A stretch of DNA of 64,000 nt from Mangifera indica. Its lineage: Eukaryota; Streptophyta; Magnoliopsida; Sapindales; Anacardiaceae. The notes under the pieces are model-generated. The model did no database searches. It had not been told where the DNA came from and saw nothing but the letters and a program-made list of their open reading frames with translations. Of this stretch, positions 1 through 64,000 are shown piece by piece. The first letter of the stretch is position 1; every line of letters starts with the position of its first letter. Location of the stretch: the NCBI RefSeq assembly GCF_011075055.1, contig NC_058154.1:13301184-13365183 (forward strand), given 5' to 3'. The translations under genes and the position numbers were made by a program.

Positions 1-529
1 GAAAGTGGAAAGTGAAAAAACAAAAGAAATTTCTAATCGAAGATGGTAAATTCAACTATCATGCAATGGATAGTAAAAAGACCATAAGAAAATAAGAACT
101 TTATAACTTAAATATGTATTTCTAATTAGATCACACTAAGAACAACTTTGCCACTCTTAAATAAGGAAAAGTAAACCCATCTGGTATTTTAGAGTTACAA
201 AAATCTTTGAATATTCTTTTCTATTTCTTAGCTTTTAGTGATTGGCAACTTTTACCACCTAATTTATCGCAATTAAAAAGAGACAGCATATATAAAAATA
301 CAAAAAGTCTCCTGTAGGAATCATGCAGAACATGGAAAATTTAGTCAACTCAAACTGGCTCAGTAGCCATCCCTACCACAGAGACAGAAAAATGACTTAA
401 AATCAAACCAGAGGCCCAAAAGAGAATTCAACAAAAAAAAAAAAACCTTGATAAGAAGGAAAAGGAAACGTAATTTTATTCTTTTTGTATATATTTTATA
501 ATTCATTTTTGAAGAAAATGAAACTATAC
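1..529. other. Intron-like AT-rich stretch at the left edge
   Basis: AT-rich sequence with no coding signal that I recognise. It lies downstream of the last visible exon of the minus-strand GIP1-like gene, whose donor site is at 528-529, so it is probably intron. The rest of that gene would lie left of the window. Confidence 0.5.
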
Positions 530-2973
530 CTTCAGAAATTGTAACAGACTCTACCAGTGCCTGGTTATCATCATCAGAGGAATGGATAGCTGAAGAAGTG
601 TCATGAGCTAACAAGGAAGAAGACTGTAAAGGCTCAGACAGCTGATTCTTTTCCACTTCTTCTGATTGGCTTTCATCATTTTTTTTGTGAATAGCATCTA
701 AAGTGTTTGAGGCTGTCTTTTCACTCTTGGATGATTCCAAGTCCACATCAGAGGAAACATCAGTATTTTCCTTAATAACGTTGGATTCAGCAGATGCTTG
801 ACCGGCAGAGGTAGGAAGGTGATTAGAACTCAATGAAGACTTTTCTTGGTGAGCTCTAATCAGGGAGGCAAAGGTGGGAGTAGGTAGAAGTGGTGCAGTC
901 TCCGGCCTTTTTGCATCTATGGTAGTATTATCTTTCCTGTCAGGAATCACACCATCCACAGACAACTCATTGCCATGTCCATGACTCAAGATTCCATTGG
1001 ATTGACTTGAAGAGCCATTGGAAGCAACAGTGGAAGCTCTGTAAATCATTTGAAACAAAGTAAATTCCAAAGAAAAATAAACTTTTTTACTCAGGAGGAA
1101 TTGTAGAAAATAATTCTTTTAAATGATAAAGACACAGAATAATGAAGTTTGGTTACATAATTACTTTGTCACATTATGTACTGCATTATTTTTCTTTTTT
1201 CCGCAAAACTGAACCTCTCTCTATGAATCCATTTTCCCTCCTTGGAGCTGCATTCATCCCAGTGCTAGCAACTGACAGGAGCAATGTGTAAGGCATAAAT
1301 TTCTAGACAATAATTACACAAGATATATTTTTAGACATTCAAGAAAATTGTAATTCTAACATATAGTTAAGGGGGAGAGGACTAGGATTGTTATAGATGC
1401 AAGCAACTTATACCAAAACCTCACCCACACAGGAAAAATAATGTGCCCAAGATCAGAATTATGTATGAAACCTTGAAACCAAGCATCACAGTTTTCATTC
1501 TTGAAAGGGTACAAAGCAATTACAATTATTGTAGTTTAGCTTCAAGAGTGCAAGCTTTGATTCATAAAGTATAAATTTACCAGACTGGATATGTTTAGAA
1601 TAATAGTTCCCCCGACCACCCCTAGCCCCTTGTCCCTGCAATATACAATTACCAAATGCAATGAGACAAGAAACAATGCTATACAGAGGATAACTGAAAT
1701 AACTTAATGAAGTCAATTATAGGTTTGCAACTATAAAAGCAGAAAGTATCAGATTCAGAAGGAAGTTAGAAATACAGTGGGTATTCTGCAATAAAAAGAA
1801 AAAATGTCTACCTCCTTTTCCGATCACGTTTCTTTTTTACCTCATGAAATGTATCTGCTAAGCAAAAAAGAGGGTGAATGTCTTATTAATAAAAATAAAT
1901 ATACACACAGCAGGCATTCTGCAGAAGAAATATGAGAGTTTTCATATCACACTGTACAGGTACTATGAGAAGAAAATTAGCACAATACTCGGTTGCAAGA
2001 AAATCCCAATTTATGGGATCAAAACATAAATCAGCAATGGTACTCATATCCACGTAAAACCCTAATGCATATGTAAACACATGTTTAAAAATACATATAC
2101 TCAGATAAAGATTGAAGATTTGTACCTCATCCAGTAGCCAATAGCCATAAAAACCAATTTACATCAACACATAAAGGGAAAATGTCATGCATAGACATAC
2201 CAATTCTTTTAAACACATATACACAGCTAAATATCTAAGCTACTGCACCAGATCCAGTTCAAAATATAAACAATTTGCTACACCAAGCTCAACATTGAAA
2301 CCTCTGCACAACATGCGGCTGCAAACACATCGCAAGTTAACGTATAACACCAACCCAAAACTCACTAATGCTCATGTAAAACCCTACTGCATACACAAAC
2401 CCCTTTTTTTAAACCAACACGCACAGCTAAATATCAAAGAATTCGCTCGATGTCCAGATGTAAAAATCACCAATTTACAGCTCCAACACACAAAAGCCAA
2501 TGTAAAACTCACTCAAATCCATGTAAAACCCCGATGCACACACAAACCCATGTTTGTAAACACATATACACAGCCAAAAAATGAAGCTTTTTCTCGATAC
2601 CCGGTTACAGAATGCATAAAACGCCAATGTAAACCTCACTCACTATATCCTTTGAAAGAGACTTTTGCACAAAACCCAGACGCAAAACATCCAACTTTCC
2701 CATAAAAACAACATAAAGGAGCTACATTGATGTAAAACCCTGATGAAAAAACACAAATATTTTCACATAAATACCTAAATAAAGAAGCTTTTGAGCAGTC
2801 TCATTAGGATCCATTGAACAATCCTCAAGAACAGAGTAGATCTCCTCATCGCTGTGTTGCCTCCCCGTGGTCTCCCGTATGGTCTGTATGGTAGGCCGTA
2901 TGTCGGCCGGGATCGTAACCCTGAACGCCCTCCTCGCCACCGCTCTTGCTCCGGCTGCTACTCCTGTTGCTCA
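530..2973 (-). CDS. GBF-interacting protein 1-like (GIP1/DUF1296), partial, start codon out of frame
   Basis: Five exons are visible on the minus strand, at about 2775-2973, 1812-1854, 1581-1635, 1215-1271 and 530-1038; later exons lie beyond the left edge. Exon 1 carries the family's N-terminal UBA-like domain, with RVTIPADIR, a HSDEEIY segment and the MDPNETAQKLLYL motif. Exon 2 gives DTFHEVKKKRDRK, exon 3 a GARGGRGN basic patch, and exon 5 a long Ser/Glu-rich disordered stretch. GIP1 proteins bind G-box bZIP factors in the nucleus and enhance their DNA binding. The only good ATG (2971-2973) is one base out of frame with the RVTIP frame. The join would work with one G fewer in the G-run near 2932-2937. 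Phases of exons 2/3 and 4/5 also do not chain cleanly, so the borders are provisional. Family call firm; integrity uncertain. Confidence 0.75.
2050..2770. repeat. Degenerate intronic direct repeats in the GIP1-like intron 1
   Basis: A GTAAAACCC(T/C) block followed by an ACACAxxACAC-like stretch and a TAAATATC/GAAGC-like segment recurs near 2053, 2375, 2522 and 2730, with irregular spacing of about 150-320 bp. Copies are diverged. The plus-strand open frame across this stretch is a by-product of the C/A-rich repeats and is not a gene. Confidence 0.4.
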
Positions 2974-4318
2974 TGGTCCTTCTTCAGGAAAGAAAAGAGA
3001 AGGAAGAGGAAATAAAATTAAAACAAATGAAAAAAATGAAAACATTTTGTGAAAAAGTGCTTGAGTTGCTTACACAGAAGCTTAAACGTAGAAGGATTGT
3101 GCCATTGAAAATTAAAAAAGAAAAAAAATGTGTTCGTCTTGTGGTGAAAGGTTTAGACTTTAGACCAATGGGTTAAAGGGGGGTGTTTGGTTACATAGAA
3201 AGTCAGGATTCAGGAAACAAAGAGGAAATTGTTTGTGAAAATGTATGTGGGTTTCAATGGTGAAGAATTTAAAGCTACCATAGAAAAATAAGCCAAACTA
3301 TGTACTCTTATAGATAGAAAGTTAGTGACTTAAGAAGGAATAATCTTGAGACTTTGTGTTTTCGGATTATATTTGTGTGAGAGGTGTAATAAAATGAAAT
3401 CACATGAATGCGTAATTTGAACTCAGTTCGATAAGATTAAGAATACTCTTAAACTTATAGTGTTGTGATTTTTTAACTCAAGCTTAAACTCGAGATAGAA
3501 ATGAGTCACTAACTTGAGATTTCGAATAAACTCTGATTTTAAAATTATTTTTATATCTCTTAACCTTTTACATCCATTAACTCTCTCATATATTTAAAAT
3601 TATAAATAAGGTTTTAAATGTATAATTAAAATATTTTAAAATTTTTAAAAGTTCATTAATTTGTTACTTATGAATTATATCAAGTCATAAAATCGTGAGC
3701 TCATTAGGTCAATCAATACAAAGCTCAAACTCCCAAAGTAACGAGCAACTTGACTTAATTTACACCATTCTCTGCTTTTCTCTTCATATAGTTTTATTTT
3801 GAGTTAAAAATCTTGAATTTAATTGAACTAAAATTATATCAAAACACCTAATTTAAATATAGTCGAATTTGAGATTCACAAACTGAAGCTCAAATTCAGT
3901 TAAAAAAATATATTAATTTTAAATTCAATTCAAATTAATTCAAAATTAGCTCACTTTGTAAAACTGAGTTTTATCACTTACTCAACCTTGACTCATTTCA
4001 TCTTAGCTCGAGTTGGTATTGAAATTCCCTAAGTCTAGCACTCAAAAAATACTTGATTTGATTTAACGGGCCAATTCGATAGGTGTTGGGCTTTTCCTGG
4101 AAGGAGTCAGATGTAAAAAATAATCTTCTTGTGGGCAAAATCGTCATAATGTGAATCTTCGCACCATCGCTTTATATATTCTCCTCCACTCACGTTTTCT
4201 TCAAAACCCTAACTCGTCGAATTTAATTTTTCCCCGAATCGAATTTATCTCTCTTATTCGTTTTCTCTTTCTCGGAAAAAATCTAAATTCTAACCAGTCA
4301 AACACTCGATTGCACGCC
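2974..4318. promoter_or_regulatory. Divergent intergenic region between GIP1-like and RRM genes
   Basis: About 1.3 kb separates the two divergently transcribed start regions, so both promoters must lie here. A TATA-like TATATAT sits at 4173-4179, about 140 bp before the RRM start codon. A telo-box AAACCCTAA at 4204-4212 lies in the probable 5' leader; this element is common in plant genes for RNA and translation proteins. The middle part (about 3380-4060) is AT-rich, with repeated GAGCTC/CTCGAG-type words, and could be a decayed repeat. I see no gene in it. Confidence 0.5.
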
Positions 4319-6308
4319 ATGGGATCTAAACCCAGGTCCGATAATCCTCACTCCGGCGACGGCGCCAGCCCCGGTTCGTCTCTTTCTCCATTGAGTTGTG
4401 CTTGCTTTTTTTTTAAACTCGATATGTTTGAATCACATGTTTTTTTGAAATTGGGCACGGAACTAAAAGACGCCATTTTTTTAATTTGCAGGAAGATTTT
4501 CATCGGTGGATTGGCCAAAGATACGACATACGGTGAGTTTTTAATTGGTTTGATTGATCTTTGATGTGGGTTTTGGTTTGCCGAATTGGGTTTTAAAATT
4601 GATGTGTTTTTTTGTGATGAATTGTAGCTACGTTTAACAAGCACTTTGGGAAGTACGGTGACATCACCGATTCTGTCATCATGAAAGATAGGTACACCGG
4701 GCAACCAAGGGGATTCGGCTTTATAACTTATGCTGATCCGTCGGTGGTGGATAAGGTTATTGAAGACACTCATATAATCAATGGAAAACAGGTAATTAAG
4801 CTCTAATATTGTCGTTCTTTTGGTGATTTAATTGTTATGTTAAGGGAAACAGATGTATGTTTAATGGTTTCAATATGACTTAGGAAAAGTTTGTGTATGG
4901 GAAAATAGTATCTCTCTCTTTTTTATTTTTTTGGCTTTTGTGTGTTTTAAGGGGAAAAAAAGGATCATAGTGTACTTAACTTTTATTGATTATATGAGGT
5001 GCAGTTTTAGTAAATTTGAGCTCTGTGTTTCATTGATTGCATGGTTTTCCATATTATAATTGTCGTTATTTCAAAGTAACAAGTTGGCCTCTAACTTTGA
5101 TTAGGTTGAAATCAAAAGAACCATTCCTAAAGGCTCAGGTCAATCAAAGGATTTTAAGACAAAGAAGATATTTGTTGGTGGTATACCCTCTTCGGTCAGT
5201 GAAGGTATGCAATTAGGTCATGGTGTTTTATTTTTTATTTGTAGGATGAATCAGAATGGTTATGAATCAGAATGCTTACATTTTTTGCTGTGAACCTTGT
5301 GATATTTTTCACCCTTTTATTTCTTCTGCATATATTATTCAGATGAACTCAAGAATTTCTTCTCCAAGTATGGGAAAGTCCTGGAACACCAGATAATACG
5401 AGATCATGAAACTAATCGTTCTCGAGGTTTTGGATTTGTAATCTTTGACAGTGAAGAAGTCGTGGATGAAATGTTATCAAAGGGAAATATGATTGATATG
5501 GCTGGCACCCAGGTGAGCTTATTAGTATGGTCTTCATGAAGTCAGCTTGTAAGCAGATTGTTGTGTGTCACCATGCATGCAGTATTACATTCTGCTTTTA
5601 TCAACAGATATATGAGCCATGAGTTAGTTATTTAAGTCAGATGTATTTACATTAAGTAGAATGCATTTAGCAAATTTTTTTCCTATTGACCATAGATGGA
5701 GATTGTTACAGGTATAGATACACCAGGAAAGGGCTATCATTATAGTTCCCCTTGCAGCAGATCTAGGTTAACTAAGTTGCTTTGTTGTAGGTGGAGATCA
5801 AGAAAGCTGAACCCAAGAAAGCCTCAAACCCCCCTCCTCCTCCTTCATATGGTAGCAACTCTAGGGGCCGTTCATTCAATGATGGCTATGGTGGATTTGG
5901 CAGTTCTTATGGGAGTTTTGATGGAGGATTTGGTCCTGGCCCTTATAGGACACCTGCAAGTCTGGGTGGTAGGCTTGGTGGTGGATATGGGTATGGTAGT
6001 GGTAGTGGAGACTTTGGCGGAGGTTATGGGGGTTTGGTGGTAATAGCTTAGGAGGGTACAGAGGTGAATCTTCTCTTGGTTATTCTGGTCGCTTTGGACC
6101 CTATGGTGGCGGATTTGGCAGTGGTTATGGTGGAAGTGGTTTAGGTGGATATGGTAGAGGAGGCGAGGGTTATGGTAGTTATGGAGGTTCAGGCTACAGT
6201 GGTGGCTATGATTCTGGTCCAGGTACTAGTTATGGTGGAGCTGGTATGCTATATGGAAGGGGAGGCTATAGTGGCAGTAGTCGGTACCATCCTTATGCCA
6301 GATCTTAG
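4319..6308 (+). CDS. Two-RRM glycine-rich RNA-binding protein (hnRNP/RBGD type), frameshifted in last exon
   Basis: Six coding exons: 4319-4377, 4492-4532, 4628-4791, 5105-5204, 5343-5512 and 5791-6308. The first donor was set at 4378 because only that choice keeps frame into KIFIGG. RRM1 shows RNP2 KIFIGG and RNP1 RGFGFITY; RRM2 shows KIFVGG and RGFGFVIF. A VEIKKAEPKKA linker and a long Gly/Tyr/Ser-rich tail follow, giving about 350 residues. This fits plant nuclear hnRNP-like proteins that bind mRNA. In the tail, near 6028-6035 (TATGGGGGTTTGG), one base is missing. As written, the frame ends at 6051, while glycine-rich coding continues in the next frame to a TAG at 6306-6308. A homopolymer error or a truncating mutation would both explain this. 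Arabidopsis At3g13224 (RBGD2) is the closest relative I can recall. Confidence 0.85.
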
Positions 6309-8479
6309 AAGTATTACTCAGGTTCCTGTAGTTTTTAATCGTGCTTTGTTAGGCACTCCCACTCAAGTACTAGAAGTTTCCTATAATAGCAGCAGGTGGG
6401 GAAGCTTTTCAAGATCAGAAGACCTGTTGTTGTTAGATTCTTATTGATTGTATGCCATAGATAAAAGCTTAGATTGCTTCAAACTAGTGCTTTGTGTTCT
6501 ATTCTATGGTTTTCTAGTTTGTCCTTTCATTATACCCTGTTGTGTAGACTATAGAAATCTTTTTTTTTTTTTATTTTGAATGTGTTGTTATTTTTTTGTA
6601 GTTTGATTAGATAGACCCTTCTGTACTCTTAATTTCTATTACCTTGTATGTTTCCTGTTAGCAACTGTTTGCTTTAGTTTGATGCAGACAGTCATATTTT
6701 CTATTATGGTCTAGAGGTAGATTTTGGAGGGAATTTATGATTTTGGCTTTAGACTAACATCTTATGATGCATTGGTCATACAAGGGATTAGGTTTGTTGT
6801 CTTTGAGGGAGGGCAGGGCTTTTTATTTTCCTATTGTTTGCATATTCTACATAGATTCAATAGCATTCTCACAAATTGGTGACATTTTTTAGGGTTACCG
6901 TAGTGGTGAACTTAACTCTCATCTATTAGCCCCAGTTGCAGTAAATTTTGGGTTGAGTTCTGTGAATTCATTTAAGGTTACTATATTTTTTTAAGCTGAG
7001 TTCAATTTTTGTTGGTTTGCTTAGAACAATTCACATTGAAATCTCTTTTTATGTTTCTGAAAGTCGTTGATTTTCATTGGGGGTTTGTTAAAGCTAATGT
7101 GGTTGCCTTATTCCCTTCCTCTTTACATACATGCTTTTGCTGTTCTAACTTTTTTCATGATGGGTTTCATCTACCGATTTTGATGGTTGGCAAGGCTTCA
7201 AATCTGTCTAAATGGTGGTAAGACTTGTGCAGTTGTCATTTTTTTTCAAATGGATTTGACATCTTACAAAGGTTTTTTGAGGTCACTGGATCTTAAACTT
7301 TTATTCATGCATTCCTTTTTGATTTCATGCTGTGGTGAGGAACCAGTGGTCAGAATCCTCTTTGTACCCTGTAGATTTCTGACTTGGATTTCAGTTACAT
7401 TGTACTGGATTGCAATAAAATAAATAATAATTAAGTTGTGTTGTGCAATTTTGGGTACATCTTTTGGTTTCTTCTGCACATGATATTTACTATGGAGATT
7501 GTCTCATTGTTTCATGTGTTCTCAACACCCCTTCAATCTCAATATTGATGGAAGGGTTTGCCTATTTACAGCCAAAATGGTGATCAAAACATATATTCAA
7601 AAACTGAAACTAGGTGCACGAATAATAATGAGTATTAATTTTTAAATTATCGATAATGGATGATTGAGTATTTTTATATTGTGGATGAAGTATGGTACAT
7701 ATATTAATTTTTATTGTAAATGTATGTTATTTATGTGTACAACAATTGATCTTGCAAATTCATTGACGAGGCCGGGTTAGTATTGTCAGAACAATATAAT
7801 TAAAATTATATAAATTAAATATATTTATTAAATGTTAAATTGTAAATAATAAACATTAATATATTTCTCATGTTGATATGGTATTGATTAGGGTGGGTAG
7901 GATTGACACGGATTCATGGAAAATGGGTTGAGTTAAAAAGTAATGATTGTGAAATTTCGTATTTGATCTTATGAAAATAGGTCAATTTGTGGGTTATCTG
8001 TATATATTAATTTTATATTATTTTTATTTTGTTTTTATTACCTGAATATGTTTTTTTTAATTGGATAAGTATTTTGTGGGGGAATAAAAATTTACTTCAA
8101 ATTATAAAAGTATTTTTTATAGATTTAAAGAATTTTAATATTAAATATGAAATGAATATTTATAACAAAATGTTAATGTTTATATTTTTTTAATTTATTT
8201 TTCATACAACAAATTCTTTAATACTTGGATAAATTGGAGTTCATTTTATGTCAAAAAAAAAGAAAAATATGTGAAAATTTTTTTAAGTTTGTTATAAATT
8301 AGATGTTAAAGTAGAAAAAGGAAATGAATAGAGAAAAAATAATGGGTGGCCCATAGGTATGAGTTCAAGTTCAAAATGAATACAGGTTTAAACATCTAAA
8401 ACTTATATCCGTATTTATATGGGTTACTTATTCGTCTGTTTTGCAGTCTCTATGATTGACCTAAAAGTTAGTTAGTAAG
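6309..8479. other. 3' UTR and intergenic sequence
   Basis: The first few hundred bases are T-rich and fit the 3' UTR of the RRM gene. The remainder is AT-rich and I see no exon with recognisable protein similarity. The short open frames near 7000-7480 have no family signature. Confidence 0.5.
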
Positions 8480-9108
8480 TGATAAAATCGTTATTTAATA
8501 AAAAATTTTAAAAACCTAAAGTTTTATTAGTTTATATCCCTCGCAGTTTGAAAATTTCACAATTTTCTCTCACCTGAAGTTTGAAAAATCAAAATTTTTA
8601 TTTTAGGTTTTACAAACCCTCATCGGAGATAGTCGTCTCTGACGACATTGACTCTCCCTTCAAGTTTAACTCTCCCTACTGATCACTTTTCAGCCATTGG
8701 TGAAACTCATCTCCTCTGACGAAGGTAAAATCGTCTTCATTGGAGAGTGTTCATCTCAAACAAAGATGACGTCACCGTTTGAGACTTTCAACGATCGTTT
8801 TTATCTCGGACAAAGATGAATCATCTTCGTCTAAGATGAAGACAATCCGACGAAGACGATTTCGTCTTTGTCAGAGGAGATGAGTTTTGTCAGTGGCTGA
8901 AAAGTGATTGACAGGGAGAGTTGAGTCTGGAGGAAGAACCAACACCATCGGAGACGACGAAGTTCGTTGTCTCCGATGACGGTTTGCAAACCTTGGGAGG
9001 AATTTTTGATTTTTCAAACTTCAAGTGGAGGGCATTGTGAGATTTTCAAGCTGATGGTGGGCAAACATAATAAAACTTTAGTTTTTTTGCTAAATAATAG
9101 TTTTATCC
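8480..9108. mobile_element. Fold-back MITE with long terminal inverted repeats
   Basis: The two halves are inverted repeats of one another over about 290 bp each. TGATAAAATCGTTATTTAAT at the left pairs with ATTATTTAGC...AGTTTTATCC read backwards at the right. Inner blocks such as GAGGAGATGAG, GGCTGAAAAGTGAT and TTGATTTTTCAAACTTCA are mirrored too. The centre is rich in GACGA/TCGTC words. There is no transposase. This is a non-autonomous, possibly MULE-type fold-back element. I could not define a clean target-site duplication. Confidence 0.7.
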
Positions 9109-9802
9109 TTAATCTTAATTAAAATTTTTAATAAATGGGTGAGATTTTTAGATTTTTAAGCCTTATAAGTGTGATTTTGAGAACACACTTGAATTTGAGT
9201 AAGAAATAGTCCTTTGACCTAGTTTGACTCTAAAAACATTGAATGATAATTGAAATATTATGGATTAACAAAATCTCATAGGTGATAATGATTTCACTTC
9301 TGTAATTAACGTAAATACTTAATCTTAAGTCAGTGGAAAACTCTTACTAAAGTGCAAAAAGGAGTGGCCTTTTACTCCCATAAGGATTAAAACTTAACCT
9401 CTAATAAACCTCCAAATTATGTCACGCTAATTGTATCAGTTTGCATGATCGAGTGAACTAAACGAACCAGTTAACCTGCTGACTGATGGATTGACTCTCT
9501 ATCGTGTCAAAGATTGGTTCGAGTTTAAAAGCACTGCATGGATTGACCCTTTATTATGAACCTTTGACGAAGTGTGGGCAATTTTGGTACACCAATTTTT
9601 GTTTATGGACTTTGCGGAATATCAAACATCAACAACAAATTTAAAAAAAACAAAGGTTTAGCAAAGAAAACTTTTCACCAGAAGACTTGGGATCGACACT
9701 CTAACAGGGTTGTCAAATCCTAGAAAAATTACTCTTCAAAAAAAAAAAACGACCATCTTCTAAACATCTTCTGTTTTCGCGTTTCGATTTCAAGCTATTG
9801 GA
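9109..9802. other. Intergenic sequence upstream of EMC8/9
   Basis: AT-rich DNA with no exon signal. The last part, just before 9800, should contain the EMC8/9 promoter. The near-identical second copy of the locus starts at the base equivalent to 9803, so this upstream stretch is not duplicated after the N gap. Confidence 0.5.
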
Positions 9803-9883
9803 GTTGAAGTTCAGGCGCGTCTATCGTTGATTCGTTCTGGTAACCACAGAATTGAGACGCACACTCAATTCAGTGAGTCGGGC

Positions 9884-11815
9884 ATGGCGAGTTGAGATAT
9901 GAGATTTCTCAAGACGCGTACATTAAGCTCGTGTTACACGCTCAGAAGCACAAGACGGCGGCGGTCAACGGTGTCTTAGTGGGACGAGTCTCGCCTCGAG
10001 ACGACGACGTTGTGGAGATCACTGATTCCGTCCCTCTCTTTCACTCCCACCTTGGTCTACTCCCCATTCTCGAGATCTCGCTTATCTTGGTACGTTTACT
10101 TATATACGCTTTTCATAATTATCTGTGTTTTTTTTTCAGTAATTTGAAAACAAAAGTTAAGTTTTTATGCATGTGAATTAAGTATTTGAAGATTACTGAT
10201 CTGGGTTGTGTTTTTGAGATTTAGCTCAGAACTTTCGGAATTGTTTTGCTTTTTTGTGATCTGGGTTTGGCTTGTTTCTATGAAAAATTATGTTTCTGAG
10301 AGAGTGTTTTAAGCGGTCGAACTGCATTTGTTTTTGTTGGGCATTATGTTTTCATGGAAATGGTTTTGAGTTCTGTACTTGATTGGTTATTGTTTTCTGG
10401 TTGTCTCTAGTGTTTTTGTTAGGGTGATTCGGATGGGTTTCGTTTTGTGTTGAAATTCAAAATTAATTAACTCTGGGGTGTGTTGGTTACTTTGTTTTGA
10501 TCAGGTAGAAGAGCATTACAGTGCTCAAGGTCTTGGCATTGTGGGGTGTTTTCATGATAATGAGAGGTATGATGATGCTGAGCTTAGTGGTGTCGCTAAG
10601 AATATTGGTGATCACATCTGTCGCTACTTTCCCCAAGCTGTTATACTTTTGGTAAGTGTTGGGCAAATTGATGTTGCATGGCTTGCATTTATTCCTTGAA
10701 ATTGTTTTTCCGGTTTTTAATCTCTTATATTATACTGATATAGTTGGATAACAAAAAGCTTGAAGTATTGCCCAAGAAGATTGACGAAAGACCTGTTATG
10801 CAGGTTAGTATTATCCGCTTTCTTTTTTTTTTTTTTCCAGAACTATTGTGTAACAGTTTTCATTAGATTTTAGGTTATGAAGGTGTCAGTGATCGAATTG
10901 CTGATATTAAGCCTTTCTTGTGGCTGATTATTCTGTATTTCAGATTTGGCAAATTGTTCTGAATAAGCTATTATTGCATTAAACATTTTATCTGGTTATA
11001 CCATTCAAATACTTTTGTAGTGGCGTTGAAATTCTAGTGCTGGTTGTGCTGGAAACCAGTATTCCTGGATTTGGGGTCAAATTGAAGGATTTTTTGCTAA
11101 TGTGCAATTGTCCCTTGTATTACATAATTGTTTGTCTTCGAGATTTGTTGCTTTTTTTATGTGGTTTCTTTGTTCACCATGACATCTTACTTAGATTTTG
11201 TGGATTTGATTGTCATGTGATTTTAGTTTCCAAAATTTGAATCCTGTAATCAATAGGTTGCTAACTGAACTTATATATTTCTTTAAAGCAAATTTATCAT
11301 TTTTGTGTATAGTGCTTAAGTGTACTTCACCTTTATGTCTCTTCTAATCATAAAAGATGCTCTGGTTTTTCTTCGCCTTTAGTTACACTAATTTTATGTC
11401 TTTACAAGTTCTCTACCCCTCTAATTACATGCCTTTTAAAATGAACAGAAAGCCTAGTTGTTAATTATTTTATGAGAAGAAAGCTAATTGTTTTTCATTC
11501 TCGCATATTGATTTATTAATATTCTACTTTATTTTAGTCATTCCAAAAGTTTGTGTTTCCTTAAGTTAATGACATAACTAGAATATGTGATAATATTCTG
11601 ATAGAGTCTTCATATTGGTTATTATATTTCTCTTCATGGACTAGCTCTATATAAGGGATGCATCAAAGAATTGGAAGCTTGTTGAATCAGATAGTGGTGG
11701 CCGATTGGTAACTAAGGAGTCAATAGCGAATACGCTTCTATTAGATTATATTACCACTGAGAAATGGCAGGCTATTGTAGATTTTGATGATGATCTTGAT
11801 GACATTAGCAAGTAA
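9884..11815 (+). CDS. ER membrane protein complex subunit 8/9 (UPF0172) homolog, unit A
   Basis: Exons are about 9884-10089, 10505-10651, 10744-10803 and 11645-11815. The product reads GELRYEISQDAYIKLVLHA, then KTAAVNGVLVGR, ITDSVPLFHS, NIGDHICRYFPQA and LYIRDASKNWKLVES, matching plant EMC8/9 (Arabidopsis EMB2731). It is an MPN-fold subunit of the ER membrane insertase complex, facing the cytosol. Two oddities. The start ATG at 9884 is one base out of frame with the conserved GELRYE: ATGGCGAG stands where ATG-GGC-GAG is expected, so the frame as written has no ATG. The family's C-terminal exon (DWLNP...) is absent. The donor CAA|GTAAGC at 11811-11817 is intact, but read-through gives a stop right after DDISK. 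About 195 residues, against about 208 in Arabidopsis. Family call firm. Confidence 0.85.
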
Positions 11816-11833
11816 GCATTCTTTTCGAATCAA

Positions 11834-12246
11834 ATCATATGGGGAGCTCTCCTTGGTGGCTGCAGAGTGCACAAGGCACAAGAATATTGATCAGGCTCAA
11901 GAAGCTACAAGACATCTTGGTCAGTTAGATCCACTTAGTGATGGATACTATGTGGCATTATCAAACATTTATGCAGAAGTGGAGTGTTGGGAAGATGTGG
12001 CAAGAGTCAGGAAGCTGATGAGAAGTCAAGGAATGAAGAAGATGCCTGGCTGCAGTTCAATCTCAGTTGATGGAGCAATTCATGAGTTTATTGCTGGAGA
12101 TCAGGAAGAATCTTCATGATTGCGAGGACTGCCATGCTGCATTTAAACTGATATCAGAAATTGTAAATTGTGAGGTAGTTGTGTCTAATCGAAACCAAAT
12201 CCATTGTTTCAAAGATGGTTCCTGTTCTTGTGGAGATTACTGGTAA
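11834..12246 (+). pseudogene. PPR-DYW protein C-terminal fragment (E motif plus DYW end)
   Basis: The stretch begins in the ALLGGC part of a PLS-class E domain. A frame shift follows, caused by a tandem GCACAAG duplication near 11870-11885. It then continues GYYVALSNIYAE, WEDVARVRKLMR and KKMPGCSSI, and after a stop and a deletion it ends with DCHAAFKLI and HCFKDGSCSCGDYW. The terminal DYW at 12235-12243 is followed by TAA, the exact end of DYW-class editing factors. Roughly 60 residues between the E+ region and the DYW end are missing, and there is no upstream PPR array. It sits directly after EMC8 exon 4, where the last EMC8 exon should be. Confidence 0.85.
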
Positions 12247-12523
12247 TTTGATTGACAATTTTTGTAATTTGACTGGTACATTTATATCACCGAATCATAT
12301 TCTGATATATCATGACCCTTCAGCTTAAAAGCAAACTTCTTTCTTTGCAGCATTTTGAAATGTATTGAAACTTCAATACAATTATCACATCTTACTCTAC
12401 CACACGTTTGTTGTATGTGAATCTACTTATATCATGTGTAAAGGCCAGACTGCAGTTATTTTCAAACATAATGCACACACAGCTTCTGCCATAACTTTGT
12501 TGATGGGCAATTTCTTGTTTACC

Positions 12524-15496
12524 TCAGAACACAGGGCATCCATTGACTGCAATCCCTGGTGCTGTAGGGCAGCTTGCCAATTGACAATGGTCGCCATTAT
12601 CAAGACCCCACCATTCTGGACCGGCAACATCATGGGATTGAAGGGCAAAATAAAGCAGTACACCCATGAACGCTAGTCCTGCCTCCAGAGCAGCTGATAA
12701 AATGTAGTTATGTCGAGCCCACCATCCCTTGTACCTCTTGAAGATATAATAGTTGAAGAAAATTCCAACAGCTGCCCAACTCCAATAATGCACAGCTTTT
12801 GCTGATGGCATGCTCCCTGGTCCCGCCAAGATAAGGGGCATGTGGATATACTTGATCCATTTCTTTTCAGGGAATTTGCGCGAAAGTAGCCATATTGGTA
12901 CTGGGGCAAGTACATCGATCAAGAAGAACCAGTTCATTTGTGGGTAGATACCATGGCTTGTGAACATTTTTAGTGGTCCAACAACTCCCCAGATGATTGA
13001 AGCATTGTAGAAAACAACATCGTTAGGACATGTCCATGGACTCCCTTTCGGTAGTAAGCTTTTGTTGCATATGTGATCAACAGATGAGAGAAGCCACCAT
13101 GCTATGCCATAGCAGACAGTTGAAGCAACTATGGTTCCCACTAACTGAAGGTACATATTGATCAAAATTAATATGAATTATTACTATAAATAGATAGCAA
13201 TTAGCATAAGCTCTGAGTAGTTGAATTACCTGAACAATGAACATGGATCTAGGAGGGATTTTCATATAGTGACCTAGTTTGAAATCACTAAGAAAACTGA
13301 GGGCTTGTATCATACTCACGTAGCCGTAAGTCTTGAAAGCCATATTGGCAAGGGGCTTACCCGATACATGTACCCAATAATCAACTCTATAATCACATTT
13401 AGCCCTGGTTGCTATAGATAAAGACATACCATTTAGAAAGGGCCATTCAGACCTTTTGTCATGTTATCATATGTGCAAATAATATGTAATTGGGCAAGGA
13501 AGTACCATGTTTGTTGTGGCTTGAATCACTCCTACAGGTAATGTGAAAAAGAATGCCATGCCACAAGCTAATACAATTCCCCACCATGGAAGTTGAAGCT
13601 GTCTATCGAAGCCTTCACAAGCATAGATTGAAAGAGCAAATGTTACTACTAATACAATGTGGAACCACCATTGAGGTACTGCTTTGTAGTTTTCCTTCAT
13701 CAGTCTTGTGTGCACATCACCAAACTGATCTTTAACTGCAGAAGTTGTTTGTTTCCACATTTCCCAAATTTTTCTGCTCATTGTTTGTTTTAATCAGAAA
13801 TGTAAAACTGTCATTGCAACATACAACGAGAAAATTCTTTCTGCAGAAAGAAAGATAATAGAATGAGACATCAAGATGTTATTGAAGATGCTTACTTTCC
13901 TTCGAAGAGTGCAACATGTGATATGCTAGCCATTAGTGTCGCGAAGCTCAATCCGTAGAGGAAGGCAAACACAATACTGAGGTAGACTTTGCTATAATTT
14001 TCATAGCTGGCATGATCGAGATCAAATTCCTTTTCATTGAGGACACGGGTAACATTGTAAATTTGGCCAGCAGAGTCATAGGCATATGGAGAAACTATGG
14101 GAAATCGCTGGGCTTCATAAAGATTATTCCAATAAGCAATTGGAATAAGAACATAGAGAAACAAAGCAAACCCAACTAATATATTTGCAATAGCAAAGAA
14201 GGGTGAGGCTAGGGGACTTCCCATGTAAGCAAAAGTGGATCAGTCAAGGCCAAAGGAACCAATGCCAAGGCCTTGAAGGCCTGAACCAATCTTTTGTGCT
14301 GTAACTGAATTCTTCCATATCAAACAGAGAAAGGAGAGAGCAGAGTAGGGAAAAGATAGCCCGGCACTGTATAGTACACGAAGCTTGATACAAAAACAAG
14401 AAGGAAGAATTGTAGTCTACTTAATCCTCCTTTAGTTCTCTTTTCCACTTCATGTAATGCCCTGCAGTTTGCATTTTATCAGTTTCTCAATTTCAGAAAG
14501 TAGCTCTTGTTCAATATGGGAGAGAGATGAGTACCTGAACAAAGAGACCTGAACCAAGTTGCTTGGCCACCCCATGTAAGGGGAGTCAACAAGGTATTTT
14601 CTGAATAAACCAGCCCACCCATATCCTAGCAGCTGAGTTCCATGAAAAGGAAAACTCTTAATAAGGTTCTGTTTTTACAGTTCTTATTTTTTATAGCAAT
14701 TGCAGAAAGGTGGTCCAAGAAAAATTATTCATTCAAACTTGCCTGAGTTGTTAGTACTAACAACATAGCTGCTACTGCATTCATAGGTCTTTCATAAAAA
14801 GCCTTGACCATTGTAATTATGTATAGTGCATAAACACCACTGGATCCACAACCAGCAAAAATGGTGATCAACACATGTTCTTTCATATTGAAAGGCCCTC
14901 GATTCAATGAAAACGACCATGGTGTGAATGGGACTCGAATCGGCTTTGAAGGAAGTGTTGCAGCCATTAACTTTCCTGCTGGGAGCACAAGAATTTGAGC
15001 TGAAACTGAAACAACATACAGCATATTCTGGCGATATTGAAAGAATTGGTTCACAAAGGCAAGCAAGGAACACGATATCATCCCCAGAAACCATGTTCGA
15101 AAGGTTAAATCTGGCAGCAAAGGATCATCAGTGACTTGAACTGTAAGCCTCACTTCCTCAATAGGGTTATCATTTAATTTCTCATCTCCTGCGTCAACAA
15201 ACTTCCAGCTTACTAAAACATAGGCCAAAGTCTGCAAAAAGCATTTCTTACATATATATGCAGCATTCATCCATCATGCAAGAGATAGTTTCAAAATTTA
15301 AGTTTCTGAGAGCATGAAAGTTGGGACCTAGCTTGTTTCATGTCAATAAAAACAACATGATTTACACCAGTTTAGACGAAGAAGAGTGACAAAGAAAATT
15401 ACCTTCTACATTTATGTTTGTTGGAGTTTGTTCCTTCTTCTCTGACTCATGAAGTGACTTGGCATCAGAGATTTCATCTTCAACAAAGCTTCCCAT
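12524..15496 (-). pseudogene. OPT oligopeptide transporter, copy A (disrupted)
   Basis: Seven exons are recognisable on the minus strand: 15403-15496, 14743-15188, 14535-14632, 13896-14461, 13506-13773, 13230-13411 and 12524-13144. The deduced protein matches plant proton-coupled OPT oligopeptide transporters. It keeps the KIPPR motif, the [14 protein letters not shown] segment and the NDHC.LA.CPTAPG-like tail. Lesions: a 4-bp deletion near 14340 (compared with copy B) shifts frame; TGA replaces the Trp codon of LDWST at 14240-14242; and one base is missing near 13363, which the second contig has. The NPG motif reads NRG. Intron 2 begins GC (AG|GCAAGT), a known non-canonical donor. Convergent with EMC8. 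The family is certain; loss of function rests on the first two lesions, which both assembly copies share. Confidence 0.85.
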
Positions 15497-16974
15497 CTCT
15501 CTGCTTCTCTTCTTGGCCAGAGATGGTAACGCTTATTAGATTTATAAATGCCTGCAAGGTTACCGTTTATGGATGCCAAGCACCTGTCTTGCTATAGTTT
15601 CTTGTTAAATTTCCACTCGTCATTAATTTCCCTTAAGTGAAAGAGTAAAAAAGTCATTTTGGATAGATTTTTCTTCTTTTCAATTTTTGTTCTTTCTGTT
15701 TTCATTTTTTCTATTATTCTTTTTATTTTATTTTTTTTTTCAATTTTCCCTTTGAAAAGTTTGGGGGCAAATTATAATTTCTAAAAATATTAAGGTATTA
15801 AAGAAATTTCAAAGGGTTTTTAGAATTTGAAAAAAAATTCATCGGTATATTTAAAATTTCAGTGTACCACTCGATAGGTTCACAAAGGATAGTTACACCA
15901 TAAAAAATATCAAAACGCAAAAATTTAGAATTAGTTAGAGTTTTGATTTTTTTTTTTTTTTATGAATCTAATAAATAAATTTTTAAACAGAAAATGATAT
16001 ATTAGTAATTTGACATTTATAATAAATGTTAATGGTAATTTTGTAATTTCAATAAAAACATAACAATAATTTCTAGGAAAAATATGCAAATTCATTAAAA
16101 GAAGTGGATGATGAGTGCAAATTTGATTTTTTGAAACTTAACTTGTGGGAATTTGTCATTTCATCAAAACTTGGGTGGGAAATAGTCATTTGGCCTATTT
16201 TGGTAAGTTAATGATGATATGTCACCGTATGATTAGATATTATTTTAAGACTAATTAATTACATGACTCAGTCATTTATCTCTAACAATGATTTGCTTTT
16301 CTAATGAACTTTTTTTTTCTTATGCATTAAAACCTGTGATTTTTGTCTTTTATGATGACAGCTAAAATATCCCCGAATATCTTAGAAGTATCTACTGTAC
16401 CCCACCCCACTTGTATTGCATCTAAATTCTTGGGATAATAGGAATAACAGTAACGCAGAAGCAGGAGTATATGATAAACTCAGTTGTTACCTTCAACATT
16501 GATATCCATTTCTATCAAACTCATTCAACTATAAAGATGGACTGAATAAAAATGCACAAGACACCTTCACTCTGGACCGCATGCAGCTGAAAGTCTGCGT
16601 TGAACTTTATAATACGTAATGCAAGTTTTTATTTGTGACAAAACATCTTTCTTCCAATGTTCAATCACGTCCATTCTTGGGCCCGTAACTGGTAGGAAAA
16701 GTCATTGCCACCTGCACGGGAAGACAAGTATTTCCAGAAAATGTGCCTCTGCCATATACAAAACAGGACAAAGACCTTGACCAGAGATTAGTGGTGGAGA
16801 GCAGTCTTAATTTTAAGACAATGATCCCAGTTCAGAATATAATATCTCCATTGAAGGTGTCTTAATCAAATATTACTAAATCAGTTTATATGAATAAGTT
16901 TATATAATTTATTTGTATGTGTAGTATTATCAATGAGAGTCTCTAATTTCAAATCATGGAAAACATGTAAACTG
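15497..16974. other. Intergenic sequence between units A and B
   Basis: The part adjoining 15496 should hold the OPT A promoter. AT-rich homopolymer-laden DNA follows to about 16200. A block at 16320-16440 is shared with the equivalent flank of unit B near 28640-28740. I see no gene. Confidence 0.5.
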
Positions 16975-18061
16975 CTGATATTAAACCTTTCTTGTGGCTG
17001 ATTATTCTGTATTTCAGATTTGGCAAATTGTTCTGAATAAGCTATTTATGTGATGAACATTTTATCTGTTTATACCATTCAAATTCTTTTATAGTGGCTT
17101 TAAAATTTTTAGTGCTGCTTTTGCTGGAAAATGGTATTCCTCGATTTGGGGTCAAATTGATGGTCTTACATTAAAATTGTTAAGGAAAAATATGGACTTC
17201 CGACATGTATCAAAATGTTGAAGGACTTTTTGTTTTGTTAATGTGCAATTGTCCCTTGTATTAGATAATTTTTTGTCTTCCAGATTTGTTCCATCTGTTA
17301 TGCGGTTTCTACATTCACCATGACATCTTCCTTAGATTTTGTGGATTCGATTTTCTTGAGATTCTAGTTCCAAAATTTGAATCCTGTAGTCAGTAGGTTG
17401 CTATCTGAACTTATATATTTCTTTAAAGCAATTTTATCATTTTCTTGTATAGTGCTTAAGTGTACTTCATCTTTATGTCTCATCTAATCATAAAAAAAAT
17501 GCCCTAGTTTTTCTGCTCTAGTTGCACTAATTTCATGTCTTTTCAAGTTCTCTGCCCCTCTAATTACATACCATTTCAAATGAACAGAAAGCCTAGTTGT
17601 TAATTATTTATATGAGAAGAATGGTTTTTCATTCTTGCATGTTGCTTTATCAATGGTTCTACTTAATTTTAGACTTTCCTAAAGTTTGTGTGTCCTTATG
17701 TTTATGTCATAATTAGAATGTATGATAGTATTCTTATAGAGTCTTCTAATCTGTTGCCTGTTTGATGCATACATTATGTTAGCTGTTATGTTGGTATCAA
17801 AGTTCTGTTGAGTTATATTATCATTTCTCCTCTTCAATATTCTTAGTATTTCACTTCATATAAATTTACTGTATTTCTCTTCATGGACTAGCTTTATGTA
17901 AGGGATGCATCCAAGAATTGGGAGCTTGTTGAATCGGATGGTGGCAGCCGATTGGTAACTAAGGAGCCAACAGTGAATGCACTTCTATTAGATTATATTA
18001 CCACTGAGAAATGGCAGGGTGTTGTGGATTTTGATGATCATGTTGATGACATTAGCAAGAA
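16975..18061 (+). pseudogene. EMC8/9 3' fragment, unit B (intron 3 plus exon 4)
   Basis: Homology to the unit A gene starts abruptly inside intron 3 and runs through exon 4 at about 17892-18061 (LYVRDASKNWELVES ... DDISK). Exons 1-3 are absent. The donor after exon 4 is mutated from GTAAGC in unit A to GAAAGC. The retroelement sits eight bases further on. A scrap of the following exon lies beyond it near 22348. It cannot encode EMC8. Confidence 0.85.
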
Positions 18062-18068
18062 AGCATTC

Positions 18069-18734
18069 TGTTAGGGATTATGTTTATATGAAGAAAAGAA
18101 GAAACACAAGTGGCAATGCTAGGAGGATAACAAGTAGCAGTCAACTAGCAAGTCAACTTGTACTAAAACATACTCAATCTGCAGGGGAACATGCAGCACA
18201 GCAGAAGCCTCCAAATCAGGATACGCAATCAGAATGTGGGACCACTAAGATATCCCAAGATCAAGTAGCAATGCTGGATTAGGAATACAGGGAAATGGAG
18301 AGATAAAAAGAAACCTGGAGCGGAAGAGAAAAGGAGGGAAAAATTTGAGTAGAGTGAGCGGGAGAGAGTCAGCCTCTCGGAAGCTGAACAAGGGAGCCCT
18401 TGGCTATGGTTTTTGGAGTTGTTTTGTGAATTCTTTTGGAAATCAGTTCAATGTTATTTGGATGTGCTTTGCTGGAGTCTGTAATTGTTCTGTAATTTTG
18501 AGTTAATCCTTTGTAATAGCTGGGAAATAGTCATTGTATTGGTAGAAGACTGCTGTAAACAAGTTTATAATTTCATCAATACAATACATATTTTTCTGCT
18601 CTATTTACATTTGCATGTTCTGTCTTGGCTGGAAATTACAAAGTTCTGCAGTTGCTTCAGTTGTGTGATTGAGTCTGGAGGAGTGACATCGTCTGGAGTG
18701 CTGTGGCAGTGAAAGGCTACTCAGGTATCCATCA
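18069..18734 (+). repeat. 5' LTR (666 bp)
   Basis: Starts TGTTAGGGATTATG and ends CAGGTATCCATCA. A T/A-rich segment near 18570-18600 (AATACAATACATATTTT) is a plausible transcript-end region. Same length as the 3' LTR, and I saw no differences on direct comparison. Confidence 0.95.
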
Positions 18735-18736
18735 AT

Positions 18737-18748
18737 TGGTATCAGAGC
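18737..18748 (+). other. Primer-binding site for initiator Met tRNA
   Basis: TGGTATCAGAGC begins two bases after the 5' LTR. This is the usual plant LTR-element site complementary to the 3' end of initiator methionine tRNA. Confidence 0.9.
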
Positions 18749-18761
18749 GACGATTCTGAGG

Positions 18762-21700
18762 ATGGAAAAAATCGACTTTATCAAAGACGGTGGGCGTTGG
18801 TGGATTGTCCGGCGACTAACCCAGTGGGAAATTCGAGAACTGAGGGCTAACAGAGTTTGCCCTCGTTGTGATGGCAAAGAGGAGCTGAACCATGACTGTA
18901 AACGCAAGTCATGGGCTGTTCTGGTGGTGGAAGAGGATGATCCAGATGATGAAGGTATTCTAATTGTGTTTGATAGAGAAACCAAAAAAAGGGAAGCAGA
19001 AATAAAGATTGAAAATTCTGACGATAAAAAGAGTAGATCGATTATGTCTGGTGCCCAAATAGGAAAATCTGTTGAAGAATCAACAAAATCCGGTGAGAAA
19101 TACGTAGAAGTGGAGGCGGCGCAGTTTATTAAAAAAAGAGGTGAGGAGTTGCAGGAAAACGGATGGTGGAAGGAGACAAGGAAAAAAATGGAAGGAAATA
19201 ACCCTACCCATTTGCTACCCAATCTAAAGACCCGACCCGATCCAAAAATCATCCCCCAAAAATCTGACCCAGCCAGCATAAACCAAGTATTGACTCAACA
19301 CCCAACCCAATTTTTCATTAACCCATCCCCTAACCCAACCAAAATATATGACCCAGGCCCAAACCTTTACAATTATCTAATTTGCCACCAAAAGTTTATC
19401 CTTGGTACCAAATCAAAAATGGCGGACGTTGTTGAGACCTTCACTTTTCAGGCAGAGGTCAATCAACGGTCGAGCTTTGTCGGTAACTCTTCTGATGCCT
19501 CAGACAAGGACAAAGCCATCTCTTTCTTTCATACATGGAGTCATTTTGCTTTATCAATGGAGGTTGTGGTTACGCAAGCATTGTCAAACTTTGATCGCCA
19601 ATCGAAGTCTCCCTTCTCTTACCTCAGCATTTCCATGGTCGACCTCTATTCTCCTCTGAGTTTTGAGTTTTTTGACGAGTTTGTGAGTGGAATGTTTGAT
19701 GCGACGCTGAACCCCTCTTCTCGGTCAAGTGAGGTGATGGCTATGAAGCTTCAGAAAGTTTGCAAGAGTTTTCGTAAATGGCGGAAGTTGGTCGATTCGG
19801 CTGTCATAGCTAAAGAGTTGTGGTGGATTTTTGTTATGAGCACCTCAAAGAAATTTTACGTTAGTAAGAAGAAGAACAGGAGGAGAAAGGGAGAGAGAGA
19901 GAGATTGAGAATAGTGGCGATGGCGAGTTTGCGTTTGAGGAGACAAGAGAGTAGTCCACGGCAGCAGGATAGTCTGAGGAGTCCGGAGGCGGAGCTAGGG
20001 GTGAAGGTGGAGGATCTGTGGGACGTGCTGGAGCCACAGTTGAGTCCTACTAAGAAGCTTAATGCTTGTTTTGAGGGCATCCCTGTCTCTGCTTTTCCTC
20101 TTGCACCTTCCTCTCAATTGATTGAGATAAAATCAGACACAAGTCTAGCTGAAGCTGTTGAAATAATGGCCCAGAACAAAATTCTTAGTGCACCTGTTGT
20201 AGATGTTAATGCATCAGAGGATGCAAGTTGGATGGATAGATACATTGGAATTGTTGAGTTTGCTGGAATTGTCGTGTAGATTTTGCATCAGACAGAACCT
20301 CCTTCTCCTAAGAGTCCAAATTCCCCCACAGCTTTTTCTGTTGCAGTGAATGGCAGAGGCAAGGCTGTTGAACTTGAGAATTTAGGTCCTGAATCTGCTG
20401 CAATGACTTCTGGAAACTTTTTTGAAGCTTTGACTACTTCTGACTTATATAAGAACACAAAGGTTGGGGATGTCTCAGGGTCATTCCGGTGGGCCCCATT
20501 CCTTGCATTGCAAAGCTCCAACTCCTTCTTGACTATGCTTTTGTTGCTTTCAAAGTACAAAATGAAGAGCATTCCTCTGGTTGATTTGGATGACGGGAAG
20601 GTTAATAACATAATCACCCAATCTTCAGTTGTTCACATGTTAGCAGAATGTGCTGGTCTTCAATGGTTTGAAAGCTGGGGAACAAAAAAACTTTCAGAAA
20701 TCGGTCTTCCTGTGATGTCAGCTAAGCAAATTATCAAGGTGGGTCCATCCAACCAAGAGTACAAGGTAACTAGATTGAGTGAGAAACCCTGCAGAGAGCA
20801 GATGTTTTCACTCAAGCAGAAAAATGTGAGGGATGAGGATGGTGAAGTTCAGTCCCAGGAAATAACTGTTTATGACTACTTTGTCAATCATCGCAATATG
20901 GATTTACGATATTCGGCAGATATTCCTTGCATCAATGTTGGGAAGCCAAAGCGCCCTACGTATATCCCTCTTAAGCTTTGTTCTTTGGTTTCCTTACAAC
21001 GTTACACAAAAGCTCTTAACACGCTACAGAGAGCTTCGCTTGTGGAAAAATCAAGGCAGAAGCCGCAAGAAAGGATGAATACATTATCTAATGTTCTACG
21101 AAATGGCAAGTGTGATGCTGAACCAATGCTACATTCATGTGGCATTTCAATGAGTACTAATTTTGCTAAAGTGGAAGGCCGTGTTCTGTCCGCCCCAAGG
21201 TTCAAAGTAGGAAATGGTGAGGATTTCTTTCGTCGAAATGGGCGGTGGAATTTCGATAATAAGAAATTAGTGGAGCCAACAAAGATAGAACGATGGGCTG
21301 TTGTAAACCTTTCTGTGCACTGTGATATTCGCAGCCTTGTTCGTGATCTGATAAAATGTGGCGATATGAAAGGCTTGAAGGAAGACTTGCTAAAGGAACA
21401 GCTTGAAGGTGTATCAGAATACAAGTATTCTTCCCATAGAGATCTTGAATTGCTTAATAAGTGGAAAGGGTTGTCGGATTGCAAGTGGACTTGGGAATCA
21501 TGCAACAACTTTCAATATCTTTTTCCCCAATCACACCTTGAGGACAAGGTGTCTCTCCATGGGAGGGGTAATGTTAGGGATTATGTTTATATGAAGAAAA
21601 GAAGAAACACAAGTGGCAATGCTAGGAGGATAACAAGTAGCAGTCAACTAGCAAGTCAACTTGTACTAAAACATACTCAATCTGCAGGGGAACATGCAGC

Positions 21701-21785
21701 ACAGCAGAAGCCTCCAAATCAGGATACGCAATCAGAATGTGGGACCACTAAGATATCCCAAGATCAAGTAGCAATGCTGGATTAG
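18762..21785 (+). CDS. Chimeric retroelement frame: gag knuckle / IQM-like / SnRK1-gamma CBS / AGO4 PAZ / chromodomain
   Basis: A single frame of 1,007 codons is open from ATG 18762 to TAG 21783-21785, apart from one in-frame TAG at 20277-20279. Residues 1-62 are the C-terminal part of a Ty3/gypsy gag with a CX2CX7HXC knuckle (C33, C36, H44, C46). Residues 63-316 are acidic, then Pro/Asn-rich, without a recognised domain. Next come an IQ-motif segment, a CBS-protein segment, an Argonaute PAZ segment and a chromodomain. The frame finally runs about 70 codons into the 3' LTR. The internal TAG replaces the Trp codon expected after GIVV in the CBS protein. The pieces span places where the plant genes normally have introns, so they came from spliced mRNA. 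Whether any protein is made is unknown. Confidence 0.85.
18819..18947 (+). other. Retroelement gag zinc-knuckle segment
   Basis: The segment reads RRLTQWEIRELRANRVCPRC, then an H-D-C turn and KRK, and an acidic run EEDDPDDE. This is the characteristic end of plant Ty3/gypsy gag, where an L-T-x-x-E-x-x-x-R-R run leads into a C-x2-C-x7-H-x-C knuckle. The N-terminal gag domain is missing. Confidence 0.8.
19700..19835 (+). other. Captured host segment: IQ-motif calmodulin-binding (IQM-like) fragment
   Basis: Frame residues about 318-356 contain AMKLQKVCKSFRKWRKLVDS followed by AVIAKELWW. This matches the IQ motif and the adjoining Ala-Val-Leu/Val-x-Glu-x-x-Trp-Trp block of plant IQM calmodulin-binding proteins. 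The IQ consensus is altered (Cys and Lys at usually Tyr/Thr positions). The domain that follows in IQM proteins is missing. Short match, so the assignment is probable rather than certain. Confidence 0.65.
19920..20741 (+). other. Captured host segment: SnRK1 gamma-type CBS protein (KING1-like) with 5' leader
   Basis: A GA-rich leader (about 19866-19919) and the native-looking start MASLRLRRQESS are followed by VEDLWDVLEPQLSP, LNACFEGIPVSAFP, SDTSLAEAVEIMAQNKILSA, DRYIGIVEFAGIVV, then a TAG, and then TSGNFFEAL, FRWAPFLALQ and MLLLLSKYKMKSIPLVD up to LSEIGLPVMSA. This is the first half of the plant SnRK1 gamma-1 subunit, with its CBS repeats. The later CBS repeats are missing. Retention of the 5' leader and absence of introns indicate a reverse-transcribed mRNA origin. 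Confidence 0.88.
20277..20279 (+). other. Single in-frame TAG inside the chimeric frame
   Basis: TAG stands where the CBS family has Trp (TGG), immediately after GIVV. A one-base G-to-A change accounts for it. The frame is open for 505 codons before and 501 codons after. Present in both assembly copies. Confidence 0.85.
20742..21374 (+). other. Captured host segment: Argonaute 4-clade PAZ domain and L2 linker
   Basis: The segment starts GPSNQEYKVTRLSEKPCREQ and continues with EITVYDYFVNHR, SADIPCINVGKPKRPTYIPL, CSLVSLQRYTKALNTLQRAS, VEKSRQKPQERM, SCGISMSTNFAKVEGRVL, RNGRWNFDNKKLVEPTKIER and DIRSLVRDLIKCGDMKG. These are hallmarks of the AGO4/6/9 clade, the Argonautes of RNA-directed DNA methylation. 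The PAZ core is essentially whole. The N-terminal, MID and PIWI domains (slicer residues included) are absent. It spans several normal exon junctions without an intron. Confidence 0.9.
21375..21557 (+). other. Chromodomain of a chromovirus integrase C-terminus
   Basis: The segment reads LLNKWKGLSDCKWTWESCNN, then LFPQSHLEDKVSLHGRGN. The W-K-G-L-x-x-x-x-x-T-W-E core and the FP-x-x-HLEDKVS tail are the standard C-terminal end of plant chromovirus (Ty3/gypsy) integrases. It directly abuts the captured AGO piece and the polypurine tract. Confidence 0.85.
21561..21571 (+). other. Polypurine tract
   Basis: GGGAGGGGTAA lies immediately before the TG of the 3' LTR, where plus-strand synthesis is primed. 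Confidence 0.8.
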
Positions 21786-22237
21786 GAATACAGGGAAATG
21801 GAGAGATAAAAAGAAACCTGGAGCGGAAGAGAAAAGGAGGGAAAAATTTGAGTAGAGTGAGCGGGAGAGAGTCAGCCTCTCGGAAGCTGAACAAGGGAGC
21901 CCTTGGCTATGGTTTTTGGAGTTGTTTTGTGAATTCTTTTGGAAATCAGTTCAATGTTATTTGGATGTGCTTTGCTGGAGTCTGTAATTGTTCTGTAATT
22001 TTGAGTTAATCCTTTGTAATAGCTGGGAAATAGTCATTGTATTGGTAGAAGACTGCTGTAAACAAGTTTATAATTTCATCAATACAATACATATTTTTCT
22101 GCTCTATTTACATTTGCATGTTCTGTCTTGGCTGGAAATTACAAAGTTCTGCAGTTGCTTCAGTTGTGTGATTGAGTCTGGAGGAGTGACATCGTCTGGA
22201 GTGCTGTGGCAGTGAAAGGCTACTCAGGTATCCATCA
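21572..22237 (+). repeat. 3' LTR (666 bp)
   Basis: Starts TG at 21572, ends CA at 22237, and is followed by the CATTC duplication. Same length as the 5' LTR and, by eye, the same sequence. Its first 200 bases continue the internal reading frame to a stop at 21785. Confidence 0.95.
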
Positions 22238-22347
22238 CATTCTTTTCCAAATCTCTACTTATTTTCTCTCATTCATCTTTGTGGCTATGCCATCGTGATC
22301 AAGTCTCTTAGTCAGAATATATAATCTGTCACTGTTTTACTATTACG

Positions 22348-22376
22348 GGGACTGGCTGAACCCAGAACTATTAAAG
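22348..22376 (+). pseudogene. Relic of the last EMC8/9 exon
   Basis: GACTGGCTGAACCCAGAACT encodes DWLNPEL, the conserved C-terminus of plant EMC8/9 that is missing from unit A. It lies about 105 bp beyond the retroelement's 3' target duplication, where the final exon should be. The acceptor AG seems lost (TTACGGGG). Confidence 0.7.
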
Positions 22377-23057
22377 TATGGAATGGTTGTAGATGTCCAG
22401 TATTTTTCGCCATTTTTCCAGACTGTTTATGGTCGATGTCAACCCATGATGCATTTACTTATGCCGGTTGCCGGGGACATGACAAGGATAACAATATTTT
22501 GTGGGATCATGGAGTTTACTGTTTTTCTGAGAAGAAGATTTTGCGGTGAAAATATTCTCTTAAACTAACATCCAAACTTTGGTTAAAATTATTAAGGTCG
22601 CTGGTGTTTATTGTTTCACAAGTGGGATTGAAAACCCAATCTGTTTCTAGATGTCTATTCTCTCTTTGGTTGTCTAATTTCAAGATTTCCCTTTTGTGTC
22701 GTTAGGCGTTTGATAAAAAGATTTACAAATATTTCTTACTAATTTATCTATACAAATTGATATGAGAATATGTGATTGAACGATTTTGAAGTAAAAAAAA
22801 AAAGTAAACAAGTTTTATCACACTTCCTTACATGTTGTCACACTAGTTTGAATAGATATATTAGAAAATTATATTTGTATATATAATTTATTCAAAAAAT
22901 ATGATAAGAATATTTTACTGTATCCATTTATTACAGACATTCTACCATTTTTTTTAATTTAGATAAACATACATATGATATGATTCAGGTTCACTTATTT
23001 TTTATATGATACAAGGTCGCTTATTGTTTAGGCTGAAAGAGTTGTGAGCTCATAATT
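22377..23057. other. AT-rich intergenic remainder of unit B
   Basis: Follows the EMC8 exon relic. An open frame runs on for about 60 codons with no family signature. The remainder is AT-rich and empty as far as I can see. Unit A lacks this stretch: there the EMC8 intron joins the PPR tail directly. Confidence 0.45.
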
Positions 23058-23682
23058 TGTTAGGGCAAGGTGTACACGAGGAAGAAGAGAAATGGAGGCT
23101 GCGAAGGAAGCTGAGAATACAGGTGGCAGAAACTTAGCAGCTACAAATGTCACTCAAGCAGCAGAGGAATAGCAGCAGACAAACAATCATCCAAAGATGG
23201 GGCAGCAACAACTATGCAGCAAGAGCATGGGACCACAGAGATAGCCTTAGCTGAGGTGTCACCACAGAATTGGAGAGGCAGTTATGAGAAGGAAATTGAA
23301 GAAGGAGACCTGGAGGTGGAGGGAGGCAGAGAAGAAAATTGAAGGAAAAATAGTGAGGGAGAGTACCAGCCCCTCGAATGCTAGAGAGAGTTTATATATC
23401 ATTTAGTATTTGCTGAGTTTATGTTCTAGTTTGAGAGAGACAATATTCACGTTAAACTATCTTGTATTTCTGAAAAACCATATCAATACAATCAGTATTT
23501 TCATTTATTGTCCTTGAGTGATTTACAACATATTCCATTTCACAGCAACTTTAATTCATTCTACTACAGTATCTAATTTCCAGCAGCTACAAATTCCAGA
23601 AATCCTTGTCCAGAGACATCCCAGTGATGGCAGAACCTTCATTCCAGCAAAACCAGTGAGCAGAACACTCCAGGTCTGTAGA
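23058..23682 (+). mobile_element. Solo LTR related to the chimeric element, degraded ends
   Basis: Starts TGTTAGGGCAAGG and ends near CAGGTCTGTAGA, compared with TGTTAGGGATT and CAGGTATCCATCA in the full element. Internal landmarks match in order: an early GAAGAAGAGAAA run, CAGCCCCTCGAATGCT (compare CAGCCTCTCGGAAGCT), and ATATCAATACAATCAGTATTTT (compare ATCAATACAATACATATTTT). No primer site or second LTR adjoins. The flanks ATAATT and ATAACT may be an imperfect target duplication. Confidence 0.65.
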
Positions 23683-24194
23683 ATAACTTTATGGATGATA
23701 AGAGTTGTTTATATATGTTCATATATTTTGCAACACTAATGCAATGATACATGTAGCAGTAACGTTTGACATTCTGCAAACTTTTTTCTCCCTCTGCTTT
23801 GAAACTTGAATTGGATTGATAAGTTCAACCGGTTCAACTAGGATCCAATGGCTAGTTTGGTCTGGGGTCAAGTTTTAATTTAGTATTAGCTGTTGGATCA
23901 GATCAATTTGCAGTTGAATCGGACAAATCATATCAGATTGTGTTTTAACTATCAGATCAATCTAGTTAAACTCTATGAAAATTTTGTATATTTTGGAACT
24001 CAAACAATTTTAAGGCATGCATGCACGTCTACAAATTGTTTGATTATATATTGTTCTAATTTTTATTTAAGAATGTTTTGTTTTAATCTTAAATTATATC
24101 AATAATGTTGATATTGCGGTGGACGGGCGATTGAATTGGGAAAAACCAAGGCTGCCCCTTGACTGGGTCATAATGTGCCTTAAGAGCTGAATGG

Positions 24195-24279
24195 GATCAT
24201 ATGGGGAGCTCTCCTTGGTTGCTGCAGAGTGCAAAAGAATATTGATCTGGCTAAAGAAGCTTCTAAACATCTTGGTCAT
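24195..24279 (+). pseudogene. PPR E-domain scrap, unit B
   Basis: ATCATATGGGGAGCTCTCC reads IIWGALLG, followed by KNIDLAKEASKHLGH. It is collinear with the unit A PPR tail but lacks the 7-bp duplication seen there. A deletion removes the rest, and sequence resumes at the OPT 3' flank (GACCTTTCAGCTTAAAAG). Confidence 0.75.
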
Positions 24280-24535
24280 GACCTTTCAGCTTAAAAGTAA
24301 ACTTTTTCTTGCAGCATTTTGAAATGTTTTGTACTTCAATACAATTTATCACATCTTAATGCGCCACATGTTTGTTGTATGTGAATCTACTAATATCTTT
24401 TGCTATTGAAATTTTACAGCTTTGTCTTCTTCATTCAGTATATCATGTGTAAAAGCCCGGGCTGCAGTTATTTTCAAACATCATGCACACACAGCTTCTG
24501 CTGTAACTTTGTTGGTGGGCAATTTCTTGTTTACC

Positions 24536-27500
24536 TCAGAACACAGGGCATCCGTTGACAGCAATCCCTGTTGCTGTAGGGCAGCTTGCCAATTGACAAT
24601 AGTCGCCATTATCAAGACCCCACCATTCTGGACCAGCAACATCATGGGATTGAAGGGCGAAATAAAGCAGTACACCCATGAATGCAAGTCCTGCATCCAG
24701 AGGAGCTGATAAAATGTAGTTATGTCGAGCCCACCATCCCATTGTACCTCTTGAAGATATGATAGTTGAAGAAAATTCCAACAGCTGCCCAACTCCAATA
24801 ATGCACAGCTTTGGCTGATGGCATGCCCCCTGGTCTGGCCAAGACAATGGGCATGTGGATATACTTGATCCATTTCTTTTCAGGGAATTTGTGTGTGATA
24901 GGTACCTGGAGGATTCAAGAGCTGGTTCAACCAAGTTACATAGCCTCGACTGTTGAAAATCGAAAGCGTTGGCAAATCACAGATGAAGTTCGCAAGAATT
25001 TTTGTGTTGTTGGCAGTCTACTAATGTACATTGCAATGACAATGAAACAGCAAACTCTTTATATAAATTTTGTTATAGAAGCAGAAATAGACAACTTGCA
25101 ATTAAATATTGTTCCTCCAATATTCATAACAAAAGAACATGTAACTTGGAATATAAATACTAACTGAAACCTCTTAAGGAAATGTTCCTGATACAGAAAC
25201 AAACCAAAACAATAACAAAAGATGGATTAAATCCATGACACAAAACCCAGATGCAACTTCCAGCTTTCAAGAGGCTGGTTCTCTCCTCAAACCTTTCCTT
25301 CTTCAAAATGATTTTTTTCCCCCTCTCTGCTCTCCAGGCTCCCTTTTTCTCCCATTCTTCCCTTACTGTTGCCCTTCCAATCATGATATGCCAACTCAGC
25401 ATACAACACATCGATGGTTCCCTCTTTTTTCTGCATACTCCTAATTTCTTGCTGATGCTCTGCGACATGTGTTGTTTCTATAAAGCTGTTATCTATTGAT
25501 TTCTCAACATGTCCACCTGTATTAACATTATCGGTACCAAATATCAATTTCTCAGCTCCACCTGTGTTGACATCATTGGTTATCATCTTCTCACCTTACT
25601 CAATTGCATTAGCGTTTTTCTTGCCTCTCTTCTTTACATAAACACGAGCTCTAACAGTGTGAAAGCAGCCATACTGGAACTGGGGAAGTACACCAATCAA
25701 GAAGAGCCAGTTCATCTGTGGGTAGATACCATGGCTCGTGAACATTCTGAGCGATTCAACAACTCCCCAGATGATTGAAGCATTGTAGAAGACAACATCG
25801 TTTGGACATGTCCATGGACTCCCCTTTGGTAGTAAATTTTTTTTGCATATGTGATCAACAGATGAGAGAAGCCACCATGCTTTGCTGTAGCAGACAGTTG
25901 AAGCAACTATGGTTTCCACTAATTAAAGGTGCATACTGATAAAAATTAGAATGAATCATTCATATACAAAGACAACAATTGACATAAGCTCTGCATAGTT
26001 GAATTACCTGAACAATGAATATGGATTTGCGAGGGATTTTCATATAGTGACCTAGTTTGAAATCGCTAAGAAAACTGAGAGCTTGTATCATACTCACGTA
26101 GCTGTAAGTCTTGAAAGCCACATTGGCAAGAGACTTACCCAGATACATGTACACGATAATCAACTCAGTAATCACATTTAGCCCCGGTTGCCATAAATTA
26201 ACACATACCATTAAGAAAGAGTCTTTCTGACTTTTAGTCATGATACCATATATGCAAATAATATGTAATTGGGCAAGGAAGTACCATGTTAGTTGTGGCT
26301 TGAATCACTCTTATAGGTAATGTGAAAAAGAATGCCATGCCACAAGCTAGTACAATTCCTCACCATGGAAGTTGAAGCTGTCTATTGAAGCCTTCACAAG
26401 CGTAGATTGAAAGAGCAAATGTTACTACTAATACAATGTGGAACCACCATTGAGGTACTGCTTTGTAGTTTTTCTTCATCAGTCTTGTGTGTACATCACC
26501 AAACTGATCTTTAACTGCAGAAGTTGTTTGTTTCCACATTTCCCAAATTTTTCTGCTCATTGTTTGTTTTAATCAGAAATGTAAAACTGTCATTGCGACA
26601 TACAAAGATAATATTCTTTCTGCAGAAAGAAAAACAATAGAATGAGACATCAAGATGTTATTGAAGATGCTTACTTTCCTTCGAATAGTGCAACATGTGA
26701 TAAGCTAGCCATTAGTGTTGCGAAGCTCAATCCATAGAGAGAAGTGAATACGATTCCGAGGTAGACTTTGCTATAATTTTGGTAGCTTGATTGATGGAGA
26801 TCAAATTCCTTTTCATTGAGGACACGGGTAACATTGCAAATTTGGCCAGCAGAGTCGTAGGCATATGGAGAAACTATGGGAAATCGCTGGGCTTCATAAA
26901 GATTATTCCAATAAGCAACTGGAACAAGAACATAAGAGAAACAAAACAAACCCAACTAAGATATTTGCAATAGCAAAGAAGGGTGAGGCTAGGGGACTTC
27001 CCATGTAAGCAACAGTGGAACAGTCAAGACCAAAGGAGCCAATGCAAGGCCTTGAAGACCTGAACCAATCTTTTGTGCTGTAACTGAATTCTTCCCTATC
27101 AAACAGAGAAAGGAGAGAGCAGACAGAGTAGGGAAAAGATAGGCCGGCAGAGTATAGTACACAAAGCTTGATACGAAAATGAGCAGGAAGAATTGTAGTC
27201 TACTTAATCCTCCCTTAGTTCTCTTTTCCACTTCATGTAATGCCCTGCAGTTCTCATGTTATCAGTTTCTCAATTTCAGAAAGTAGCTCTGGTTTGAACT
27301 TTGAACTTCATCATTTGTCGTATGAGTTTGTTCAATGTGGGAGAGAGATGAGTACCCGAACAAAGAGACCTGAACCAGGTTGCTCGGCCACCACATGTAA
27401 GGGGAGTCAACGAGCTATTTTCTGAATAAACCAGCCCACCCATATCCTAGCAGCTGAATTCCATGAAAAAGAAAACTCTTGATATGATTCTGTTTTACAG

Positions 27501-28318
27501 TTCTTATTTTTATAGCAATTGCAGAAAATTCAATGGTGGTTGAAATTATTCCAAGAAAATTTATTCATTCAGACTTGCCTGAGTTTTAGTACTACCAACA
27601 GAGCTGCTAGTGCACTCATAGGTCTTTCATAAAAAGCCTTGACAATTGTAATTATTTCCAGTGCATAAACACCACTGGATCCACAGCCAGCAAAAATGGT
27701 GATCAACACATGCTCTTTCATATTGAAAGGCCCTCGATTCAATGAAAACGACCATGGTGTGAATGGGACTCAAATCGGCTTTGAAGGAAGTGTTGCAGCC
27801 ATCACAAGAATTTGAGCGGAAACTGAGCCAACATACAGCATATTATGGCGATATTGAAAGAATTGGTTCACAAAGGCAAGCAAGGAACACTATATCATCC
27901 CCAGAAACCGTGTTTGAAAGGTTAAATCTGGCAACAAAGGATCATCAGTGACTTGAACTGTAAGCCTCACTTCCTCAATAGGGTTATCATTATATCTCTC
28001 ATCTTTCTCATCTCCTGCATCAACAAACTTCCAGCTTACTAAAACATAGGCCAAAGTCTGCAAAAAGCATTTCTTATATATATGCAGCATTCATCAATCA
28101 TGCAAGAGATACTATCAAAAATTTAAGTTTCTGAGAGAATGAAAGTTGGGGCCTAGTTTGTTTCATGTCAATAAAACAATATGGTTTACACAAGTTTTGA
28201 GGAAGAAGAGTGACGGACAATTACCTTCTACATTTATGTCAGTTTCAGTTTGTTCCTTCTTCTCAGACTCATGAAGCAACTTGGCATCAGGGATTTTATC
28301 TGCAACAAAGCTTCCCAT
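24536..28318 (-). pseudogene. OPT oligopeptide transporter, copy B (disrupted, LTR-inserted)
   Basis: All seven OPT exons can be followed on the minus strand, from ATG at 28316-28318 (MGSFVADKIPDAK) to TGA at 24536-24538 (APGIAV-like tail with one Pro-to-Thr change). It is broken several times. A solo LTR splits the last exon. The last intron's acceptor CAG has become TAA (about 25923-25925). TGA replaces a Trp codon after LQLPW (26360-26362). One base is missing near 27044 (GGCCTTGCATTGG) and shifts frame, and part of exon 2 is deleted after ATGGCTGCAACACTTCC. KIPPR has become KIPRK. Intron 2 has the same GC donor as copy A, so that trait predates the duplication. Confidence 0.88.
24891..25661 (-). 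mobile_element. Solo LTR of the same family, minus orientation, in OPT B last exon
   Basis: The element is 24896-25656 (761 bp) between GTGTG duplications at 24891-24895 and 25657-25661. On the minus strand it starts TGTTAGAGCTCGTGTTTATG, with a GAAGAGAGGC run and GCTAATGC, and ends CAGGTACCTATCA. These resemble TGTTAGGGATTATGTTTATA and CAGGTATCCATCA of the full element. Removing it restores the exon as in copy A (GGGAATTTGCGCGAAAG). Short open frames inside it are not genes. Confidence 0.85.
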
Positions 28319-29689
28319 CTCTCTCCTCCTCTTCTTGGACAGAGATTTTCGATGTCAAGCACTTGTCTTGCTATAGTTTCTTCCTGTCTTCAAGCTATTT
28401 TACTTTTTTTTTAGGTAGTCGTTACTTCAATCACGCATCATTATATAATTTAGTGATAAAATCATTTAATTATATAATTTATATATTATCATTAATATAT
28501 AAATTAATACATATTATTAGTATTTAATCATTTATATATCATTATATACATAAATAATTTTAAATTAATAATAAAATAATATTAAATAATATCATAACTA
28601 ATTACCCTTGATTTCAAATTGATTATTTTTCTTCTGCATTAAAACCTGTGACTTTTGTCTTTTATTGTAACAGCCAAAAAAGTCTCCAGATATCTTAAAG
28701 TATCTACTTAGTACTGAACCCCACCCCACTTGTATCTAAATGTTACTACTTGACGGAGGGAACGACTGTTCTGCTCTATCTAGGAAGCCTCTTGACAGAC
28801 GTAATGGCTGACTAATATGTTACTACTTGTATGCTTTGTTACAATGTTTGAGATTTTGGACATATCGTCCATAAGTCACACACATCAGATAACTTGGGAT
28901 GCGTATTTACATCCTTGACTTGTCAAAATCTTGACATATGATATGATGCAGAAAATCATCAGACCGTGAATGTGATTCAGTGCAAGGTGGTTGGGAATGG
29001 TAGTGCAAAATGTGAATTGATGAACAAAGTATTTTTTGTAAAGTGGATCAGTTTTGTTACTCACAGTATACATCTACGTTATGTTATTAATAGTTTTTGT
29101 TACAATTTGACAATATTACAATGTGAATGTCAAAAGTGTGGTCCATGATCCCATGATAATAGGAAAATGCATTTGCATATTAATGAGATTGTGGGGAACA
29201 ATTTCGACTCTCAAGAGTTCTTCTTTCCGCACTTTGCTCAAAAGGTTTATTGCCCATAAAATGTAATGGTCTTCTGTCCGCAAGTTCATGTAGCTAATTA
29301 TCATATATTGATCAATCACCTCTTCATCGTTGTTTCAGTGAAGTCTAGTCACATTATTTCGGTACCAACAGCAAGGTATGCGACTTGGCTTTTGATGTGA
29401 GATTTTTATGATTTTAGACTTTATAATTTCTACTGCTCGTATTCTTTGCTATCATAGCTCCTGCCCAGCCCGCCTATTCCGTTGGCCTTCTTGCTAGCCA
29501 CAGGAACGTAAAGACTTTGAGCTAGGCAGTTTCAACTATAATTACTCCTCACGTTTGCATAAAAAATCCCTACTTTTAGAAATTGTTGCTGAACTTTACA
29601 AGTATGATAAGATGGTCTGTAAAAATTCAACTGATATAAAAAAATTAAACAAAAAATTTTGTATTATAGTCACTGTATCATTTCAGATA
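28319..29689. other. Unit B 5' flank and AT-rich intergenic DNA
   Basis: The OPT B promoter region comes first, then very AT-rich sequence (28440-28600), then the flank shared with unit A (28640-28740). I see no gene in the rest. Confidence 0.5.
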
Positions 29690-29835
29690 TTCATGACCCT
29701 TCACCTTAAAAAGCAATTTTTTTCTTAAAAATGTTCTGAAACTTCAATAACAAGTGTTGTAAATGAATCTACAATTATCTTCCACAATTGAGATTTTACA
29801 ACTTTGCCTTCACCATTCTCTTTATCAATGGTTTC
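29690..29835 (-). pseudogene. Third-unit scrap: OPT 3' flank
   Basis: CATGACCCTTCACCTTAAAAAGCAA, a TTCAATA run, GTTGTAAATGAATCTAC and GAGATTTTACAACTTTGCCTTC follow the order of the sequence just beyond the OPT stop in units A and B (12310-12440, 24283-24440). No OPT exon adjoins it directly. Confidence 0.55.
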
Positions 29836-30053
29836 AAAACTGATCAGATCGACGTTTAAGAAACATCAAAGCACGGATCAACCATGGACTTTATTCCTAA
29901 AGTTACCCTTTCTACTCTCAGGATTAAAGGTCTTTTACTTATATCATATCGTAAACTACCATTTATACTTACCTTTTTGAACTTTATCCAAATTTTAAAA
30001 TTTGTGTCAATTATCCTTCCTTGCATATGCAAATATATATAGTACACAAGTTT

Positions 30054-30294
30054 AATAATGGTGAAAGGAAGCCCCTTGGGGGTAGTTTAACTGGTTAAGT
30101 ATAAAATATCTATTTAAAGTCTCAAAATGACTTAGATTCAAGACTTGTTAGTATCAGATTAATATAAAAATTTTTCAATCAACATGTTTGATATTTTATC
30201 TCTTTGGTATAGTTGATTAGGTTTAAAGAAATAGGCTAATTTAGGTGGGATGACTGGTTTAAAAAAAAATAATAATAATAATAATGGTGAAAGG
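30054..30294 (+). mobile_element. tRNA-derived SINE with 15-bp target-site duplication
   Basis: The body 30069-30279 (211 bp) lies between direct copies of AATAATGGTGAAAGG at 30054-30068 and 30280-30294. It begins with a tRNA-like head holding a good A box (TAGTTTAACTGG) and a weaker B box (GATTCAAGACT). It ends in AAAAAAAAATAATAATAAT, the usual A-rich/simple-repeat tail. Transcription would be by RNA polymerase III. No protein is encoded. Confidence 0.88.
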
Positions 30295-31185
30295 TAGTTA
30301 TTGGATGTTGAAATAAGAGGTTAGAATATGAAGAATTGTCAGTCTAAAGGTGGTAGTGGATCAGATTGGGTCATGCTGACTCCTACAGTAATGGGTGGTT
30401 CGTTAATTTAAATAAAAAATAAAATTTTATATTATAATTATTAATTAATTTTTTAAATAATTATAAAAATAGTAACAAGTCAGATTGGGCTGGGCCACAT
30501 GCCTTATGTCTAGCCCAAGGGCCATGGATCTGGGCCAACTGACTGCAATAGGTTTGACACCTTTAATTAGCACTTTCCTCACCAAAAGGTAGTTGTTACT
30601 TCTCATTCTTAAAATTTCATGACACTTATTAATCCAAGACCCCTCAATAAGTGCATCCATTTTGGCTGGTATAACATGTTTTATTAGTTTGTTTTATTCA
30701 ATGTAATTGGTTTTGTTCTAAAGGGACAATCTGACTTGAATAAAATTTCAAGTTATTAAAAAATATATATTCTACTATTATATTTTTTATCATTTAGTTG
30801 ATCTACACAGTTGTTCAAGATAAGTTAAGATAGTGGTGTTAATGATTTATTATTGAATTTTAATATCTACAACAAAGATGTAAGATAAATACAAAGTTGA
30901 AAACGCTTTTTAACAAAGTTAGATCTACTATTTAAGAATTTATATTCATAATCATGATATTCACGACTCTTACATATATAGAAATTAGAAGAAAATGTTC
31001 GAGAAAAACCCGGTCTATAATAAGAGCTCCAAAGAGAATTGTCAGCTTTTATTACTCAACCAAACTTAGACAAAGCTTATCTAATCTTAAACATCATTGC
31101 ATGCTCTGTTATGCTGGTACAATCTATGCTATCCTTGGCGATGGAGGAAATTTTGTCCATGATTGGAGCCATGTTGTTAGTGACA
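30295..31185. other. AT-rich intergenic DNA
   Basis: I see no coding similarity. A short GC-richer piece at 30480-30560 (GGGCTGGGCCACATGCC, GGGCCATGGATCTGGGCC) looks like part of a decayed repeat. Confidence 0.4.
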
Positions 31186-31295
31186 CTGAGGTGTATAGAA
31201 ATGGCCAGTCGCCAGTGCTATCCAAACCCCACCATTTTGGAAGCACCAGATAAAATGTAATTATGTCTAGCCCACCACAATTTATACCATCAGAA
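31186..31295 (-). pseudogene. Third-unit scrap: OPT last-exon fragment
   Basis: On the minus strand, TGGTGGGCTAGACATAATTA then CATTTTATCTGG gives the WWARHNYILSG segment of OPT (with a stop at Arg). CCAAAATGGTGGGG follows, matching GPEWWG after a deletion. It is the same strand as OPT A and B. Confidence 0.55.
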
Positions 31296-31787
31296 AATGT
31301 GGATATTTATATAAAAATAAAATTATATATACATATTTTTTAATATATAATTAAACATATAAATAATATATTATCATATAATTGATTAATTTTAAATTAA
31401 AAATAAAATAAAATTTAATTATATAATAATATATTATTTGTATATATGTAATTATATATTTAAAGTTATATACATAAATATTGTTCTTAAACAATATGCA
31501 TAGCCTTAGCCATGGCATGGACAATGGGCGGCCCACCAGGATGACTTGCTCCACTTCTCTTGGGGGTCCTTTCTCGAGAGAAATTGTTATATAATATAAT
31601 AAGCTGGATTTTGATAAATTTTATCCGAGGTTTAGAAAGTATAGATTCAAAAGTGGATTTTCAAAAATATTTATGATGGAAGCAGAGAATTTAGACGATA
31701 TGCCTAATCTTGTAAGCCCACCACTGATCTTATATAAGGTTTAGTGGGTCACTTTTGCAGGATGGACCCAAATGACTGAACGGGTGT

Positions 31788-33535
31788 TTTTTTATTATAC
31801 AAAGTAAACGTAATTGGTAATAGATAAGGCTGGACTCGAACCGAGTCCGTTTGAGTTCGGGTTCGGCTCGGCTCGATTCGAGCCTGAAATGAGTCGAGCT
31901 CGAGCTAGTTCGGATTGACTCAGTAGATTTTTTTTTAAATTTTTTATACAAAACGACATCGTTTTGATTTATATATATACACAAAATGATATCATTTTGA
32001 TATGAAAAATGAGTCGAGCCAAGCCGTAAACGAGCCGAACTCAAGCCGGCCATAAATAGACCGAGCCGAGCCCGAGCTGGCTGCAAGCCGAGCTCAACTC
32101 GGCTCGAATCCAACCCTAGTAATAGATAAAATAGAATCGACCTATATTTAAATGTATAAATTTTATTATATAAAATAAATATAATAATTAATAAATAAAA
32201 TAAAATATAAATGTATAGAGTTTATTATACAAAGTAAACACAATGATCAATAGGTAAAATAATCGATTAGTATTTAAGTGTGTAGATTTCATTATACAAA
32301 GTAAATGAAATGATCAATAGATAAAAAAAAATCGATCTGTATTTAAGTATGTAAATTTTGTTATATAAAATAAACAAAACGATCAATGGATAAAATAGAA
32401 TCGACCCGCATTTAAGTGTGTAGACTTCATTACACAAAATAAACACAATGGCCAATGAATAAAATAAAATCGACTTGCATTTAAGTGTGTAGACTTCATT
32501 ACACAAAGTAAACGCAATGATTAATGGGTAAAATAGAATTGATCTACATTTAAGTGTGTAGACTTCATTACACAAAGTAAATACAATGGATAATGAATAA
32601 AATAGAATTGACCCGTATTTAAGTGTGTAGACTTAATTACACAAAGTAAACGCAATAATCAATAAATAAAATAGAATCGACCCGCATTTAAGTGTGTAGA
32701 CTTGATTACACAAAGTAAACACAATAGTCAATAAATAAAATAGAATCGACCCGTATTTAAGTGTGTAGACTTGATTGCATAAAGTAAACTTAATAGCCAA
32801 TAAGTTAAATAGAATCGACCTACATTTAAGTGCGTAGACTTGATTACACAAAGTAAACGCAATAGCCAATAAGTAAAATAGAATCGACCCACATTTAAAT
32901 GTGTAGACTTGATTACACAAAGTAAACACAATAGTCAATAAGTAAAATAGAATCGACCCGTATTTAAGTGTGTAGACTTGATTGCATAAAGTAAACTTAA
33001 TAGCCAATAAGTTAAATAGAATCGACCTACATTTAAGTGTGTAGACTTGATTACACAAAGTAAACACAATAGCCAATAAGTAAAATAAAATCGACCCGCA
33101 TTTAAGTGTGTAGACTTGATTACACAAAGTAAACGCAATAGTCAATAAGTAAAATAGAATCGATCCGCATTTAAGTGTGTAGACTTGATTACACAAAGTA
33201 AACATAATAGCCAATAAGTGAAATAGAATCGACCTACATTTAAGTGTGTAGACTTGATTACACAAAGTAAACACAATACTCAATAAGTAAAATAGAATCG
33301 ACTTGCATTTAAGTGTGTAGACTTCATTACACAAAGTAAACGCAATGGCTAATGGATAAAATAAAATCAATTTATATTTAAATGTGTAAATTTCATTACA
33401 TAAAATAAACACAATAGCTAATAGGTAAAATAAAATCTACCTGTATTTAAATATATAGAGTTCGTTATACAAAATAAACACAATAACTAATAAATAAAAT
33501 AAAATCGATTTGTATGTAAGTACGTAAACTTATAT
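31788..33535. repeat. 69-bp tandem repeat array (about 21 units)
   Basis: The consensus includes ACACAAAGTAAACACAATAG, CCAATAAGTAAAATAGAATC, GACCCGCATTTAAGTGTGTA and GACTTGATT, 69 bp in all. Units are most alike in the middle (32600-33340) and decay at both ends. A higher-order step of 207 bp (three units) repeats at 32728-32934 and 32935-33141. Because 69 is 23 codons, stops are rare on the minus strand and a long repetitive frame appears. I see no start context, hydrophobic design or neighbour to suggest a gene. Confidence 0.92.
31818..32127. mobile_element. hAT-like MITE inserted in the tandem array
   Basis: The body, about 31826-32119, has inverted ends: AAGGCTGGACTCGAACCGAG against CTAGGGTTGGATTCGAGCCG. 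It is flanked by TAATAGAT at 31818-31825 and 32120-32127, an 8-bp duplication typical of hAT. The arms are rich in GAGCTCGAGC/GGCTCG words. The centre holds two short palindromes (AAAACGACATCGTTTT and AAAATGATATCATTTT). There is no transposase. Array sequence resumes on both sides. Confidence 0.8.
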
Positions 33536-36500
33536 ATAGAACAAGTGCAACATACTGTAAACATGCGAGTTCGGCTTGTAAGCACTCATGTCAATTATCT
33601 TTCAATTAACATTTTCCATATAAAAGTTGTGTAAAAACAAATGTAAAAAATAAATAAGAGTGTGGTGCAAAATTAGAGAGTGATAAGTTCTATAACAAAG
33701 ACTGAGAGAATAAAATAATTTCTTCTTTATTCGATAGTGCAAGGCTCGATCCTATAGACTATGCCCAAAACTACAAAGTTGGCCCCCAAAGGTTTGCTGA
33801 TAGAACTCGCTCGTTATGCCCTCTGACAGAACTTAGACCAAAGACTAGTCTAAGCCCTGCATACAGAGACAAGGCTTGGGCGGTCCCTATCTCGAAGGGC
33901 CCAGGCCAGAGCCCACTTGTACACCTCTAGTCAGCATGAAATCATGCTTACGACGCACTCCGTCCATGATCCAACGGCTAGAAACTAGCTATCTGTCACT
34001 GCACAATCTCCTGCGACTGACTTAGAGTGGCTAGACTTGGCAAAAGGGAAAAGGGAAGCAATAACCTGGAATTGATCCTGCTTGCCATTCTTCATCTTTC
34101 CCATGTTCAAAAGTTCAACAAAATTCCCACCTAAGTTTCCATTCCAAGCTATACACAGTTTTAAATATATAAATAGATATATATACGATATATCATCATA
34201 TAATTAAATTGTAAATGAATTATTTTAAATTATGTGTATTTATTTATACACTCAAAAATATATACGCATAATATTGATTTTTTTAATTTGCATTTTGCAA
34301 TGTAGGCAGGCATTATAGATTAGACCTCTCACATGTTCTTAGATAATTGAGGTAGATAGTCTTGCTAAATCATCTTCATGATATGGCTTGGTCAATAAAG
34401 ATCTTGGGAATGTTCATATTAGGGAAAATGCTATGGTTTGCCCAAAGCATCTTTCCACCCTTTGAAAGCATAATTCACATTTTTCTGTCTAAAATCGAAA
34501 CTCTTTAAAAAAGATAAACTTTATAAGACAAAATAGCAATTTTATCATTCAAGGATTTTTAAAGAAATTGAAATAAATATCCTTTTAACTGATCTCACAT
34601 TAATGTTTTAAAGGTAATAGTTTGACTCTTTTATAAGTTTCAAAACATATAATTTAATCTCAACATAAGTTTGAAAATCATAACTTTAACTCTCGAATAA
34701 AATCTCACCTCCATAGTTAACTCAGCCATCTTCATCATTTATAAATCTCTATTATTTTTTCTTGTCATTGAAAAAGTTATAGCTTTTAACGTTAAATAAG
34801 TTGTTTCCTCTTATCGACAAAGAAGTTTTTACTCATCATCATTTTTGTTCAATGTTGTTTCTACTCATCGTCAATGTCAAGGTGGCTTGAGGGGCTTTTT
34901 GAGATGATGGTTTATGGGGTTGGGAGTGTCGGGTGGCTTGTCAAGGCAAGGGGCAACAACTTGAAGGTGGTGGTGGTGGATTGTTCAAGACACTCAAATA
35001 AGAGAGAGTGAGGGTAAGAGAAAAAGATAAGAAGATAGTGTTTTTGTGGGAAAATATAATTTACTTCATTTGGTGAATAAAAGATAAAAATCCCTAAACA
35101 CCAATATCAAAACTTGTTTAAGCTATCAAAAGTTCAGAGGCAATTATTTTTTCTGGGTGAATTCATATTGTAGTTGTTACTATTTTAGATATCAATTTTC
35201 CTTATTGATGTGACATGTACCTTAACCAATTTTTGATACAGATAAATGATCAATTTCAATTTTTACAAGTTTAACCGTTGATAAATTAAATGAATATTAG
35301 AAAAATATTCAATTAAACAAAATTATCACTAAGTGGTAGTTGCTGCAATTTTTTTACTCTCCAACTATTGCAGAGTAATATTATTATGTTATGTAAGAGT
35401 GTAAACAAGTTGAATCACTCACTTTTGACTTTTAAATTTGAGCTTTTAGAGGTCAATTCTTAAGTTAGACTTGAGTTTAAAATTGATTGATTCGACGAGT
35501 TTGTGAACTTGCAATTTAACTTAAGTAAAATATTAATATACCTCTAAATGTTTCAAAATTTGCATTTACACCCATAAAATATTGTTTCATGACTTTGAAT
35601 ATAGTAAGCAATTGATAAATATAAATCATAGGATTCAAGATAATATTTGAAAAATTAAAGGGTTTACGGATAATTTTTTGACCGAAGCTACAGCCATCCA
35701 TTCCGGTCTCAAGCTCTTCTCTAAGGTAATATTCTTGAAAAAATTGTGACTTGATGATACTTGGTGCATATTCCTTAACAAATACAAAAGTCTTCCTTCT
35801 CTAACTTTGTAACCTAATGGTATAATGCCTTCCGAAGGCTCGACCGGTCCAGTCCAGCTTTCAAGACCTTATATTCAATGAAAAGGGATATTTTTAATGT
35901 ATTTTCCATAATTGTATTAATTAAATAAATCTTTGAATCTTTAAAAATTATATAGATGTATTTAGTTTCGATAACATTTTATTATTAAAATTAAAAAAAA
36001 TTATGTTAAAAATAAATTATTAAAAGATTACTAACTAAAGTTAATAAAAGAATATTAGTATATTATTTTATTTAAATATTTTTAAGTATAATTATTTTAA
36101 AATATTTTTACGTTAATTGTTATATTAATTAAAAATAAAATTATTTTATCTTAAAAAATTAATAAAAAAATATAATTATAATGAATTTAAGTAACCTCTC
36201 ATAAAATCAAGTAATTATAAGAATAAATTAATATCGAAATTTTTTATTACTCATAATCAAATAAAATAATATAAATAAATTATTATAATAACTTTTTTAT
36301 ACATTGAAGTAAACACGTATTTGTCAAGCAAATAATAATAATTATTTTCAGAGATAATTTCCATGGCTAGAAATTTCCACCTGTGGAAAGTGTAAACTCT
36401 ATATGGTATGTATGTAAATAGAGATTCTTATTTCCTTTACTGAAAAGTAAACACATTCTACTTCCGTTTTCTTCTGAAATATGGTTTTCCATGTTTGGAA

Positions 36501-36606
36501 ATTTTACTGTAAGCCAGACTTATGCCAGGAAAGCGGAAATTGAATTATAAGGCTCCATGTTTATCTGAAACAGCAATTGCATTTTCAAACTTTGCCCTGG
36601 AAAGTA
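33536..36606. other. Intergenic region before the intact OPT gene
   Basis: A moderately complex stretch at 33650-34100 ends in a CTTTATTCGATAGTGC-like run and could be a decayed LTR on the minus strand. I could not find its partner or ends. 34900-35000 contains GGTGGTGGTGG-type repeats. 35880-36350 is extremely AT-rich. The promoter of the OPT gene should lie in the last few hundred bases. I see no gene. Confidence 0.4.
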
Positions 36607-39462
36607 ATGGCAAGCAGTGCTGCAGAAGATGGCATTGTCCCTCATGTTCTTTCTGTTGAGAAACTTCAAACTGAGATCAAATCAAGTGGTATTAATTAAT
36701 CCATCTCTCTTTCTCTCTGAAATGATTTTTTTCTTCATTCTTGTTGAATTTGGTTGTTTTGTTCAAGCAGGAGATGAAGAATTTGATGATAACCCGATCG
36801 AAGAAGTCAGGCTGACAGTTCCTATAACTGATGATCCTACACAGCCTGTTTTAACTTTCAGAACATGGGTTTTAGGGATAGCATCATGTTGCATTCTTGC
36901 CTTCTTGAATCGATTTTTCGGGTTTCGCCAGAATCAGTTGTCTGTTGGTTCAGTTTCAGCACAAATCATTGTTCTCCCTATAGGAAAACTGATGGCTGCA
37001 ACTCTTCCGAGAACGCCTATTCGGATCCCGCTTACACCCTGGTCATTCTCCTTGAATCCGGGGCCTTTCACCTTGAAAGAACATGTGTTGATCACTATAT
37101 TTGCTAGCTGTGGAGCCGGTGGAGTTTATGCAGTCCATATTATTACTATTGTCAAGGCTTTCTACCACAGACAACTTAATCCGGTTGCCGCCTTGTTGCT
37201 GGCGCAAACCACTCAGGTAATCGGACGTATCATGTCATTTGTTTGTCAGCTAACAGAATAGCAAGTAAATGTGTTCTTATTTTTTTTTTAATGAATTGTA
37301 GTTGCTTGGTTATGGCTGGGCTGGTTTGTTCAGAAAATACCTTGTTGATTCCCCCTACATGTGGTGGCCTGCAAATCTGGTTCAAGTCTCTCTTTTCAGG
37401 TACTCATATCTGAGAGTAGATCCAAGTTGGGTCTTTTGTCCATCCGGTGACATTTTGTAGGTTTCAAAGTAGACTCAGCTCAAATTGAATCCATCCATCC
37501 TTATATATCTTCATATAAACTGAGTTTTATTGTAAATTAAGCTCATACAAGTAAATAAAAAAACGTGCAGGGCATTACATGACAAAGAGAAGAGACCAAA
37601 AAGGGGACTTACCAGGCTGCAATTCTTTTTCCTAGTTTTTGCATCAAGCTTTGCTTATTATGTCATTCCAGGCTATATTTTCCCTTCCCTGTCAGCCCTC
37701 TCCTTTATTTGTTGGATTTGGAAGGATTCTATCACTGCTAATCAGATTGGTTCCGGCCTCAATGGCCTCGGCATTGGCTCATTTGGCCTTGACTGGTCTA
37801 CTGTTGCAGGCTTTCTGGGAAGTCCTCTGGCCACACCCTTGTTTGCTATAATCAATATATTGGTTGGATTTGTGTTGGTTCTCTATGTAGTAGTTCCGAT
37901 TTCATACTGGATGAATGCTTACCACGCGAAGCGATTTCCGATCTTCTCATCCAGCACTTTCGATCAATTTGGTCAACATTACAATATTACCAGAATCCTT
38001 GACGCGGAAGCCTTCGATATTAATTTAGAAGCCTACAACAGTTATAGCAAACTATACCTCTCCCCTTTCTTTGCCATCATGTATGGCATCAGCTTTGCAA
38101 CCTTAACTGCTACTATCTCACATGTTGCTCTCTTTGATGGGTGGTAAATTCTCTAATTATTCTTTTTTCTTCCAGGACAAGAAATCTTTTCGGATCATCT
38201 CTTTAACTTGTTCAAAATCGTGCAGGGACATTTGGCGAATGTGGAAAATGACACAAGGTGCAGTACGTGATAAGTTCAGCGACGTCCACACAAGAATGAT
38301 GAAGAAGAACTATGCAGTAGTTCCCCAGTGGTGGTTCCACACCATTTTGATTTTAACAGTAGCTCTTGCCATATATGCCTGTGAAGGTTTTGATAAACAG
38401 CTTCAACTTCCATGGTGGGGACTTTTACTATCTTGTGCCATTGCACTGTTTTTCACCTTACCTATTGGGATCATTCAAGCCACTACAAACCAGGTATCTA
38501 TCCAAAAATTCTCGAGTTTTTGCCTTGTTTCTTTGCTAAAGAAGAAAAAAAAATGTTGATCTGCAGCAACCAGGGCTGAATGTGATTACAGAGTTGATTA
38601 TTGGATTCATGTATCCAGGGAAGCCTCTTGCAAATGTAGCTTTTAAAACCTATGGCTATATCAGTATGGCACAAGCCCTTAGTTTTGTTTCGGACTTCAA
38701 ATTAGGCCACTACATGAAAATCCCTCCAAGGTCCATGTTCATTGTTCAGGTATTTGGCAAGTCCGAACTCTTGGGTGTTGGTTATTTTTCGTATTCCTTA
38801 ATTTTATTTCCAATTTCATCTCAATTTTGCGACATCAGCTTGCTGGAACAATAGTTGCCTCAACTGTCTACTTTGCCACAGCCTGGTGGCTTCTGTTGGA
38901 AGTTAAAAACATCTGTGACACATCTTTGCTGCCAGAATCGAGTCCCTGGACGTGTCCTGGAGACGATGTTTTCTACAGTGCTTCAATCATCTGGGGTGTT
39001 GTCGGCCCTAGAAGAATGTTCACAAAATTAGGAGTATACCCTGAGATGAATTGGTTCTTCCTGATTGGACTTTTAGCTCCAGTGCCTGTCTGGTACTTTT
39101 CCAGGAAGTTTCCTGAAAAGAAATGGATCAAGCTGATTAACTTTCCGATCATTTTTGGAGGCACTGGATACATGCCACCGGCTAGAGCTGTACATTATCT
39201 GAGCTGGGGAGTGGTCGGAATCTTCTTCAACTATTATCTCTTCAGGAAGCACAAGGGTTGGTGGGCTCGGCACACTTATATTTTATCTGGAGCTATGGAT
39301 GCTGGAGTTGCTTTCATGGGAGTTTTCCTGTATTTCGCGATTCAAAATTCTGGAAAATCAGGTCCAGACTGGTGGGGAGCGTCTGCCAACGACCATTGTG
39401 AGTTGGCAAGGTGCCCGACAGCACCAGGAATCGAAGTGAAAGGATGCCCTCTGCTTAGTTGA
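36607..39462 (+). CDS. OPT-family oligopeptide transporter, intact copy
   Basis: Seven exons, 36607-36688, 36771-37216, 37302-37399, 37571-38140, 38226-38493, 38567-38749 and 38839-39462, join without a stop to 756 codons, the normal length for plant OPTs. Both family signatures are present: NPG at residues 123-125 and KIPPR at 539-543. So are the Trp/Gly-rich membrane segments, [14 protein letters not shown], and the cysteine-rich tail [14 protein letters not shown]. OPTs are multi-span plasma-membrane proton symporters of small peptides or related metal chelates. The nearest relatives I recall are Arabidopsis OPT1 and OPT5. It is on the strand opposite to the pseudogene copies, with the same intron positions, and its intron 2 has an ordinary GT donor. 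The start ATG begins MASSAAEDG. Confidence 0.93.
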
Positions 39463-40329
39463 ATATGTGAATCTGTGAAGTATTACCTTTATTGTAGGTG
39501 TGTTACATATTAATAAATCGCTGAACTATGCTGTAGAAACTGTTGGTTTGAAATATTATTATATTAGGCCTTCTGTACAATTGTTTAAAAATTGGACTGG
39601 ACCTGATTGGCCGGTTGGAACAATCCAACCAGCTTGCTCTAAGACCTCTGGGGCCATCCTGGTTTGTTGTTTGATCGTCAGGTTACCTCAATCAAACCCA
39701 TACGCGAAAGTCAACATGACATCTTTGTAACCCAATCACTGAAAATGGATATTTAACCATCGGAATCCAAATTTAATATTTGATAATTAAATATATAATT
39801 TGTTTTAAATATTATTTTTAATATTTATTTCAACAATACCCCAATTCAACCCTCGGTTGACCTGAACAAAGAAGGTTGCAATGACATCTGCAATCTGCTA
39901 AAAGAGAGGAAGAACATAATTCCATTGCCAAGTAATGAGCTTTATGAAGAAAAAATTTTACCAATCCCAAGAATCTGGAGACTGTTGTCGAGTTCTGGGT
40001 TGGGGGAGATGAAGAAGGATGTGAGTTGGAAGAAGATAATATCTTGCAAACCATGCTGATGATGGGGTTGGAATGCTCTTTAAGTAGCAGTGAAGTATAA
40101 TATTTTTAAGATTTTCATGATAACATTCATCCATGAATGATCGGAATCAGTTTGTTGGCATAATATGCATAATCAAACATTCCTTGGGCGTTTCCAAACT
40201 TGTGTTTGGAGGCTCCCACTTTAATGATGGATTCTGGTGAATTCTTCGTTTCAGATCCAGAATAGGATGGTACTGAGGTAATTCACACAAAGCACACGAC
40301 ATCAAAAAGCAACAGGGAGCACTTGTTAG
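39463..40329. other. 3' flank of the OPT gene to the contig end
   Basis: 3' UTR sequence, then unclassified DNA. A moderately complex block at 39830-40080 on the minus strand is open for about 70 codons but matches nothing I know. The contig stops at the N run. Confidence 0.45.
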
Positions 40330-40429
40330 NNNNNNNNNNNNNNNNNNNNNNNNNNNNNNNNNNNNNNNNNNNNNNNNNNNNNNNNNNNNNNNNNNNNNNN
40401 NNNNNNNNNNNNNNNNNNNNNNNNNNNNN
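40330..40429. other. Assembly gap, exactly 100 N
   Basis: One hundred N, the conventional placeholder for a gap of unknown size between scaffolded contigs. The sequence on the right resumes at a point already seen at 9803. Confidence 0.99.
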
Positions 40430-40510
40430 GTTGAAGTTCAGGCGCGTCTATCGTTGATTCGTTCTGGTAACCACAGAATTGAGACGCACACTCAATTCAG
40501 TGAGTCGGGC

Positions 40511-42442
40511 ATGGCGAGTTGAGATATGAGATTTCTCAAGACGCGTACATTAAGCTCGTGTTACACGCTCAGAAGCACAAGACGGCGGCGGTCAACGGTG
40601 TCTTAGTGGGACGAGTCTCGCCTCGAGACGACGACGTTGTGGAGATCACTGATTCCGTCCCTCTCTTTCACTCCCACCTTGGTCTACTCCCCATTCTCGA
40701 GATCTCGCTTATCTTGGTACGTTTACTTATATACGCTTTTCATAATTATCTGTGTTTTTTTTTCAGTAATTTGAAAACAAAAGTTAAGTTTTTATGCATG
40801 TGAATTAAGTATTTGAAGATTACTGATCTGGGTTGTGTTTTTGAGATTTAGCTCAGAACTTTCGGAATTGTTTTGCTTTTTTGTGATCTGGGTTTGGCTT
40901 GTTTCTATGAAAAATTATGTTTCTGAGAGAGTGTTTTAAGCGGTCGAACTGCATTTGTTTTTGTTGGGCATTATGTTTTCATGGAAATGGTTTTGAGTTC
41001 TGTACTTGATTGGTTATTGTTTTCTGGTTGTCTCTAGTGTTTTTGTTAGGGTGATTCGGATGGGTTTCGTTTTGTGTTGAAATTCAAAATTAATTAACTC
41101 TGGGGTGTGTTGGTTACTTTGGTTTGATCAGGTAGAAGAGCATTACAGTGCTCAAGGTCTTGGCATTGTGGGGTGTTTTCATGATAATGAGAGGTATGAT
41201 GATGCTGAGCTTAGTGGTGTCGCTAAGAATATTGGTGATCACATCTGTCGCTACTTTCCCCAAGCTGTTATACTTTTGGTAAGTGTTGGGCAAATTGATG
41301 TTGCATGGCTTGCATTTATTCCTTGAAATTGTTTTTCCGGTTTTTAATCTCTTATATTATACTGATATAGTTGGATAACAAAAAGCTTGAAGTATTGCCC
41401 AAGAAGATTGACGAAAGACCTGTTATGCAGGTTAGTATTATCCGCTTTCTTTTTTTTTTTTTTCCAGAACTATTGTGTAACAGTTTTCATTAGATTTTAG
41501 GTTATGAAGGTGTCAGTGATCGAATTGCTGATATTAAGCCTTTCTTGTGGCTGATTATTCTGTATTTCAGATTTGGCAAATTGTTCTGAATAAGCTATTA
41601 TTGCATTAAACATTTTATCTGGTTATACCATTCAAATACTTTTGTAGTGGCGTTGAAATTCTAGTGCTGGTTGTGCTGGAAACCAGTATTCCTGGATTTG
41701 GGGTCAAATTGAAGGATTTTTTGCTAATGTGCAATTGTCCCTTGTATTACATAATTGTTTGTCTTCGAGATTTGTTGCTTTTTTTATGTGGTTTCTTTGT
41801 TCACCATGACATCTTACTTAGATTTTGTGGATTTGATTGTCATGTGATTTTAGTTTCCAAAATTTGAATCCTGTAATCAATAGGTTGCTAACTGAACTTA
41901 TATATTTCTTTAAAGCAAATTTATCATTTTTGTGTATAGTGCTTAAGTGTACTTCACCTTTATGTCTCTTCTAATCATAAAAGATGCTCTGGTTTTTCTT
42001 CGCCTTTAGTTACACTAATTTTATGTCTTTACAAGTTCTCTACCCCTCTAATTACATGCCTTTTAAAATGAACAGAAAGCCTAGTTGTTAATTATTTTAT
42101 GAGAAGAAAGCTAATTGTTTTTCATTCTCGCATATTGATTTATTAATATTCTACTTTATTTTAGTCATTCCAAAAGTTTGTGTTTCCTTAAGTTAATGAC
42201 ATAACTAGAATATGTGATAATATTCTGATAGAGTCTTCATATTGGTTATTATATTTCTCTTCATGGACTAGCTCTATATAAGGGATGCATCAAAGAATTG
42301 GAAGCTTGTTGAATCAGATAGTGGTGGCCGATTGGTAACTAAGGAGTCAATAGCGAATACGCTTCTATTAGATTATATTACCACTGAGAAATGGCAGGCT
42401 ATTGTAGATTTTGATGATGATCTTGATGACATTAGCAAGTAA
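40511..42442 (+). CDS. EMC8/9 homolog, second assembly copy
   Basis: Exons as at 9884-11815: conserved frame from 40519, then 41132-41278, 41371-41430 and 42272-42442. It carries the same out-of-frame ATG and the same missing final exon. The only difference seen, G41122, is in intron 1. The contig's first base lies about 80 bp upstream of the ATG, so almost no promoter is present. Confidence 0.82.
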
Positions 42443-42460
42443 GCATTCTTTTCGAATCAA

Positions 42461-42873
42461 ATCATATGGGGAGCTCTCCTTGGTGGCTGCAGAGTGCACA
42501 AGGCACAAGAATATTGATCAGGCTCAAGAAGCTACAAGACATCTTGGTCAGTTAGATCCACTTAGTGATGGATACTATGTGGCATTATCAAACATTTATG
42601 CAGAAGTGGAGTGTTGGGAAGATGTGGCAAGAGTCAGGAAGCTGATGAGAAGTCAAGGAATGAAGAAGATGCCTGGCTGCAGTTCAATCTCAGTTGATGG
42701 AGCAATTCATGAGTTTATTGCTGGAGATCAGGAAGAATCTTCATGATTGCGAGGACTGCCATGCTGCATTTAAACTGATATCAGAAATTGTAAATTGTGA
42801 GGTAGTTGTGTCTAATCGAAACCAAATCCATTGTTTCAAAGATGGTTCCTGTTCTTGTGGAGATTACTGGTAA
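42461..42873 (+). pseudogene. PPR-DYW C-terminal fragment, second copy
   Basis: Same sequence and lesions as 11834-12246, ending GDYW and TAA. Confidence 0.83.
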
Positions 42874-43150
42874 TTTGATTGACAATTTTTGTAATTTGAC
42901 TGGTACATTTATATCACCGAATCATATTCTGATATATCATGACCCTTCAGCTTAAAAGCAAACTTCTTTCTTTGCAGCATTTTGAAATGTATTGAAACTT
43001 CAATACAATTATCACATCTTACTCTACCACACGTTTGTTGTATGTGAATCTACTTATATCATGTGTAAAGGCCAGACTGCAGTTATTTTCAAACATAATG
43101 CACACACAGCTTCTGCCATAACTTTGTTGATGGGCAATTTCTTGTTTACC

Positions 43151-46124
43151 TCAGAACACAGGGCATCCATTGACTGCAATCCCTGGTGCTGTAGGGCAGC
43201 TTGCCAATTGACAATGGTCGCCATTATCAAGACCCCACCATTCTGGACCGGCAACATCATGGGATTGAAGGGCAAAATAAAGCAGTACACCCATGAACGC
43301 TAGTCCTGCCTCCAGAGCAGCTGATAAAATGTAGTTATGTCGAGCCCACCATCCCTTGTACCTCTTGAAGATATAATAGTTGAAGAAAATTCCAACAGCT
43401 GCCCAACTCCAATAATGCACAGCTTTTGCTGATGGCATGCTCCCTGGTCCCGCCAAGATAAGGGGCATGTGGATATACTTGATCCATTTCTTTTCAGGGA
43501 ATTTGCGCGAAAGTAGCCATATTGGTACTGGGGCAAGTACATCGATCAAGAAGAACCAGTTCATTTGTGGGTAGATACCATGGCTTGTGAACATTTTTAG
43601 TGGTCCAACAACTCCCCAGATGATTGAAGCATTGTAGAAAACAACATCGTTAGGACATGTCCATGGACTCCCTTTCGGTAGTAAGCTTTTGTTGCATATG
43701 TGATCAACAGATGAGAGAAGCCACCATGCTATGCCATAGCAGACAGTTGAAGCAACTATGGTTCCCACTAACTGAAGGTACATATTGATCAAAATTAATA
43801 TGAATTATTACTATAAATAGATAGCAATTAGCATAAGCTCTGAGTAGTTGAATTACCTGAACAATGAACATGGATCTAGGAGGGATTTTCATATAGTGAC
43901 CTAGTTTGAAATCACTAAGAAAACTGAGGGCTTGTATCATACTCACGTAGCCGTAAGTCTTGAAAGCCATATTGGCAAGGGGCTTACCCGGATACATGTA
44001 CCCAATAATCAACTCTATAATCACATTTAGCCCTGGTTGCTATAGATAAAGACATACCATTTAGAAAGGGCCATTCAGACCTTTTGTCATGTTATCATAT
44101 GTGCAAATAATATGTAATTGGGCAAGGAAGTACCATGTTTGTTGTGGCTTGAATCACTCCTACAGGTAATGTGAAAAAGAATGCCATGCCACAAGCTAAT
44201 ACAATTCCCCACCATGGAAGTTGAAGCTGTCTATCGAAGCCTTCACAAGCATAGATTGAAAGAGCAAATGTTACTACTAATACAATGTGGAACCACCATT
44301 GAGGTACTGCTTTGTAGTTTTCCTTCATCAGTCTTGTGTGCACATCACCAAACTGATCTTTAACTGCAGAAGTTGTTTGTTTCCACATTTCCCAAATTTT
44401 TCTGCTCATTGTTTGTTTTAATCAGAAATGTAAAACTGTCATTGCAACATACAACGAGAAAATTCTTTCTGCAGAAAGAAAGATAATAGAATGAGACATC
44501 AAGATGTTATTGAAGATGCTTACTTTCCTTCGAAGAGTGCAACATGTGATATGCTAGCCATTAGTGTCGCGAAGCTCAATCCGTAGAGGAAGGCAAACAC
44601 AATACTGAGGTAGACTTTGCTATAATTTTCATAGCTGGCATGATCGAGATCAAATTCCTTTTCATTGAGGACACGGGTAACATTGTAAATTTGGCCAGCA
44701 GAGTCATAGGCATATGGAGAAACTATGGGAAATCGCTGGGCTTCATAAAGATTATTCCAATAAGCAATTGGAATAAGAACATAGAGAAACAAAGCAAACC
44801 CAACTAATATATTTGCAATAGCAAAGAAGGGTGAGGCTAGGGGACTTCCCATGTAAGCAAAAGTGGATCAGTCAAGGCCAAAGGAACCAATGCCAAGGCC
44901 TTGAAGGCCTGAACCAATCTTTTGTGCTGTAACTGAATTCTTCCATATCAAACAGAGAAAGGAGAGAGCAGAGTAGGGAAAAGATAGCCCGGCACTGTAT
45001 AGTACACGAAGCTTGATACAAAAACAAGAAGGAAGAATTGTAGTCTACTTAATCCTCCTTTAGTTCTCTTTTCCACTTCATGTAATGCCCTGCAGTTTGC
45101 ATTTTATCAGTTTCTCAATTTCAGAAAGTAGCTCTTGTTCAATATGGGAGAGAGATGAGTACCTGAACAAAGAGACCTGAACCAAGTTGCTTGGCCACCC
45201 CATGTAAGGGGAGTCAACAAGGTATTTTCTGAATAAACCAGCCCACCCATATCCTAGCAGCTGAGTTCCATGAAAAGGAAAACTCTTAATAAGGTTCTGT
45301 TTTTACAGTTCTTATTTTTTATAGCAATTGCAGAAAGGTGGTCCAAGAAAAATTATTCATTCAAACTTGCCTGAGTTGTTAGTACTAACAACATAGCTGC
45401 TACTGCATTCATAGGTCTTTCATAAAAAGCCTTGACCATTGTAATTATGTATAGTGCATAAACACCACTGGATCCACAACCAGCAAAAATGGTGATCAAC
45501 ACATGTTCTTTCATATTGAAAGGCCCTCGATTCAATGAAAACGACCATGGTGTGAATGGGACTCGAATCGGCTTTGAAGGAAGTGTTGCAGCCATTAACT
45601 TTCCTGCTGGGAGCACAAGAATTTGAGCTGAAACTGAAACAACATACAGCATATTCTGGCGATATTGAAAGAATTGGTTCACAAAGGCAAGCAAGGAACA
45701 CGATATCATCCCCAGAAACCATGTTCGAAAGGTTAAATCTGGCAGCAAAGGATCATCAGTGACTTGAACTGTAAGCCTCACTTCCTCAATAGGGTTATCA
45801 TTTAATTTCTCATCTCCTGCGTCAACAAACTTCCAGCTTACTAAAACATAGGCCAAAGTCTGCAAAAAGCATTTCTTACATATATATGCAGCATTCATCC
45901 ATCATGCAAGAGATAGTTTCAAAATTTAAGTTTCTGAGAGCATGAAAGTTGGGACCTAGCTTGTTTCATGTCAATAAAAACAACATGATTTACACCAGTT
46001 TAGACGAAGAAGAGTGACAAAGAAAATTACCTTCTACATTTATGTTTGTTGGAGTTTGTTCCTTCTTCTCTGACTCATGAAGTGACTTGGCATCAGAGAT
46101 TTCATCTTCAACAAAGCTTCCCAT
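43151..46124 (-). pseudogene. OPT copy A, second assembly copy
   Basis: Same exons as 12524-15496. It has the extra G near 43991, so the KIPPR exon reads [20 protein letters not shown] without a shift. The 4-bp deletion near 44968 and the TGA for Trp at 44868-44870 remain, so it is still a pseudogene. This shows that the third lesion of the first copy is contig-specific. Confidence 0.85.
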
Positions 46125-47602
46125 CTCTCTGCTTCTCTTCTTGGCCAGAGATGGTAACGCTTATTAGATTTATAAATGCCTGCAAGGTTACCGTTTATGG
46201 ATGCCAAGCACCTGTCTTGCTATAGTTTCTTGTTAAATTTCCACTCGTCATTAATTTCCCTTAAGTGAAAGAGTAAAAAAGTCATTTTGGATAGATTTTT
46301 CTTCTTTTCAATTTTTGTTCTTTCTGTTTTCATTTTTTCTATTATTCTTTTTATTTTATTTTTTTTTTCAATTTTCCCTTTGAAAAGTTTGGGGGCAAAT
46401 TATAATTTCTAAAAATATTAAGGTATTAAAGAAATTTCAAAGGGTTTTTAGAATTTGAAAAAAAATTCATCGGTATATTTAAAATTTCAGTGTACCACTC
46501 GATAGGTTCACAAAGGATAGTTACACCATAAAAAATATCAAAACGCAAAAATTTAGAATTAGTTAGAGTTTTGATTTTTTTTTTTTTTTATGAATCTAAT
46601 AAATAAATTTTTAAACAGAAAATGATATATTAGTAATTTGACATTTATAATAAATGTTAATGGTAATTTTGTAATTTCAATAAAAACATAACAATAATTT
46701 CTAGGAAAAATATGCAAATTCATTAAAAGAAGTGGATGATGAGTGCAAATTTGATTTTTTGAAACTTAACTTGTGGGAATTTGTCATTTCATCAAAACTT
46801 GGGTGGGAAATAGTCATTTGGCCTATTTTGGTAAGTTAATGATGATATGTCACCGTATGATTAGATATTATTTTAAGACTAATTAATTACATGACTCAGT
46901 CATTTATCTCTAACAATGATTTGCTTTTCTAATGAACTTTTTTTTTCTTATGCATTAAAACCTGTGATTTTTGTCTTTTATGATGACAGCTAAAATATCC
47001 CCGAATATCTTAGAAGTATCTACTGTACCCCACCCCACTTGTATTGCATCTAAATTCTTGGGATAATAGGAATAACAGTAACGCAGAAGCAGGAGTATAT
47101 GATAAACTCAGTTGTTACCTTCAACATTGATATCCATTTCTATCAAACTCATTCAACTATAAAGATGGACTGAATAAAAATGCACAAGACACCTTCACTC
47201 TGGACCGCATGCAGCTGAAAGTCTGCGTTGAACTTTATAATACGTAATGCAAGTTTTTATTTGTGACAAAACATCTTTCTTCCAATGTTCAATCACGTCC
47301 ATTCTTGGGCCCGTAACTGGTAGGAAAAGTCATTGCCACCTGCACGGGAAGACAAGTATTTCCAGAAAATGTGCCTCTGCCATATACAAAACAGGACAAA
47401 GACCTTGACCAGAGATTAGTGGTGGAGAGCAGTCTTAATTTTAAGACAATGATCCCAGTTCAGAATATAATATCTCCATTGAAGGTGTCTTAATCAAATA
47501 TTACTAAATCAGTTTATATGAATAAGTTTATATAATTTATTTGTATGTGTAGTATTATCAATGAGAGTCTCTAATTTCAAATCATGGAAAACATGTAAAC
47601 TG

Positions 47603-48689
47603 CTGATATTAAACCTTTCTTGTGGCTGATTATTCTGTATTTCAGATTTGGCAAATTGTTCTGAATAAGCTATTTATGTGATGAACATTTTATCTGTTTA
47701 TACCATTCAAATTCTTTTATAGTGGCTTTAAAATTTTTAGTGCTGCTTTTGCTGGAAAATGGTATTCCTCGATTTGGGGTCAAATTGATGGTCTTACATT
47801 AAAATTGTTAAGGAAAAATATGGACTTCCGACATGTATCAAAATGTTGAAGGACTTTTTGTTTTGTTAATGTGCAATTGTCCCTTGTATTAGATAATTTT
47901 TTGTCTTCCAGATTTGTTCCATCTGTTATGCGGTTTCTACATTCACCATGACATCTTCCTTAGATTTTGTGGATTCGATTTTCTTGAGATTCTAGTTCCA
48001 AAATTTGAATCCTGTAGTCAGTAGGTTGCTATCTGAACTTATATATTTCTTTAAAGCAATTTTATCATTTTCTTGTATAGTGCTTAAGTGTACTTCATCT
48101 TTATGTCTCATCTAATCATAAAAAAAATGCCCTAGTTTTTCTGCTCTAGTTGCACTAATTTCATGTCTTTTCAAGTTCTCTGCCCCTCTAATTACATACC
48201 ATTTCAAATGAACAGAAAGCCTAGTTGTTAATTATTTATATGAGAAGAATGGTTTTTCATTCTTGCATGTTGCTTTATCAATGGTTCTACTTAATTTTAG
48301 ACTTTCCTAAAGTTTGTGTGTCCTTATGTTTATGTCATAATTAGAATGTATGATAGTATTCTTATAGAGTCTTCTAATCTGTTGCCTGTTTGATGCATAC
48401 ATTATGTTAGCTGTTATGTTGGTATCAAAGTTCTGTTGAGTTATATTATCATTTCTCCTCTTCAATATTCTTAGTATTTCACTTCATATAAATTTACTGT
48501 ATTTCTCTTCATGGACTAGCTTTATGTAAGGGATGCATCCAAGAATTGGGAGCTTGTTGAATCGGATGGTGGCAGCCGATTGGTAACTAAGGAGCCAACA
48601 GTGAATGCACTTCTATTAGATTATATTACCACTGAGAAATGGCAGGGTGTTGTGGATTTTGATGATCATGTTGATGACATTAGCAAGAA
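47603..48689 (+). pseudogene. EMC8/9 3' fragment, unit B, second copy
   Basis: Matches 16975-18061. It ends at the same mutated donor next to the retroelement. Confidence 0.83.
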
Positions 48690-48691
48690 AG

Positions 48692-51600
48692 CATTCTGTT
48701 AGGGATTATGTTTATATGAAGAAAAGAAGAAACACAAGTGGCAATGCTAGGAGGATAACAAGTAGCAGTCAACTAGCAAGTCAACTTGTACTAAAACATA
48801 CTCAATCTGCAGGGGAACATGCAGCACAGCAGAAGCCTCCAAATCAGGATACGCAATCAGAATGTGGGACCACTAAGATATCCCAAGATCAAGTAGCAAT
48901 GCTGGATTAGGAATACAGGGAAATGGAGAGATAAAAAGAAACCTGGAGCGGAAGAGAAAAGGAGGGAAAAATTTGAGTAGAGTGAGCGGGAGAGAGTCAG
49001 CCTCTCGGAAGCTGAACAAGGGAGCCCTTGGCTATGGTTTTTGGAGTTGTTTTGTGAATTCTTTTGGAAATCAGTTCAATGTTATTTGGATGTGCTTTGC
49101 TGGAGTCTGTAATTGTTCTGTAATTTTGAGTTAATCCTTTGTAATAGCTGGGAAATAGTCATTGTATTGGTAGAAGACTGCTGTAAACAAGTTTATAATT
49201 TCATCAATACAATACATATTTTTCTGCTCTATTTACATTTGCATGTTCTGTCTTGGCTGGAAATTACAAAGTTCTGCAGTTGCTTCAGTTGTGTGATTGA
49301 GTCTGGAGGAGTGACATCGTCTGGAGTGCTGTGGCAGTGAAAGGCTACTCAGGTATCCATCAATTGGTATCAGAGCGACGATTCTGAGGATGGAAAAAAT
49401 CGACTTTATCAAAGACGGTGGGCGTTGGTGGATTGTCCGGCGACTAACCCAGTGGGAAATTCGAGAACTGAGGGCTAACAGAGTTTGCCCTCGTTGTGAT
49501 GGCAAAGAGGAGCTGAACCATGACTGTAAACGCAAGTCATGGGCTGTTCTGGTGGTGGAAGAGGATGATCCAGATGATGAAGGTATTCTAATTGTGTTTG
49601 ATAGAGAAACCAAAAAAAGGGAAGCAGAAATAAAGATTGAAAATTCTGACGATAAAAAGAGTAGATCGATTATGTCTGGTGCCCAAATAGGAAAATCTGT
49701 TGAAGAATCAACAAAATCCGGTGAGAAATACGTAGAAGTGGAGGCGGCGCAGTTTATTAAAAAAAGAGGTGAGGAGTTGCAGGAAAACGGATGGTGGAAG
49801 GAGACAAGGAAAAAAATGGAAGGAAATAACCCTACCCATTTGCTACCCAATCTAAAGACCCGACCCGATCCAAAAATCATCCCCCAAAAATCTGACCCAG
49901 CCAGCATAAACCAAGTATTGACTCAACACCCAACCCAATTTTTCATTAACCCATCCCCTAACCCAACCAAAATATATGACCCAGGCCCAAACCTTTACAA
50001 TTATCTAATTTGCCACCAAAAGTTTATCCTTGGTACCAAATCAAAAATGGCGGACGTTGTTGAGACCTTCACTTTTCAGGCAGAGGTCAATCAACGGTCG
50101 AGCTTTGTCGGTAACTCTTCTGATGCCTCAGACAAGGACAAAGCCATCTCTTTCTTTCATACATGGAGTCATTTTGCTTTATCAATGGAGGTTGTGGTTA
50201 CGCAAGCATTGTCAAACTTTGATCGCCAATCGAAGTCTCCCTTCTCTTACCTCAGCATTTCCATGGTCGACCTCTATTCTCCTCTGAGTTTTGAGTTTTT
50301 TGACGAGTTTGTGAGTGGAATGTTTGATGCGACGCTGAACCCCTCTTCTCGGTCAAGTGAGGTGATGGCTATGAAGCTTCAGAAAGTTTGCAAGAGTTTT
50401 CGTAAATGGCGGAAGTTGGTCGATTCGGCTGTCATAGCTAAAGAGTTGTGGTGGATTTTTGTTATGAGCACCTCAAAGAAATTTTACGTTAGTAAGAAGA
50501 AGAACAGGAGGAGAAAGGGAGAGAGAGAGAGATTGAGAATAGTGGCGATGGCGAGTTTGCGTTTGAGGAGACAAGAGAGTAGTCCACGGCAGCAGGATAG
50601 TCTGAGGAGTCCGGAGGCGGAGCTAGGGGTGAAGGTGGAGGATCTGTGGGACGTGCTGGAGCCACAGTTGAGTCCTACTAAGAAGCTTAATGCTTGTTTT
50701 GAGGGCATCCCTGTCTCTGCTTTTCCTCTTGCACCTTCCTCTCAATTGATTGAGATAAAATCAGACACAAGTCTAGCTGAAGCTGTTGAAATAATGGCCC
50801 AGAACAAAATTCTTAGTGCACCTGTTGTAGATGTTAATGCATCAGAGGATGCAAGTTGGATGGATAGATACATTGGAATTGTTGAGTTTGCTGGAATTGT
50901 CGTGTAGATTTTGCATCAGACAGAACCTCCTTCTCCTAAGAGTCCAAATTCCCCCACAGCTTTTTCTGTTGCAGTGAATGGCAGAGGCAAGGCTGTTGAA
51001 CTTGAGAATTTAGGTCCTGAATCTGCTGCAATGACTTCTGGAAACTTTTTTGAAGCTTTGACTACTTCTGACTTATATAAGAACACAAAGGTTGGGGATG
51101 TCTCAGGGTCATTCCGGTGGGCCCCATTCCTTGCATTGCAAAGCTCCAACTCCTTCTTGACTATGCTTTTGTTGCTTTCAAAGTACAAAATGAAGAGCAT
51201 TCCTCTGGTTGATTTGGATGACGGGAAGGTTAATAACATAATCACCCAATCTTCAGTTGTTCACATGTTAGCAGAATGTGCTGGTCTTCAATGGTTTGAA
51301 AGCTGGGGAACAAAAAAACTTTCAGAAATCGGTCTTCCTGTGATGTCAGCTAAGCAAATTATCAAGGTGGGTCCATCCAACCAAGAGTACAAGGTAACTA
51401 GATTGAGTGAGAAACCCTGCAGAGAGCAGATGTTTTCACTCAAGCAGAAAAATGTGAGGGATGAGGATGGTGAAGTTCAGTCCCAGGAAATAACTGTTTA
51501 TGACTACTTTGTCAATCATCGCAATATGGATTTACGATATTCGGCAGATATTCCTTGCATCAATGTTGGGAAGCCAAAGCGCCCTACGTATATCCCTCTT

Positions 51601-52870
51601 AAGCTTTGTTCTTTGGTTTCCTTACAACGTTACACAAAAGCTCTTAACACGCTACAGAGAGCTTCGCTTGTGGAAAAATCAAGGCAGAAGCCGCAAGAAA
51701 GGATGAATACATTATCTAATGTTCTACGAAATGGCAAGTGTGATGCTGAACCAATGCTACATTCATGTGGCATTTCAATGAGTACTAATTTTGCTAAAGT
51801 GGAAGGCCGTGTTCTGTCCGCCCCAAGGTTCAAAGTAGGAAATGGTGAGGATTTCTTTCGTCGAAATGGGCGGTGGAATTTCGATAATAAGAAATTAGTG
51901 GAGCCAACAAAGATAGAACGATGGGCTGTTGTAAACCTTTCTGTGCACTGTGATATTCGCAGCCTTGTTCGTGATCTGATAAAATGTGGCGATATGAAAG
52001 GCTTGAAGGAAGACTTGCTAAAGGAACAGCTTGAAGGTGTATCAGAATACAAGTATTCTTCCCATAGAGATCTTGAATTGCTTAATAAGTGGAAAGGGTT
52101 GTCGGATTGCAAGTGGACTTGGGAATCATGCAACAACTTTCAATATCTTTTTCCCCAATCACACCTTGAGGACAAGGTGTCTCTCCATGGGAGGGGTAAT
52201 GTTAGGGATTATGTTTATATGAAGAAAAGAAGAAACACAAGTGGCAATGCTAGGAGGATAACAAGTAGCAGTCAACTAGCAAGTCAACTTGTACTAAAAC
52301 ATACTCAATCTGCAGGGGAACATGCAGCACAGCAGAAGCCTCCAAATCAGGATACGCAATCAGAATGTGGGACCACTAAGATATCCCAAGATCAAGTAGC
52401 AATGCTGGATTAGGAATACAGGGAAATGGAGAGATAAAAAGAAACCTGGAGCGGAAGAGAAAAGGAGGGAAAAATTTGAGTAGAGTGAGCGGGAGAGAGT
52501 CAGCCTCTCGGAAGCTGAACAAGGGAGCCCTTGGCTATGGTTTTTGGAGTTGTTTTGTGAATTCTTTTGGAAATCAGTTCAATGTTATTTGGATGTGCTT
52601 TGCTGGAGTCTGTAATTGTTCTGTAATTTTGAGTTAATCCTTTGTAATAGCTGGGAAATAGTCATTGTATTGGTAGAAGACTGCTGTAAACAAGTTTATA
52701 ATTTCATCAATACAATACATATTTTTCTGCTCTATTTACATTTGCATGTTCTGTCTTGGCTGGAAATTACAAAGTTCTGCAGTTGCTTCAGTTGTGTGAT
52801 TGAGTCTGGAGGAGTGACATCGTCTGGAGTGCTGTGGCAGTGAAAGGCTACTCAGGTATCCATCACATTC
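48692..52870 (+). mobile_element. Chimeric LTR retroelement, second assembly copy
   Basis: The element is 48697-52865 with CATTC at 48692-48696 and 52866-52870. LTRs are 48697-49362 and 52200-52865. The primer site is at 49365-49376. The same flanking sequence and the same target duplication mean that this is the same insertion event, not an independent one. Confidence 0.95.
49390..52413 (+). CDS. Chimeric retroelement frame, second copy
   Basis: Same order as the first copy: gag knuckle (49447-49575), IQM-like (about 50328-50463), SnRK1-gamma CBS (50548-51369), AGO4 PAZ/L2 (51370-52002) and chromodomain (52003-52185). The single TAG is at 50905-50907. Confidence 0.85.
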
Positions 52871-52975
52871 TTTTCCAAATCTCTACTTATTTTCTCTCAT
52901 TCATCTTTGTGGCTATGCCATCGTGATCAAGTCTCTTAGTCAGAATATATAATCTGTCACTGTTTTACTATTACG

Positions 52976-53004
52976 GGGACTGGCTGAACCCAGAACTATT
53001 AAAG
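52976..53004 (+). pseudogene. Relic of the last EMC8/9 exon, second copy
   Basis: DWLNPEL-coding scrap identical to 22348-22376. Confidence 0.68.
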
Positions 53005-53685
53005 TATGGAATGGTTGTAGATGTCCAGTATTTTTCGCCATTTTTCCAGACTGTTTATGGTCGATGTCAACCCATGATGCATTTACTTATGCCGGTTGCC
53101 GGGGACATGACAAGGATAACAATATTTTGTGGGATCATGGAGTTTACTGTTTTTCTGAGAAGAAGATTTTGCGGTGAAAATATTCTCTTAAACTAACATC
53201 CAAACTTTGGTTAAAATTATTAAGGTCGCTGGTGTTTATTGTTTCACAAGTGGGATTGAAAACCCAATCTGTTTCTAGATGTCTATTCTCTCTTTGGTTG
53301 TCTAATTTCAAGATTTCCCTTTTGTGTCGTTAGGCGTTTGATAAAAAGATTTACAAATATTTCTTACTAATTTATCTATACAAATTGATATGAGAATATG
53401 TGATTGAACGATTTTGAAGTAAAAAAAAAAAGTAAACAAGTTTTATCACACTTCCTTACATGTTGTCACACTAGTTTGAATAGATATATTAGAAAATTAT
53501 ATTTGTATATATAATTTATTCAAAAAATATGATAAGAATATTTTACTGTATCCATTTATTACAGACATTCTACCATTTTTTTTAATTTAGATAAACATAC
53601 ATATGATATGATTCAGGTTCACTTATTTTTTATATGATACAAGGTCGCTTATTGTTTAGGCTGAAAGAGTTGTGAGCTCATAATT

Positions 53686-54310
53686 TGTTAGGGCAAGGTG
53701 TACACGAGGAAGAAGAGAAATGGAGGCTGCGAAGGAAGCTGAGAATACAGGTGGCAGAAACTTAGCAGCTACAAATGTCACTCAAGCAGCAGAGGAATAG
53801 CAGCAGACAAACAATCATCCAAAGATGGGGCAGCAACAACTATGCAGCAAGAGCATGGGACCACAGAGATAGCCTTAGCTGAGGTGTCACCACAGAATTG
53901 GAGAGGCAGTTATGAGAAGGAAATTGAAGAAGGAGACCTGGAGGTGGAGGGAGGCAGAGAAGAAAATTGAAGGAAAAATAGTGAGGGAGAGTACCAGCCC
54001 CTCGAATGCTAGAGAGAGTTTATATATCATTTAGTATTTGCTGAGTTTATGTTCTAGTTTGAGAGAGACAATATTCACGTTAAACTATCTTGTATTTCTG
54101 AAAAACCATATCAATACAATCAGTATTTTCATTTATTGTCCTTGAGTGATTTACAACATATTCCATTTCACAGCAACTTTAATTCATTCTACTACAGTAT
54201 CTAATTTCCAGCAGCTACAAATTCCAGAAATCCTTGTCCAGAGACATCCCAGTGATGGCAGAACCTTCATTCCAGCAAAACCAGTGAGCAGAACACTCCA
54301 GGTCTGTAGA
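53686..54310 (+). mobile_element. Degraded solo LTR, second copy
   Basis: Identical to 23058-23682. Confidence 0.65.
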
Positions 54311-54822
54311 ATAACTTTATGGATGATAAGAGTTGTTTATATATGTTCATATATTTTGCAACACTAATGCAATGATACATGTAGCAGTAACGTTTGACAT
54401 TCTGCAAACTTTTTTCTCCCTCTGCTTTGAAACTTGAATTGGATTGATAAGTTCAACCGGTTCAACTAGGATCCAATGGCTAGTTTGGTCTGGGGTCAAG
54501 TTTTAATTTAGTATTAGCTGTTGGATCAGATCAATTTGCAGTTGAATCGGACAAATCATATCAGATTGTGTTTTAACTATCAGATCAATCTAGTTAAACT
54601 CTATGAAAATTTTGTATATTTTGGAACTCAAACAATTTTAAGGCATGCATGCACGTCTACAAATTGTTTGATTATATATTGTTCTAATTTTTATTTAAGA
54701 ATGTTTTGTTTTAATCTTAAATTATATCAATAATGTTGATATTGCGGTGGACGGGCGATTGAATTGGGAAAAACCAAGGCTGCCCCTTGACTGGGTCATA
54801 ATGTGCCTTAAGAGCTGAATGG

Positions 54823-54907
54823 GATCATATGGGGAGCTCTCCTTGGTTGCTGCAGAGTGCAAAAGAATATTGATCTGGCTAAAGAAGCTTCTAAACATCT
54901 TGGTCAT
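54823..54907 (+). pseudogene. PPR E-domain scrap, unit B, second copy
   Basis: Identical to 24195-24279. Confidence 0.72.
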
Positions 54908-55163
54908 GACCTTTCAGCTTAAAAGTAAACTTTTTCTTGCAGCATTTTGAAATGTTTTGTACTTCAATACAATTTATCACATCTTAATGCGCCACATGTT
55001 TGTTGTATGTGAATCTACTAATATCTTTTGCTATTGAAATTTTACAGCTTTGTCTTCTTCATTCAGTATATCATGTGTAAAAGCCCGGGCTGCAGTTATT
55101 TTCAAACATCATGCACACACAGCTTCTGCTGTAACTTTGTTGGTGGGCAATTTCTTGTTTACC

Positions 55164-58100
55164 TCAGAACACAGGGCATCCGTTGACAGCAATCCCTGTT
55201 GCTGTAGGGCAGCTTGCCAATTGACAATAGTCGCCATTATCAAGACCCCACCATTCTGGACCAGCAACATCATGGGATTGAAGGGCGAAATAAAGCAGTA
55301 CACCCATGAATGCAAGTCCTGCATCCAGAGGAGCTGATAAAATGTAGTTATGTCGAGCCCACCATCCCATTGTACCTCTTGAAGATATGATAGTTGAAGA
55401 AAATTCCAACAGCTGCCCAACTCCAATAATGCACAGCTTTGGCTGATGGCATGCCCCCTGGTCTGGCCAAGACAATGGGCATGTGGATATACTTGATCCA
55501 TTTCTTTTCAGGGAATTTGTGTGTGATAGGTACCTGGAGGATTCAAGAGCTGGTTCAACCAAGTTACATAGCCTCGACTGTTGAAAATCGAAAGCGTTGG
55601 CAAATCACAGATGAAGTTCGCAAGAATTTTTGTGTTGTTGGCAGTCTACTAATGTACATTGCAATGACAATGAAACAGCAAACTCTTTATATAAATTTTG
55701 TTATAGAAGCAGAAATAGACAACTTGCAATTAAATATTGTTCCTCCAATATTCATAACAAAAGAACATGTAACTTGGAATATAAATACTAACTGAAACCT
55801 CTTAAGGAAATGTTCCTGATACAGAAACAAACCAAAACAATAACAAAAGATGGATTAAATCCATGACACAAAACCCAGATGCAACTTCCAGCTTTCAAGA
55901 GGCTGGTTCTCTCCTCAAACCTTTCCTTCTTCAAAATGATTTTTTTCCCCCTCTCTGCTCTCCAGGCTCCCTTTTTCTCCCATTCTTCCCTTACTGTTGC
56001 CCTTCCAATCATGATATGCCAACTCAGCATACAACACATCGATGGTTCCCTCTTTTTTCTGCATACTCCTAATTTCTTGCTGATGCTCTGCGACATGTGT
56101 TGTTTCTATAAAGCTGTTATCTATTGATTTCTCAACATGTCCACCTGTATTAACATTATCGGTACCAAATATCAATTTCTCAGCTCCACCTGTGTTGACA
56201 TCATTGGTTATCATCTTCTCACCTTACTCAATTGCATTAGCGTTTTTCTTGCCTCTCTTCTTTACATAAACACGAGCTCTAACAGTGTGAAAGCAGCCAT
56301 ACTGGAACTGGGGAAGTACACCAATCAAGAAGAGCCAGTTCATCTGTGGGTAGATACCATGGCTCGTGAACATTCTGAGCGATTCAACAACTCCCCAGAT
56401 GATTGAAGCATTGTAGAAGACAACATCGTTTGGACATGTCCATGGACTCCCCTTTGGTAGTAAATTTTTTTTGCATATGTGATCAACAGATGAGAGAAGC
56501 CACCATGCTTTGCTGTAGCAGACAGTTGAAGCAACTATGGTTTCCACTAATTAAAGGTGCATACTGATAAAAATTAGAATGAATCATTCATATACAAAGA
56601 CAACAATTGACATAAGCTCTGCATAGTTGAATTACCTGAACAATGAATATGGATTTGCGAGGGATTTTCATATAGTGACCTAGTTTGAAATCGCTAAGAA
56701 AACTGAGAGCTTGTATCATACTCACGTAGCTGTAAGTCTTGAAAGCCACATTGGCAAGAGACTTACCCAGATACATGTACACGATAATCAACTCAGTAAT
56801 CACATTTAGCCCCGGTTGCCATAAATTAACACATACCATTAAGAAAGAGTCTTTCTGACTTTTAGTCATGATACCATATATGCAAATAATATGTAATTGG
56901 GCAAGGAAGTACCATGTTAGTTGTGGCTTGAATCACTCTTATAGGTAATGTGAAAAAGAATGCCATGCCACAAGCTAGTACAATTCCTCACCATGGAAGT
57001 TGAAGCTGTCTATTGAAGCCTTCACAAGCGTAGATTGAAAGAGCAAATGTTACTACTAATACAATGTGGAACCACCATTGAGGTACTGCTTTGTAGTTTT
57101 TCTTCATCAGTCTTGTGTGTACATCACCAAACTGATCTTTAACTGCAGAAGTTGTTTGTTTCCACATTTCCCAAATTTTTCTGCTCATTGTTTGTTTTAA
57201 TCAGAAATGTAAAACTGTCATTGCGACATACAAAGATAATATTCTTTCTGCAGAAAGAAAAACAATAGAATGAGACATCAAGATGTTATTGAAGATGCTT
57301 ACTTTCCTTCGAATAGTGCAACATGTGATAAGCTAGCCATTAGTGTTGCGAAGCTCAATCCATAGAGAGAAGTGAATACGATTCCGAGGTAGACTTTGCT
57401 ATAATTTTGGTAGCTTGATTGATGGAGATCAAATTCCTTTTCATTGAGGACACGGGTAACATTGCAAATTTGGCCAGCAGAGTCGTAGGCATATGGAGAA
57501 ACTATGGGAAATCGCTGGGCTTCATAAAGATTATTCCAATAAGCAACTGGAACAAGAACATAAGAGAAACAAAACAAACCCAACTAAGATATTTGCAATA
57601 GCAAAGAAGGGTGAGGCTAGGGGACTTCCCATGTAAGCAACAGTGGAACAGTCAAGACCAAAGGAGCCAATGCAAGGCCTTGAAGACCTGAACCAATCTT
57701 TTGTGCTGTAACTGAATTCTTCCCTATCAAACAGAGAAAGGAGAGAGCAGACAGAGTAGGGAAAAGATAGGCCGGCAGAGTATAGTACACAAAGCTTGAT
57801 ACGAAAATGAGCAGGAAGAATTGTAGTCTACTTAATCCTCCCTTAGTTCTCTTTTCCACTTCATGTAATGCCCTGCAGTTCTCATGTTATCAGTTTCTCA
57901 ATTTCAGAAAGTAGCTCTGGTTTGAACTTTGAACTTCATCATTTGTCGTATGAGTTTGTTCAATGTGGGAGAGAGATGAGTACCCGAACAAAGAGACCTG
58001 AACCAGGTTGCTCGGCCACCACATGTAAGGGGAGTCAACGAGCTATTTTCTGAATAAACCAGCCCACCCATATCCTAGCAGCTGAATTCCATGAAAAAGA

Positions 58101-58946
58101 AAACTCTTGATATGATTCTGTTTTACAGTTCTTATTTTTATAGCAATTGCAGAAAATTCAATGGTGGTTGAAATTATTCCAAGAAAATTTATTCATTCAG
58201 ACTTGCCTGAGTTTTAGTACTACCAACAGAGCTGCTAGTGCACTCATAGGTCTTTCATAAAAAGCCTTGACAATTGTAATTATTTCCAGTGCATAAACAC
58301 CACTGGATCCACAGCCAGCAAAAATGGTGATCAACACATGCTCTTTCATATTGAAAGGCCCTCGATTCAATGAAAACGACCATGGTGTGAATGGGACTCA
58401 AATCGGCTTTGAAGGAAGTGTTGCAGCCATCACAAGAATTTGAGCGGAAACTGAGCCAACATACAGCATATTATGGCGATATTGAAAGAATTGGTTCACA
58501 AAGGCAAGCAAGGAACACTATATCATCCCCAGAAACCGTGTTTGAAAGGTTAAATCTGGCAACAAAGGATCATCAGTGACTTGAACTGTAAGCCTCACTT
58601 CCTCAATAGGGTTATCATTATATCTCTCATCTTTCTCATCTCCTGCATCAACAAACTTCCAGCTTACTAAAACATAGGCCAAAGTCTGCAAAAAGCATTT
58701 CTTATATATATGCAGCATTCATCAATCATGCAAGAGATACTATCAAAAATTTAAGTTTCTGAGAGAATGAAAGTTGGGGCCTAGTTTGTTTCATGTCAAT
58801 AAAACAATATGGTTTACACAAGTTTTGAGGAAGAAGAGTGACGGACAATTACCTTCTACATTTATGTCAGTTTCAGTTTGTTCCTTCTTCTCAGACTCAT
58901 GAAGCAACTTGGCATCAGGGATTTTATCTGCAACAAAGCTTCCCAT
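55164..58946 (-). pseudogene. OPT copy B, second assembly copy
   Basis: Same exons and lesions as 24536-28318: solo LTR in the last exon, lost acceptor, TGA at 56988-56990, and the frame shift near 57672. Confidence 0.88.
55519..56289 (-). mobile_element. Solo LTR in OPT B, second copy
   Basis: The element is 55524-56284 with GTGTG on each side, identical to 24896-25656. Confidence 0.83.
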
Positions 58947-60317
58947 CTCTCTCCTCCTCTTCTTGGACAGAGATTTTCGATGTCAAGCACTTGTCTTGCT
59001 ATAGTTTCTTCCTGTCTTCAAGCTATTTTACTTTTTTTTTAGGTAGTCGTTACTTCAATCACGCATCATTATATAATTTAGTGATAAAATCATTTAATTA
59101 TATAATTTATATATTATCATTAATATATAAATTAATACATATTATTAGTATTTAATCATTTATATATCATTATATACATAAATAATTTTAAATTAATAAT
59201 AAAATAATATTAAATAATATCATAACTAATTACCCTTGATTTCAAATTGATTATTTTTCTTCTGCATTAAAACCTGTGACTTTTGTCTTTTATTGTAACA
59301 GCCAAAAAAGTCTCCAGATATCTTAAAGTATCTACTTAGTACTGAACCCCACCCCACTTGTATCTAAATGTTACTACTTGACGGAGGGAACGACTGTTCT
59401 GCTCTATCTAGGAAGCCTCTTGACAGACGTAATGGCTGACTAATATGTTACTACTTGTATGCTTTGTTACAATGTTTGAGATTTTGGACATATCGTCCAT
59501 AAGTCACACACATCAGATAACTTGGGATGCGTATTTACATCCTTGACTTGTCAAAATCTTGACATATGATATGATGCAGAAAATCATCAGACCGTGAATG
59601 TGATTCAGTGCAAGGTGGTTGGGAATGGTAGTGCAAAATGTGAATTGATGAACAAAGTATTTTTTGTAAAGTGGATCAGTTTTGTTACTCACAGTATACA
59701 TCTACGTTATGTTATTAATAGTTTTTGTTACAATTTGACAATATTACAATGTGAATGTCAAAAGTGTGGTCCATGATCCCATGATAATAGGAAAATGCAT
59801 TTGCATATTAATGAGATTGTGGGGAACAATTTCGACTCTCAAGAGTTCTTCTTTCCGCACTTTGCTCAAAAGGTTTATTGCCCATAAAATGTAATGGTCT
59901 TCTGTCCGCAAGTTCATGTAGCTAATTATCATATATTGATCAATCACCTCTTCATCGTTGTTTCAGTGAAGTCTAGTCACATTATTTCGGTACCAACAGC
60001 AAGGTATGCGACTTGGCTTTTGATGTGAGATTTTTATGATTTTAGACTTTATAATTTCTACTGCTCGTATTCTTTGCTATCATAGCTCCTGCCCAGCCCG
60101 CCTATTCCGTTGGCCTTCTTGCTAGCCACAGGAACGTAAAGACTTTGAGCTAGGCAGTTTCAACTATAATTACTCCTCACGTTTGCATAAAAAATCCCTA
60201 CTTTTAGAAATTGTTGCTGAACTTTACAAGTATGATAAGATGGTCTGTAAAAATTCAACTGATATAAAAAAATTAAACAAAAAATTTTGTATTATAGTCA
60301 CTGTATCATTTCAGATA

Positions 60318-60463
60318 TTCATGACCCTTCACCTTAAAAAGCAATTTTTTTCTTAAAAATGTTCTGAAACTTCAATAACAAGTGTTGTAAATGAATCTAC
60401 AATTATCTTCCACAATTGAGATTTTACAACTTTGCCTTCACCATTCTCTTTATCAATGGTTTC
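60318..60463 (-). pseudogene. Third-unit OPT 3' flank scrap, second copy
   Basis: Identical to 29690-29835. Confidence 0.52.
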
Positions 60464-60681
60464 AAAACTGATCAGATCGACGTTTAAGAAACATCAAAGC
60501 ACGGATCAACCATGGACTTTATTCCTAAAGTTACCCTTTCTACTCTCAGGATTAAAGGTCTTTTACTTATATCATATCGTAAACTACCATTTATACTTAC
60601 CTTTTTGAACTTTATCCAAATTTTAAAATTTGTGTCAATTATCCTTCCTTGCATATGCAAATATATATAGTACACAAGTTT

Positions 60682-60922
60682 AATAATGGTGAAAGGAAGC
60701 CCCTTGGGGGTAGTTTAACTGGTTAAGTATAAAATATCTATTTAAAGTCTCAAAATGACTTAGATTCAAGACTTGTTAGTATCAGATTAATATAAAAATT
60801 TTTCAATCAACATGTTTGATATTTTATCTCTTTGGTATAGTTGATTAGGTTTAAAGAAATAGGCTAATTTAGGTGGGATGACTGGTTTAAAAAAAAATAA
60901 TAATAATAATAATGGTGAAAGG
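60682..60922 (+). mobile_element. tRNA-derived SINE, second copy
   Basis: The body is 60697-60907 with the 15-bp duplication AATAATGGTGAAAGG on each side, identical to the first copy. Confidence 0.87.
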
Positions 60923-61813
60923 TAGTTATTGGATGTTGAAATAAGAGGTTAGAATATGAAGAATTGTCAGTCTAAAGGTGGTAGTGGATCAGATTGGGTC
61001 ATGCTGACTCCTACAGTAATGGGTGGTTCGTTAATTTAAATAAAAAATAAAATTTTATATTATAATTATTAATTAATTTTTTAAATAATTATAAAAATAG
61101 TAACAAGTCAGATTGGGCTGGGCCACATGCCTTATGTCTAGCCCAAGGGCCATGGATCTGGGCCAACTGACTGCAATAGGTTTGACACCTTTAATTAGCA
61201 CTTTCCTCACCAAAAGGTAGTTGTTACTTCTCATTCTTAAAATTTCATGACACTTATTAATCCAAGACCCCTCAATAAGTGCATCCATTTTGGCTGGTAT
61301 AACATGTTTTATTAGTTTGTTTTATTCAATGTAATTGGTTTTGTTCTAAAGGGACAATCTGACTTGAATAAAATTTCAAGTTATTAAAAAATATATATTC
61401 TACTATTATATTTTTTATCATTTAGTTGATCTACACAGTTGTTCAAGATAAGTTAAGATAGTGGTGTTAATGATTTATTATTGAATTTTAATATCTACAA
61501 CAAAGATGTAAGATAAATACAAAGTTGAAAACGCTTTTTAACAAAGTTAGATCTACTATTTAAGAATTTATATTCATAATCATGATATTCACGACTCTTA
61601 CATATATAGAAATTAGAAGAAAATGTTCGAGAAAAACCCGGTCTATAATAAGAGCTCCAAAGAGAATTGTCAGCTTTTATTACTCAACCAAACTTAGACA
61701 AAGCTTATCTAATCTTAAACATCATTGCATGCTCTGTTATGCTGGTACAATCTATGCTATCCTTGGCGATGGAGGAAATTTTGTCCATGATTGGAGCCAT
61801 GTTGTTAGTGACA

Positions 61814-61923
61814 CTGAGGTGTATAGAAATGGCCAGTCGCCAGTGCTATCCAAACCCCACCATTTTGGAAGCACCAGATAAAATGTAATTATGTCTAGCC
61901 CACCACAATTTATACCATCAGAA
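61814..61923 (-). pseudogene. Third-unit OPT last-exon scrap, second copy
   Basis: Identical to 31186-31295. Confidence 0.52.
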
Positions 61924-62415
61924 AATGTGGATATTTATATAAAAATAAAATTATATATACATATTTTTTAATATATAATTAAACATATAAATAATATATT
62001 ATCATATAATTGATTAATTTTAAATTAAAAATAAAATAAAATTTAATTATATAATAATATATTATTTGTATATATGTAATTATATATTTAAAGTTATATA
62101 CATAAATATTGTTCTTAAACAATATGCATAGCCTTAGCCATGGCATGGACAATGGGCGGCCCACCAGGATGACTTGCTCCACTTCTCTTGGGGGTCCTTT
62201 CTCGAGAGAAATTGTTATATAATATAATAAGCTGGATTTTGATAAATTTTATCCGAGGTTTAGAAAGTATAGATTCAAAAGTGGATTTTCAAAAATATTT
62301 ATGATGGAAGCAGAGAATTTAGACGATATGCCTAATCTTGTAAGCCCACCACTGATCTTATATAAGGTTTAGTGGGTCACTTTTGCAGGATGGACCCAAA
62401 TGACTGAACGGGTGT

Positions 62416-64000
62416 TTTTTTATTATACAAAGTAAACGTAATTGGTAATAGATAAGGCTGGACTCGAACCGAGTCCGTTTGAGCTCGGGTTCGGCTCGGC
62501 TCGATTCGAGCCTGAAATGAGTCGAGCTCGAGCTAGTTCGGATTGACTCAGTAGATTTTTTTTTAAATTTTTTATACAAAACGACATCGTTTTGATTTAT
62601 ATATATACACAAAATGATATCATTTTGATATGAAAAATGAGTCGAGCCAAGCCGTAAACGAGCCGAACTCAAGCCGGCCATAAATAGACCGAGCCGAGCC
62701 CGAGCTGGCTGCAAGCCGAGCTCAACTCGGCTCGAATCCAACCCTAGTAATAGATAAAATAGAATCGACCTATATTTAAATGTATAAATTTTATTATATA
62801 AAATAAATATAATAATTAATAAATAAAATAAAATATAAATGTATAGAGTTTATTATACAAAGTAAACACAATGATCAATAGGTAAAATAATCGATTAGTA
62901 TTTAAGTGTGTAGATTTCATTATACAAAGTAAATGAAATGATCAATAGATAAAAAAAAATCGATCTGTATTTAAGTATGTAAATTTTGTTATATAAAATA
63001 AACAAAACGATCAATGGATAAAATAGAATCGACCCGCATTTAAGTGTGTAGACTTCATTACACAAAATAAACACAATGGCCAATGAATAAAATAAAATCG
63101 ACTTGCATTTAAGTGTGTAGACTTCATTACACAAAGTAAACGCAATGATCAATGGGTAAAATAGAATTGATCTACATTTAAGTGTGTAGACTTCATTACA
63201 CAAAGTAAATACAATGGATAATGAATAAAATAGAATTGACCCGTATTTAAGTGTGTAGACTTAATTACACAAAGTAAACGCAATAATCAATAAATAAAAT
63301 AGAATCGACCCGCATTTAAGTGTGTAGACTTGATTACACAAAGTAAACACAATAGTCAATAAGTAAAATAGAATCGACCCGTATTTAAGTGTGTAGACTT
63401 GATTGCATAAAGTAAACTTAATAGCCAATAAGTTAAATAGAATCGACCTACATTTAAGTGCGTAGACTTGATTACACAAAGTAAACGCAATAGCCAATAA
63501 GTAAAATAGAATCGACCCACATTTAAATGTGTAGACTTGATTACACAAAGTAAACACAATAGTCAATAAGTAAAATAGAATCGACCCGTATTTAAGTGTG
63601 TAGACTTGATTGCATAAAGTAAACTTAATAGCCAATAAGTTAAATAGAATCGACCTACATTTAAGTGTGTAGACTTGATTACACAAAGTAAACACAATAG
63701 CCAATAAGTAAAATAAAATCGACCCGCATTTAAGTGTGTAGACTTGATTACACAAAGTAAACGCAATAGTCAATAAGTAAAATAGAATCGATCCGCATTT
63801 AAGTGTGTAGACTTGATTACACAAAGTAAACATAATAGCCAATAAGTGAAATAGAATCGACCTACATTTAAGTGTGTAGACTTGATTACACAAAGTAAAC
63901 ACAATACTCAATAAGTAAAATAGAATCGACTTGCATTTAAGTGTGTAGACTTCATTACACAAAGTAAACGCAATGGCTAATGGATAAAATAAAATCAATT
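62416..64000. repeat. 69-bp tandem array, second copy, cut by the window end
   Basis: Same units and the same 207-bp higher-order step (63356-63562 and 63563-63769). Three of the five differences seen between the copies lie in this array or its MITE. Confidence 0.92.
62446..62755. mobile_element. hAT-like MITE in the array, second copy
   Basis: The body, about 62454-62747, is flanked by TAATAGAT. It has the T-to-C difference at 62484. Confidence 0.8.

What the first reader, a model, noticed from the sequence alone, without database searches (positions are those of the whole stretch)
18069..22237. LTR retroelement that has replaced its pol region with fragments of three host genes
Seen: complete LTRs, TSD, primer site and polypurine tract; between a gag zinc knuckle and a chromovirus chromodomain lie an IQM-like IQ motif, half of a SnRK1-gamma CBS protein with its 5' leader, and an AGO4-clade PAZ/L2 region. 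All are intron-free and in frame. Known: plant LTR elements can capture host transcripts by template switching during reverse transcription. Three captures plus retention of both element ends in one 4.2-kb unit is unusual. Inference: an autonomous chromovirus relative copackaged host mRNAs, and successive template switches built the element.
Basis: partly seen in the sequence, partly recalled or inferred. Interest (0 to 1): 0.92.

Follow-up and report, generated by a model that had tools for sequence, protein, structure and literature searches.

The report
Hollow retrotransposon that swallows host genes
This is a stripped-down plant retrotransposon that lacks its own enzymes and carries intron-free pieces of three host genes in one reading frame (broken by a single stop in this copy), while its relatives in the same genome carry pieces of five other genes; the pieces were most likely picked up by template switching during reverse transcription and moved with enzymes likely borrowed from intact relatives, which would make it a natural exon-shuffling machine.

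Summary
The finding is real and larger than reported. The 4,169-bp element (18069-22237) has identical 666-bp LTRs, a 5-bp target duplication, primer site and polypurine tract. Its middle is spliced exons of three located host genes (IQM-like, CBS-domain, Argonaute). An independent copy on C10, with a different target duplication and 99.6% identical inside, shows that the chimera has moved. The second copy in the window sits in a 23.6-kb, 99.98% duplicate beginning right after an N gap and is probably an assembly duplicate.

The element belongs to a family. Relatives keep the same N-terminal zinc-knuckle module, and most the chromodomain tail, but carry pieces of five more located genes (HSP90, SPL-like, KARI, DUF7815, one unnamed). 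Twenty-one of 22 module joins keep frame; 7 of 11 young copies have one open frame from primer site to polypurine tract. The N-terminal module is under purifying selection (dN/dS mostly near 0.1), cargo far less. Both ends resemble a chromovirus type with intact copies in this genome, the likely helper.

Capture of several host mRNAs is known (maize Bs1, soybean GmaRetroS15). New here, as far as my searches show: a family with serial cargo turnover, a frame rule and a selected leading domain.

The parts
18064..18068 (.). target site duplication CATTC (left)
18069..18734 (+). 5' LTR, 666 bp, TG...CA
   Evidence: 100% identical to the 3' LTR
18737..18748 (+). primer binding site TGGTATCAGAGC
   Evidence: sequence; tRNA-iMet assignment recalled
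18762..18980 (+). N-terminal zinc-knuckle module (start of the fused ORF)
   Evidence: found in 22 of 22 elements tested, dN/dS mostly about 0.1; gag similarity E 6.4e-5; 60 places in the genome at E<=1e-14
18981..19506 (+). proline-rich family linker and IQM-branch leader
   Evidence: shared in part with L014, L029, L030, L031
19507..19858 (+). captured IQM-like mRNA piece with IQ-motif stretch
   Evidence: donor C1:4541259-4541575 plus part of the next exon, 82% and 94%
19867..20744 (+). captured CBS-domain mRNA piece (leader, then codons from 19920), four spliced exons
   Evidence: donor C3:3630525-3632365(-), 94-98%
20277..20279 (+). in-frame TAG, not shared by the C10 copy
20733..21374 (+). 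captured Argonaute mRNA piece (PAZ, L2, start of MID), six spliced exons
   Evidence: donor C2:13217861-13219029(-), 92-98%; PAZ E 6e-23; PDB Argonautes E 1.2e-25
21375..21560 (+). chromodomain-like tail of a chromovirus integrase
   Evidence: 52% over 60 residues to the L049 integrase tail, E 1.1e-15; at least half of it in 15 of 22 elements
21561..21568 (+). polypurine tract GGGAGGGG
   Evidence: sequence; similar purine runs in relatives
21572..22237 (+). 3' LTR; the frame runs on into it to 21785
22238..22242 (.). target site duplication CATTC (right)
48697..52865 (+). second copy of the element, same TSD, inside a 23.6-kb 99.98% duplicate; probably an assembly duplicate

Best explanation
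This is a non-autonomous LTR retrotransposon that keeps only a gag-like zinc-knuckle module and an integrase-tail chromodomain between its LTRs and holds spliced exons of three host genes in one reading frame (with one stop in this copy), most likely built by template switching of reverse transcriptase between element RNA and host mRNAs, and likely moved in trans by intact chromoviruses of the same genome. Shown: anatomy, donor genes, loss of introns, an independent chimeric insertion, eight donor genes across the family, frame preservation at 21 of 22 joins, purifying selection on the leading module, and elements with near-identical insides but different LTRs. Inferred: the chromovirus packages the RNA; reverse transcriptase switches to host mRNAs at short homologies; new captures overwrite older cargo. 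Also inferred: the frame is kept because the leading module is translated in cis, and a frame that runs to the 3' LTR would spare the RNA from nonsense-mediated decay. The cargo itself would be mostly a passenger.
For: Donors: IQM-like, CBS (20), Argonaute (22), SPL-like (42), KARI (62), HSP90 (66, 90), DUF7815 (95) and the unnamed gene in L013 (107); each donor matches as separate exon blocks and the element as continuous sequence. Transposition of the chimera: L010 on C10, TSD GTGAG against CATTC, 10 of 2,837 internal differences, LTRs identical within and between the two. Template switching: at the capture joins compared, the two donors share 10 nt (IQM/CBS; 7 with the other sister element), 9 nt (CBS/AGO; at least 6 if an intron starts there), 5 nt (AGO/tail) and 5 nt (SPL/AGO), against a mean longest run of 2.61 in unrelated sequence, P(>=5) 0.047, P(>=9) 0.0004. 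Deletion joins inside the Argonaute piece show 6, 8, 11 and 3 nt. Frame: 21 of 22 joins, 19 of 20 without L013 (P 1.2e-8). Open frames: 7 of 11 young elements (LTRs >=99% identical, duplicate left out) fully open, 3 with one stop, 1 (L029) with a frameshift; the other two sense frames of the ten besides L029 have 30-97 stops. Selection on the leading module: window against L025, 27 synonymous and 18 nonsynonymous changes in 73 codons, dN/dS 0.09, P 4e-8; four within-branch pairs 21 and 15, P 2.6e-6; with the older pair L030-L031 added, P 5.7e-6. Module exchange: L038 and L039 are 99.8% identical inside but 84% in the LTR; L014 and L029 are 96.1% inside with LTRs aligning over 4% only. Helper type: frames of 1,682, 1,682 and 1,679 aa without stops hold the RT match (E about 1e-58) and a weak zinc-knuckle match (E 3.6e-4), and a chromodomain DNA match (70%, E 9e-11) lies at the same three loci.
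Against: No transcript, protein or transposition was observed. Both chimeric insertions carry a private stop, so neither encodes the whole fusion. L037 has an out-of-frame SPL/AGO join, L029 a frameshift between leader and cargo, and the DUF7815 and Argonaute parts of L026 share a register across a stop. In one search strict overlap was negative in 6 of 14 rows and falsely anchored in 3; only five rows scored, all deletions inside the Argonaute piece, two of them the same join. Two of the four capture joins are no better than P 0.047. The tail shows no protein-level constraint (P 0.39), which weakens the idea that the whole fusion protein is needed. Cargo between elements gives dN/dS of 0.3-0.55 for IQM and PAZ pieces, so it may not be fully neutral. 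The helper's knuckle match is weak and none of its loci is among the 40 LTR matches, so the helper is not proven. The joins come from copies young enough to read.
Confidence: 0.82

Rival explanations
1. The frame is kept only for the RNA: a long open frame avoids nonsense-mediated decay, and no fusion protein matters beyond the short leading module.
For: CBS changes on the element side are 9 N and 3 S shared with L010, plus a private 1 S and 1 stop; cargo against donors gives dN/dS 0.28-1.94, and the tail is unconstrained, while the leading module is constrained.
Against: It does not explain why at least half of the chromodomain coding sequence is kept in 15 of 22 elements, although that could be a cis RNA need near the polypurine tract.
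Confidence: 0.45
2. Cargo is kept because it protects the element: pieces of important host genes make silencing by small RNAs costly, or the Argonaute pieces interfere with the silencing effector itself.
For: Donors include HSP90, KARI and an Argonaute; the Argonaute piece is in 13 of 23 elements compared. The camouflage idea is in print for other captured genes (PMC13317346 section 11).
Against: Cargo is weakly constrained at best and differs between branches. In 11 of the 13 elements the Argonaute piece ends at the same donor base, so one founding capture explains its frequency. No small-RNA data.
Confidence: 0.2
3. The inside was assembled by DNA insertions or by recombination after integration.
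For: LTR and inside have different histories in several pairs, so exchange does occur.
Against: The introns of the donors are missing from the captured pieces, and the same junctions occur at two unrelated sites with different TSDs.
Confidence: 0.03
4. Assembly artefact.
For: The second window copy lies in a 23.6-kb duplicate starting right after a 100-N gap.
Against: The first copy and L010 stand in different flanks with different TSDs; family members lie on many chromosomes.
Confidence: 0.02

Closest known systems
Maize Bs1
   Same: LTR element with pieces of three host genes (PMC13317346 section 4), exons only (said in PMC4717578 section 13), forming a hybrid reading frame (title in the reference list)
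   Different: Here a family with eight located donors, different cargo in different branches, a constrained zinc-knuckle leader and a chromodomain tail; sequence relation to Bs1 was not tested
Soybean TRIM GmaRetroS15 and other gene-carrying TRIMs
   Same: Non-autonomous LTR elements with exon-only pieces, in GmaRetroS15 of three genes, with 5-bp TSDs and most with two or more copies (PMC4717578 section 13)
   Different: Those are 1,172-1,449 bp; the section read reports no reading frame or constrained domain
TR-GAG elements
   Same: Non-autonomous, one ORF with gag material; one was seen to transpose in Arabidopsis ddm1 (PMC8704663 passages)
   Different: TR-GAG encodes a GAG protein; here only the zinc-knuckle part is left and no capsid domain is found
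Chromoviruses of the same genome (L049; intact loci on C15 and C1)
   Same: Zinc knuckle, chromodomain tail and the position of the tail next to the LTR
   Different: They keep RT and integrase parts; no such domain was found in this family

Membership tests
LTR retrotransposon (non-autonomous) | two LTRs, TSD, PBS, PPT | tested here: met
LTR retrotransposon (non-autonomous) | no reverse transcriptase or integrase core | tested here: met
   no such Pfam hit on the two window ORFs or on six relatives' ORFs
Chromovirus (complete element) | RT and integrase with a chromodomain | tested here: not met
   only a chromodomain-like tail is left; derived from, not a complete member
TR-GAG | single ORF encoding the GAG protein | tested here: not met
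   no Retrotrans_gag or capsid hit, although the same library finds gag in L049
TRIM | small size (gene-carrying ones 1,172-1,449 bp in PMC4717578) | tested here: not met
   4,169 bp
Bs1-type gene-transducing LTR element | exon-only pieces of several host genes in one hybrid ORF | tested here: met
   one stop in this copy
Bs1-type gene-transducing LTR element | sequence descent from Bs1 | not tested
   Bs1 paper not held; no maize sequence at hand
Template-switch product | introns of the donors absent | tested here: met
Template-switch product | microhomology at the capture joins | tested here: inconclusive
   10, 9, 5 and 5 nt shared by the donors at four joins: two clearly beyond chance, two at P 0.047; strict scoring failed at the capture joins

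The most novel reading that the evidence does not exclude
A long-lived parasite of chromoviruses works as an open-frame exon shuffler: a selected nucleic-acid-binding leader domain is fused in frame to whatever host mRNA was copied last, so that each new branch makes a new fusion protein, and LTRs and cargo are traded between branches during reverse transcription.
Probability: 0.4. Interest if true: 0.86.

Novelty: new variant of a known kind. Interest (0 to 1): 0.74.

Why it matters
Bs1 is a long-known LTR element that built a hybrid gene from host mRNAs. A family in one genome with eight located donors, datable captures, readable joins and intact likely helpers turns that case into a replicated natural experiment. 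It allows direct tests of how template switching chooses host mRNAs, why reading frame is kept, and whether such elements make new proteins.

Tried and rejected
Protein search for the N-terminal module among 5.8 billion proteins: 582 candidates, none at E<=0.001, so the spread outside this genome is unknown. PDB search with the first window ORF: no hit. Two window copies as two insertions: rejected. Selection on the Argonaute piece as a sign of function: weak only (P 0.04), not claimed. The KARI donor and the Argonaute paralog could not be fetched, so there is no polarised test for them. The host is probably mango 'Alphonso' by matching assembly figures (391.4 Mb here; C1 29.46, C10 17.65, C20 12.29 Mb; paper: 392.9 Mb, 20 pseudomolecules of 12.2-29.4 Mb, N50 17.6 Mb; PMC7059373 passages); the paper has 252 scaffolds against 241 here, and no sequence test was made. 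Papers: among the rows listed by the searches (titles and starts of abstracts seen) I saw no report of this family; one search was for the host.

Full report
What is there. The element at 18069-22237 is 4,169 bp long, with 666-bp LTRs that are identical, TSD CATTC, PBS TGGTATCAGAGC and PPT GGGAGGGG. Between them one register runs from the start codon at 18762 to a TAG at 20277-20279 and then from 20280 on into the 3' LTR, to 21785.

Where the middle comes from. Searching the window's own genome (G000) with each piece found multi-exon donor genes. The CBS piece is four exon blocks of a gene at C3:3630525-3632365(-), 94-98% identical, with a paralog on C20. The Argonaute piece is six blocks at C2:13217861-13219029(-), 92-98%. 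The IQM-like piece matches C1:4541259-4541575 (82%) and part of the next exon (94%). The element lacks the introns. The CBS and IQM pieces begin upstream of the ATG of the donor's open frame, as if the enzyme had copied close to the mRNA's 5' end before switching (inference; no donor is annotated here).

Copies. Three places carry the full chimera. L010 on C10 is independent (TSD GTGAG). The second window copy, 48697-52865, shares TSD and flanks with the first. It lies in a duplicate (9803-33372 against 40430-64000, 99.98%) that starts at the base after a 100-N gap at 40330-40429, and the window ends about 6.6 kb before the contig end. I count one insertion. The window and L010 differ at 10 of 2,837 inner bases, and each has a stop that the other lacks.

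The family. I tabulated 24 elements with two LTRs (both window copies and L024, a degenerate relative with protease- and integrase-like remnants by eye, are included). Of these, 19 showed a perfect 5-bp TSD next to TG...CA ends (16 of 21, which allowed shifts of up to 12 bases, and 3). Four further loci look like solo LTRs with TSDs (L011, L012, L015, L017); L018, L019, L021, L022, L032, L041, L042 and the arrays L046/L047 were fetched but not tabulated. The N-terminal module is in 22 of 22 elements tested and at least half of the tail in 15 of 22 (L024 and the window duplicate left out). The middles differ: SPL-like plus Argonaute (L025, L037), KARI plus Argonaute (L027, L038-L040), HSP90 plus IQM plus Argonaute (L014, L029, L035, L036), DUF7815 plus Argonaute (L026), IQM (L030, L031), another gene (L013, L016). 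Donor loci: C8:2697000-2698762, C14:4934883-4936820, C8:6392853-6393969 (HSP90 by PDB match), C8:6791977-6793816, C2:22494065-22494745. With the three above this makes eight donors. The N-terminal module is found at 60 places at E<=1e-14, of 149 listed (150 of 391 candidates were scored).

Order of capture. Synonymous distance to the donor is 0.28-0.37 for IQM, 0.02-0.08 for Argonaute, 0.05-0.06 for SPL and 0.03-0.04 for CBS, against 0.283 between the CBS donor and its paralog. Of 13 elements with an Argonaute piece (of 23 compared), 11 end at the same donor base next to the same tail, which points to one founding capture; four share a left border, but it is an exon start and so says little. 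CBS occurs only in the window copies and L010.

Frame. In 75 of 75 ungapped donor blocks of at least 60 nt from 15 elements the donor has no stop in the element's register; each block has stops in at least one other register, and in 6 one other register is also free. Because donor and element are nearly identical this only fixes the local register. Twenty-one of 22 listed joins keep the register; the SPL/AGO join of L037 does not (P 1.4e-9 at one third). For the two L013 joins the donor frame was not checked; without them 19 of 20 (P 1.2e-8). I chose the list, from copies young enough to read, and counted joins shared by a branch once.

Joins. Donors share 10, 9, 5 and 5 nt at four capture joins and 6, 8, 11 and 3 nt at four deletion joins inside the Argonaute piece. 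In one search, 6 of 14 rows were negative and 3 falsely anchored.

Selection. Between branches the N-terminal module has dS up to about 1.3 and dN about 0.1 (window against 21 other elements: dN/dS 0.07-0.38). Four within-branch pairs that I picked give 21 synonymous and 15 nonsynonymous changes, P 2.6e-6, or 1.3e-4 with a lower neutral share; adding L030-L031, which carry stops and look more relaxed, gives 27 and 27 (rounded), P 5.7e-6 and 5.1e-4. Synonymous sites vary freely, so the constraint is on protein. Cargo gives dN/dS 0.28-1.94 against donors and 0.3-0.55 between elements for IQM and PAZ pieces. CBS changes on the element side are 9 N to 3 S, and the tail is not constrained (P 0.39). 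These are Nei-Gojobori counts that I coded, without a transition bias correction.

Exchange and helper. L038 and L039 are 99.8% identical inside but 84% in their LTRs, each with its own pair of identical LTRs; L014 and L029 are 96.1% inside with LTRs that align over 4% only. This fits switching between co-packaged RNAs (inference). The window's module aligns to the gag knuckle of L049 (36% over 44 residues, E 6.4e-5) and its tail to the integrase end (52% over 60, E 1.1e-15). At C15:10635189, C15:1664806 and C1:4485002 a knuckle match (E 3.6e-4) lies in stop-free frames of 1,682, 1,682 and 1,679 aa; the RT match falls in frames of the same lengths at the same loci, and a chromodomain DNA match lies there too. 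So intact copies of the helper type exist; that they move this family is inferred.

Known or new. Bs1 (review PMC13317346, sections 4 and 11 and passages read) and GmaRetroS15 (PMC4717578, section 13 read) show the kind. TR-GAG transposition was read in passages of PMC8704663. The rice and sorghum survey PMC3726574 was seen in passages. I saw no report of this family among the rows listed; the Bs1 paper itself is not held. I therefore call it a new variant of a known kind.

Noticed in passing
window 9803-33372 and 40430-64000: 23.6-kb, 99.98% identical duplicate starting right after a 100-N gap (40330-40429) near the contig end; probably a redundant contig in the assembly.
   Followed up: partly
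window 17880-18068 and downstream: The element sits beside an exon of a gene with a Pfam UPF0172 match (E 3.7e-6; EMC8/9 is a recalled name), probably in or at its last intron.
   Followed up: partly
L046 and L047 (C3:14769738-14783722): Tandem array of nine short family units (LTR plus about 1.1 kb inside) every 1.66-1.75 kb; the five units translated carry 5-18 stops.
   Followed up: partly
C9:16107638-16124359(-): Four RT matches spaced exactly 5,453 bases, each in a 1,691-aa open frame: looks like a tandem array of a chromovirus.
   Followed up: no
L020, L030, L031, L033, L034: Older members with cargo that looks like a STE20-type kinase, a PPR protein, pyruvate kinase and an AAA ATPase; these names are recalled from the translations and were not tested.
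   Followed up: no
C5:802865-803164: A 300-bp stretch 98% identical to the KARI cargo of L039, outside the donor gene.
   Followed up: no
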